A stretch of DNA of 64,000 nucleotides from Volvariella volvacea V23 (taxonomy: Eukaryota; Basidiomycota; Agaricomycetes; Agaricales; Pluteaceae). Positions 1 through 64,000 of the stretch are shown here, in pieces (the stretch's first letter is position 1; every line of letters starts with the position of its first letter). The notes below the pieces were generated by a model that saw only the letters and a program-made list of their open reading frames with translations, searched no databases and was not told where the DNA came from. A program made the position numbers and the translations under genes. The stretch spans positions 431,593-495,592 of the forward strand of contig KB722739.1 of NCBI GenBank assembly GCA_000349905.1, given 5' to 3'.

Positions 1-2996
1 TTTTTACAAGTGGAGTACGTATACCGCTCAGCCATGCACGATAGTAGTTATCGCTGTTATCTTTCGTCTGGGCTGGTATGTCATTGATGCCCACGTCCAC
101 AAGAGAAATTTGTTGGCAGGCGGGTGTAGTGAGGGCGTAGCTGAGCGCAGTGTGAAATCGGGGAGAGGTAATTCAATTCTGTTCGTGATCAGATAATGTT
201 CAGGAGGCGCAAGTGGAATGGAAGGAGGCGCTCGTATGGGGTCAGCTGTCCTTCTAGGCGATGGTTCCATCACTCCGTCTCACGCACTCTGATGCTCGAT
301 AACACATCATCTCATTAGGTACGGGATCGTCAGCTCTCGCTCTGTGTTTAGGTAAAAGACTCGCTCGAGGTAGGATCCAAGGATGCCGACGAGTGGGGTG
401 CAATAGTAATAAGCGGAAATATAATAGTTAAGCGAAATTTGAAATGGATGGAGGGCTGGAAGCAGAAAAGCTTCCGTGGGGTGGAAAAGTGCGGTTTGGA
501 GCCAATTGTGGACGACTTCCATTCTAGGCTGTATATTCTGGCCCTAATCGAAATCGTCGACGCACACTGGATGCACTCCGCCCATCGCCGGCATGAGTGG
601 ATTCATTGATTCGACCCATCCAAGAGACGTTCGCTTCGAAGCTCGAGGACCTCGTACTGCATGTGGTCTGCGCACTTCTAATTATCTCACCTGCTCTGAT
701 AGGCAACGGCTTCAACAGCCGTGACCAGAGGGGATACAATTTGTCAAGTACGTCGAAATCCACGGATTCTTCCAGGACGACGCTATCGAGATTTGATTTA
801 TCCATCTTGTCTCATGTCCTCCATTTTTGTGCTATTCCGTCCGCCCTCCAGGTCCTCACCAATGACACCCACATAACCCCCACCAGAATGACTGCAATTA
901 TAGGCTAATTCTCCTAAGACTGAATGAATGCTGAAAATACATCATTTTGATTTGTATCAACAGCGCCGCATGTCCTACCTCAAAGAGCTTATCAACAAAG
1001 ATGGGGATTAACTTGATGACCGACTCTATTCAGCTGCGATGGTTGACGGAACTGACGATTTTGTCGAACGGGTCACACCGCGGAAGCTCTTTTACCACAG
1101 CAGATCCCCTCTCGCACAATTCTGGCCTCCCACGCAAAGCTGGACACTGGGCTTGAACACTAAAGGAATGGCCGACAATACACCCTGGATCGCGCCGCGT
1201 CGCACCCTTGCTGATCTAGCTTCTGTGGGAGTCTGAGGGAACGGGCGTGGGTGATGAACGCGATAATCCCGAACGATTGCTAGTGCACTACCCCCATTCC
1301 CACTCCTACTAATTGATGAAGATTTTCCTTTAAGCTTCGTTGCTTCTTTCATCCACCACCAGCTTGACGACTTCTCACGGCCATTTTGAATTAGCCTTTC
1401 TGTTTTTGGGACGTCGCGGGCGTTGGATGATGCAAGCTCCTGTCAATTCGGTCGCGCGGCGTCCGTGCGAGTGTCAACTGTAGCGATGTGATGTTGGCCT
1501 TACGTCGGCATCTCTCCAACATCCCCGACTTGGTGTCTTGGTTGTCTCGTCACTAAAGCACCAATTCACGTATCAGCTGTAGTGAGATGATGTGATTCCG
1601 TTTGCTGGGATAGGCAGCACAGTAACGATGATGCCTTGTGTGGGTGTTGTTCCAGATCGTTAGCGTAGACTAGCGAGAGGGGCAAATCGCCATGGCTGTG
1701 GTTGTAGAAGGAAGTAAGACGCAACACTGCCCAGTGGGTGGTGGGCTGTTCATCGGTCCCGTGCCTAAGCGTGGCAGAAGCTGGCGCGGCGAGCGTCAAA
1801 TACCGAACAGGGTCGGAGGCGGGGTTGGAAAGTCATAATGCCTTAATATGTCCCAAAATTGAGGTCATTATTCCATCATCACTTGTGGAATGACGAGTGC
1901 TGTTAACTACGTACATAAGGTGGGCGCCCAGTGCGCCACGAATACACTCTGTTGATAGAGCGACACCTTACCACAGGTAAACACATCGGACCACTCTTGT
2001 GTAATCGACTGGATTTTCGGACATAAGTGACCACGGTCGGAGTGGAGGATAATTTTGCTAATTAGTTTTCTCGAATTCGAAATGATTAGTTTTGTTTATT
2101 TTTTTCTCCGACATATCCAGAGAGGTGGAAATATAATTGATCGGAATTGTTGGACGAGCCCGCCGCACAGAAGCAACGAGGCAATACCGGATGCGGAGCG
2201 CCTGCCTGATGGAGAAGTGTGGGAAGATGAAGCTTATAGATGCCATCATGCAGATGTGACAGATCCAGAAGAGGACGATAGCCGAAGGAGGTGAAGGGGA
2301 AGGGACCCTTGTGAACGTTGGGTAATTGAACTGCAAATCTCGATCGGCTGGAACCAAATACGGTTGGCAGTCATGTCGCTTGTGTCTGTGGGAGCGAAAT
2401 TACGGGATGGCCTATTAGACAGGGGTGCGGAGGATGAGGAAAGTTTGTGAGGGGGAGCCAGAGGGGGTTAGGTGATCTTGGGCTGGAAAATAAGACGTGT
2501 CGTTTTTGGCCTAATGTGGTGGTGCCTGATTATTTTTTCGGCACCAAGCGAGTCAGTTGGAAACCGTTTGAGGCGAGCATAATATTGCGGTATGACTCGC
2601 CATCGCCTGCCTCGGGCTGTGCATCAAGTGCGATGGGTGCAAGGAAGCTCTGGTGGCGACAATGAAGTATTAAACGCTGATATGAGGAGCAGAATACAAC
2701 AAAGATGGGAGCGAAAAGGTGTGCAGCGGGCATGGACCACGTGTCGGCAATTGGGGGGAGGAGGGACGGAAAAGGAAAAGCAGGGTTGTTAAGAAATGGG
2801 AGCAAAGTATAAACGCGGTGTGCAGAAAATGGGCATGGCTTGTTTGATGCATTACAAACTTACGTACTTGGTCCCCAGCCAAGACAAAACAACTGCCCTT
2901 CAAAACCGCGCCTATTTTCATCCATCCTACCCTAAGTTCCCTCACAACCCTCGACCAAGCATCCCTACTACTTCTACCTACATATCCCCCAATATC
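1..2996. other. Left flank, no supportable gene
   Basis: I see no reading frame here with recognisable domains or a convincing exon chain on either strand. Open frames are below 105 codons and show no family motif. The first ~150 bases, read on the minus strand, hold an open frame running off the window edge with weak resemblance to an alpha/beta-hydrolase stretch, which is too little to call. The last ~200 bases are probably the promoter and 5' leader of the zinc-finger gene that follows. Confidence 0.5.
2808..2813 (+). promoter_or_regulatory. TATA-like box upstream of the C2H2 gene
   Basis: A TATAAA hexamer lies about 185 bp before the start codon of the C2H2 factor, followed by a C-rich leader. 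The position fits a core promoter with a long 5' leader, but a single hexamer is weak evidence. Confidence 0.3.
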
Positions 2997-4554
2997 ATGC
3001 CGAGGGCTGAGACAACAAAGCACCATCTTGGAACTCAGTTCTACCACTCCCAATTCCCTACCAGCAGCCCTCAGTATCTTCCTGACTCGGCCTCCTCATC
3101 GCCCCAGATGTCCTCCACCACTCAGCAGAGCACACAATCCAACGCCGCCGCTGCGCCACCCAAAAAGAAGCACGTCTGCCCTACCTGCGAGCGTGCCTTC
3201 ACTACCAGCGGCCACCTAGCTCGTCACTCTCGCGTCCACACCGGCGAAAGGAACCACAAGTGTCCCTTCCCCGGATGCGAGACTCGATGCTCTCGTCAAG
3301 ATAATCTTCAACAACAGTGAGTCCCTTCTCCTTCCCTTGTTCCCTTTTGTCTTCACCCCCCTGCCTAATGCCCTACTTCCCCGATTCAATACCACCGCCT
3401 CCTCCATTTACTTCCGTCTCCTCATCACGTGTGCGTGTTGTGCTGACAACGAAATCCATTGCAGTTACCGCATTCACCTGTCTCCAGGTTCGCGAAGGAG
3501 CTCTACCCGCTCCATTTCTCGTGCGATGAATGGCAAGCGGGGCGGAGGCCCACTTCTTGAGGCCACCCCCGCGCCACCGCCTCTTTCGTCACCTCCGGCT
3601 CTCGAACAGGCACGGGTCTACCACCATTCGCCTCCTCCCGATTCACCACCGCCTCTCGCTCAAGCTACTCTTCCGGCCACGGCGCACCTCGCTGGCGAAG
3701 CATCAGGGAGATCTTCGTCATCTCCTCAATCGTCTTCTTATTCTCCCATCAACGGCCATCTAGCTCAAGGACTCGGATTGTCTGGTGCAGGATCGCAGGG
3801 GACATATTCTTATAGGAGTGGGACAACAACATACCAGGAGCAGTCGCAGGGTGCCGGATTCACATACGTACATACTACTCCCATTTCGCATTCGTCAACA
3901 GGCTCCAACGTACCTTCTTTCTCTTCCTACTCCAGCTCTCACGACAATTTTAGCGGACACTCGCTGCCGCACTTGAACGCTTCAAGCAGCTCATCGTCGT
4001 CTCCCCTCCTCCACCAAGATTCCCAGTCGCAGCCGTCTTCTTTGTCCATGCCTTCCCGCCACTCCATCTCCCACATCTCCCACCCACAGACAAGCTACTC
4101 CCAACCGACCCCCACGCAATCCTCCAGCACAAATCCCCCCTCCCCAGCATCGTCTAACTCGGTGTCATCCCACACCTCGGGTCCCCCGACACCGACAACC
4201 TATCCCGGATTCAGCGACGAAGCGCATACCTACCAGCACGGAGGCAACCTGATCTCCGATCAACACATCTCTTCGCAGGGGCAACTCGTCCACAGTTATA
4301 ATGTACATTCTTCCAATATTCCCCGATTCGAATCACCACCTCCTGTCCTCGCACCTATTCAGGACGAGAGGCTGATCAGGAGAGCGGATGAGCGACACCA
4401 AGGCCAAGCCTCGTCTCACTCGTCTCCTTACATCCACCATCCTCAGCCCCTCCCCAACGACTACCCATATCACCCCGCGTCGATGAACCTCAGCCACGGT
4501 GCATGGAAGTCGGAGTCGGGGATGAGGAAAGGTGTCAATACTATTATGCAGTAA
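2997..4554 (+). CDS. C2H2 zinc-finger transcription factor, NRG1-like
   Basis: Nuclear DNA-binding protein of 469 residues in two exons (2997-3316, 3465-4554). Two adjacent C2H2 fingers begin near residue 60. The first has CPTC and a HLARHSRVH helix followed by the linker HTGERNHK. The second has CPFPGC and the helix end QQHYRIH. The second finger is only complete after splicing a 148-nt GT-AG intron, because its first zinc-binding His codon is split by it. The TSGHLARH and QDN helices are typical of the NRG1 repressor type in fungi. The remaining ~360 residues are Ser/Pro/Gln/His-rich and look disordered, as in many fungal regulators. The ATG chosen opens the conserved frame ahead of the fingers; an earlier in-frame ATG at 2796 lies in likely leader. 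Fingers are certain; target genes and repressor role are inference. Confidence 0.9.
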
Positions 4555-5902
4555 TGGGTTGATTCTCTTTCGTTGCTTCTTCATTTGGGCTATTGGTGTT
4601 CAAAACTGCTTTATCATTTCCTACTAACCACGTATGCAGCCATTATAGATTTGTGGGTACCAGTCCTCCTTCCATGTCTTCTCTATCGCCCTTGTTATGT
4701 TTACTGCTTTGAACACTCACTACCGCCCTATGTCTCCTGCTCGAACTCGTTTGCAACGTGTATGCAGCTTCCTACCCTCCCTATACTTCGTAGTATCTTT
4801 GTCTGTGCTTTCATCCCATCTCCGCTAGCGTCTGGTTTCGGCTGTCAGTAATATTTTCCTTCCAAGTTCTGTAATCATACCACATATACCAAAAACTTGG
4901 TGACGTGCACACACGTTCTCCTCCTATACAAAAGCCGTATAAATCGAATACAATGTTTTTCTATTCCCTCACTTGGCGGTGCATCAATCGAGCTAGCTAC
5001 CCAAACAGCCTCCCCCTAAGTGCAATCGGACACGATTCAAAGGGCGTGTCCGTAATTTGGTTCCTGAGTTGTACATAAAGGAGGTAAGCATCACGATTGC
5101 CTCGACTTTTTTTTCTCAGCTCTTTTAATACAACCGAAACGGACCATCGGGCCACCGTGAAGTGAGCACTAGCACGGTTTTGTTGCCTTCCCCCCGACGG
5201 AGAGGACAAGGCCTGTGTCTCACACAACTCGGACTTGATTTTTTTTTGATGGTTGCTCTGGATGCGACTTGCCTTTTTACCTTTTGTCTTCTTATCTCTG
5301 GCTTGATAAGGCCACTTTGAGCCCGCGCAGCTCAGTGGGAAACGCGCACCAAAAGGACAGAAATTCGGCATACGCGGTCTGGTACCGTGGCATGGTGAAC
5401 TAATTATCTGTTTTCCTCCATGCGGAGGTTTGTCCGAGAAGAGGGGGCAAGGCGGCGCTTATGCAGATTCTCACGGGCTTAACTTGATACACAGAGCAAA
5501 ACCCCGCCAAAACGCCAACACCCAACAACTCCACCAATAACCCGGGAAACCGTAACCAAAGCTTTTGGAAATCTCCTCGATTATCGGACTTTGTTTGTTC
5601 CTGTTCGTATATTGTATTCTCTACCGCCTCTCTCGAGGTTTTTTGGCCTGTTTTTTGTGGCAAGCTAATCGGTTCGGAAAGATTGCGTGTTTTAGCGTTG
5701 GACGTGTCATCGCAAGCGATATAAGCGTGTGACCAAGCAGAGACAAGCGGTTTGGTCTCCTAATAGTGCCTAATAGTCAAGCTGGTCAAGGTTGGAGGTC
5801 AGATCGCGAGAGCTCTCTAAACGGAGGCCGTACTAGACACAACAAGCCCATCAAACTCAGACTCGTTACGGAACTAGACTGTTGGTGCAGAGGTCCGTTG
5901 GC
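4555..5902. other. Intergenic, 3' end of C2H2 gene and promoter of PP4 gene
   Basis: The first ~350 bases are T/C-rich and probably carry the 3' UTR of the zinc-finger gene. The remainder should hold the promoter of the phosphatase gene. I see no coding sequence, RNA gene or clear core promoter box. Confidence 0.6.
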
Positions 5903-8900
5903 ATGCCGAGCGACTTGGATAGGTGAGTGAGATGCAGATCTACACTAACTTTGATGGTGAGTCTCACCATCTTTGCACCGCTTTCTTTCTGTCTTTAGGC
6001 AGATTGAACAGCTCAAGAAGTGTGAGCCGATTTCAGAGGAAGAGGTTAAGAGGTTATGTTTCAAGGCGAGAGAAATCCTGATTGAGGAGGGGAATGTGCA
6101 ACTCGTAGATTCTCCCGTTACTGTGAGTAGAATCTGCTCGTGTGTCCGGATGTTCCTCATTTTCATTACTCGCCCATCATTAATCCATCGAACACCGCCC
6201 ATGAATGTTCTAAACGACGCCGATTCTTCAACGATACCTTCCCCTTACAACCATTAATTTGAACATTCGCCGTCCGTTGCGTTCCTGACCCTCAAAATTT
6301 TCTATGCCCCCTTTGTCAACTTCTCCGTCAACTCTGTTGTCAATCTTCATCTTATCTCTATTCGCCATCCACTCGCAAATCACGCTGGTGATCACTTGAC
6401 TTGTTCACCTCGGCTGGACTTTCTACTGTCACTTTGCATTCCATAACTGTCGAACCCCTCGACTTCAATGTTATGCGCCCTCGACGAATGCAACCTATCA
6501 TGGCAATTGCGCCTTTCCCCCATTTGACATTGGCGTGCCGTCGACATCTCAACGCCTTCGCTAACCCACTCCCCGCTCCTGAACTCATGACTAGATATGC
6601 GGGGACATCCATGGTCAATTCTTTGACCTGATGGAGCTCTTTAGAGTCGGTGGCTTTTGCCCCGACACCAATTATCTATTCATGGGTACGTCTCCATTTC
6701 TGCTCCCCAACATGGAACTCCGTCCGTACGGCGCCAAGTTTCTATTTTATTTATAAATGCCTTTGACTAACCATCTAATCAATATTCGCGAATACCCGTC
6801 ATATCAAATCGAACTATACCATCTCAATCGCCAACTCAATTCATCACGATTATCACGTTTTCGATTGATCACGCCTTTGCAACGACAACAACACGTTACG
6901 GAACTGACGATATCTTGGTGTCAACAACCATTCCAATGAACATTTCCATCATCCACTCAACGAAATCGTACCTCTCATGCGATACGTTCTCTCGAAATTG
7001 CACTGGAATGGGTGCTGTCGGTTACAATTCTTCCTTGTTCCTTATTGTTGATATTTACGTGATTTTCGTTCTTGGCCATCATTTCCCCTAACCACCTTTC
7101 TCCAACTAACCCAATTATCTAACTCTCTTCCATCCTCGTTTAACATAAACCGCTAAACAACGGGCGTCGGAAAATTCCCCGTGCTAATGTCAATTTGGCG
7201 CTAACGGCCAAAATTGCGTTCCGTGGACTGCCACACGATTCGACGCCCAACGCTTGGATTGTATTGCGAACGCCGGAACACCATTCCGTCAACGCCAAAC
7301 TTCAAACGCTACACATTATGCGCCGCAAACACGCCCCCCTTCCCCCCTCCTTCCCCTTCGCGTATGGTTTCGTTTCTTGTTTTCCTCGGTGGAAAAATGA
7401 ACGAACACCCGGCTCAATCCGTGGGCTTATGCGTACGGTCTTACGTTCCGTTGTTCCGAACAACTGGTTGGCAAATTACGATGGACGGCGAACTCGTATT
7501 TTCCTGCCATTGTCCGTGGTACCCACAATTCGATGCGATATCTGTCAATGGACTCATTTTTCTGGGACTCTATACCCAATTCGACGCATCGTTTCGGGAT
7601 AACACCTACCGCATGCATTGCTCGCCATGTCAATGCTTGTTTCGAACTGATATGGTCGCCCTTCCCGATGTCAACCACCTTCTTGTCACTTTCTAATCCT
7701 GTTCCGAATCAACCAATCACGAATCCCCAGGCGATTTCGTCGACCGAGGGTTCTATAGCGTCGAGACCTTCCTCCTCTTACTGGCCCTAAAAGTCCGTTA
7801 TCCGGAACGTATAACACTCATCCGGGGCAACCACGAGTCCAGGCAAATTACACAAGTCTACGGCTTTTACGATGAATGTTTGAGGAAGTATGGGAGCAGC
7901 AACGTCTGGAGGTGGTGTTGTGAGGTATTTGATTACCTTGCTTTGGCAGCTGTAGTCGACGGGAGAGTGTTCTGCGTTCATGGTGGCCTAAGTCCGAATC
8001 TACAAACCATAGATCAGGTGGGTGTGTTCGTGGCTGTCTTCTTTGAAGTTGCCATCTCTGTGGCAGGCTTTGTTCTTCTCCCGCCTTGCGCTGTCCTTCG
8101 GTGATCTCCAAATGCTGGCCTTGCTGTCTCGTTCTCGTCATCATGCATTGCCTGGGAGGGTATTGTGATTATCCCCCCACCATCATCAGCGGATTATGTA
8201 CTCCAGGAGGCGTGTTGATGTTTTTCATGTTGCGCGCTTGCTGCGAGCTCTCTGTCGCTTCGTGCATGGCGTTCATTGATGCTATGCTCACTTTTTTTTC
8301 CATCGGCACGCCACATGCCCAGTACCCATTGATGGACGGCGACTATTTCGGCGTTCATACTGAGTTTCCTGTTCTGGTTGATCCCGAGTTCGTGCTCGCG
8401 CTATCAGCACGTGGTAGCGGGCTAGTTGTCGATCTGGCAATCCTGTGCTTATTTCACTGCCCCAGATGATCATTAAGAGTTTACTGGTCAGCTACTGGAC
8501 CAGCGTAATTTCTTCATTCGGTCATCGCATGCGTTTTTCAGCCATTTTTTCAGCGTTTCCTCTTCTTTGTGCGAAATGCTGATATTCCCCCTCGATGCTT
8601 AGATCCGTGCGATAGACAGAAAACAAGAGGTGCCGCATGACGGGCCGATGTGTGACCTGTTATGGTCCGACCCAGATGGTGAGCAAAAAGATTATCTATT
8701 TTTTTTTCCCTTCTCCGTTATCACCTACGTACTTTTTCTTGCAAACTTCATGGCAATCGCGATTCAGCGTGATGCATGGTGGATACCTATTCTATGCGTG
8801 GCTGGACAAACCCCATTTCTTTGGTCTCCGTTCATGTTTATCTTTTTGGCTTGATGAATCCACGAGGGGATATGGCCAACGCAGACGTGTTTTTTTTCCC

Positions 8901-11705
8901 GGCTTGCTGTAACTGTCACCGCCTTGGCGACCTTCTCTGGTTACTCTCGTTACGGAAAATGGAATATTCCTCTCTCACACACCCTCATGCCATGCTAATA
9001 CGTGCGTGTGGCTGAATTGGGTCGCTCACACAATTGAAACTTCAGATATCGCGGGCTGGGGACTGTCTCCCCGAGGTGCTGGATATCTATTCGGAGGAGA
9101 TATCACCAAGATATTTGCTCATAACAATGCGATCGATCTGATTGCCAGAGCTCATCAACTTGCCATGGAAGGGTACAAGCTCATGTTTGATCAAACCATC
9201 GTTACGGTCTGGAGTGCACCAAACTATTGCTACAGGTGCGTGTGCTGCCTTCTTTTCCTTTGATTTGTCAAGTCGTGGGTATGGGCATACCATTTTCATT
9301 ATTTTTTTTTACCCGTCGTCAACTTCTTTCGGCGCACGGTGAATTGGATGTGAACTGTTCTTCGATTTTATCGCCTCGTTGCTTTGGTTCAGTTATTTCT
9401 TTTTGGGGCTGTTTGTAAAGTTTTTTTCGGACGTGTCTTTCCATCCCGCTTTCCAATTTCCGCCACCCGTATTACGGGCGGCAACATTACAACGGAGCCG
9501 TCATAGGCAAGCTTTCTCCTTGTGGTCACTATCATCCATGGACTTCTGAGTCCTTCCTTTCTCTTCTTTCTCTCGTCATGTAGTCTGCGCTTTTTTGAAT
9601 GCGTCTCCAAAACGGGGCATTAGCATTCATGATCTGCTGGGCAGTGGAGCGCAGTGTCTAATGCATTGACTTTCTTGTCAACTCCCCGCGTTGCCTGTCA
9701 GCTGTTCGGTACTCGGGAGCGTTATATGATCCACTATGCGATCATTCTTCTGACCTGTATTGGCTTCTATCGTGTTGCGATTGTCCCGGTGCCGTGCTGT
9801 GGTGCTCTGGCCCACTTACCATGTTACCTGTTGCTCATTTAGTTCCCGAATTGTGCAGCTCTTTTCTACCTTTCTCATTTTTCACGCATTTTCTCCTTTT
9901 TTCAAATTGCACAAAAGGCAGGAATGGTGGACTCAGGGCTCCAGTCAGCGTCGGTGAGCGGTCCGCACACCACTGAGCCTTCATCTCAAGGGATGGAGGA
10001 GGAAGTACGCTACTCACGGTGATGTGATGGCGTAATGGCATGATGACCAATAGGCCCCGCCGCCACTCAATTATTTAATTAGCGTCTTATCGACCCTCCG
10101 GACTTTGAGGGTTCCGGCAGCAGCCCCGCCTTCTACCCCGGTGCGCTCAGAGCCATTACGCATACTACACTTCTTCAGTGCGTTTAGGGATACAACCCTA
10201 CGTGGAGCTCACCATCCGTTACGTTTCCATTCGTCAAATACTGCCACACTTTCTATTTTGTCTGATCGGCAGCTCTATATACATGCATGTGGTTTAATGT
10301 GCTACGGGAGCCGTAGTCCGTTTATCCCCCAATATCTCCTTGATGCTGTACTGGACTTCAATAGCCTGGTTGGTACTGTGTCAGATGTCCGTGAGCTGCC
10401 ACTGAAGTCAGGTGCACCGGCTGCGACTTGTATTTTCACAGGCAGTAGAGTAGGATTGAGGCGGGTAACACTTTCTCTCCGTGCTCACCGCCTACCTTTC
10501 TTTCAATCCACCTGGAATTGCAACTTTCCCCTCTGTCGTGTCCATGCATCTACTCTTCTACGTTTCAGGGGTTCCTTGAAGAGCTTGGCGGCTATCATTC
10601 TAATCACCTCTCTTATACGGAGCATGTGTGAGCAAGAATGAAAGTCATTCATCATGTTCCACTGCCGTCAATTTTCAGCATCATGTATTTCATGCCTACG
10701 ACTTGCTTTTCATGTATCTCTTCCACTATTATGGGTTGGCGCTGACTTTCCGTTTATATTGCATGGTCTCCGCGCATGGTACCCATTGCCCTCAATCGTG
10801 CCCAATCTTACCCCGGAAACTCTACTGAAACTCATAATACGACGATAAATGCAATCACCGCTCTCACATCATAATCACCCGATACAATCGACCACTCGAA
10901 CCACACACAAAACGTGAAATCCATGTTCACAACAGATGCGGCAATGTTGCTTCGATTCTAGAACTTGACGAACACCTGGGGCAGGAATACAAAGTCTTCT
11001 CACATGCTGCAATCGTGAGTCTTATGCATGTCCTATTCACTTCATTTTCTTTTGCTCTCGCTACCCCCCTCTCCTATCTTTTGCTTCCGTCGTTTCATTG
11101 GTGTTCTTCGAATCTCGTTCATTCGTACTCCTTAACGGCAAAACCCGATTCCGTTTCAATGATAACGCCTCGGATGCTGTCATCCAGTTATGACCTAGGC
11201 ACTGTTGGTTCATGACCGACACCGAAAGGCTCGAGTTGTCATTTTTCTAAAGTTCTGGGTACTACCGTTTCGTTCCAACCCACGTTATCATAATATTTCC
11301 TTATTTCGCATTCTCTTTGCATCTATTCCAGTCGATTTGTACTCATAGCCTTTGGTTCTCACTCTTTTTTCACTTTCCGAGAACCTTACGGAATGCCATT
11401 GTCTACTGCATGTTACTATGCGACACCACTCCATTACCTTCTCTGGTCATAACAAACCTTATCCAACTCCATTTCCCTGACTTAAGTCCTATTCGCATCG
11501 CTTTTTCTTTCTCCTCAGGGAAGTTGCAAATCCCGATTTTCCTTACAGCCTCTGCTTCCCCGAAAAATCCGGGGGATTCAATGGTTCACTTCATTACTGC
11601 CCCAGCCACCTCTGTTGAACCATTGCTGATTCGTGCCATCTGTTTACGCATTAGGATGTAAAATCAATACCTGCAAAACGACCACCCGCGGATTATTTCC
11701 TATAA
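5903..11705 (+). CDS. PPH3: Protein phosphatase 4 catalytic subunit
   Basis: Metallophosphatase of the PP2A/PP4/PP6 group that removes Ser/Thr phosphates, in yeast acting in DNA-damage checkpoint recovery. Eight exons: 5903-5922, 5999-6122, 6595-6685, 7731-8017, 8603-8678, 9046-9235, 10936-11014, 11655-11705. They sum to 918 nt, giving 305 residues, against about 307 in animals. The N-terminus [18 protein letters not shown] is PP4-type. Metal and catalytic motifs are all present: GDIHG (exon 3), GDFVDRG and RGNHESRQ (exon 4), CVHGG, then [11 protein letters not shown] across the exon 6/7 junction. The C-terminus ends PADYFL, the site where the last Leu is carboxymethylated in this family. Nothing is broken. 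Odd point: introns of 76, 472, 1045, 585, 367, 1700 and 640 nt make up 84% of the gene, unlike every other gene here, and two of them almost lack AG on the sense strand. Confidence 0.96.
6123..6594 (+). other. PP4 intron 2, AG-free from donor to acceptor
   Basis: This 472-nt intron starts GTGAGTAG and ends GACTAG. After the donor region there is no AG on the sense strand from about 6131 to 6592. A branch-point-like GCTAAC lies about 20 nt before the acceptor. The splice joins V-T to I-C-G of the VTICGDIHG block, so both borders are secure. Confidence 0.93.
6686..7730 (+). other. PP4 intron 3, ~990 nt without internal AG
   Basis: This 1045-nt intron starts GTACGT and ends CCCCAG. Its borders are fixed by joining MG to GDFVDRG. 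Reading every line, the only internal AG is at 6737-6738; the next is the acceptor at 7729-7730. Branch-point-like GACTAAC occurs just after the single AG (about 6764-6770), with more CTAAC/CTAAT motifs further on. Two overlapping open frames at 7195-7696 show no family match and lie inside the intron. Confidence 0.95.
9236..10935 (+). other. PP4 intron 6, 1.7 kb, composite composition
   Basis: Borders are fixed by the CYR/CGN join. By hand count AG is sparse in 9236-9900, near random in 9901-10678, and absent from 10679 to 10933 just before the acceptor. The middle block could be a later insertion, but I see no terminal repeats or coding remains. The 178-codon open frame at 10105-10641 shows no known motif. 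Confidence 0.85.
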
Positions 11706-14700
11706 ATGGTCTTGTCCCTATTCTCGATACAATGTGCGGCGTAGCCACTCAAGACCCGTTGGCTATGCGCGCGCATTCTGTTATAATCCACTATCGAGAC
11801 CGAGTATTCACTCCAGTGGCGACAGACCCTTTTCTAGTTAATCGGTATGAACAAACAAAGCATTGTTACCCCTCTACTTCCAACTTCGCTGTCAAATGGA
11901 TTTAAATTCTATCTCTTATCCCTCGCTTCTCACCCCAACCCAACCCTAAAATTTCAGTATTCCCTCGATCAGGGCTCGAACCTTACTTCCTGCGGAACCC
12001 ATCACCGCATCGCGTTGAACGACCGTCTTTCACTTTTCCCCACCCACACTCGATTAGTGATCATTACATCTATAAAATGAATGTTCATCATTACAGGGCG
12101 ATGCAAATGCCCGTCTGATTTTTCTGTTGTGCGTACGCTGCGGTTGGATGTTGATGATGCCTGGCCAAATCTGCCAACCCTTAATGCGCTCATTTGTTTG
12201 TCGCTTTTGAACCTCTCATATCTGTCTTCGTATTGGTGGGAAAGTAGGGTTCTCGTAACACCGCCGCTGCTAGCATTTCATGCACGCGTCAAGCTTAGGG
12301 TGTATACAGTGACGAAGATTGGTCATCGAGTAGGTGCCAGTCGAGTGCGGGGGAGGCAGGCCTCTGTCGTCATTTTTGATAAAGGTAGTAATACCTATCA
12401 TTTACCCTGAGTCGGCTTGACAGATTTCGACAATATATTCTGTGGGCACTGGACATCATCGTCATACCTCCGACCCATGTGCATATTTTTGTTGGTCAAT
12501 TAACCGGAGGATTTCACCTTCTGATCCTATCTCAACAGGATAATGGTTTTCACGCGGTGGGCATAGAGCAGTACTAGTGGAGGTGTAAAGACAATAAACG
12601 CCGCTTTGTGCGAAAATGCCACGCGCTGGCCATTCGAGCATTTTCAACCGGATGGCGCTTATTGTGGAGCGCGTAATGATAAGAAAGGTACATCATCGTG
12701 GTGGATCCGGGCGCACCTATGTTATCTCGCTTGTTCTAGGTCTAACACTTTCGTCGGTTAGATCCGTAAAACAGGAGAGTGATTCTGGGTGAAAGTGAAT
12801 AGATTCCACTAGACAAGGAGTGTAGAAGACTGATGGAAGGTAAGGTATTAGGTTAGCAATGCATATTCCATTGTTGAGACCGTGGAAAACACACAAGCCT
12901 CATCAGAACTCAAAGGAATGTCATAAGAGTGACCATTTAGAGGGGGGTCTCGGGCAGAAGGCCCAGACACGTGAACTGTGTTCGTACCGCAGCCAAGTAC
13001 CCGTTACTGAAATCGACAACTGCCAACCCCTTGCTGCAGGTGAAATCCCCGCCATCTGCTTGACTGCAACTTACGGCACTAATCCACATCGAGTCAGCTG
13101 ACAACCATTTAGACTGAATGATTGTGCTTATTATGGCATAATTTCCTGTCATTGGGGCATTCCATTGGTAAAAGAGTGTAGATTGTACGCTATTAGGCTC
13201 ATTGGCCAGCCGTGCTGACGTGAGTCTTTTGATAGTCGATGTGGTTTACAGGCGTCGTTTGGAACATCGCATGCAAGGCCGCCTACAACGGTGGCCTTCC
13301 AATTCGGATCAAATGTAATGATGGACCGGTATTCCGATGGACTAATGACTCTGGCAGTGAATATTCAATGCGCTTAGAAGTGAGGCACATACCCAAGCTT
13401 AGACTTAAGCTTCGAGAAGAAAATCTCCATCAAAAGCTGTTTATTTCACTGCTTACTAGTACAACAGAAGTTTAGCGGACTTGAGGTGATATATTGACCC
13501 ACAGTTACGGAATGGCGTCGATGCTGTTACGGGCGCTCCGCTGCCGGAAGCTGCACTCCTGTTCAAGTTCCCCAGAAAGGCATTTTGGTACAATGCATTC
13601 AAAATGTCAAATCTATGAGTATTTATGAGCAGTTAGTTGCATCCTCGTCGCATTGCATCTAAGACCGGTCGATCCTGGTCAGAAGCATAGCATGAACGAA
13701 AAACGTGGGTGACACCTTTTTTGCGTAGTAGAGCTTTTCTCTAAGGAAACACACCTCAGCTACATCGCGTTTGGCATGTTATCAACGGGCACTTACCGTA
13801 CGTCACTTAGCTAACGGTCTCGGGGATGTCGACAGAGGTAGCTGCTGGATACACCTTTTCTCAAGCCAATAGGTCTCCGCTTGCTATTCAAACGATAGAG
13901 ATGGGAGGCCCCCATTAAACCAACCTTGTTAGTCTTTGTACTCTCACGAATATACAGCATCCTCGGGCAGCCAACCGTAGATTCGGGATGCCATTACTCT
14001 TCACACTCGCACAAAGGGTATGGACATTAGGCACGAGTCGAAACTATGCCTCGTGAAATATGGAGCTCATGGCGGTCGAGATGTGCCCATCTGAAAGAGG
14101 CACCACCCTCATCTTCCAGAGCATACCAAGCCAGATGGACAGATAGATAAGACCTGGTTGCTGGAAACTTGTATGAGCTGAAAGCTTCATTTCTGCAGGC
14201 AGCCTCCTTCCAGGCACTTGTCATGCTTCTGTCTGATATGCTACTGGAGTGCGCTTCCACCGTCAAAAGCGCTATTGTTAGCGCGAGCTTATCTGACAAG
14301 CTACGCTTCCGATACCAGATTGTGGAGATTGAACGCAAGAATTACTTGTCAACAAACTACTGGCATTGTGAGGTTAGTTGACACCTACTTGCATCGACTG
14401 CCTCAAACTTATGCGCTGACTATCAACGCCTATGCATCAGCACCCCGATTTGCGCGCTACCCCTAACTTGCTCCCCTATACGTCCATCGCTGTACCTTGG
14501 CGATGAATGCAAGTCGGGACCGGACCCCCAGCGAGCCCGAGCTTATCGCGGCACAAGCCTTCCCGAAGATCCAGTGTTCAATGATCACCACCAACCATAG
14601 AGTCGGTCATTGATTTAGAGGCATATGACGCCGGACTCACCTGCGGAGAATTGACTGGCCTCCATAGCATGATCAACTATTGGATCAACGCATCACGATC

Positions 14701-16516
14701 AGATCAGGGGCAAAACCGTTCATGGCTACACAGCTTTGCTGATCTCCGGCGCAACAGAGTTGGGTTTCGAGCATTCGAGAGTCGTCACCATGTCAGCTGA
14801 CGGAGGCTAGCGGGGGGGTTGAAGGGTTTACGCGTCAACTCAAATTGAGGGGTGGGCGACGGTAGATTCCTCTCTACGTGCGACGTGAACGAGCTTGAGC
14901 TTTGCTTTTCAACAACGGGGAGCACCACCCACCGTGTACTGCGCAACCCCGAGCCGCGTGGCGCGCGGTCGTTTTCGACGTCATCATCCTGCCAGTAATA
15001 GCAGCACCTCTTGTCCTCGCCGACAGCGCCGTCCGCCCATCACCACAGATCGCACACAGCGTGGGTCACTTGGGGTGCAGCGTTCATTTCACACTAATTA
15101 GTCTCATAAAATCGGGGATCTTCGACCATCCCATCTTTTGCTGTAGCAACGGAAACACTTCATCAGCTCCCTCCCCCCCGCGCCCGCTGGCCATCAACAG
15201 ACTGCTCATGGGACTACAACTGCACTGCGCTAGTACCCTCCCGTTCCATATCGCAACAGCAGCGCAGCCTATCAGAAACAAGGACGAGCAGCTGTACAGC
15301 GATGAGCTGGCGAGTACTATTACCTATTCCCGGAACGCGCCAAGCCAACGCCCAGTGTCACACCGAGCTTGGTGCACTACCTGCACCATACATGGTCATG
15401 AGCGGGGGGGAAAGCACGGATACGATTTAGGAGTATAAATACATAGAGGTACAAGTGCTGTGTATTGAGCGTATCGGGCAGAGTGCTCTATCACTTGCTT
15501 TTCACCCAAAGTAGACAAATCAGGCCAGAAATGCTGGGATATGAACGCCGGGATCGAACGAACGAGGGAGCGGATACAGCGTGTCGACGGCCTTCTACCT
15601 CGAACGTCCACACACTACCGCCAGCCGTGCAGTGGACGAGTTCGAGTTAGACTCAAGGTTACACCTGCTGACTGAAAATTGACTGCCAGTGGACCGGGGG
15701 GGAACAGTCACTCGCATCAAACCTTCTGCGAATACGCCGAACAGTACAGCAGACAAAAGCTTTCATATCGCAAACCTTACCGTCAGCCATGCCACTAGCG
15801 TGATCACGAACAAGAAGAAGAAAAAAACAGGGGGTGGGGGGAAGCAAGCCGATAGTGTTCGTGTTTGTCCTTTCCCGGTCGATGCCTTCACCACCTCCCA
15901 ACTCGGGTCTGTCGGGATGTAAAAAAGAATCCACAAGGCCACGGCCGTGTATGTATCAAAACACGACTTGTCCTCGTGTATCAGGTATCAAGTATCAGGC
16001 CATCAAGCCACGAGATTCGGAATGACAAGGTTGGGAGATCAGAGATAGCGACATGCTGAACTTGCATTCGAATCGAATCAGATCAAATCAAAATCTACGG
16101 TGCACAGAAGGAAAACGAAAGATAGGAGAGAACGGATAGAAATGTGTGGATGCGTGGAAGTAACGGCAATGCAGCACCGATTGAGTAATATGCAAACATG
16201 ATAGTGGCGATGGTGCATAGTTCTTGACGTGTACAGTATGATCAGAAAGAAGGAGGGGGTGTGCATAGACGAATTTGTGGCTACAAACATAAGAGAAGGT
16301 AAGACAAACAACAGTTGGGGGGAGAGGCAGAGCGACGCGAGTGGAGCCGTGGGATTACAGAAACAAAAGTGAGGCGAGTCCACGTTGTATATGAATGTAT
16401 GTGCGTGTGCATGTGAGGTGCTGGCTAACTAAAAGCTTGACAAAAATGCATATGTTACATGTTTTGGGAGGAGGGAGGAAAAGGGGGAGGTCTCGGAGGC
16501 GATGTGGACGGACAAC
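11706..16516. other. Gene-poor interval of 4.8 kb
   Basis: No exon chain or domain can be supported. Open frames reach about 180 codons (14902-15438) but lack motifs, and their overlaps in several frames look like chance. The last few hundred bases are the downstream flank of the ARB1 gene. Decayed transposon sequence is possible but I find no terminal repeats. Confidence 0.55.
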
Positions 16517-19104
16517 TCAAGTCCTTCCTCTGGGTGCGGTCTTGCTGAACAACTTGGCCTTTTCAATTGCAGCTTGACCTAAAATAGTCCGTTCAGCGTC
16601 CGTCTCATCTCCGACAAATCACACACGGGAAAGCCACGGGCAAGTGTGGAGCAAATTTGGAAGGAGGGACACTTACTCTGAGCGACAAGGTTCTTCTTGT
16701 AGTCCACGATGCTGATGTCGTCCTTGGTCAGATTCCTAATCGTCTTGTCCGCGACTTCCCAAAGCTCCTCTGCAACTTGTCCGATGAGCCCTAGAGGTGG
16801 CGCGGTATACGTCAGTACATTGTATCATTCATGCTGATAGACAAAAAAGGGACTGACGGAAATCGTGAGAGACAATGACAACACCGCCTTCGAATTCCTT
16901 TATAGCCCGGGCGAGGGCATCAATAGAGTCCATGTCCAAATGGTTCGTGGGCTCATCTGAAGGACGATCAGGGCTATCGGCCAGCGTGGTATATAGCTTA
17001 ATACGCACCAAGAAGGAGGATATGCGGGTGCTCCATCGCCAATTGTGCAAAGACGACACTAAAAGTAGACTAAATTCCCAAACGATCGAGTAACAATAAG
17101 AGGCGACCTTACCGGTTACGCAAACCGTCCGAGAGGTGCTTGATAGGCTGGGTCTGATGCGATCCAGATAGACCGAAACGACCAAGTTGGGCTCGCCACG
17201 CCTGAAAGTATCGCAAGCCATATAAGGTCAAAGTGTTCGCGATCAGGGCGAGCGATGTTAACCATACCTGAACATCCTTTTCGGGGTATTTTTCGGAGAA
17301 GAGAGATTGGAAGTATTCAATAGGCGTCGAGTCGTAAGGTAACTGATCAGCTGAATGCTGAGAGTATTTTGCGAGCTTGAGTGCAATATGCTTGGAGATA
17401 GTCCCTTCGCATGGTTTCAGAGCACCGGTTATGAGGTGGAGGAGGGTAGACTTTCCGGCACCATTGGCACCGAGGATTGCAATTCGGGAGTCCATACTGG
17501 GGTAAAAGTGTTAGGGTCCTTCACAAGGGTAAGCCACGGGACAGGGGCGTTGACTTACTCAATACCGAAGGAAAGCTTCTGGTAGAGGTAATCCTCCTTC
17601 TTCCCAGAGTAAGAGAAGGCCACATTATCGAACGCGATGATAGGCGGTGGGAGTTTACCAATATCCTCAAAGTTGAAGCTACGAGTTGGGTTGATGAGTA
17701 TATGCAATAGCCGACGATAGCGAACATGGCATACCGCAATGGCCGCGGCTGTTCGACCTTTTCAATGAGGCCGGCCGCTTCCATCTTGTCAATGATCTTT
17801 TGCTTGGACTTCGCTTGACGCACGAGGTTGGCGTATGTACCAGCAGAAGCGATGAACCTGAACAGGTGTCACCAATCAATTCAATCGGTAAGGGTGCAGT
17901 CAACTTACTTCTTAATATGCGCGATCTCTTCTTGTTGCTTGTGATAAGCCTTCATTTGATTAACCTCGTTCTCCTTCTTTGTCTTGACGTAGGTAGTGTA
18001 GTTACCGGTGTAGTAAACCAACTTCTTCTTCATGGTAAGATCCATGATGTGCGTGCAAACACTATCCATGAAGTCTTGCGAGTGGGAGGTAATGACAAGG
18101 ATATGATTATACGTGGATAGATACGCCTCCAGCCATACGACAGCACCGAGATCTAAGTGATTGGTAGGCTCATCAAGGAGCAACAGATGCGGCTTGACGA
18201 ACAAGGCTCGTGCAAGCGCGACACGCATACGCCAACCACCACTCATGTCCTTGGTGGGCTTCTTCATCATGGTCTGGGAGAAGCCGAGACCGTGGAGAAT
18301 GCTCGCGGCCTTGGTTTCAAAGGTACTCGGGTCCAGCTCCTCCAGCTCCTCGTAAGCAGCGTCTAGCGCACCATCCTGATCCTCCTGGAGGGACAGCTCC
18401 TCGATGCGAGCTTCGAGTCTCGCGACCTTCTCCTTTGCAGATGCAATGATGTAATCGACCGCATTGACATCTGATGGCTCAGCTTCACCTCGGACAAGGT
18501 AGATGTCGATGTGGTCGGGAATATGGATGTCCCTCTCGGCGATGGAGCGCAAAAATGTGGACTGTAGCACGAAAAGAAAGGAAACGAACGTGGAACGTGA
18601 TCAGAAGGAGCGTGATGGAGCAATGACATCGCCAGATGGGCAATGACGTTGTTACGCACCTTGCCTGAACCGTTCTCGCCCAGCAGACCGTACCGGTTTC
18701 CATAGTTGAGAGCGATCTCCGCCCCTTCGATGAGAAGACGGCCGTGGAAGGACAGAGTGTAGGAATCCATTTTGATGTCCCGGGATTTCTCATCAGAGAC
18801 CAGAACACCCGCAGCGCTCCTGTAGCATGGGACGGGTCAGGGATGGATCGCAGGTAGAGCGGACGACCACGAACCTGTCTGTTGCAAGGTTCAGTCTCGC
18901 CATTGACAGGAGGTCCTCTGAGCTGTTGTTCTTGCTGTTGGCGGCGCTAAGGCTGGTCGGCGGAGTGTTGAGCGAACTGCCGTTGACAGAACCTGCCGGG
19001 GTTGATGTTGATGTGGACGCGTCGGCGCCACCGCTGGCAGCGGCGGCAGCCTTCTTTGCGGCTTTCTCTGCGAGCCTTTTCTGTTTTGATGCTGAGGGAG
19101 GCAT
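16517..19104 (-). CDS. ARB1: ABCF ATPase ARB1/ABCF2, ribosome biogenesis
   Basis: Soluble ABC protein without membrane segments; in yeast Arb1 works in 40S and 60S subunit assembly. Eleven exons sum to 1929 nt, 642 residues. The start [18 protein letters not shown] is the basic N-terminus usual for ARB1. First nucleotide-binding domain: Walker A GENGSGKST (split by an intron after GK), signature MSGGWRMR, Walker [13 protein letters not shown], switch His SHSQDF. The linker is charged and helical, with an [13 protein letters not shown] stretch. Second domain: Walker [10 protein letters not shown], signature LSDGLRNRV, Walker [12 protein letters not shown], switch VSHDFR. The LSDGLRNR form of the second signature is typical of ARB1 and separates it from GCN20 and EF3. 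All splice sites are GT-AG and phases close. The gene is intact and alone, with large empty intervals on both sides. Confidence 0.95.
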
Positions 19105-22100
19105 GATGAGCGGAGACAAGAAAATCGCCTGATCGATGGCCCATCGCAATTTTGTCCCCTATGCCCACGTGACCTCTCCCACAGCGCTTGCTAATTAACG
19201 CGACTCGGACGCGAACGCGCGTTCCCCTCCCGTCCAACAGCTCGCGAGCGTGTCGCCGCAGCGCTCGGGCGTCGGCCAGGCGGGCGCTCACCTCCCGCCT
19301 CATTCAGGACTGCCAACAGGAGGGGCCGAAATCGGGAGTAAGGTAAGGTTGTAGACATGGGTGTTGGTGCCTTGGTAAACGCCCAGCTATTAGTCCCGAG
19401 GCACCAAGGTCATCTGCACCCTTTCCACGGGATCGACGGCAGTTCTTCTCTCCATTCCCCTCGCTGCTAGATAGCCTTATCTGATCCTTCCATTATCCTT
19501 TGACTTGTCCTATCCCAGTCACGGGAGACCCCTATTCAAAGCGTACCCGAGGCTGCGGGAGCTCTACGCAGGTTGCCTTGAAGCCAAAGAGGCAGGATCT
19601 CTGCAGAACTTCCAGAGCCCGGGTAAACGTCGAAGTAACTGACACTGGAATAGAGTGCATCCCAAATAGGACTAAGCACACACACACGGATTGTCGTCTG
19701 ATTGGCAAGTCTGTTTGCAAGACCCTAGGCAGCGGCAGACTCCGGGGGATATGTCCCACTAGCGCGTTTTCGACATTTGTGGCCTCTGGCTCCTGGATAG
19801 CACCCGCCGGTAGATGCGGGACGAGCACCCTTTATGCCTTCATCATCCCTTGCTTGCGTGCGGGAACCCAACCGCAGGAGGGTCCACCGACCCGCTGATC
19901 TCATTGGATACTATCATACGATGGATGAAGACCTGCACCGCGGCTAGATAACACATCCATGTGACATCCACCAAAACGCCTCTATCCACCCCCGCCCACA
20001 GTCACATCTCCCCAAATGAAAATGAATGTGGAATGCCACCCCCGGAAGAACCCGCCCTGGCAGAGCGAGTCGTGCAAAGTGCGGTGATGATCTGAATGGG
20101 AGGAACGGATGTGGAGGAGAACGGGTTAATCACGACCGGTGGTTTGGAACACGAAGCTTTTGAGATATGGCATGTGTCCTCATGGCCGACTGCCTGTACA
20201 ATGGCGGAAGCTACGAGTCTGATGGACAGGCGATGCCAGACATCTCGACTCTGAGATGGCAGGCATCATGTCCACGGCGTGTTATTGGCCACCCGAGATG
20301 GGAAAGCATATCACAATCGGGGGGCTAACCTCGCTATGTTCAACGCAGCGTTCAGACCGTGAGAGACAATTAACATCGTTTGGGTAATAAGCATATATCG
20401 AAGCTCATTAGCAACCAAAAGAGCCATTGCCATACTCGTCTGGCTAGCTTGTCCTGCTGCAAGATTAGTGTCGGGGATGCGGAACGAGACAGTCTACTGG
20501 GAAACACAAGAGATTGTATCTCGCGATTTGCCAGGTCGATGCGGTCGAGCGGGGGGATGGGAAGGCACCCAATGAATGACAAGATTGGATTTCCCATTTG
20601 ACAATTGGACGGGCGCTGGGCAAGCGGGATGAAGGTAGAAGACTCGATAAGGGTGCACCTGACTTTTGGGGGAAATTAATCAAGTGGGATATTGGAGCGG
20701 AGGCTTTTTGAAAAGCCGGGTTAAAGGTTAGCACAACACGTGTGGTTGGCCAACCCCCGTTAGCCATATCGCTTACGACACGGCTATCCATCGCAGATGG
20801 GCAGCACCACTCGGACCGGGTGGCTCTATCTCACACTCTCAGGCCTCTCAACAGGGGCTCAACGGTTTGGTGAGTGTGCTAAGAGGCCTAGAACAGAAGA
20901 ACGTACATCTCATAACATACAACATAACATTCCTGAATTGCTACAATGAAACAACCGCGTTTGTACCAACGCAGCAGTGGGAAAGTTGACTTGAACGTCC
21001 TGGGGGGATTACTCCCGCTGAGGTGCGAGCTCAGTCGAGAAGGGAGTCCCTGTTCAGCGAATAGCTATCTCCTTCCGTTCAGGTTGTCAACACCAGTTTC
21101 TCGACGAACCAATGAGAAACCTCTTGGTTCTTTCTCGTACCACCCCTGGGACGACATTTGCACGAATCAGAAGGTCGCAAGAAATAAGGTAAACATCCTG
21201 CTTTTTCGATTCCTTATGGTGCTCAGCATACACACCGGCTTCCGTAACGTCATTAGAAGTCGTAGTACTAGCACCGGTCGGCGGACGCAACCAACAGAAT
21301 GGCCAGCATTAGTTGACACAAAGAAGGGGGGGCTGACGCAGATCGCATAAACATTTCGTCCCCCCCACTCACCACCTCCTTCGGCCACGCAGTCGAGGGA
21401 GAAGGTGCTTCACTCACGAGTGGCTCACCTAACAGCGCGGTGGTCCAGGCCGAGTGGACAGCCCATACTTGGGTGGACGTCCATCAAACCCATCAATCAC
21501 CTCCGAACGCGTTAATGTTGTGCGTTTCCCAGGTGTGCCGCACTGCACCGTTACCGTCCGTGCGTGCACCAAGTTCCTTCAATGGTACACTCAAAGACAG
21601 CGATTAGAGATTCTGCGAGTGGGAGTGGGAACGCGGTGGCACTTCAAACGTCAACGCGTAGGGAAAAAAACATGGATAGATTCAACGTGGGCCTTTTGGG
21701 CTGCACGTTTTTTTCGTCTTCTTTCTTTGATATGACTTGTAAGAGGCTGTGATGTGCGTCGCACCAATAGAGTAAGAGAGGCTCGTGGGTCGGCGAGGGT
21801 TTTCGCTGAGTTTGATTGCGCAGCAAAGTCTTTTCTACTTCCAAAATGGACGGCCGTGTGTGCATTTGGCGTGGGGGTGCTGTGTTGGCGTTTCAAGTGG
21901 TCCATTCATTTCTGTCTCCTCTAGGTTTGAAATGAGGTCGGGTGCATCATTTTCATTTGAATATCATACCACGGCAACATTCAACATGTCGCTAAATTTC
22001 GTGCTTGCCGGGAGGGCCCCATCACCGGTGGGTTCTCATAGTGCGGCCACCCGACTCCTATGTTCATATGAAATAAAATTTTTTAGCTTGCAACTGTACT

Positions 22101-24777
22101 CTGAAATCTACAGCATAAGTTGTTCGAGTGTATGTAGCCACCTACGTACGCCAAGCTCGGGCCCCTTGTCGAGCGGAGTGGCAACTCCAAACCCGAATCA
22201 ACTTCTCCCGGCCTAAATGGCGTCCCAGGACTTCAAGAAATCGAGCGAGTTATCTACCCGTGGCCAACGGATGACGACAGCGGTTCTGGGCTAATACAAA
22301 AGCCATGACAGATTCGATTGCATATGGGGTATACGCCGCATTGCTGATCAGTTGCGTCTATCTGATACAGTCACCCTCCTGGTATTAGGTCAACTTGCGC
22401 GCATACACGGGTGCGATGCAGATCTTACTGTATACTGCGAAAATGAAAGCCTAGGGCCATCTTTCCGTCCTCGTAATCATTGCTCCGCTCAATGGTGCCG
22501 AATGTTTCCGGACAGCATGGCTTGCCGATGCGACGCGGGTAGACAATATAATATGGATAATCAATGTTCAGCCAACATGCACAAAGGCGAGTTGGGCTAG
22601 TCAGTATTCTTTTAACCCTTTGGTTTCACCAGGATCATTGACTTTTGACTGCTGGAATTTTTTGTACTCGGTCTGATCATGCCGAAGCTAGTGTTGCTCC
22701 GCTTATGTAGGCAAATTCCCATTGAAAACCTTGTTTTGCGACGCGAGGGAACGGTGACTTCATCTGTGTGTTTTTTTCTCTTCTGGAGATGAATGAAGAG
22801 TCCGCCGAGTGTTTGTGCTTTATGCAATCGCAATCTAAGGAAAAAGTCACAGGTTTGTGGGATTTTTTCCAGCTTTGCAAGCTTAAGCGTTCATATTCTC
22901 GAAGAGTTTTCTGTGAATATTACCCTTCGTTTCCAGCAGGTTTCCATACTCCCTGAAAACGCACAGCCAGAGTGTACAATAACCTCGTTCGAATCACACG
23001 ATTACGGTCCCAGAGTTGACTTTTTGACTTTACGCCGCGTGGTCCTATGCATTGCTCCCGGTTCAATTGACCCAACGCTATACTACCCTTTTCGCCTCGC
23101 GGCAACTTCCCCTGCCCTATCCCAAGCCAAACACAGCCTGAATCGCAATTACATTAACTGGGATCGCCTTGTCCTGATTGATCACCGTCGTCATCGCCCT
23201 TTTCATTTGGTCCCGGGTGCACAGCAGGGAGGGGTGATATGATAGAATGTTCACAAAAGGGTCGAGACAAGAGTGGCTCGTGGCCTAAGCGAGAATAGGA
23301 GAGCGGGTGCGATGTGATGACGACGGCGCTTTCCATCGGGAAGGCTTGTGTATAGCCCTTGTGATGTGGACAGGGAAGGGTGAATTACCTTGCTCGGTAG
23401 TCGGTCCGTCTGATAATTGATATGCAAAAGAACTGATAGTGCAAGGTGATTTGGGTGCGTTTATGCTGGTGGAGCTGGGATAAGTGAATGAAGTTCAGAG
23501 TTGGAGTGTGAGGCTATACCTCGGCGTGTGGCTCGGGAAGTGATTGACATGCTAACCCGAGTTGATTACCTGCGACAGCCGTGCTTCATTGTCCCGCGAA
23601 TTTATTCATTGAGTTTGATTGAAAGAGGAAGCCTCAAGAGTGTCATTATGATTCATGCAGTGCTTTCAAACTCATATTTTAAGCGTGGCCACCCCAGGTT
23701 TGTATTGCAAGTCATCATTAATTTAACTATTCTATTTGAAAAATTTTGTAGTAAGTATGGCCTCTTAATTTTCTTATCCAGTTGCTGTTGAAATGGGGTA
23801 TCGTGTTGCGGAGTAAATATGCTCCTTATACGATGTAACAAAATTCGGGCATAGTTAATCGGGTATGGCATTAGAGGACCAAGGAAAAGGTTTGACAAGT
23901 GTTCATCTGTCTCCCGGAGGAACTCTAGAAACGTGCAAGGTTTTCGGACTTGGTGCCCCCTTGATCTAGGCTTGCCTGGTGCACATCCAAAAACGCTCTG
24001 GACGAGCGTTCGGCCTCAGCGCGCCCACTGTATTTCTCCGGGATGCACCTAGTTTTGTCGTTTATCTTGCTGTAAAAGATAGGCACTACGCAAACCGAGC
24101 TCTGACCTCGTAGGAATTTGCTTCCGAATTGTTTGGCTGGAACAGGTCGAGCAAATCAGGACCCGCAGTCTTCCGAAATCCGCATATCGCGCGAGTACGG
24201 CTTACAATTGCTTGTGATTGAACCTTTCCATCGTTTCTCCGAGGCTTGCGTCTATTCAGTTGGTGTTCTGATTTAAGACATCAAGAATGCCATGAAGACG
24301 CGTGGCTATCACAACTTGAATGGCCAGGGTTATGAAGCTGCCTATCGCTGCTAAAATCCCTCTTGTCTTCCTAGGATAGCTGTGAGTCCAATGTTCTCAA
24401 CTTTGTCGATGTGTTTATGCATAAAAGGTAGTGGGACAAGTTTAAGCTTGATATCACTTGACCGGTGCGAGCCAATTCCTATGGTCAACATAAAGTAGCG
24501 TCGACTCCCCTCGTAATAAATGCCCCTCTGCACTCCACTGCTCGCGCTCAAGTTGCTACGAACGTGTCTCTTCTGCCCCTGAGGCCTGATTACCGGATCA
24601 GACTTGATACGGCCCGGAGGATCCTCCCGGTAACGAACGTGCTTAACAGCATAGGACTCACAACCCGCTCATGACTTCACGATATTCATAGAGGCGATCA
24701 GTCGTGTGCCATGATCACTGGCCAGAGGTCCTAAACAGTTCCAAATTAGTCTGCTGTCCGCCACGGACCAGTCATGC
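19105..24777. other. Gene-poor interval of 5.7 kb
   Basis: No gene can be supported. The first ~200 bases upstream of ARB1 are GC-rich and should contain its promoter. There is a short (CA) run near 19677-19687. Open frames reach 149 codons but none shows a domain. A Cys-rich frame at 22352-22600 starts only at TTG and has no ATG, so I do not call it. No rRNA, tRNA or terminal repeats were recognised. Confidence 0.5.
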
Positions 24778-27220
24778 ATGAGGCACCCTTTCCCACCACT
24801 GACGGCTCTATCACTAGTCTCTCCGTCTTACTCCCCTCCCTCCCCCATTCCTATGGGCGATAGTAGCAGGCTTGGCCTAGAAGTAGTTTTCCTTCCCTCA
24901 AGTCCAATATCTCCTGTTTCCCCAAGAACACCTGCCGCACCATATCTACCTGTTTCGATTTCGCACGTGAAGACGCATCTTACGCTGTTACGAGCCTTCT
25001 ACGAGCTTAAAACAAAGGCGGAGAATATAGATCCCCAGCAACTTCCTGAGATAAGCTTCATACCCGATTTGCCTGAACGTAGGTGGAGTTGGTGTGTCGG
25101 TTTAGCCGTTGAGAGGTGAGCATTCTGGGAAGCGCAGGGCCATCAGCCATATCGTCTCATTGTGGCGCAGATTTGAGAGATGGTGTCGGAGCTTACAGAG
25201 AAAGGATACGGAGAGGGAGTTGATCGAGATTTTACCACCAGTTGACGCCTTGATGGTGAGTATCCTAGTGATCATTCGGGCGGCGTATACAAACACTTTA
25301 TTCTAAATCAGGTTTGGCACGCGTATCTACTGAACCCATTGCAAGTGCAATCCGTTCCAACGAATCCTGATGACTCACCCGGTGCAATCAGATGGTATCT
25401 CGAAGACGCGCGGCGCATGGAAGAGATTCAAATTTTGCGGGAAATTGGGGTTGGACTATTGAATACGCTGGTATGTCATCCAGCTATTATTTTTGATACT
25501 TTTGGCATCGGATGACATTGCAGGGCACATACTTCATCGACGACCTTATGCACAGCCCCTCCGAATCTCGTCGCTGGGAGTGGGAATTTCGGACTAAAAC
25601 ACCATGGGACTTGATAGAATCGATACCGAGATTGCAGCGTAAAAACTTGAATTGCCCCAAATGCCGGAATGCCATGATAGTTCGTACGTTGCTACTGGCT
25701 GTTTCCTTGCACTCGCTTACACTCACTAGCTTTTGTATCAAATGAAGGTGTGGGGTATTTACAACAAGGGTTCAGCATTTCCTGCAGCAAATGTTCCCAG
25801 CGAACAGACAGGAACGTCCTTGCCGTGTACAAATTCGTCGATGACCTCACTTCGGATTTCCCTCTTTCGTGAGCTTCATTTTACATGCCTCCCGATCCCT
25901 CTCTCACGATTGCCGCACAACGAAGAGGAACTATGTTAACCCCAAATAAACGCAGCACCCGCACAGAAGCATTGGCTGTCAAGGAAAAAATATGTAAGGT
26001 GAAGCCGTTCCAACGACCCTACTTCTCTAGCCGTGACGAGTGGATCAAAAATATAATGAAAAAAGTTGATCACGAATTGGGAAGTATAAGACAGAAGTTA
26101 CTCTCGGAACTGAGGTCCGACCAACCGATGTGAGTTACTTGAATACTTCAGTAATATTATGGAGTAGTTAATGTGAGGATAGGGCTCGACGTATCATGGA
26201 GGGCTATTTTGATGATCGGATGTTCTCAGTTGACTTGGCCGGAAGCGTAAGTTCCTTTAATTGTTGCCACCTCCACGAGACCTATGGTCCTGAGGATCGT
26301 GAAGGTATTGCGCCTATCCTCCTTTACCCAGAAATTATATGATATTGGGTGGATGGAGGTTGAACAATTCGAAGAGAATGACAAGCCATTGCACGATGCG
26401 ATTGGCCGCTATGACAAGTAAGCAGACGTGGCATTGACCGCTGGGTATCTTGCCGTCTTACAGGGGCAGCTTTTTGTCCCTGTTCAAAGATAATCAGAAC
26501 AAGTCTTTGGTGCCGACGCTTGACATTGATCTGGCGTGGCACACGCACCAACTTCTATCCAAGGATTATGAATCCTACTGCAAAGAGAAATTCAACCGAT
26601 TTCTCGACCAGTAAGTACCTGTTGTGCATTATCTGCCGATGTTGGTAAGCAAATTTTAGTCAGGATAAAGTGGTTGAGGACGACCTTGCTTCTAAGTTCG
26701 AATCTACATCAACTTTGTGGAAGGTGAGTGGTTTGACGGGGTACGTGCGTTTGATTTGTCTGAGGATACGATGCAGCAACGTTACGAGTGCTCCTATACA
26801 AGATGCGGTTGTCCTGAAGGTAGTTCAGGAGCTTTGAGGGGCAAAAGGCGTTCCACACTTGGCGCTGATCAAGATCGGCCGGAGACTCACCCAAGCGACC
26901 ATGATATGATCTATGACTACACTCAGCCTTCATCGGGAGACCGCGACAAACACATAGAGAAGCACAGAAAACATAGCCAGACTCATCCTATACCATTCAT
27001 CGTGGAACTTCCAATAGACGAATCCGCTTCTGGGGATTGCACCGCAATATCAGGCCATATCATGCAATACCAAAAGGTGGTCTCTTCGGGCTCTTCTATG
27101 TACAGCATGCGCGGGCAACGGTAAGCCACAGGACTTTCTTAGGGAAATTTGGTTAAGTCTTTTAGATCGTCATTTTCATCTGGCAGTAGTGTTCGGAGTG
27201 GCCTGTATAGGTGGCCCTAG
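24778..27220 (+). CDS. GRDP-like (DUF1399) protein
   Basis: Fungal member of the glycine-rich-domain-containing-protein-like family (DUF1399); no enzymatic role is established. Multi-exon. The family marks are DALM/VWHAYLLNPL across an intron near 25258-25330, a YLEDARR block, and the diagnostic TLDIDLAWHTHQLL near 26517, followed by DYESYCKEKFNRFLDH. Between them a zinc-ribbon-like pair CPKC (25657) and CSKC (25790) is joined over an intron. After the last conserved block comes RYECSYTRCGCP and a low-complexity charged tail rich in Asp/His/Ser. The glycine-rich part of the plant proteins is missing. I place the stop at 27218-27220 by splicing the last exon at a CAG acceptor near 27186; this last join is the least certain. 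The start is the first ATG of the open frame; ATG 24852 is an alternative. Confidence 0.85.
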
Positions 27221-27654
27221 AAGAAATGTAAAGTACAAGTTTCTTTCCGATGCTCTGAACTCACTTCTATTCTGTAGGACAACTCGGGTTGCCCAGTTCG
27301 TTGCGAACCAATCCGCTGGGTCGTCGAAATACGTTACTAATTTCACTTCGTTATTCTACATGCGATCATATTCAGGCATTCCGGGTCATCTAACAGGTTT
27401 ATCCAAGTCACTCATATCTACTATGTTACGCAGTATCTATGTACATCAACACGTACTGTAATCCCTGCCAGCGTCAATACTGTTTGTGCAGGTTTTGGTG
27501 TAATCCGACAACTAGGCTTCATGTTGCTTCTTGACGTTCGCGAGAAACCTTCAACCCCAAAATTCTTTGACCACAACCCTCAAGAACTGAACTGCAACTT
27601 TGACGCAAACATCGACGCCTCAGTCGCTCATTATACTCACCTTGAACCGACAAT
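27221..27654. other. Intergenic between GRDP gene and sugar transporter
   Basis: Short spacer between two genes on the same strand. It should hold the 3' UTR of the first and promoter of the second. No clear boxes or coding sequence. Confidence 0.6.
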
Positions 27655-30394
27655 ATGGCTGGAGGGCCTGGCGGCACTGGAGGTGGCGTCAACACCAGCT
27701 CATTACTGTGGGCCATCGTAATGTCAACATTTGCCGGCAAGTATTGGAATTATAAAGCACCACAGCGTTCACTACATCTCGTTTCGTAGCATTTGGAGGT
27801 ATTCTATTCGGGTTAACTGTTCCATCCATCGCAGGAGAGCCCAGTATGCTGACTATATGCGCGCAGATATGACACAGGAACCATCGGCGGTATCATAGCT
27901 ATGGAAGATTGGTTGCATACCTTCGGAAAAGTCGATCCAACAACTCATCTCACATATCTTCCAACGAAGAGCAAGAGTCTCGTGGTACGTGCGCGTAACC
28001 TCACTGTCAAGTCAATGTTGAAGCAGGCCGCGACAGGTGTCAATTCTATCTGCTGGGACATTTGTTGGCGCGTTGTTGTCTTTTCCTACGGGAGATATCA
28101 TCGGTCGAAAGTATGGTCTGGTTGTATCGTGTCTGGTGTTCTGCATGGGAGTGGGTCTGCAAATTCATACCTCTTGGGCGGTCTTTGTTACGGGTAGAGG
28201 TGAGTTTCTGCTATATCCAAGCTTTGTTGCCTGTTCAAGGTTCTCTTTATTTTAAAGCTATTGCTGGCTTAGGTGTAGTGGGTTAACCCTCATATCCTAG
28301 ATCGGACTGAATTTGACCCTACCATCCACAGGGACTGATTTCGTGTCTTGTCCCAATGTACCAGTCCGAGGTACGTTCTCCCTACGCGCATATATCGACC
28401 TCTTTCTCAATGCGTCCCCACTGGGCAGTGCGCTCCAAAGAGCATGAGGGGGTTGGTTGTGGGCATGTACCAACTAGCAAGTGAGGAGATTGTCGTGATT
28501 TAAGCGCATATATGCACCTTATCTCTCCTGTTTTAGTAACGATAGGTGCTCTGCTTGCTGCGATAGTGTTGAACGCGACAAAGGACCAACAAAGTCACTT
28601 CTCCTGGAGGGTACGTGCGCATATATGCATATAGTCTCTTTTCATTGAGCCTGAAGCACCTTAGACACCTATCATGGTACAATTCGCATGGGCTGCCGTG
28701 CTTGGAGGGGGAATGGTGCGTGTTATGGTATCATTTTGGGAGTAAAGGTACTGACCACGATCGCATATGGTTCGTGATACAGCTTTTCCTCCCGGAAAGC
28801 CCGCGCTACTTGCTATACAAATCCAAAGTACCTGAGGCCAAGAAGGCCATTTCACGACTTTTGCGTGCTCGAGTGGATGCGTACGAAGTCGAAGCGGAAT
28901 GCAAGGAAATAATGAATGCCCTACAATCTGAGCGTGCATCAGGGCAGGGCACTTCGTATTTGGGTATGCAGGAAGGGGTCTTATATTTATGTCAACTCAC
29001 GTACGGTATCCCGTGAGACTGCTTCAGGAACAACGGGGCTAGGAACGGCTTCAGAACGTGGACAGGTATCATCCTGCAAGGGGTGCGGTGCAACTTGCAT
29101 TCCTTAATTTGGTATCTGACTTGCCTTTTGGAAATAGTGGCAGCAACTCACCGGAATCAATTTCATCTGTACGTATCAACCAAGGTCGGCAACGAAAAGT
29201 TGACGATAGTTGTGCTTATAGTTTACTACGGAACCGTAAGCCCTTCAACTTGGAGAGAAGCGTCCATACTGAGTCGTGGCAGACGTTCTTTTACTCAGCT
29301 GGAATTAAGAATCCCTTCGTCATCACGTTAGTCTGTCTATGAAGGAATGACGCCAAGTACTGACTGGTAGAGCAGTATTCTGTGTGACATCGTCAACACC
29401 ACGGCAACTATAATAGGTATTTTCCTAATAGATCGCGTTGGAAGGAGGCGGCTTCTCCTCATAGGAGCTGTTGGGATGGGCATCTGTGAATATTTTGTGG
29501 CGATAGTAAGCACATGTTAACTTCCGTTTATATGCAGCTAAACTGTCAAAGATTGGCATCACTGCTGGCAATAATCAACCAGATGGAACCGTGAACATAC
29601 CAGCTCAACGAATGCTGATTATTACGGTTTGCGTGTACGGTCATTGGCGTAGTATGTTAGTGGGATGCTCTCATACCATTGACTGTTAGGTATATTGCGT
29701 TCTTCGCTACATCCTGGGGTCCTGTTCCTTGGGTAATTACGGGGGAGATCTTCGTGAGTACCGTTGTTGTTTCTTTGATACGCTAAAATTGGTGAAAAGC
29801 CTCTGGCGATTAGAGCTAAGAGCATGTCATTGAGCGTGGCCAGCAACTGGATATGGAACTTCTGCATTGGTCTGTACTCACTCTTGTAGAAAGCCGAATA
29901 CTCACTAAACAGGTGACGAAGCGTACGCGACACCCTACCTTGTAAATAAATCGACTTCAGGTCTGGATGGTATTCGTGGAGCTGGTATGGGTGTGAAGGT
30001 ATTCTTCATATGGGGTTCAACGTGCATCGGATGCTTCTTGTTTGCGTCAGTTCACCGTGATCCGGTGCATAAGGAATTCGCTGGACTGAGTTCTACTCGT
30101 CAACAGGTACTTCTTTATTCCAGAAACGAGGGGATTATCCCTAGAGCAAATTGACTTGCTCTACAAGGAGTCATCAAGTGAGTTTCCTTGAGCGTGGTAT
30201 TCTCGTCTGACTGTACGTCGTTCTCGCAGTTGTGGAATCCAATAGCTACAGAGAGCAAATCCTGGCGATGAATGAGTCGTACACCACTAGCCACGAAAAA
30301 GATACCACTGTATGTGCAAATAGGAACCCGGATTGCATCGCTGGCTGACCGTGACGAATACTCCACACAGGAGGCTGAAGAAGAGAAGGTGTAA
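27655..30394 (+). CDS. MFS sugar transporter, Hxt/quinate-type
   Basis: Plasma-membrane sugar/H+ symporter of the major facilitator superfamily, twelve predicted membrane helices, about 520 residues in many short exons. Start MAGGPGGTGGG, then FGGILFGYDTGTIGG in helix 1. Family motifs follow in order: GDIIGRKYG (loop 2-3), GLGVGLISCLVPMYQSE, LPESPRYLL, QGWQQLTGINFIFYYG, DRVGRRRLLLIG (loop 8-9), WGPVPWVITGEIFPLAIR, PETRGLSLEQID. The tail ends with an acidic EAEEEKV. Joining exons needs small introns throughout and one GC-AG intron (27737-27789). The frame closes without stops, so the gene looks functional. Substrate is probably a hexose by similarity of the helix 7 QQLTG block; this is inference. 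It lies 435 bp downstream of the GRDP gene on the same strand, with no sign of a functional link. Confidence 0.92.
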
Positions 30395-30955
30395 GAGGCG
30401 ACGAAAAAGCGAGGATGAACTGCAAAAAATTGTCTGCTGTAATAGTCAGTATAATGATCCATTGGTATCGCGAAGGTGTATGAACGAGTGCAGAGCAAAC
30501 TTCGGAAACGCGCAGTCAGGTATGAGGGAGGGGGATTTCTAAGCTCCACTGCATCGTGAATGGGAATCAGGGATGAGCGTTGTGGGCTTGGCACTTATCA
30601 CACGCAGCTCATTAATTAGCACGCGTCGCGTCGCGATGGAGACGTGGATTTCAGAGGAGCGAGAAGTTGACGTTTGTCGAGCTATTGTGCTCAACACCGC
30701 CTTCTGCTTTCACAAGTTGGAACGTCAAAGTTTCGTCATGACCAGCAGTTGAGCAAGAGCAACTGAGGCCAGGAAAGCGAAAAGGAAGCACGATCTCCGT
30801 GTGCCGCGCTCAAGCTCATAATTACATTTAAGATCCAACAAGAATTGTAAAAAAAGTCCTACACACAATCTCGATGCTGATGCTTTTGACCATGCACATG
30901 CCACCTCCCAGTATCAGTACCCTCCATCACCACTTGAGAACGACAGCAGTCTAGT
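30395..30955. other. Convergent intergenic spacer
   Basis: Region between the 3' ends of the sugar transporter (+) and SEC27 (-). No coding sequence or structured RNA recognised; presumably two 3' UTRs. Confidence 0.65.
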
Positions 30956-33900
30956 CTACTCGGCGTCGACCAGCACACCTTCCGCAGGGGGTATCGATCC
31001 TATCCAAGCCGCATCATCAACACCCGAACAGAGAGCATCCAAGAAAAGAAAAGGAAGGAAAAAGAAGAGCAGAAAAAGGACTTACGTTCCCTCTCCAAAG
31101 CCTCCTCCCACCCTTCCTCGAACAAGTCTCCGTTCTTGACCGGATCGGCGACTCCAGCGGCGATCTTGGGTCTCTTTTTGCTTGTCAGGTCCTTCTTCCA
31201 TGCTTCGACTGCTTTCGGTGCTTGGCTATGCATGTGTGTATATACAGGGGAGTGGGAAGGGTAATGTCAGATGTGAATGTAAACAAGGACTAGAACGGGA
31301 TAGGGTGGGGTGGGGTGCTGACCTTGGAGCGTAGGTTCGGGCGAATAGAGCAGCCTCGGGTGCTCTGTTCGTTTTGATCAGCAGGTCCACGCAGGCTTTC
31401 GAGTCTCCTAGCTGCAGCTGAACGGCGAACGCGAGGTTGTTCTGGCCTTTCTCCTCTGTAAATAATAAGACAAAGGCGAAAATGCTGTCAGTTGGTGTTC
31501 GTCCACCACGAGAGAAGAGAAGCAAAGACGACAGAAGAAGAGTTGGGTCGATAAAGGAGAAGGACGTGTACGCACCGGCCTTGCTGGCCAACTCGACCAA
31601 CCCTTCTCGGTCGCCTACAGACATCAAGAGGAGCATCAACGCGCTCAGATCGTTCGCCTTGTCGAAGCACTCTCGCGCGAGGTCGAATCTCCACACTGCC
31701 AACGCGCGATCACCTTTGCGAGAAGAAATATAAGCACCAGCCATTCGTCAGTTGGCATTCGGGGTTTGACAGAGGTCGGAGGGGGTAGAGACTGACCTAG
31801 CGCCTTCCACTTGACCTCCGCCTCGGTCTGAGGCACACTCTGGGCAATCTCATGCGCAATGTCGAGGTCGTCGAGTTGAAGCGCGAGATCAAACTTGTGG
31901 TCCGGGTCCGTCGTCACCCGGATCGCGAGTTCCTTGTAATCTATCCAAGTCCAAAAACAAGCAAACAAACAAAGATAAAAGCCGAGAAGTATGGAAACCA
32001 GCCAAGGTCAACAAGGTAGAAGGGTCTCCACCAAAGCACCCACCTTTGCTCTCCAGGAACCGGGCGACCTTGTTGACCTCCCCCTTGGGTATGGTCTCCA
32101 ATATCTCGGCGGCGGCGTCCATGTCGCCTCGCAGCACCGCCGTCTGGTATTCGACGACGGTGAGGGAGAGGGTGTACCCGAAGATGTTCATGTCCTTGTC
32201 GGAGAGGTAGACGCGGTTGTGTGCGGGGATGTAGCCTAAGAGGTAGAGGGGGCTGTAGGAGAGCAGTCAAGTGGAAGATCAGAAGGGAAGGGATTGATAG
32301 GGAGGAGGGGGAACGTACGTGTCGAAAGGACTGATGGTGTACGACTCGGTGCCGACAAAGTAGCTCAGCCGGTTGTTGGAGGTGGTATAGATGAAGCAGT
32401 CGCCGACCCATCTTGCGGTCTTGACACTGTGATGTGCATGTACAGATGGAACGTCAATGGGGTAGGGTGATGAGATGTGTGAGTTGTTGGGACGCACCCT
32501 TCGGATACTTCAGCTACGAGATCGAATGCCTCTTCGACGCCCTCGTCTGTGATCACGGTTCCTTCTTCCAGCTTGGCGTTGTACGCGTCTCGGTCGAATT
32601 TGAGGATGTAGTATGTGTCCTCTGCAGCGATCGCAACTAATGTGCCCGTCCCCGACCAAAAGACCTACCAGCCAATGAGCAAATTCACTTCGATTCGCGC
32701 AACAGGGACGTACGCTCTTTGCATCGACGTCAATCCGCCTCACAATCTCCCCGCTCTCCCAGTCCCAAAACATCACAAAACCATTTCCTCTCGCGCCCAA
32801 CAGCGTCCCTCCATATAGCGCCTCCACACTCCAGCTCCCTGCACCTTTAATCCCACTCCCAGGTTTCTCCTTGAAATTCTTATAAACCTTTAGCTTGACT
32901 TTGCTCTCCAACACCGCATACGTGTTCGAATCCGGTGCCCACGCAAACGAGATGCCGTTCCCAAAGCTCTTATTCCGCCACGCGAGGGCGGTGTAGGTAA
33001 TATACTCACCGTCGCCGACGACGGTGACAAAGCGGCCGTTGGGGGAGTGGAGGAGGGATGTGGCGAAGATCTCCGTCGTGCCGATTTCCTTGGTCGAGAG
33101 CGGGATTTTGGAGCCGTCGGGGGAGGTGAAGTCGTCGCCGAGGGTCTGGAAGTTGCCCGAGAGGACTTCGTGGTTGCGGGTGTAGATGAGTTTGCCGGAG
33201 GGGTCCATGCTGAATGTTGGTTCGTCCCGGCCGAGCTAGGGGGAGGTGTGAGGGAGGTGAGGGAGAGAAAGGGAGAGATGTACCTTTAGGACAACGAGGC
33301 CTTCGTCGAAGCCGATGGCTACTTCGTTGGCGTCCTTCCGTAGTGCAGTGCACCAAGCGCGTTCTAGGGCGTAGGATAGTGTGTTCTCTATTCTGTACGT
33401 CCCGCTATTCCAGATCTTGACGGTGCCGTCCTCGCTTCCGCTGATGATGATGGGGAGGTTGGGGTGGAAGACGACAAAGGAGACGTTGTTCGTGTGGCCC
33501 TCCATGGTCTGCACACAGCTCTTGCTGAGGTAGTCCCAGACCTTGACGGTCTTGTCGTCGCCGCAGGTGACGAGGTAGGGCTTGTCAGCGCCAGGGTAGA
33601 AGTCGACGTAGTTGACGCCTTTGTCGTGTGCCTCCATAGTAAAGTTGGCGGTGGGAGAGCCGATGGACCACATCTTGACTGTGCGGTCGAGACAGGCAGA
33701 GGCAAAGGTGTTTGTGTCCTTGGGGTTGAAGGCGAGGTTCATGATGTAGTGCGTGTGTCCCTCGTAGACCTGGTGCGCGATTAGATGAGAGATAGCGGGG
33801 CATGCGGGGACGCACCTGGACGTTGCGCCAGCCCTTTTCCCAGTCCCAGGCCTTGATCGTCATATCGTCGCTGCCGGTGAGCACGATGCTCGCGGTGGGG

Positions 33901-34266
33901 TGCACGGTCAGGCATCTGATGTAGTCGGGATGGGCCTCGAACGCGGTGACCTTTTCGTGTGTGTTGTAGTTGAAGACCCGCAGCTGGAAGTCGTCGGAGC
34001 CGGCGACGAACCAGTTCTTGCGGGGAATGAACTTGACGCAGCGCACAGGGACCTCGGCGACCTCGAAGGTCTTGATGATGGCGCCTGTCTCGTGGTTGTA
34101 GATGTTGACGGTGCCGTTGTAGAGCCCGGCGAGCAGCCAGGGCTCGGTCGGGTGGAAATCGACACCCTTGACGCGGTCGGAGCGCGAGAACAGCTTTCGC
34201 TGTCGGACGGGGTGAGTATATGCGCACGAACCGAGCACGACGACGTACGTTGACCTCGAAGAGCAT
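30956..34266 (-). CDS. SEC27: Coatomer subunit beta' (SEC27)
   Basis: COPI coat subunit that binds dilysine cargo signals for Golgi-to-ER retrieval. Starts MLFEVN, spliced to [12 protein letters not shown]; the in-frame ATG at 34287 would add seven residues but the shorter start fits the family. The first WD40 propeller begins with [18 protein letters not shown], then [44 protein letters not shown] and [20 protein letters not shown]. The second propeller follows, with [19 protein letters not shown] and the coatomer WD-associated region with [15 protein letters not shown] and [18 protein letters not shown]. The C-terminal alpha-solenoid has RFLESKDYKELAI and [12 protein letters not shown]. The last exon, joined over the intron after ALERE, ends GVLVDAE. 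Roughly 830 residues, slightly short of yeast because the acidic tail is short. No breaks seen. Head-to-head with the chitin synthase gene. Confidence 0.95.
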
Positions 34267-34448
34267 CGGGATGGGTGTCGTGTCCAAGGAAGGGGCACCT
34301 GCGAAATTCCCACGCCCGGGGCGTAACGAGGGCTCGCCAGCAGCCGAGCTTCCTCAAACCTTCCCTCCATCTTCCCTTTTTCTCCCCCCGTCGTCGTCCC
34401 CGACAGCGACCAGCCGCCCTCCCTTCAGTTCTCTCTTTCTTCTCCGCC
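34267..34448. promoter_or_regulatory. Divergent promoter, SEC27 / chitin synthase
   Basis: Only 182 bp separate the two start codons, so both leaders and core promoters must fit here. The side next to the chitin synthase ATG is a long pyrimidine-rich tract on the + strand, as is common just upstream of fungal starts. No TATA box is visible. Shared control of the COPI and chitin synthase genes is inference. Confidence 0.8.
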
Positions 34449-37400
34449 ATGGCCTCGAACCACTCTCAGGCTATGGCATCCGGCGACCTCGTCGACCTCG
34501 TTTCCTCATCCGGCTCGGCCACCATCTACCCCTCTGACGACGCCATCCTCGCCGTCCTCCAGGCTCGTTTCCGTGCCGATCTTCCCTACACCAGAATCGG
34601 AGCAACCAACTTGGTAGTTGTCAATCCTTACAAGACCCTCGCAAATGTGAACGACCACAGCGCCAAAGAGTACGAAGAACGCTGCTACAAAGACACCTCC
34701 CTCCCCGTCGCCGGCTCGCAACGACCCCTGGAGCCCCATCTCTACGAGCTCGCAGCAAAGGTCTACCTGATGATGAGACGAAGAAACGAGTCCCAGTCGC
34801 TTGTCGCTCGGTGAGAATCTCCGTGATTGTTGCTCTCCGTTGCTGACCAACATCAAGCGGTATCACTGGATCAGGCAAATCCTCCAGCATCCGCTTGTTC
34901 ATCAATCAAGTCCTCCGTCTTTCTGCTCATTCCAAGCGAGAAGGCCGCATCTCGGAGCAAATCAAAGCTCTGCACACCGTCCTCGACTCATTTGGCAATG
35001 CCAAAACCGTCATGAACCCTAATGCCTCCCGCCACTCCCGCTATCTAGAACTCCACTTCAACGAACGAGGACGCATCTCAGCCGCCAAAGCCCTCACCTT
35101 TGGTCTTGACAAGTCCCGGCTTGTTCGGCTGAGTCATGAGGAACGGACGTTTCATATTTTCTACCAATTTCTAGCCGGCGCCACTCCCGCAGAGCGCGAT
35201 ACATACAACCTCGAGGATCCCTCAGACTACGCACTCCTCGCTTCATCAGGCTGCTATCGCCTCCCCGCCGGTCCCTTTAGCGATGACTCCATCGGCATGT
35301 CCGAGCTGCGGGCATCTATGAGAACGCTGGGGTTCAAACCCAAACACTTTAATTCTATCTATAGCCTCCTCGTGGCCATCCTCCTCCTTGGAAACCTCGA
35401 ATTCAGAGACGGTGACGCACATGACGTGTCAGCATACGTCTTCAACACCCAAGTCCTCGATCAGGTCGCGCGCTTGTTGGGCGTCCCCGTCGACGAACTC
35501 AGCCAAGTTCTCACCAACAAGACCAGCTACGTCCGCAAGGAGCTCTACACCGTCCTCCTGAATGCGGAGCAGAGTTCGCTGCAGCGGGATCACCTCGTCC
35601 GGGATTTGTACGCCATTTTGTTTGCATTCGTTGTCGAGACGGCGAATCATCGCCTTGCGCCGTCGGCCAAGGACCCACCTCCCACCACTCAGATTGTCAT
35701 ACTCGATCAACCCGGTTTCCAAACCAAGGGTCCATCCGGCACGACGTCAATGGCCTTTGCCAGTGCTACACCCCTCATTACTCCATACGGGCAAAACGGG
35801 TTCGACGAGTTTTGCATCAATTTCAGCGACGAGCTCGTCCAATCTTATGTCCTCCGACACACCTTCGAGGATCAAGTAGGGTACAACAGCCAGATGGTCA
35901 GCGATGGGATTGCGCTCCCAGCGATCTCAACGATGGACAACGGGGCCTGTGTGGAGCTACTCCGCGGAGCCCAACTCAACGAACGGGCACAACGGAAACC
36001 GGGGGGTGTCCTGGGAATTATGAATAAAGCCTCCTCAGCCTACAAATCCGGCAAAGCGAGCGACCACAAGGACGAAGACATGCTCCAGGAGCTCGTCACC
36101 AAATTTGGCGTGCACGCCTCATTCGTCGCCAACCCTGGGGGCGGGAACGCGTTTACGAAAAACTTTTTCGGGATCAACCATTACGCCGGGCCGGCGTCGT
36201 ACGACACGCAGTCGTTTGTGGAGAAGGACTGCGATTTGCTTGATTCGGCGTTTGTGCCGCTGTTGCGGTCGAGCTCGGATGCGTTTATCGCGAAGCTGCT
36301 GAGCGGGCCGAGTTTGGCGGCGGAGAAGCACAGTCGGGATGAGAATATTGTGGCGCAGGCGCAGGTGTCGTCGAGGCCGTTGAGGCAGCCTACGCCTGTG
36401 CTGGTGGATGGAGCGCTGCCGAATGAGAAGGAGGAGCATCCGAGGTTGGATCCGATGAAGACTTATCCCGTGACGGCCCAGGTGAACTTTACGCTCTCGG
36501 AGGTGTTTGCGTGTTTGGATAGGACGAGGGTGTGGACGCTGGCGTGTATCAGGCCGAATGATTCTGGCTCGTCGAATTCGTTTGATAAGAGGCGGGTGAA
36601 GGCGCAGATACGGTCGTTGTTGTTGCCCGATGTGGCGTCGAGGAGGTCGGTGGAGTATGTGGCGGAGTATGGGCTGAATGAGTTTTGTGAGCGATATGTG
36701 CCGACGATGCAGGGGTCTGATACGGAGAGGATCACGCAGTGTGCGAGAGCGAATGGGTGGAGGGAGGGTGTGGATTTTGCGGTTGGACATCGGATGGTGT
36801 GGTTGGGGTATGGAGCGTGGAAGATGGTGGAGGATAGTTTGAGAGAGTTGGAGAAGGAGATGAAGAAGGGCGGGAAGGAGGAGGAGGAGGACGAACCTGA
36901 GAATGTGTTTGCGGATGATAATACGGAGTATACCCATCAAGATACCACAACGGGTGGACATGGAGGAGGGTATTTCAACGAGAGTAACGACAATCTACTG
37001 CTCACGAGGACGGGAACTAATGGAACACAATACCAAACTGCAAACGCACCATACTCGGCGGGTGGGTTGCTTACACCACGTCACGACGATGGCGCCTGGA
37101 GCGCAGAGGACGACAAGAAAGGCCCCTCATCACCCAACTCGGCCACCTTCCCTCTCACCAAAGAAGCCCCCGGCGGCGAGCGTGGCATGATCGTCAACCC
37201 CGCCCCCAACGCCGTCGAAGCCGTCCCCACCAGCCGCATCCGGCGCGTCTGGCTCTGGATCGTCTGGTCCACGACCTGGTGGATCCCCTCCTTCCTCCTT
37301 CGCATCCTCGGCCGGCTCAAGCGGCCCGATATCCGACTTGCCTGGCGGGAAAAGTTTACAATCTTCTGGCTCATCTTGTTCCTCAACGGCCTCGTCATCT

Positions 37401-40400
37401 TTTGGATCGTGTGGTTCGGTCTGCTGCTGTGCCCCGAGTTTGACAAGGCGTGGTCGTTGAGCGAGTTGGAGCAGCATCAGGGGGATAACGATTATTGGGT
37501 CGCGATCCAGGGAAATGTCTATGACGTGTCGAATTTCGTGCATGGAGATCATAGTGATATTCTTGGCTCGCCTTCTAATGCTCCTGATTCGCTTGAACAA
37601 CTCGCTGGGAGGGATTTGACAGGGTATTTCCCGCCTCCGTTGGTGTTGGCGTGTCCTGAGCTGGTGACGGACGATAATTTGGACTTGTTGAGGGCTAATT
37701 TTACACCGGAGGTTCCGAGCGCGATGCATGTTAGTGGGAGGAGACAGTCGGCGCAGGGTACGCAGTTGAATAATGACAATTGGTATGTGGAGAGGTTTTT
37801 GCCGAAGATTAGGAAGTTTAGGAAGGGCCCGGTGGTGTACTCGAGAAAGTCGGTTAGGGTCGAGGCTGAGGATCCTGATCTTCGAAGGTTGGTTGTGCTT
37901 TTTTTGTTGATTTTGTGCGTGTGTTTTTGGCGGTGCTGATCACTTTTGTTGTAGAAATTGGGTTATCTGGGATAACAGCGTTTACGACCTCTCGGATTAT
38001 ATCTACACTCAGAGCTTTGCCCCGTCCAACGTGGAGCTTTTCAGCTGGCTTAATACTGACGTTGTGGACATCTTCAAGCAACGACTCGGACAGGACGTGA
38101 CAGAGGTCATGAATAACGTTCTCGATGGTTTAAGCGACCGAGAGCGCACGCTCAACGTCAATTGTCTCAAGAACGCGTTCTATATGGGCAATGTGGATTT
38201 CAGGCAGACGGCGAGATGTCAGACGCAGAATTATATCCTAATCAGTTTTTCGGCTATTTTGATGGCTTCGATGGTGCTCAAGTGTGAGTTTCTTTTCAAG
38301 CCTTTTCCCTCTTGCCGCTTTTCGGTTTGTTTGTGTTCTGCCGCCGGGTTCTTTGCCGCCTGCGCCTGCGGGAGCAAAAAAAGGGGACCCTTGTTTGATA
38401 ACCATCTGCTAACATCACATTTTTTTCACGTTTTCCCTTTTCACAGTCTTGGCTGCTCTCCAACTAGGGCCTAAGCGCCATCCCGAACTTCAGGACAAAT
38501 TCGTGCTGTGCCAAGTCCCGTGTTATACTGAAGGAGAAGACTCCCTCCGACGCACGATCGACTCCCTCGCTGCCCTCAATTATGATGACAAGCGGAAGCT
38601 GATCTTCATCATTTGCGACGGGAACATTATTGGAAGTGGAAATGATCGGACGACGCCGAGGATTGTGCTGGATATATTGGGTGTGGATCCAAAGGTGGAT
38701 CCGGAGCCGTTGTTGTTCAAGAGTGTTGGGGAGGGCTCAAAGGCGTTGAATTATGGAAAGATTTATTCGGGGTTGTATGAGTTTGAGGGGCACGTTGTTC
38801 CGTGGGTGTCTTCTTTTCTGTCGCGTGATGATTGATAGGAGTGTGCTAACGTTTTTCCGTTGTTTGGTTGTTTAGGTATATGGTCGTGGTGAAGGTTGGC
38901 AAACCGACTGAGAGAAGCAGACCTGGCAATCGAGGCAAACGAGATAGTCAGATTTTGTTGTTGCATTACCTCAACCGCGTGCATTTTGATGCTCCTATGT
39001 CGCCACTCGAGTTGGAAATCTACCATCAGATGAGGAACGTGATTGGTATCGATCCTGCATTCTACGAGTACATCTTCACTGTCGATGCCGATACGGTAAG
39101 CATCCCACCCCGTGCCCCGAGTGAATTGTCCAAGACACTCTTGCTGACGCACACATGTGTTGTAGACCGTTACACCTGACTCGCTGAACCGATTAGTGGC
39201 CTCATGCGCAGACGACTCGAGCATCATTGGTATTTGCGGCGAAACGAAGCTGGACAACCCCGAGGCATCGTGGTGGACCATGATCCAAGTGTACGAATAC
39301 TACATCTCCCACCACCTCTCCAAGGCCTTTGAGTCTCTCTTCGGCTCCGTCACTTGTTTGCCCGGTTGTTTCTCTCTCTACCGTATCCGCACAGCAGACA
39401 AGGGACGGCCCATCATCATCTCCAACCGTGTGATTGATGAATATGCGGAACCCAACGTTGACACGCTGCACAAGAAGAACCTGTTCTCGCTCGGTGAGGA
39501 TCGGTTCTTGACGACGCTGTTGATGAAGCATTTCCCGACGTTCAAGACCAAGTTTATTCCTGATGCGGTGGCGCACACGATGGCACCCGAGTCGTGGAGG
39601 GTGTTGTTCTCCCAGAGGCGTCGGTGGATCAACTCGACGGTGCATAATTTGTGCGAGTTGGTGCTGTTGCCAGAGTTGTTTGGGTTCTGCTGTTTCTCGA
39701 TGAGGTTCTTTGTGTTTATTGATTTGCTGTCGACTTTGGTGAGTAGGATGGTGTTTTGTATGGTGGTGGCTGATAGCTGATGTGCTTGGTCGTGAAGATC
39801 TTGCCGTCTACGGTCGTCTATTTGGTCTACCTTATCGTCACAGTCTCCGTTGGAAATCGACCGTTCCCCATGCTTGCGATTATCATGTTGTCCGTCGTTT
39901 ATGGTCTCCAGGTTGGTTTGATCACTCGAGAGATTACGAAGATTTTAACCTCGTTTATTAGGCCTTTATCTTTATCATCAAACGAGAGTTCATGCTCGTC
40001 GGCTGGATGGTTGTTTATATTGCCTCGTACGTCTTTCCGTATCTCTGGGCACTCATTGATGGCTAAAAACCACCGTGCAGATATCCAGTTTACAGCTTTT
40101 TCTTGCCCATCTATTCCTTCTGGTGCATGGACGAGTTCAGTTGGGGTAACACCCGTCTCGTCGTAGGTGAGGGTAAGGACAAGAAGGTCATCGTGAACGA
40201 GGACGAGAAGTTCGACGAGTCGATGATTCCTCTCAAGAAGTTCAGCGGTACGTATACTTGAGAGTCTGAGTCCCTTGTTGCTTATTTCTATTTTACAGAA
40301 TACGAAGCCGAGGCTTGGGATACTGCATCTCGTCATTCGGATGAGACTGGTATCAGCGGCAGCAAGGCTCGTTCTCGATCACACGCCCCACGCTCGCGTG

Positions 40401-41152
40401 CAGAGTCCCCTCATAGCTATCATAACGCATCTCAGGCAGGCGATTATTACCGCGATACCAATATTACCCAAAAGTCTCAGCATTCGAGGATGGGCGGAAG
40501 CCAGTTGTCCCATAGCAACCTCTCCCAGCATCAGATGCAGACTGTAGCACCACCAATGTCTCAGTTCGGTCCTCCTCAGCTTCCGTTCATGCCATTTGGT
40601 GGCGGTCCTCCTTCCGTTACCGGTTCTGAATTTGGTCAATTGCCGATGGCTATGCCTATGGGGTATCAAAACACGGGTAGTGTATATGGAATGATGCCTC
40701 CTGGTGCAAGGAACACGATGATGTCCATGAATATGAATATGTTGACCGGTAGCTTCGGAGGATCTCAAGCTGGTGGTATGGGCGGGGTACCCCCTTCATT
40801 ACCTCCTGCTGGGACCCCGGGGGATGCAAGACCGATGTCGACGTTCTCGATGGCGACAACGGTTAATTTGTTTGCTGGGCCGAGTACGAACCCGAACCCA
40901 ACGGACGACGAGCTGTTCACCGCCCTTAGAAATTACCTCAGCACACAAGATCTTATGACTGTTACGAAGAAGTAAGTGTTCTAATTGTCTTGGCGTTCAT
41001 TTTAGGTCATTGACGGTTGGTGACTTCAATTTTTCTTTTGCATATGCAGAACCGCACGGGAGGCCATTGCGGCCAAGTTCCCCAAGGCGGATCTCACATC
41101 GAAGAAAGAATTCTTGAACCAATCCATCGACAAGATTCTCTCCGAATCATAG
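34449..41152 (+). CDS. Chitin synthase with myosin motor-like domain (class V/VII group)
   Basis: Membrane glycosyltransferase that makes cell-wall chitin from UDP-GlcNAc. Eleven exons sum to 5997 nt, 1998 residues. Residues ~30-780 are a myosin motor-like domain: [11 protein letters not shown]-loop [14 protein letters not shown] switch-like [10 protein letters not shown], and RPNDSGS. Then membrane helices ([30 protein letters not shown]), a cytochrome-b5-like fold ([17 protein letters not shown]), and the catalytic domain with [27 protein letters not shown] and QRRRWINST, followed by several helices. The C-terminus after a Gly/Met/Pro-rich linker is a DEK-type domain ([13 protein letters not shown] to [13 protein letters not shown]). 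All expected motifs are present and all phases close. The P-loop GITGSGKS differs from the GESGAGKT of true myosins, which I recall as normal for this family in Agaricomycetes; motor activity is doubtful. Confidence 0.96.
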
Positions 41153-44100
41153 ACTTTCGTTTCTATTATTCTCCTCTCCCTCAGTTGCATCCCCTCACTA
41201 CTATATCTCAATTACACAATCTTTGGTTTGTTGTCGGTCAATCCTTTGCCTAATCATATCTTGTCAGGACTTTTTTCTCGTCTTCTCAGAACACTACGCA
41301 CTGCATATCCTACCATCATGCCCGGGTTTTACGCCACTCTGATCCACGTACATAGATACCTCTCCCCACCGCACGTCCCTCTTACCCACAACAGACACGA
41401 TACTCATTCCTTTCCGATCTGACTCTCGCTTTGGTAATTGTCCAGCTACGTTGAATACGGACTTTAATCTCTCTCATTATAAAACATTTCGGTCATGTAG
41501 GGCAGCTTCCATGGACTTATTTAATTGCCATATCCGGTTTTTGTTGATACAACCTGTCTTTAAAATTGTGTCGCCGCTCATGTGAGGGATTGTCAGGGTC
41601 GCGTCGGCTAGATCAAACCGCGGCAACGCCACAATGGCTTGTGATAAGTTTGGAGCTTCAAACTGTGATCAAAGCGTCCCTCTCCCTCTTTCTTCGTCAC
41701 CGGAAGTTTATAACTTACGCCCTTTGCGCGCAGCAGCTCCAGTGGAGCTTAACGCAGCTTGAAATGCTCCGTTGGGCACTCTAACTGGGGTGAGTGGTTC
41801 GCCGTAGCTACAAGTTGAACAAGCGCTCAATTTTCATCAATCAATCGTACAAGCTTCTTTCCCCAGTGGACTTTCCAAAAACGCGGAATAGTTTGTGTTA
41901 TTATCGGAGCTCCGTCGACAACTTTTCCACATTCATTTTCTTGCCCTGAATTGTCAACAGGAAAAAAGTCAGCTGCCTTTGGCGAGGCGAGGGCGAGCGA
42001 GAACCCCTCCGAAAAAGGACAGAATCTGGCGAAAAGCGCTCTGCCTCGCAGGTCTTTTTTTCTGGCCGTGAATTTCTAGGCTGGTTCTGCAACCGAACAA
42101 CGTCATTCAAGTGTGCATTGTATTTGTATTCTGCCCACGCCCATCTGACCTATCACGGTAATTAAAAGAAGCCACTGGCATGGGCCATGAGTGTGGGTCC
42201 TTCGCGGTGATTTGCTTCCTTCAATTCAACCCCCTCAACCCCAAGTGATCATATCAGCATCAAAACGACAAATATAGCCCCAACAACACGTTTTTTGAGA
42301 GAAGAAACCCCTTCACACCCCCAACTAACTTGAATTGGACTCGGAATGGGACTAGGCCCTCCATGGAATAACAACGTCACCACCTTAGGATGGAGAGGAT
42401 CCCGTTCATTTGATTGGATGGTTGGGTAATGTGCTGATGGACGAGTGGGATGAGAAAAGTGGATACTTTAGTGAGTAATGATGCCGATTCAGCGGAAAGC
42501 CAGATATAACCTAATCCGTGGAAGCTGTTGTGCTCATACACGTTGACCTTATGCGTCTCTTTAGAAGATCGTTAAATCCGAGCAGTTGGCGCCCCGCAAT
42601 CGGCTTGTAGGGCATACAATAGAGATGCTTGGTGACCAACGAAGAGGGTGAAATTGCCTTTACTTCTTTGGATATCTCTTGGCCTTTGTTCTTCGTTCTG
42701 GCTTTGTTCCTTACCCTGGATCCGGTCACGGAAGTTGAGGCTGTCCGAGCGCTGAATGGATGAGCGTATCGTTATGGCCTCGAGTGAGATAGTAGGTAAG
42801 TACTTTTCCTCGGCTGGGCGATCCACTTTTCGCCTATTGATTGACTGCGATTTTGGAAGGCTTGACGACGAGAACGGCGTGCATTGGGTTGGCTCGATCT
42901 CACGTCTATCGATTGTTCATACTCCGCGCTTCACGTACTGCCTTTTTATTGGGGGTAAAGGGCCAGATGCTGTCCAGGAGATAACTGGAGAAGTGTTCGC
43001 TTGACCAATGATGCGCAAAAACGTGCATAACTTACCAGGGCTATGATCGAGGCCTAGCCCTAGCTGGTCGACATTGCTGTGTACATGGCCGTGTACGTGA
43101 AGTTGTTTCCCCATCGTCGACCTTTGGAGCTTTTGTTGGCTCGTGGTCTAGTTCGGGGTAGTCACCACCCTCAATGTCACCGACGATCTAAACCCTAGCA
43201 ACAAAAGATGCGAGTACTCCACTCTAAGTCAAACATAGCCTCCCGCAGGCAATTCATCCTGTGTTTCATCGACTCCAAAGAGCATCCCTTTTTCCGCCAT
43301 GTAAGTAAGCACACCCCTCCGCAGGGCATCGCCCTACCGTACTATTCCACTAAAGTGCCAGAGACAGCACTCCGTCAGATGGACAGAGATAAACGCCACA
43401 CTAGCATGGGATTGCCATACGTCAGAAGCTATGAAATTGTTGACATGAGAACTTCAGTGACAATACTCACGCTTCCTGATGGGGACCACATCGTCTCCTT
43501 TCAACTCAATACATTCCGACGTCCAAATGTATTCCGTGCACATGACACATCTCATCAATTAAATTCTCGCCACACATACATCGTCTCCCGACCACCAGAT
43601 GGCTCCTTTCAAACAGGGACTATATATCTCCTGTACAGTGTTGTTATCCTTCGCTACGGGCGAGGCTTGGCAAACGGCTTCTCACGTTTTCCGCCATCCT
43701 GCGGATGCTGTTGACTCCTGTGTTTACGCTGGATGGTGTGCAGCTTTGCAAATTTGTATTCGGACATTACATGCGAGCCAGTGCTCTCACCTTCTAAAAA
43801 AATCTCCCTACGCCATTCTCCACCAGTGTCTCACTCTCCGTCTTCGGATTTTAGCACATTCCTTGCAAGGTAGATAAAAAAGTCCAACGTGATCCGTCCA
43901 CGACCACTGGCACAATTGCGCATGTGGTACCCTTGTCGTGATCAGATTTCTCCGGGATCTGCGCTCCTAGCACAAATAGTAACTCAAACCAGGTTCTGCG
44001 GACTGTACTTGCAATGCCAAGACCTTGACTTTGTTCGGCATCGCACTGCAGCTAGCAGCTCGTAGTATGCTATTAGTCCCGTTGGTTCTCGTGCCTCGAG

Positions 44101-44864
44101 CTAGTGGATCAATGCGTATTTTTACATGTTCGGCACCTTGTTCGCAGACCTAGAGCCAGAGCCAGAGCCAGAGCCTTACCCTGCCCCGAGAAGCCATTGG
44201 GCCTAAGTTATCGGGGTATGACTGAATGGAACCCGAACCCATTTCAAAGACTGACTGTTTTAGCTTGTTTGACTCATCGACCGACGGGAGCGATGGAGGC
44301 AGGCATACGCGTCGCTATTACACATCCCCCGAGGGCTTACGTTAAGAAGAAGATTTCGAGTTGGTTGGCATGTATTGCATTGTATTCAGTGACAATGACT
44401 AGAGAAGGGTAGATACTAACTACACTAGATGCGATGAACAGATTGGGAGTATTGATGGTGATGATGGATGAGCGACCAAGACGGATTGTCTAATATCTAA
44501 CTGCCAGAGTGGAGCCTACAGTAAGGAAATTACAGGTCGGAGTAAGTACGTATGGTAGCAATGGGAACAGTAACGTAATGAAAAGCATAGACCTATCCTG
44601 CCCATAACACAAACACACATATAGCTAACAATAAGTACACATTTGACAGGAATTATAGGGACCACTATCGTGAACTACGATGAGCCCAAGTGAATACTCT
44701 ACGTCAATATAAACACTACAAGGCAATGAATGTTATCGATAATGCATGCAGAAAGCAATAACACAGAGCCGTCCTCAAAACAAATGAACGACAATGAAGA
44801 CCAGAGAGACTCACTCGATAAACCAAAAAATAAGAACGAAAAAGTCAAACTCATAGATGCCACT
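41153..44864. other. Gene-poor interval between chitin synthase and GATA factor
   Basis: No supportable gene. Open frames of up to 168 codons (43208-43714) have no domain. A 92-codon frame at 43599-43877 starts with ATG and a hydrophobic N-terminus but is only a weak candidate for a small secreted protein. The last ~450 bases are probably the 3' UTR of the GATA gene. A short hexanucleotide repeat lies at 44152-44176. Confidence 0.5.
44152..44176 (+). repeat. Hexanucleotide microsatellite (AGAGCC)4
   Basis: Four tandem copies of AGAGCC in a non-coding interval. Confidence 0.85.
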
Positions 44865-47365
44865 CTATTTAATCCGAGCCACCGGCCCAGTCGAATCCGC
44901 CAGCAAAACCTGGCTCGTCTTGACATTGACATTCCCACTAGCACTCGAGGCGTTGACATTGTTCGAATGCCGACTCCTAGGCTTGGGTTTTCTCCTCCTC
45001 AACGTCAACGGTCTCGGGATACCCCTCAACCTCAGATAAACCCCACATGCGTTGCACAGCTGCGCGCCCTCAGGGCTCCTCCGCCACACCGAAGTGTATC
45101 TCGCAGAACAATGGCTGCACGTTGGCCCATTGTTCGAGCCACCTCCATTCCCCGCTGACCCTGAGCCTCCATCGCTTCCCGGACCACTGGGGAGCTCGTC
45201 GTCGTCTAGGAGTTCTTCGGCATCCGCATCGATGAGCTCTTGGGGACGCCATTTGTGTCTCTGTTGGAGATAAAGCCCACAGGCGTTGCACAGGGGCTTG
45301 AGCGTCGTCGGCTCGCGACGCCAGAGGGGGGTAGAAGTCGCTTTGCAATGCGAGCATTCTTTTTTGGTTTCCGGGCGGATGCTCTCCGCGCTACGCGGGC
45401 GAGTGTACGGAGTGGGTGTCTGTGTGTGCGTTGAAGAGGTTTGAGAGTGGCTTTTGGTGTGGTGTGCAATGTCCCTTGAGGATCGGGTGGGATAGGTCGA
45501 GTTGGGAGGCAACGAGGAAGAGAGCAGAGGTAGAGAATGGCTAATCGGTGAAGGCGTGGTGGTCGCAATGGAAGACGAAATCGAAGACGAGCTGCCGTGA
45601 CCAGTCAATTTACTAGATCCTTGCAGGGACATATTATAGCCGAGCGAAGCAGCAGAAGCAGCAGACGAAGCAACGTTTCCACTTGAAGGAATATGTTCGG
45701 TCGGAAGGAGTAACGAAGCACCCGATCCTGCACCCGAACCCGAATTTGAATGCGCATGCGAATGCGGGTGATTAACCGAAAAATGGGCGGGGCCTATGAG
45801 GTTTTGATGATGTGAGTGTGGGCGGGAGTGAGGGTGGTGATGGGCGTGGGGGTTGTAATGATGCGGGGTTGGCGCGGTGCCAGTTGGGGATGTGGAGGTC
45901 GAAGACGAAGATGTGGCAGTTGTGGGAGTCCAAGGCGAGCTCAAGGAGTACCTGAATTCGTCAAAGTACGGAGGGTCCCACGATGTCGATATGGAGGGGG
46001 CAGGAATAGAAACAGCGGCGCTGGTGGTGGGAACCGACATGCCTGGACTCGTGGTGTTATTCGGGTGGAAGGCGGACTTGTGCGTGCCCGTCATGGCGTG
46101 TGCCCTTCTCATATTCATATCGTGTACAGCTGTGACGTCTCTGTCGGAAGATGAGGAAGAATCCGAGGCCTGAGAGAACTGCCGGTGGAATGAACCACGC
46201 CCGTCCCTCCATCCACCACTCCCCACACTCGATGAAGCTGAATACGTCGAATAATCCAACGGAGCAAGAGTCGGCGTCGGCGGTTGCTGGATCTTCACAC
46301 TAATCGCGCTCCCCAGTCCATTCCCATCCATCGGCCCGCTAGGCGCCATCATATTGTCGTCTTCGTGCTGCTGGATTCGAATGACGAGGTTGTGGGGATT
46401 GGAAGTGGGAGTGGTGGATCCAGTACTGGTGCCAACACCGGTACCGACGCCGGCACTGGTGTGACTGGCGCCATGTTCAGGTCCGGGAGCTTGTTCGCTT
46501 CGGATGTTGGACCATCCCGGCTGGTGCTGCTGTTGTTGTTGAACCAGCAGCGATCGAGGTCGATGATCTTGATGCTCCACCGGCAAAGTTTGCGTCGTTC
46601 TCAGCGAAGAAGCGGAGGAATGGTGATGACGAAATGTCTGCGTATGCGTATGAGCGCGGGCGGGGAGAAGCCGAGTGTGTCGGGGATTCAAGACGGCGGT
46701 GAGGATGCGAAATATTGGGAACAATAGAAGCACTGGTACTTACGTCTGGTGGGGTAGTACTGGTTCCAGGACCGCTGGAAGGGTAGCTGGTAGTGCTGTA
46801 CTGGTGCTGCGCTCCCCAACTCCACTGAGGAGACTGGGATTTCAAATTGGTATTCCCATTACTGGTGCTCCCGTTGTTCGCGGTCGTGGTGCTTGTCGAA
46901 TTGGTAGCATGATACATGCCAAGATAGCCAAGCTCTGGAGCTGAAAATCTCCTCTGAACAGCATCTACTCCACCACAAAAAAACAAAAACGAGAGTTTAC
47001 CACCCCATAGAATTTGTCATGAATCATTCGCGTCGGAATGATGGAGGATGCAGACGTAGCGTGGATTTCGAGTGTTATGGAGGGTGAAGGGGGGAAGGAA
47101 GGTGAGGGGAGGCAATGTGTGAGAGCGGAAAAGTGTACTTACAATCACCAAAATCTTCTTCCATTGGTGGAGGCGATAATGTCAGCAACGATGACCAGTC
47201 TGGCAACGGAATTGTCGCAGAGGCAGAGTGAGGGGCGAGGTGTGCAGTTGACGGAGAGTCGTTGAAGATATTGGCGATGGTGGTGGTTGTAACTGTATTC
47301 CGGGGTTTGGAAGTAAGATTTCCCCGACGCGAAATAGCTATGGTAGGTTCGGAGAAGTGGCTCAT
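44865..47365 (-). CDS. GATA-type transcription factor with two fingers
   Basis: Nuclear DNA-binding protein, 738 residues in three exons (47365-47143, 46964-46744, 46637-44865) that sum to 2217 nt. The first ~560 residues are Ser/Thr/His/Pro-rich and probably disordered, with several Gln and His runs. Two GATA fingers sit near the C-terminus. Finger 1 is CSHC...CNAC with an 18-residue loop, STPLWRREP, then GLYLQQRHKWRPQE. Finger 2 is CSHC...CNAC with a 17-residue loop, TSVWRRSPEG, then GVYLRLRGIPRPLTL and a basic tail RRRKPKPRSRH. The fingers are separated by a short acidic and Gly/Ser linker. There is no Cys-rich segment between them, so it is not an obvious siderophore repressor (SRE/Fep1 type). 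The role (nitrogen, light or development) cannot be told. The ATG was chosen because a TATA-like box lies ~105 bp upstream; an in-frame ATG at 47614 lies before that box. Confidence 0.9.
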
Positions 47366-47466
47366 CTGTGTGTGGACAGACGGGTGCTGCTTGTAATGAG
47401 AGGGACGAGAGGGAAAACTACACGTGCCCCAACACTCGAAGATTCCGGCCACCAAAGTGGGACTGT

Positions 47467-47477
47467 CTTTATATATA
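47467..47477 (-). promoter_or_regulatory. TATA box of the GATA factor gene
   Basis: TATATATAAAG on the minus strand, 102-112 bp before the chosen ATG at 47365. This is a good match to a TATA element and supports that start over the longer frame beginning at 47614. Confidence 0.55.
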
Positions 47478-49257
47478 CGAACCCGAGGAATGAATGAAGA
47501 AGAGAGGAGAGGGGGGATGAGATGGGGATCGAGCTGTGTGATTGGATCGTCTCCCGAGTAAGGATTACGACCTCGTTTTGATTGCGGATTGGTAAATGAT
47601 GTGAGTGAGGTCACCAGTATTGGCAGTGGAGAGGACCCGAGATATAATGATTGAATCTCGTGAGGGTCCCCCCGAGCGGCGTGTCAATAAGCGTTTATAG
47701 ACTTCTAATGGAATTTGAGGATTGTTTAACAAGAGCTGAGAAATCAGAAGAGCGAAGGGCTGGAGGAGGAAGACTCGACCCAGTTGGGGAGTTTGAGGGC
47801 ACCTTGTTATGTATGTATGAATGTGGCGTTCTGTTTGTCTTTCCCTTCCTCTCAGCTTTCATTTATTACACTTGGTCCTTCTGCACCGAAGCACGAAGCT
47901 TCTCTTTTGATGGAACCTGACTCTGACTATTTCCTGATGGCCTTGAACCTCTGGGCGCCCATTTGTATTATGAAAATGTTGCACTCTCGAAGGAGATAAC
48001 TCGACTTCCTCTTCTGCCCCTCCCCTGACGTAATTGTAATTGTGACCACTGTTATGCACGACACCGAACCACTCGGGTTCATTCCTATTTGACAGTGCCC
48101 TACGCGAAGCTTCCAAAAGGCGCTGAGATCCGGTGCAACGAGCAGAATATCAGCTGCAATCTGGCAAAATGAGTATCGCCCTGTGAGCTAAAGTCAGTTC
48201 TGCGCAGGGTAACTCGACACGTGAAAGTCAATGGCGACAAGGCTGTGAAGGCGCAACGCGATAAAGGAAAAGGTTTCGTGGGATTGTTGCAATTGCGCTT
48301 GGAGAAACGATGGGGCGTGGGGACGTGGTCTTGTCGAATTGTTCAGTTTTTTTGCCGGGGATCATGGTGGTTTACTTTGTTGATCTAAATTAGTCTCTGA
48401 GGCTGCGTCAGATCGACATGAGGTATCATCCCCGTTAGCAACGGGGTCATCAATCCATGTAGCCATTGTGGAATGAAAGGCTGGGGATCGAAATGGAATG
48501 GGTGACGGGCGGACGAGCGGGTATCTTTGGCAACCGCCCCAGAGTTAGATGAGAGGAGCAGAGGATGAGTCACTACCCGACCTGCATCTGATTCGTAGCA
48601 CTCAACCTCCTTTCACCTTGGCCTCGACCGAGCTGCGCAATGCAGTCTCCGTAGCAGGCATGAGGTGGAACGGTGCCTGTGTTAAAAACAGAGGGTGGAG
48701 TGGACGAATCGAGGAAGCTATGGCATCTGCACCCGGGTGACTTCTGTGAGCGTGTACCTTGTCGTGTTGAAATAGAGAGAAATCCACATCATTTGATTCA
48801 GTGATTGTCAAATGTCAGTAGCGCAATACCTCTGGACGTATGGAGATAGCAGTCGGGCCGCACGATCTCCCCCAAAGTACCCTCGGATTCAGCCGCAGTC
48901 CGTCTTATCGCGGCCAATTATCGTTCATACCCTGTATTCCCATGACCATTGCGATGGACATGGCTGATGAACGCGTAGTCAAAAACCGTGAGAATGCCGC
49001 TTCAGCAGAGCGGCCCAGTGAACCAAATGCGAAAATTGGGTAAGTGCTGGTGGCACATGCCTTATTGGAAGTTTAGTCACCGAATGGAGCGCGACGTGTC
49101 CACAGCCACCTAGCGGATTGTCAGGGTCAGAGCGTGTGTGGATATGTTTAAAAAGAACATCACCGCCACAAAGAGATGAGATTCAGCACAACCTGCCGTC
49201 AGCGCTGGGACGCGGGCGCTAAACATATTGCCCGGCGCCAAACATAACCACGCGATG

Positions 49258-49265
49258 TGACGTCA
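49258..49265. promoter_or_regulatory. TGACGTCA palindrome (CRE/bZIP site) before lunapark gene
   Basis: A perfect TGACGTCA octamer lies ~120 bp upstream of the lunapark ATG, and a related GACACGTC is about 35 bp further on. Such sites bind CREB/ATF or Hac1-type bZIP factors in fungi. Since the gene product shapes the ER, control by the unfolded-protein response is a possible inference. Confidence 0.45.
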
Positions 49266-49385
49266 CGAGGTACGGAATTGGCTGCGATGCTGTGACACGT
49301 CACTGAACTGCACTTGGCCACCGACTCTGATTCCGGATTTCTTGCTCTTTTTCTCTTGTTTCATAACACATCTGCACTCCTTTGA

Positions 49386-50956
49386 ATGTCGTTTCTTACC
49401 CGCCTCTTTCGAAAGGTTCGTCGCCGTTGGACCCGTCGTCCCGCGCGTGCTGACATCCAGAGCAGAAGAGTGACGCCGAAGACTACGAGACCATCCTCGC
49501 GAATCTTGCAAAGAACATAACAGCGCGGCAGACACAGCTCTCCGAGATTCGCCTCAGGCAGCGTCGGGCCACTCTTCTGGTCACTTTATACACCATCGCG
49601 GCATGGGTCGCTTATGCCACTCTGTGGTATTTGGATCTTCTTCCACGATTCCTTGCGCAACACCGAAGAGCCAGATTTGAGAAAACGCTGAAGGGTTTCA
49701 TTGTGGTTGTAGGGCCAATCGTGTAAGTCATCACTTTCCAGCCCTTTCTTTCGTCAGCGCGAACTCGTAGTTAAGCAATTCTCGGACTTGGGGTGGTGCT
49801 TTATAGCATTCTTTTTGTGAGGCGGATCGTACAAATCTGGTATCAGCGAATCGGGGATGCGGAAGGTGCGTAGTATCTCTACTTCAAGGACACCATCTAA
49901 ACCAGCGTCGCGCTTATCTCCAGAAAAGACGCTGCGCAGTCTTCTCAAGGAACAGCGCGATAAAGTCGAGGAGATGAAGCAAAAAACAAACTACAATACC
50001 ACTCTTAAGATTCTCGAAAAGTATGGAGACGGTGCTGGGAACGGCGGGCTTACACCGACAACAACTCCTATACGCCTGCGACCAGCTGGCGATTTCCCTA
50101 TCCCTAATTCCAATGCAAACGCAAGGGTCACGCCTCCACCCGCAGGTGGCACTCCCCCTCAACGCCCGCAACAGCAACTTGCACCCTTAGCCGTCCCGAT
50201 GGCCAGAGCGAGATCCGGAGCCTCTCCGTTAATCCCTCGTGCGTGATCATGCCTTTCTTCGCCTCATGTCACTTGTCCCTGACAATTTAATGATTTACCT
50301 TTTGATTGACGCTATTCGTTTAATGCGTCATGTAGAAACACCACTTTCGCCTTTCCCTACCGCGCCACCACAAAAGAGGTGGTATGACAAACTCGCAGAT
50401 GCCGTTTTGGGAGACGATGATCAGGAGCCAAATCCCGCTATTTCGCGTTATGCGTTGATTTGTGAACGGTGTTTTGCTCACAATGGGTTGGTGAAGGAGA
50501 GCATGTGGGAGGATGCCCGTGAGTACTTCCACCTTCATAGTGGGTTGCTGAATACAAATGTCTTTGTTACCAGAATATGTTTGCCCGAAATGCGGACATT
50601 TCAACGCCTCAGCCAGGTCTAAGCGCGATGGTCGAGCATCAGCTTCAACCTCTCCAAACAGAGGCGGTGGAAACTCTGCTCGTTCGTCCGTCTCACCTAC
50701 TCCTTCCAACAGGGGCGCTTCTCCCTCCGCTCCCGCCAATGGTAATGGTAACGGTAGCGGAGTGGCCGTCCCCATAATCAGAACTCCACCCCGCCCCGCT
50801 ACTGGTGCATCAACAGCTGTTGCTGCCGCCGGTACTGGATCACCACAGTCGAGATCGACAACCGCATCGAGTCATAGGACGATGGTGGATTCGGATTCTG
50901 TGGTCAATGACTCGCCAGATGTGGATACTCCGGAGATTGAGGTTGATTCTCCTTGA
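49386..50956 (+). CDS. LNP1: Lunapark, ER three-way-junction protein
   Basis: Integral ER membrane protein that stabilises three-way junctions of tubular ER. Six exons (49386-49415, 49463-49722, 49807-49865, 49924-50238, 50336-50518, 50574-50956) sum to 1230 nt, 409 residues. MSFLTRLFRK starts the protein and is joined over a 47-nt intron to QKSDAEDYETILANLAKNI. Two membrane helices follow (TLLVTLYTIAAWVAYATLWYL; FIVVVGPIVILFVRRIV) with charged flanks, then a coiled coil (LLKEQRDKVEEMKQKTNY). The diagnostic zinc ribbon is CERCFAHNGL, then YVCPKCGHFNASAR, joined over the last intron. The C-terminal ~115 residues are Ser/Pro/Asn-rich and end acidic. In intron 2, the acceptor at 49805-49806 is required to keep frame; a nearer AG at ~49775 gives a stop. 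The gene appears intact. Confidence 0.93.
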
Positions 50957-52521
50957 GTTTTAGTTTGAGGAAGGACGAGGGGAGTGTGGAGTCGGGGTTT
51001 GTTGGGGACGAAGTTGGGGTTGGGGGAGCTAAGATCTGGAGTGCGATTTTGTCTGTTTTTCGAGAGGAGGGTGTCGGGTTGATTGTATATTGGAGAGTCG
51101 TTGTCACCGATGGGTGGTCATTTTCGGTTCGGCGAGGTTGGTGTGGTTTGTGGACTATCCCATGGCAAAAGGCATGTAGGTATGTCGATCCCAGGTGCCT
51201 CTTTCATTCCTTCGCAGTCTTCTCACATCCACCTTGAATAGTTAGCTATCTTGGTTGGTTGATCGATTAGATATGGCGGGTTTCGAAACCGCGAGCATCT
51301 CATCTGGACTTTGTTTCTGTCTACACATCACTCCACTCTATTCCATCCCACCTCGTCATCGCTACTTCACTTTACTTTACTTCATCTCGCTGTATGTCTC
51401 GTTCCGTCTTCGTCATCGTTTTGCACTTTCTTCTGTCCTTCTTCTGACCTCGTTCTCATTCTCGTTCTCGTTCCGAGTATGCGTATATTAGTACGTACAT
51501 AGTCTACTTTACACCTTCCACCTTACTCTTTCGGATTCCGCGATCTGCGATCTGTTGCATACATATCCATCTCCACATCCTTAGCCACGCCATCCATTTT
51601 CGTAACGCATCTTAGGTTTCCTCTCATTTGCAACTTGAATGCGCATGTGCAGTCAATCGATTTTGACTTTTTTGATTTGACCGCTGGTGCTTTTTTTGAA
51701 GTTTTTTTCGGTAGTATAGGGCGACGGTTGGGCTTGGTGGTTGCTTTTTCTCGTTTCCTCGCTTTCGTTCGTTTCGTTCGTTCACTCACACTCGCTCGTT
51801 TGAAAAAATGTACTTGGACAATGGTTCTATCGAGTATTCGCTGTGACTGGCGACCCAGATCGCGCGCAAAAGGCTTGCTGAGCCAGAGACCAGGTCACTT
51901 GCTCGATCACCCAGTTGCCCACTGCTCCCTTTTGCGTCTCTAGCCATAATCCCGCCAAGTCTGCCGGTGCCAAGTGCCAAGTCGTCGTACTCGCCCTCTC
52001 CTGTAACCGCACATGATTTGAATCTCTCACTCGCGCTTGGGTGGAATGGAGATTGCACCTAGAAGAGATGGAAGACCGCGGAGCACCGTGAGAGTCATAA
52101 AGATGGGCACCTCAGGCTGAGGTTGGCCGTGGACGGGTGGGCGATGCGGATGCGGATGCGGCGCAATCTTAAAGAGATTTAGCGTTGCAGAGCGTCGGGG
52201 ATGCGATGTCGATCCGTCCAGTAGGGACTGTAGAACTTGAGTGGAGTGGGTTTGGGAGTGGTTGTGCAAAACGTGATGTAGTACATACGTTGAGCATACA
52301 CGCGACAAAGGTAGAAAAGACGGAGTGCGGAGTGACGTTTGTATGTACGATAGTGAATACCTATGGCAAGCAAGCCCTTCTCACGTGCGTCTCGACCTGG
52401 AACCGACCATAAATGCGAGAGGAACAGACATGATGAATACGCTGGTACGACGAGAAATTTGAGATACGAATCAGCTTGGTGTTGAAAGTACCAAGACAGG
52501 GGACACACCAATAGGGCAAGG
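50957..52521. other. Convergent spacer between lunapark and membrane-protein copy 1
   Basis: The left part is the 3' flank of the lunapark gene, rich in pyrimidine simple sequence near 51340-51480. The right ~350 bases are the 3' flank of array copy 1 and closely match the 3' flank of copy 4 at 60330-60497. No gene recognised. Confidence 0.6.
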
Positions 52522-53913
52522 TTAGATGTGAGGAAGATATTCTGTCCACCTGACATTTTGGTATGCAGACTCGGGAAGGCAGCGAAGAGAGAAGAATGCG
52601 AGGAAGAGAAGGATGATGCGAGCGGCGAAATAGAGTGGAGGGCCAAGAAGCAAAGCTGGGGCGAGGAATGCAACACCAACGGTGCCTAAGATTTTAATGT
52701 GGAGTTTGCTGTATGCATAGTCAAAAGCATATGCGATTGCGAGGAAGAGGGGAACAATGACGAGGACAAGCGAAGACACTCTCCACAGCCAGAGCTCGGT
52801 GGTTGTCGAGAATTGGAAGTTCCAGCCAACGAGATGAATGCCGCCGAAAAGGACCCCAATCACTGATCCATAAACGACTGCGAGGTTGCGATCTCCTTCA
52901 CTCATCCATGCAGCGTAAAATGGGAGAACACTCGTTGGCCTGCTGTCATTGCCTTCTTCTTCTATCATATCTGCAAGAGGACTAAAGACAGCCGCAAATG
53001 GTGCAGCTATGATTGCCCATGGCCCCCATTCTTTCCAACTCTCGCTCATGCTCCCACGGATCCTCTCGTACCATGCTCCCTTGTCCTCCTCCACCTGTCC
53101 CTCATCACCTTCTGCCTGCGGACCATCAATCCGAGTCCCATTCTCGTCAAAGTAGATCGGGTATCCAACATTCAGGGGTTTGTCCCACCACAACCCATAT
53201 GTGGTCACATTCAAAGTTGCAAAAGCAAGGGTAACAAGCTCGATTTCGGTGAGGACGAGGCCTTGGAGGTGGCGAGCGATACACTGTGCGACAAACCAAG
53301 TGGTTTGGACAACGACAAGGGCCTTTGCGAGCAAGTCACCCTTTCCGTGATCCATGATCTCCTTCTCTGGGATATGTGGTATTTTGGCCCCGTTTATGTC
53401 CCCTTCTTTGCATAGTACCTTGTACGTCAAATTACTCTGACGTTGTACCAGTCCTCCCATTTGCACAAAAAACCCATGGGTTCTTGTCCACCCACGATCT
53501 TCCACAGATCAGCACCAGCATGCTACGACTATTAGTTTCCACTCACCTTTATTCTTCTCTGCGATTCTCCCTGCCATAATCCTCTGGCGAATAGCCCACA
53601 TGAGGATCATTTCAGGAGCAATCAATGCATATAACGACGTCCGAATCTTCATCCACGTCGCTTTTACCCACGAATCGCCTTGGTCTGGAATGTTGTGGTG
53701 GATAGAGATGTACGTACACAGCAGAATGACACTGATGCAACTATACAAGATATCAGATATCGTGCGGGTTCGAGTAGGATCACATCGGGAAGCTGTCATT
53801 GCAGCAGCGACGACACAAATGGGGCTTGGGATGGTGCTACCTGGGATGGTAGCGGGCACAGGCGAGGCATAAGAGTGCGCAAAGGCGGCGAGAAAGAGAC
53901 TTGCTAGCAACAT
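52522..53913 (-). CDS. Multi-pass membrane protein of unknown function, array copy 1
   Basis: Two exons (53913-53547, 53498-52522; 48-nt GT-AG intron) encode 447 residues. I recognise the family only as unnamed proteins expanded in Agaricomycetes; no function is known to me. An N-terminal signal-like helix (MLLASLFLAAFAHSYASPVP) is followed by CDPTRTRTISDILYSCISVI, a helix, the IHHNIPDQ block and a helix with LIAPEMILMWAIRQR. Exon 2 starts with DRGWTRTHGFFVQMGG, then HIPEKEI, a TTWFVAQCIARHLQGL helix, TEIELVTLAFATLNV, GLWWDKP, a loop, and helices AIIAAPFAAVF, YGSVIGVLFGGIHLVGW, SSLVLVIVPLFLAIA and YFAARIILLFLAFFSLR. It ends in WTEYLPHI. No enzyme motif is visible. Reading frame is intact. This copy and copy 4 are the only undamaged members here. 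Confidence 0.85.
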
Positions 53914-53949
53914 AGGTGCGTGCTGGATTCCTTCGCATTCACTCTATTA

Positions 53950-53956
53950 CCTTATA
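53950..53956 (-). promoter_or_regulatory. TATAAGG box of array copy 1
   Basis: TATAAGG on the minus strand with its near end 37 nt before the ATG. The same box sits at the same distance before copies 2 and 4, which argues that it is functional. Confidence 0.65.
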
Positions 53957-54645
53957 CCCTTCATTCTTCCAACCATAATCCCACATGCACCGATTTGGCG
54001 TCTGATTATGTGCCAAAATTGTGTCATCTGACATATCAATTGAACCGCAGGCGACCAAATGCATCACAAGAAGGCTGCTGTGGCATGACACAATGCTGTA
54101 ATGGCAATTTCTCACATTTTCATTCGTGCTGTTCAACGAAATCTATCCCAATTCAAATAGAGCGTCAATCACACTTCTACTCAAGCATGAGGATTGCCTT
54201 GATGCAGACTGTTGGTCAGAAGGATGGCTACTCTTGCCAAGTGCATGTCACGTTAATCTCGGTTGCTGTTCAGTATGAACGCACATATAGCTAGCTCAGA
54301 CTGAGGCCTTTCTCATTTGCAAATACCTCTCCATTCCGCATACGATATGCATCAACAACCGCTCGATCATCATCAACCTTGTTGTACCGCAGTACACAAA
54401 CGCTTGCACGAGAACCAAAATGATGTCGAAATCAGCTCCCTGCTCTTCAAGTAGTGTAGTTTACATGCATTTGTATGTACAACATTGAATATTGATGGCG
54501 AGTAAGCCCCTTCTCACGTGCACCTCGACCAGAAATCCACCCATGGATGTGAGAGGAACAGACGTGGTGAATACACTGATACGCTGAGGAATCTAATATG
54601 CGAATTAGCTTGACGATGAAAGGATCAGGGCAAGAGACATACCGG
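53957..54645. other. Spacer between array copies 1 and 2, part of the duplicated unit
   Basis: Contains the upstream flank of copy 1 (54071-54290), repeated at 56151-56375. A second segment (~54320-54465) is repeated at ~56850-57195 in interrupted form. The 3' flank of copy 2 follows. No gene. Confidence 0.7.
54071..54290. repeat. Duplicated 5' flank of array copy 1
   Basis: About 220 bp matching 56151-56375 along its whole length by eye, including an identical CTGTTGGTCAGAAGGATGGC block. It shows that copies 1 and 2 were duplicated together with their flanks. Confidence 0.85.
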
Positions 54646-56048
54646 CTAGATATGAGGAAGATATTCTGTCCACCTGACATTCAGATATGCAGACTCGGGA
54701 AGGCAACGAAGGGAAAAGAATGCGAGGAAGAGAAGGATGATGCGAGCAGCGAAATAGAATGGAGGGCTAAGAATGAAGGTTGGGAGGATGAATGCAACAC
54801 CAATGAGATTTAAATTTTTGTCGTCCAGTTTGTTGCTTACGAAGCCGGGAGTAAACCCGATCAGGAGGAGGAGAGGAATGATGACAAGAACACGCGAAGA
54901 TGCTCTCCAGAGCCAGAGCTCGGTGATTGTAGAGAATTGAAAGTTCCAGCCAATGAGGTGAATTCCGCCGAACAGAATCCCGATCACCGATCCATAAATG
55001 CCTGCGAGATTCCGATCTTTTCGAGCCATCGATGCCGCGTAAAATGGGTGAACACTCGTTTGCCTGTTATCTCTGCCTTCTTCTACCATCATACGCCCCA
55101 TAGGACGAAAGAAAGCAGAAAACGGTGCGGCTATGATTGCCCATAACCCCCATCTTTGGAAATTAATTCTCCCCCCCCTCTCATGCTCCACCACGTCCTC
55201 TTGTACCATGCTCCCTTGTCCTCCTTCACTTGTCCTTCATCACCTTCTGCTTGTGGGCCATCAGTCCGAATCCCATTCTCGTCAAAGTAGATCAGATATC
55301 CAATATTCAATGGCTTATCCCACCACAATCCATAGGTGATTACGTTCAGAGTTGCAAACGCAAGGGTAACGAGCTCGATTTCGGTGATGACGAGACCTTG
55401 GGTGTGGCGGGCAATGCATTGAATGACAAACCAAGTGGTTTTAACAACAACAAGAGCCTTGGCAAGCAAGTCGCCCTTTCCGCGATCCTGGATCTCCTTC
55501 TCTGGTATATGTGGTATCTTGGCCTCGTTTACGTCCTCTTCCTTACATAGAACCTTGTATGTTGAATCACTCTGGCGCTGTACCAATCCCCCCATTTGAA
55601 CAAAGAACCCATGGGTTCTTGTCCACCCACGGTCTTCCATAGGTTAACGGTAGCATGTAACAGCTATTAGTCGCCACTTACATTTATTCTTTTCTGCAAT
55701 TTGTCCGGCCATAATCCTTTGCCGAATAGCCCACATTATGACTGCTTCTGGGGCAACTAATGCATATAGTGTCGTCCGAATCTTTAGCCACATCACTTTT
55801 GTCCGTGAATCGCCTTGATCTGGAATGTTGTGGTGTATGGAGATATACGTGCATAGCAGAATGACGCCAATGCAGCTGTACAGAATATTGAAGATGGTTC
55901 GAGTTTGAGTTGGATCGCATCGGGAAGCGGTCATCGCAGCAGCGACGACACAGACAGGACTCGGGATAGTGCTACCTGGGATCGTGTCAGGCACTGGTGA
56001 GGCATAAGAGCGCGCAAAAGCAGCGAGGAAAAGACTGGCTAAGAGCAT
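54646..56048 (-). pseudogene. Array copy 2, one frameshift in a C8/G8 run
   Basis: Same family and gene structure as copy 1: exon 1 is 56048-55682 (MLLASLFLAAFARSYASPVP, CDPTQTRTIFNILYS), exon 2 starts at 55633 (RGWTRTHGFFVQMGG). The frame runs normally to GAWYKRTWWSMR, then shifts at eight consecutive C on the + strand (55172-55179) and would stop about 15 codons later. After the shift the other frame continues with NFQRWGLWAIIAAPFSAFF, IYGSVIGILFGGIHLIGW and ends WTEYLPHI. Everything else is preserved, so either this is a very young pseudogene or the run is one base short through an assembly error. Adding one G (sense strand) restores phase. Confidence 0.8.
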
Positions 56049-56084
56049 GAGTGCGTGTGGACTCAGTTCGCCTTTATCCCGTTC

Positions 56085-56091
56085 CCTTATA
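56085..56091 (-). promoter_or_regulatory. TATAAGG box of array copy 2
   Basis: TATAAGG on the minus strand, near end 37 nt before the ATG of copy 2, as in copies 1 and 4. Confidence 0.65.
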
Positions 56092-56150
56092 TCATTCACT
56101 CGTCCACGTTCATCGATTTGGCGTTTGATCTAGCGTTAAGATATTGCATC

Positions 56151-56375
56151 GAGGCTGCTGTGACATAACACAATGCTTTGATGACAACTTCGGTCCATTG
56201 CGTCCTCATCCATGCTGTTCGGCAATATCTACCCCAGTTCAAATCGAGTGTCAATCACTTCTCTGCTCAAGCATGAGGGCTGTCTCGATGCAAACTGTTG
56301 GTCAGAAGGATGGCTACTCTCGCCAAGTGCATGTCACATCAATCTCGGCTGCCATTCAGCCTGAACGCACATATA
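56151..56375. repeat. Duplicated 5' flank of array copy 2
   Basis: Partner of 54071-54290. The match ends where the inverted-repeat element begins. Confidence 0.85.
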
Positions 56376-56384
56376 CTATCGCTT

Positions 56385-56811
56385 CGGACAGACCACTGCT
56401 TCGGACAGGTTGAGGTACTGGGGGATTCGCCGCTTCAACTTCCCTGATTCTTTCAACAGTCCAGTCCCGGTAGTGAATTAGAGCATATCTGGCGTTGTTT
56501 GAGGGTGAAATTTGTCGTTATGGAGAAACCTTATCACATACAATTACACTTTGCCGACACAGCCGCAAGCGGAATTCAAATATAACCTGGCTGAGTCAGC
56601 CACTCTGTCCAGTTCTCTAATCTCTTTCCAAAAACCACTTCCTATTTTAAAAGTTCTAGACAACTAATCTGTAATTTCACCTACAACAGCTTTAGAAAAA
56701 CTGTTAGAACAGTTTCGGCGTTCTCGAAGGTTCATGGTGACCGAGTAATTCAAGCGGAGATTGAACATTGCCGTGTGACGACTACGACTGTCCGATCAAG
56801 TGGTCTGTCCG
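56385..56811. mobile_element. Non-autonomous TIR element (MITE-like), ~427 bp
   Basis: The left end reads CGGACAGACCACT, four bases, CGGACAG. The right end, reverse-complemented, reads CGGACAGACCACT, four bases, CGGACAG. So the terminal inverted repeats are about 24 bp with only the 4-base spacer differing. No open frame inside could be a transposase. The sister unit upstream of copy 1 lacks this block and continues directly from GCACATATAG into the next homologous segment, so it is an insertion in this copy. A target-site duplication is not clear. Confidence 0.75.
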
Positions 56812-56881
56812 TAGTTGGCTCAAACTGAGGCATTGTGTTTTGTGTTTCTCATTTGCAAATCTCTCTCCATTTTGCATACGA

Positions 56882-57072
56882 CGCGTCATGGAACCACTTC
56901 GTGCATAATATTTAATCTTGTGGGTTTATATTGCATATTTTGAACTTAATGGGATATACTTATCCCAATTTAGGTTAATTTGCATGAAATATACCCCTTC
57001 ATGTTCAATGAGTTCAAATTGTATATTAGACATAACATAAGACCAATTATTAGGAAATTTGTGGTTCAACGA
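56882..57072. mobile_element. AT-rich ~190-bp insertion, possible MITE
   Basis: Interrupts a segment that is continuous at ~54345 in the sister unit. It is flanked by ACGA on both sides, and near its ends carries GAACCAC and its inverted copy GTGGTTC. Internally it has a hairpin TGGGATA-TACT-TATCCCA. Terminal repeats are short, so a transposon origin is only likely. Confidence 0.45.
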
Positions 57073-57296
57073 AGCACATACATCAACAACCGCTCAATCA
57101 TCACCAACCTTGTTATCCCGCAGTACGCAAACACTTGCACGAGAACCAAAATGATGTTGAAATCAGCTCCCTGTTTTTTGAAGTACTGTGGTTTACGTGC
57201 TTCCGTGATTCATATCTACCTCAATGACCAGGATTAATATCTAAACCACGTACCCCCACCTTCAGTCATGTTATGCTGCTATGGACGGTATTTTGT

Positions 57297-57312
57297 AAAA
57301 AAAAAAAAAAAA
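57297..57312 (+). repeat. A16 run
   Basis: Sixteen consecutive A. It could be a retroposon tail or simple slippage; no element body recognised beside it. Confidence 0.8.
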
Positions 57313-58638
57313 CAGTTGCACGTAATCTGTATTCCGTGTCAACCTTGATGGCCACATGTAAGTTATGTGGAATTGCCACAGCCGGAGTTAAAGCTCGGTA
57401 ACTAGGTTCGAAGGCACCGCAACTTGTTCAAAATCCACCACATCTTAATGCAAATACACAGAAAGTTGAGATGAATGCAGAAAAAGTCGGTATGAGTTCA
57501 CGGAAAGCATTGATGGGGGTTCTTGTAAGAGCTTTCAAGGTTTTTGTAGACAAATAAGATGTTTCAGAAGTCTAGTTGAGGTTTCTGCTGAATGCTGACA
57601 AGGTCTCTGTGAATTTGGCTGGGTCTCTGCAAATCCGGTGTAGGGTACAGTTCTTCCTTAGCAAGTTCAAGTGCAATAGAAGGAGTTTCTGAGAACAAAT
57701 CAAGGGTTTTGGTAAGTACAAGTAGTGTGTCAAAGTTGTAGTGAAAACCTGAATTTCTGGTCAAAGTTTCTGCAGAAACGTCTATTTTCACCAAAGTTGC
57801 AGTGAATAGAATTTTTTTACAAAATGCTTGCCATATGCTGCACAGCGCCACTCTTGCGATCGGCTCAACTCTAAAGTTGTCACGCCAAAAAATACAAAGA
57901 CCAAAATCCAGTGGCGGTCAGATGAAATTCACGCCAATCTTGTCTTGGGCACAGAGCGGCATTGTTCGAAATGGCATCATTCTGATATCTTGTGCAACAC
58001 ACTGATTGTCTGTACAGAATTCTGTCCAAAGTCATCTCCTCGGATCGTACTTAACCTGTTGTCTGCTCTTAGACGGTAAACCCCTGAGTCTTCATCACAG
58101 CCCCACTTCAGAGAGATTGCCAGCTCCTTTGCTGTCTGGAGTCGGCTTTGTCGACTATGGAGCATGAAAGGGCAAGCTGAATGGTACATTGCACCCAGCC
58201 ATATTCTCTTTTGTCTATTCCTGGTGGTGTCGGCTGAAAAACCTATATCGTACTATATTGTATGTTGGTCGAGTTTGAGGGTGATGGTAGAGAAAAATAT
58301 GCTATGTCATGGATAGCTGGTGCAGTAGCGTGTGAGAGCAGCAACGCCGAACACAGAGCTTCCACTGGTAAATGAGGCTGATATGAGCAAATCATGTGAC
58401 CACTGAATTAAATCCACAACCTATAGCTAAGGTGGAGTCGACTTACCGCGAAGAGGGTGCAGCACACCAAGCTTGACTTTTGCATCAAACTTTGTTGAGC
58501 ATGATGTGCGAATTGAGGTACTGAATTGACGAAGCGATGCAGGGAATCCATGATGGGAAAGGGAGTTGACGCTGGGAAGGATGTTAAAAGGACGCAAAGG
58601 GGAGCTGGGGAGGCTATACGATCCAAACCGATACCTCA

Positions 58639-59902
58639 ATGCTCCTTGCTGGCCTTTTTGTTGTTGCATTTTCACACTCCCTCACATCGCCTATATCTGC
58701 CCATGTCCCGGATAGCTCCACTCCAGATTCTCTATGTGCAGCGATCGTGACTTGCGACTGCGATCCTACTGGCACCCGAACTGTCTTTGACATCACATAC
58801 AGCTGCATAGGTGTCATAGTGCTATCCACGTACCTTGCCATTCATCACAATATCCCGGATCAAAACGACTCGCAGGCGCAAGTGGAGTGGGTGAAGATTA
58901 AAACAACGTTGTTCGCTCTGATAACTCCAGAAATTGTGATTATATGGGCCATTCGAGAGAGGGTGGCAAAGGACATCTTTAGGAAGAATCAACGTGAGTG
59001 GGCTCCCGAGTTGGTCACTATTTTTTGTCGGTTTGCTAACCAACAACAATGAAAGACCGTAAATGGACCAGGACACACGAGTTTTTCGTCCAAATGGGCG
59101 GGTTGATGCAGTACGTAGACAACGGCGTGGGCGGCACCTACCGCATACTCTGCGCCTCCTCTGAACTGGATGGACTGGAAAAACGTCAAAATGCCACGCA
59201 TCCCATAGAAAGAAATCAAAGACCGAGGAAAGGAGGACATACTCGCCAAAGTCGTCGTCATCGTCCCGACCACATGGTTCGCCACCCAATGCATCGCTCG
59301 CCATGTCCAGGGTGCCGATAGCTGCGATGGCCCTGGAGATGCTCTGGATTGAAACAGGTCGGGAGTTCTGGTTTTGTGGAGGTGGTGAAGAATACAGCAC
59401 GGACCGCGCTCACCGCACCCGTGATGGGACTCGTCGCTTTCGTCTGCGCATTAATCGATATGGACCAAGAAGATGTGAAGAATAGGGAGACGAGTGTCCA
59501 CTCGTTCTAAGCTGTGGAAATGGATGGGGCAGAGCAAGAACTCGCGTGCTTGTATGGTTCGATCACGAGCGTGATTTTTGGCGGGGTTCACCTGCTTGGC
59601 TGGAACGTCCACGGTATGAACGACGCAGAACGTTGGCTTTGGAGAATTTCGTCCATCGTTCTCGTCGTCCCAGCACCACTCGTCGCAGTTTCCTGGACTT
59701 GTTTTACTATGGAAGAGAGAACAAACGATCCAAAATCTATACGTGCGTTGGGTTCATATTTTTCTTCTTGTCAGCTGGCTTTGGCGCTCTGGTATACTTT
59801 GTCGGTCGTGTAATCATTCTCCTTGCGTCCTTTGCTCTTCGTGATTTACCCAGCTCTGCATATGAAAACGTGAGGTGGACAGAGTTCATAGTTCATATTT
59901 AG
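58639..59902 (+). pseudogene. Array copy 3, inverted and decayed
   Basis: Same family on the opposite strand. Exon 1 (58639-58993) is intact: MLLAGLFVVAFSHS, CDPTGTRTVFDITYSCIGVI, IHHNIPDQNDS, WAIRERV. The intron ends at AG before the exon encoding RKWTRTHEFFVQMGGLM. A one-base frameshift near 59165 follows. The frame encoding DWKNVKMPRIP then has TAG (59206-59208) where relatives have Glu of HIPEKEI. After the TTWFATQCIARHVQG block a stretch corresponding to the next helix and loop is missing. Further on, a TAA (59508-59510) stands where relatives have Tyr of VHPFYA. A second frameshift lies between 59670 and 59745 before FGALVYFVGRVIILLASF and WTEFIVHI. Several independent lesions make it a true pseudogene and the most diverged copy. 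Confidence 0.88.
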
Positions 59903-60497
59903 CGTGGGTTCATCTGGAGATTGTGAGTAGGTGCAGTTGAAGGATAAGGATGGGTAGAGGGTATGGAAAAGAACGCGAAAGGCGGGAGGTGGTTCATTGG
60001 ACGGTATACGAGAATATTCGATCCATCTCGGGCATGTAGGACTATGCGTGGAATCAATCTTCTACTGTTTTTCAGCCCTGACGCCCCTAATCAGGTCACT
60101 TGCAATGAACACGGTTCAATCTCCAGATGAACGAGGGTACCTGCTACATATCGATCCCGCACCCACGCTTGGCGAGATGTAGATTGTCTCGAAAAACAGA
60201 TATAAAGATGGGGGCGGGTTGACATGAATGGATAGTGACACCAGCACAACGCAATATCATCACAGGTGCCCAGTAGGGATTGTAGACTCCGAGTCCGAAA
60301 CAATCAAGGTGTGCGGTAGTATGTGTGTGTACGATAGTGAATAAATATGGCAAGCAAGCTCTTCGCACGTGCGTCTCGACATGAAACCGACCATAAATGC
60401 GAGAGGAACAGACGTGGTGAATACGGCGAGAAATCTGAGATACGAATCAGCTCGATGTTGAAAGGGAAAAAGAAAGGGACACACCAATAGAGCAAGG
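59903..60497. other. Spacer between inverted copy 3 and copy 4
   Basis: Non-coding. Contains a 16-bp perfect inverted repeat pair (59908-59923 and 60117-60132) and, from about 60330, the 3' flank of copy 4, which closely matches the 3' flank of copy 1. Confidence 0.65.
59908..60132. repeat. 16-bp inverted repeat pair, 193-bp spacer
   Basis: GTTCATCTGGAGATTG at 59908-59923 and its exact reverse complement at 60117-60132. The spacer has no coding potential. It could be the ends of a small element or an inversion scar beside copy 3. Confidence 0.6.
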
Positions 60498-61903
60498 TTA
60501 GATGTGAGGAAGATATTCTGTCCACCTGACACTTTGGTATGCAGACTCAGGAAGGCAGCGAAGAGAGAAGAATGCGAGGAAGAGAAGGATGATGCGAGCG
60601 GCGAAATAGAGTGGAATGCCAAGAAATCCGATTGGGACGAAGAATATATTAATAATGGTGCCTAAGATTGCGACGTCGTGTCTGTTGTTTGCATAAAAGA
60701 ATGCTGATGCGATTGCGACCAGGAGGGGGACGATAACGAGGACAAGCGACGATGCTCTCCAGAGCCAGAGTTCGGTGGTTGTCGCGAATTGCAAGTCCCA
60801 GCCAATGAGGTGAATGCCGCCGAACAGGACACCGATCACCGAGCCACAAAGGGCTGCAAGGCTTCCACCTTCGTCACTCATCCAAGCTGCATAGAACGGA
60901 TGAACACTCGTCGCCCTGTTCTCCTCGCCTTCTTCTACCATCATAAGTGCCAGAGGACCAAAGACAGCCATAAATGGTGCGGCTATGATTGCCCATAACC
61001 CCCATCTTTGGAAAGTATTCCTCCACCTCTCGCTCATCCTCTCGTACCATGCTCCCCACCACTCCTTCACCTGCCTCTCATCAGCCTCTGCCTCGGGCCC
61101 ATCAGTCCGGGTCCCATTCTCGTCAAAATAGATCGGGTATCCAACATCCAGGGGCTTGTCCCCCCACAGCCCATATGTGATCACATTCAAAGTCGCAAAG
61201 GCAAGGGTAACGAGCTCGATTTCGGTGAGGACGAGACCTTGGACGTGGCGAGCGATGCACTGAGCAACAAACCACGTGGTTTGGACAACGACAAGGGCCT
61301 TTGCGAGAAAGTCGCCTTTTCCATGATCCTTGATCTCTTTTTCCGGGATATGTGGTATCTTCATGCTCTTCCAATCCACATGGCGATTCTGCGGATTTGT
61401 GACACCAACAACCCGATAGACGCCGTCAATGCGTTGCACTAACCCCCCCATCTGGACAAAGAACCCATGAGTCTTCGCCCATCCACGATCTTCAACATGT
61501 TAATATTTTTGTTTCCAGTTGGCTATTGTCACTTACGTTTGTTCTGTTCTGCAATTCTTCCTGCCATAATCCTCTGGCGAATCGCCCACAAGATGACCAC
61601 TTCAGGGGCAATCAACGCATACAATGTCGTACGAATCTTCATCCATGTCACTCTCGCCCACGAATCACTCTGATCCGGAATGTTATGGTGTATCGAGATG
61701 TATGTGCACAACAGAATGACACTGATGCAGCTATACAATATGTCGAATATCGTTCGAGTCCGAGTGGGGTCGCATTGAGAAGCGGTCATCGCGGCAGCGA
61801 CGATACAGATGGGGCTTGGGATGGTGCTACCTGGGATGGCGGCGGGCACAGGAGAGGCATAAGAGTGCGCAAAGGCGGCGAGGAAGAGACTGGCTAGGAA
61901 CAT
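60498..61903 (-). CDS. Multi-pass membrane protein of unknown function, array copy 4
   Basis: Second intact member of the array, 452 residues in two exons (61903-61537, 61489-60498; 47-nt intron). Start MFLASLFLAAFAHSYASPVP, then CDPTRTRTIFDILYSCISVI, IHHNIPDQSDS and LIAPEVVILWAIRQR. Exon 2 begins RGWAKTHGFFVQMGGLVQ. It differs from copy 1 in a loop (GVTNPQNRHVDWKSMKIPHI instead of the LCKEGDINGAKI type), so it diverged earlier or was partly converted. Membrane helices follow as in copy 1, with AIIAAPFMAVFGPLALM, CGSVIGVLFGGIHLIGW and YFAARIILLFLAFFSLR, ending WTEYLPHI. Function unknown; plasma or internal membrane location is inference from the hydrophobic pattern. Confidence 0.85.
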
Positions 61904-63099
61904 CGGTACGTGCTGGATCCCTTCACCTTCACTTTGCTCCCTTATACTACCCTTTATTCGCCTAACCATAGCCCAACGTCCATCAATTTTGCATCCGATT
62001 TCGTGTCGAGATTGTGCTTCCAACGTATTGGTTTAGTTTCAGGTGATCATGAGTATTATGGCCAAGCTGCTGGGATCCAGGATAGTACCGCAGCGACAAT
62101 GTCGACCCCCCGCGTTTCCACAGCTGACGCGCTGACGTTCCGATGGCATCCATATCAATTCAAACAGGGCGTCAACATCACACACGAGGACCGCCGCACC
62201 GCACACTGTCTGTCAATCGGACGGCTACTCCCACTCAGTGTATTGCGTGTTAATCTGTCATCCAGCACGAACTCGTGCATCAAACGTACTTGGCTAAATT
62301 GAAGCATGGTGCCAGTCTACCGGTGTATGATTCATGCCACTCTAATGCATGTATCCAGTGTTCCCGCGCTGCCTCCATTCCTCCACTGTAACTCTTTCTA
62401 TTCTTCATGGGACGCTGGTATACAAAGCACAGAACTAGGGCATTCGTATCAAATGTTTCCGTGATTCTCTCCCTCGTGCCAAACCCGATCGCTTCGAGCC
62501 TGCCCGTTTATCATTGGTTCTTGTTTCTCACACATGGTTTCGAATCTCACGTACCCTATGCCTCAGCCCCTTATCCGTCTTTATCAGCCTCATTAAAGCG
62601 ACACGCAAGAGGGTGACATTGAATCTGTTTCGCTTTTTGGATTTACGCAAATACCTCAACAGTTTACGCTCTTCGGAGGCTAAGCATCCCCGAAGCCACT
62701 ATCTGCTCTTCACCGCGCACCTTTGCAGCGCTCAATTCGAAACTAAAATGAGTCTTTGGTTCCACGATACATGCGCAACAGAGGAACTCATGGGTAACTC
62801 TCTAACGCAGCGAGGCTCCACAAACATCATTGCACGTATATGGTTTCACTTTGTGCTGTCACCTTGCTGAAATGCTTTGGATAGAATCCGGCTGCAAGTG
62901 ACATTCAAGCGCAAAGAATGCGTGCCCAGTCGGTGATGATCGCTTCATTTTCTATCACCTCCATGCTCACCGTGTTGTCTGGATACGCAGTTGTGCGATA
63001 GGTAAATGCAAATGCATGTCCTATATGGGCTTGGTTGTGGTTTCATCTCGCAGTGGGCTACCGGCAGGCCAACCATATGCGCGTGCGATTCATTTTATA
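61904..63099. other. Spacer upstream of copy 4
   Basis: The first ~400 bases resemble the 5' flanks of copies 1 and 2 more distantly. The rest is unrecognised and probably includes the lost 3' part of copy 5. No gene. Confidence 0.55.
61940..61946 (-). promoter_or_regulatory. TATAAGG box of array copy 4
   Basis: TATAAGG on the minus strand, near end 37 nt before the ATG of copy 4, the same spacing as in copies 1 and 2. Confidence 0.65.
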
Positions 63100-63810
63100 C
63101 GAAGCGAGGTGTCATAGCTTCAGCACGACCCGTCACAATCGGGAAAAACTCGTTTGCGTTTCCATCTTCTCCCATCATGTCCAAAAGAGGATCAAAGACA
63201 GCCAAGATGTAGAAGGTGATCCAACAATCATCCTCATGATCAGTTTGACTGACTCTCTGCAGGTGGTGCAAGCACGTCTTGTTGTAAAATACTTCGTTCC
63301 TTTCCAAATCCTCTTGTGCCATGCTCCCTGCTGCGTCTCATTCCGCTTCTCCAGCTCCTCTGTCCTCGCCACTGGCCCATCTGTTCAAACCCCTTCTTGA
63401 TCGAAATAGATTGGGTACTCGACATTCAGCGGCTTGTCCCACCACAACCCATACGTGATCACGTTTAGACTGGCAAAAGCAAGGGTGATGAGCTCAATTT
63501 CGGTGAGGACAAGGCCTTGAGCATGGCGAGCGATGCATTGAGCGACAAACCAAGTTGTTTGGACGACGACGAGAGCCTGGGCAAGTAAATCTCCATTTCC
63601 GTGATCCTTGATCTCCTTCTCTGGGACATGTGGTATTTTGGCCCCGTTTATGTCCCCTTTTTTGCATAGTACCTTGTACGTCCAATTACTCTGACGTTGT
63701 ACTAGTCCTCTCATTTGCACAAAGAATCCACGGGTTCTTATCCACCCACGATCTTTCACGGATCAGCATCAGCGTGTTACATCTATTAGTTTACACTCAC
63801 CTTTAATCGT
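63100..63810 (-). pseudogene. Array copy 5, truncated at both ends
   Basis: Remnant of exon 2 of the same family: RGWIRTRGFFVQMRG, GAKIPHVPEKEIKDH, VVVQTTWFVAQCIARH, TEIELITLAFASLNV, WWDKPLNVEYPIYFD, then a stop at 63385-63387 where relatives read FDENGTR. Beyond it, in other frames, degraded pieces remain: GAWHKRIWKG (63300 region) and a block like AVFDPLLDMM (63180 region). Nothing corresponds to the last helices. Exon 1 is absent: the intron donor near 63800 is followed within ~20 bases by sequence matching the promoter flank of copy 1, as if a deletion of ~370 bp removed the whole first exon. Confidence 0.82.
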
Positions 63811-64000
63811 TTGTCCAACCATAACCCTAGTTCCGCCGATTGGGGTCTGATTGGGCGTCAAGATTGTGCTATCTGCTATACTTATCGTGTTGCAAAGCCA
63901 TCATGGTCTCTCGGGATTTACCGACCTCGTGAAGCCGACCAGGCTCACTGTTGTGTCTGACAACGGCAAACTCTGATCTCTGTTAATACTAGGCACGGCT
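63811..64000. other. Promoter-flank remnant of array copy 5
   Basis: Starts with sequence related to 53965-54050 (5' flank of copy 1: AACCATAA, GATTGGGGTCTGATT, AGATTGTG). The rest is unrecognised. The array may continue beyond the window edge. Confidence 0.55.

Follow-up and report, generated by a model that had tools for sequence, protein, structure and literature searches.

Positions 5903 to 11705 of the window, the 64,000-nt stretch of DNA analysed here, hold a gene for the PP4 catalytic subunit. Its eight joined exons encode 305 aa without interruption, and the protein matches PP4 orthologues. All seven introns begin with GT and end with AG, as spliceosomal introns of this type do, and the reading frame is kept across the junctions; the introns are presumably spliced as modelled. 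A preliminary description of this DNA had identified the gene correctly, together with the number and coordinates of the intron on which it focused. When a 284-aa query lacking the last exon is compared with known proteins, the best-matching orthologue is that of Hebeloma cylindrosporum (94% identity), and proteins from Pisolithus and Suillus are 92% identical (among 120 matches listed of 7,994). In a protein search of the whole genome (35.39 Mb, 54 contigs), the PP4 exon matches are 82-90% identical to Hebeloma protein P0004. No second PP4 copy was found in this search, the counts of which are lower bounds; the listed matches elsewhere are 42-67% identical. The fungus is an agaricomycete and probably belongs to Agaricales; besides these PP4 matches, the myosin-chitin synthase encoded in the window has its nearest named matches in Termitomyces, Sphagnurus and Asterophora (68-69%), its best match overall reaching 71%. 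The gene is likely to be essential in this fungus. The parts of the gene model, and the AG-free zones that are the subject of this analysis, are:

5903..5922, forward strand: PP4 exon 1, with the start codon (MPSDLD); placed by the intact joined protein and the orthologue match
5923..5998, forward strand: intron 1, 76 nt, of ordinary size
5999..6122, forward strand: PP4 exon 2, placed by the protein match
6123..6594, forward strand: intron 2, 472 nt, with AG at +4, at +7 and at the acceptor only
6131..6592, forward strand: AG-free zone of intron 2, 462 nt, reaching up to the acceptor
6595..6685, forward strand: PP4 exon 3, with three AGs
6686..7730, forward strand: intron 3, 1,045 nt, with one internal AG
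6737..6738, forward strand: the lone internal AG of intron 3, at +52
6739..7728, forward strand: AG-free zone of intron 3, 990 nt
7731..8017, forward strand: PP4 exon 4
8018..8602, forward strand: intron 4, 585 nt, with 20 internal AGs against 20.6 expected
8603..8678, forward strand: PP4 exon 5
8679..9045, forward strand: intron 5, 367 nt, with 5 internal AGs against 15.5 expected; the 159 nt before the acceptor are AG-free
9046..9235, forward strand: PP4 exon 6
9236..10935, forward strand: intron 6, 1,700 nt, with 59 internal AGs against 71.2 expected; the last 255 nt are AG-free
10936..11014, forward strand: PP4 exon 7
11015..11654, forward strand: intron 7, 640 nt, with 14 internal AGs against 19.5 expected
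11655..11705, forward strand: PP4 exon 8, with the stop codon

Chaperonin (Cpn60_TCP1) genes of the same genome served as a yardstick for ordinary introns. Eight of the ten genomic places with such genes were used (31 of 33 matches), and 14 gaps between profile-adjacent matches in five genes yielded 13 introns in four genes. These introns are 40-80 nt long, with a median of 53 nt; the caller's scoring favoured introns that carry a motif of the CTNAY class, which we take to be branch-point-like, and at least one call (score 1.6) is doubtful. Six of the seven PP4 introns, at 367-1,700 nt, fall far outside this range. Between neighbouring matches in the eight chaperonin genes, the widest spacing is 311 nt, which probably contains an unmatched exon, and the longest AG-free run is 91 nt. 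Ab initio intron finding was unproductive: codon usage gave one intron and then 22 weak ones, and motif enrichment around donors fared likewise.

Intron 3 is almost devoid of AG. A machine count of the forward strand confirms to the base what had been read by eye, that the lone AG at 6737-6738 is followed by 990 nt without another until the acceptor itself at 7729-7730. The other fifteen dinucleotides all occur in 6739-7730, between 33 and 100 times each. GA (42), GG (33) and AA (81) remain common, as had been claimed, and because CT is still present 64 times, the gap is specific to one strand. The preliminary description presented the zone for intron 3 alone, where it holds, but it overlooked the corresponding zone of intron 2 and the inflated introns of the gene as a whole. 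Both stretches have the form of an AG exclusion zone as defined by Gooding et al. (2006), in that no AG precedes the acceptor for a distance (990 and 462 nt) far longer than expected. Upstream of the zones, only 53 nt with one AG remain in intron 3, and 8 nt with two AGs in intron 2. Both zones terminate exactly at acceptors, and the three AGs of exon 3 are kept between them; the complete PP4 coding sequence has 60 AGs in 918 nt. Stretches without AG also close intron 5 (159 nt) and intron 6 (255 nt), so AG exclusion is common to several PP4 introns and extreme in two.

Base composition predicts 42.2 internal AGs for intron 3, which has one. The preliminary description had proposed a comparison with shuffled introns. 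In 3,000 letter shuffles of intron 3, with the first 10 and last 2 bases excluded, the AG count has a mean of 41.6 (sd 5.2) and a minimum of 24. The same procedure applied to intron 2 gives a mean of 13.7 and a minimum of 3, compared to none observed. An earlier estimate of the probability was (15/16)^990, or effectively zero; a first-order Markov chain with introns 4-7 as its training set yields a milder figure of about 1e-14 for 990 AG-free bases (~3e-7 for 462). The zones depart from this chain in other dinucleotides as well. In intron 3, AA occurs 81 times versus 34 expected, CT 64 versus 93 and TG 56 versus 85, and in intron 2, GG occurs 6 times versus 19 expected. With an A content of 24.3%, the intron 3 zone is richer in A than an AG-excluded version of the chain trained on introns 4-7 (16.8%), and it is therefore not a polypyrimidine tract.

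The surrounding DNA was searched for comparable gaps. The control sample consists of the window and the 200 kb upstream of it on the same contig, both strands included (264,000 positions, of which 14,975 are N, leaving ~249 kb). It represents 0.7% of the genome, and it is within this sample that such zones are restricted to PP4. Outside the gene, the longest of 15,230 forward-strand AG gaps is 224 nt, measured start to start; six of them reach 159 nt and none reaches 255 nt. Among the 14,646 minus-strand gaps outside PP4, counted as CT gaps, the longest is one of 307 nt. This gap, at about G000 C4 372497-372804, is T-rich, and 7.8 AGs are expected there per 400 nt. Windows of 990 nt give the same result (n=5,425; both strands, step 90, those containing N dropped). 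Twelve hold fewer than 20 AGs and 20 hold fewer than 25, and all 20 are on the forward strand with starts at 6011-11231 in PP4, although some extend beyond its stop codon. When 4,942 windows of 400 nt are ranked by observed over expected AG, five of the seven lowest that are separate from one another are in PP4. Chance or base composition is excluded as an explanation by the shuffles, the Markov chain, the gap lengths across the sample and the occurrence of zones in two adjacent introns.

A weaker deficit is seen at the other end of the gene. The region 10601-12200, which takes in the last part of intron 6, intron 7 and sequence past the stop codon, is G-poor, and its AG content is roughly 50-75% of that expected. 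Its successive 400-nt segments contain 9, 9, 9 and 9 AGs versus 18.6, 12.0, 15.3 and 15.9 expected, and the deficit is also present beyond the coding region.

The zones could owe their composition to a special origin, such as a repeat array, a transposon, a recent insertion or a mutational bias, without being under any present constraint. Their departures from introns 4-7 in dinucleotides other than AG are compatible with this idea, as is a comparison with Lentinula, in which a PP4 gene model is 17 residues longer, precisely at the intron 3 site. These residues can be read as a retained intron of 51 nt, in which case the length of intron 3 in the present fungus is probably a derived state, gained in its lineage. 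However, the zone contains no inverted repeat, its direct repeats are short and weak (one 11-nt unit in two copies), and a search of the 35.4-Mb genome with the intron 3 region gives one match. An origin from a repeat or transposon, which was also considered for introns 4-7, was ruled out by these repeat and genome-match searches. If a mutational bias were responsible, exon 3 and the other introns should have lost their AGs too. Neutral change also erodes an AG-free sequence rapidly. Of the 2,970 single-base changes open to the intron 3 zone, 404 create an AG, and in simulations of neutral change the mean number of AGs rises from 1.2 (1% divergence) to 6.2 (5%) and 21.8 (20%). The zone is still AG-free in 27 of 400 simulations at 2% divergence but in none of 400 at 5%. 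The AG-free state is therefore either very young or maintained. Maintenance by selection is the better reading, since random DNA fails to yield such a zone, the repeats are short and weak, and the genome match is single; an unconstrained special origin is highly improbable.

Hidden products were also sought. Five open frames (four on the forward strand, one on the reverse) have no Pfam match at E 0.1, and there is no Rfam match that would point to a known RNA. Searches of viral and prokaryote genome collections returned no orthologous loci.

AG might instead be avoided for a reason other than its use as a splice site, for example because an RNA-binding repressor or an RNA modification or decay signal reads this dinucleotide. 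Such a cause would likewise produce a strand-specific gap, though nothing more direct speaks for it. It would not account for gaps that stop exactly at acceptors while AGs are kept in the coding sequence and, 93 in all, within introns 4, 6 and 7 (20, 59 and 14). We regard it as scarcely credible.

Selection against cryptic acceptors would best explain the pattern, as far as the sequence of one genome can indicate. It is favoured because only AG is missing and only on the transcribed strand, because the gap stops exactly at two acceptors and the exon between keeps its AGs, and because neutral decay is fast. This part of the interpretation offered in the preliminary description is therefore retained. 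Its other part, a very distant branch point, is represented by candidates, of which the main ones are:

6765..6771, forward strand: GACTAAC, putative distant branch point (A 6770, 85 nt into intron 3, with 960 nt left to its end)
6774..6779, forward strand: TCTAAT, a second candidate 8 nt further on (A 6778)
7088..7123, forward strand: cluster of three CTAAC motifs (A 7091, 7109 and 7122), 608-639 nt before the intron end, with more pyrimidine downstream
7693..7697, forward strand: CTAAT (A 7696, 34 nt from the 3' end of intron 3), a rival candidate for a near branch point
6156..6160, forward strand: CTCAT, the first CTNAY motif of intron 2 (A 6159, +37), candidate

Introns 2 and 3 are probably AG exclusion zones over nearly their whole lengths, kept so by selection that acts through a branch point far upstream. 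In this mechanism, lariat formation would come first, at the far-upstream branch point. For intron 3, this would most likely be the CTAAC/CTAAT pair with A 6770 or 6778, and the CTAAC cluster at 7091-7122 perhaps also serves. The spliceosome would then use as its 3' splice site whichever usable AG comes first past the branch point, at a distance of 600 to 960 nt. A new AG arising inside the zone would create a premature acceptor in an essential gene, and selection would remove it; homology suggests that the PP4 protein needs the exons on either side of these introns. The mechanism presupposes that a first-AG rule operates in this fungus and that the selection would be ongoing. If the rule applies, the branch point of intron 3 is expected at the 5' edge of the zone.

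The arrangement of motifs is in keeping with this expectation. GACTAAC and TCTAAT are the first CTAAY motifs after the lone AG of intron 3, and ACTAAC has a frequency of 0.12 per kb in the sample. The internal AGs of both introns (+4 and +7 in intron 2, +52 in intron 3) all precede the first CTNAY motif, which is CTCAT at +37 and CTAAC at +85, respectively. Ten of the 13 ordinary introns, called with a scoring that favoured such motifs, carry CTNAY; the median distance from the A of the last motif is 41 nt to the 5' splice site and 15.5 nt to the 3' end, and the first motif of intron 2 is near the former value.

Other observations are less favourable to a single distant branch point. GACTAAC does follow the lone AG, as had been pointed out, but it is one of 15 CTNAY motifs in intron 3, another of which lies 34 nt before the intron end. 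Intron 2 also has a CTAAC near its acceptor, with the A 30 nt before the intron end. There is no pyrimidine tract beside the distant candidate, since the 30 nt after A6770 contain 60% pyrimidine and the intron average is 59%; after the 7091-7122 cluster the value is 70-77%. RNA folding that would shorten the distance between branch point and acceptor was not found (z = -0.66, with 5 of 20 shuffles folding equally well). Four of the ten ordinary introns that bear a CTNAY motif have an AG between the last motif and the acceptor, and two of these four have their sole motif at +10 or +11. Either, then, the first-AG rule has exceptions in this fungus, or the motifs were called imperfectly. Because of the near-acceptor motifs, the enrichment of CTAAY described below, these four ordinary introns, the plain folding and the pyrimidine-poor context of 6770, the strict version with one distant branch point is not proven.

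Intron 3 might alternatively have many usable branch points along its length, one of them near the acceptor. Every stretch of the intron would then be downstream of some branch point, and AG would be excluded throughout. CTAAY motifs are indeed enriched in the intron 3 zone, where eight occur although the first-order chain of the zone itself predicts 2.3 (P about 0.002 in 1,000 simulations), and the CTAAT at 7693-7697 could act as the near branch point. However, CTAAY is one of six motifs tested, and the broader CTNAY class reaches 15 versus 9.8 expected (P 0.07). Intron 2 is AG-free too, yet it has no enrichment of either class (CTAAY 1 versus 0.9 expected, CTNAY 6 versus 6.4). Introns 6 and 7 are rich in CTNAY (16 and 9 motifs) but nevertheless contain 59 and 14 AGs. 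Multiple branch points are a possible explanation, though we consider it unlikely to be the correct one, and a far-upstream branch point in each of the two introns is preferred.

AG exclusion zones are a known kind of element. Those described for mammalian alternative exons have mapped branch points 100-400 nt away and a pyrimidine tract (Gooding et al. 2006, PMC1431707). They reflect a rule, as put forward in that account, by which the second step of splicing takes the first AG past the branch point, which leaves an AG-free stretch between the two. A report on human introns gives AG as strongly depleted from 8 nt past the branch point and puts the share of introns that contain one at 0.7% (PMC10655562), and a similar depletion in yeast is stated, with data not shown, in another paper (PMC11651659). 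In contrast to the mammalian exons as characterized there (PMC1431707), which are alternatively spliced, the PP4 zones are 990 and 462 nt long, A-rich and found in a fungus with short introns. The zone length, the filling of nearly whole introns, the A-richness and the host with its short ordinary introns look new. A literature search at the level of titles and opening lines of abstracts, which covered few of the subscription journals, found no AG-free zone of such length.

Two described systems resemble these introns in part. Intron 4a of vertebrate OGDH has branch points 25-41 nt from its 5' splice site and AG exclusion over most of its length; in the fish example the zone measures about 280 nt (PMC7969005). 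That intron enforces the mutually exclusive use of exons 4a and 4b and stays short, according to the same source, whereas the PP4 introns have grown; no duplicate of PP4 exon 3 was noticed. The Schizosaccharomyces pombe TER1 intron is fungal, and the account of it attributes slow passage from the first to the second step of splicing to a long distance between branch point and acceptor (PMC4299874). In TER1 as presented there, splicing does not complete its second step and the 5' exon is set free as the product, whereas both flanks of the PP4 introns are coding and must be joined.

The retarding effect of distance reported for TER1 (PMC4299874) motivates a further suggestion for PP4. The fungal spliceosome might join these exons across a span of ~950 nt from branch point to acceptor by a directional search for the first AG, and both introns might be kept in this state because it slows the second step, which would act as a kinetic brake and so set the output of PP4. 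This is speculative, and we think it rather doubtful.

These introns bear on an old question, namely how far the spliceosome can reach from a branch point to a 3' splice site, and whether the first AG is truly the one used. The mapped spans in the literature examined, as far as the cited accounts describe them, are at most 400 nt, and two introns with zones of 990 and 462 nt in one transcript offer a ready test substrate. Such zones are unexpected in a fungus whose sampled ordinary introns are ~53 nt long. They also bear on how introns lengthen when splicing proceeds by intron definition, since growth would take place between the branch point and the acceptor with AG kept out.

Among the inflated introns of the gene, intron 6 may be long in other Agaricales too. 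The gene models of Agrocybe chaxingu (P0027), Pleurotus cornucopiae (P0033) and Coprinellus micaceus (P0038) break exactly at its site, and that of Suillus paluster (P0014) has 23 extra residues there (among the 120 listed homologues). Elsewhere in the control sample, stretches of 975 and 546 nt are free of CG (G000 C4 about 304079-305054 and 286291-286837). They are AT-rich and keep TG and CA, and methylated, decayed transposon DNA would fit this composition. Further along the window, positions 34847-37936 hold a large open frame for a chitin synthase with a myosin head and a cytochrome b5 domain.
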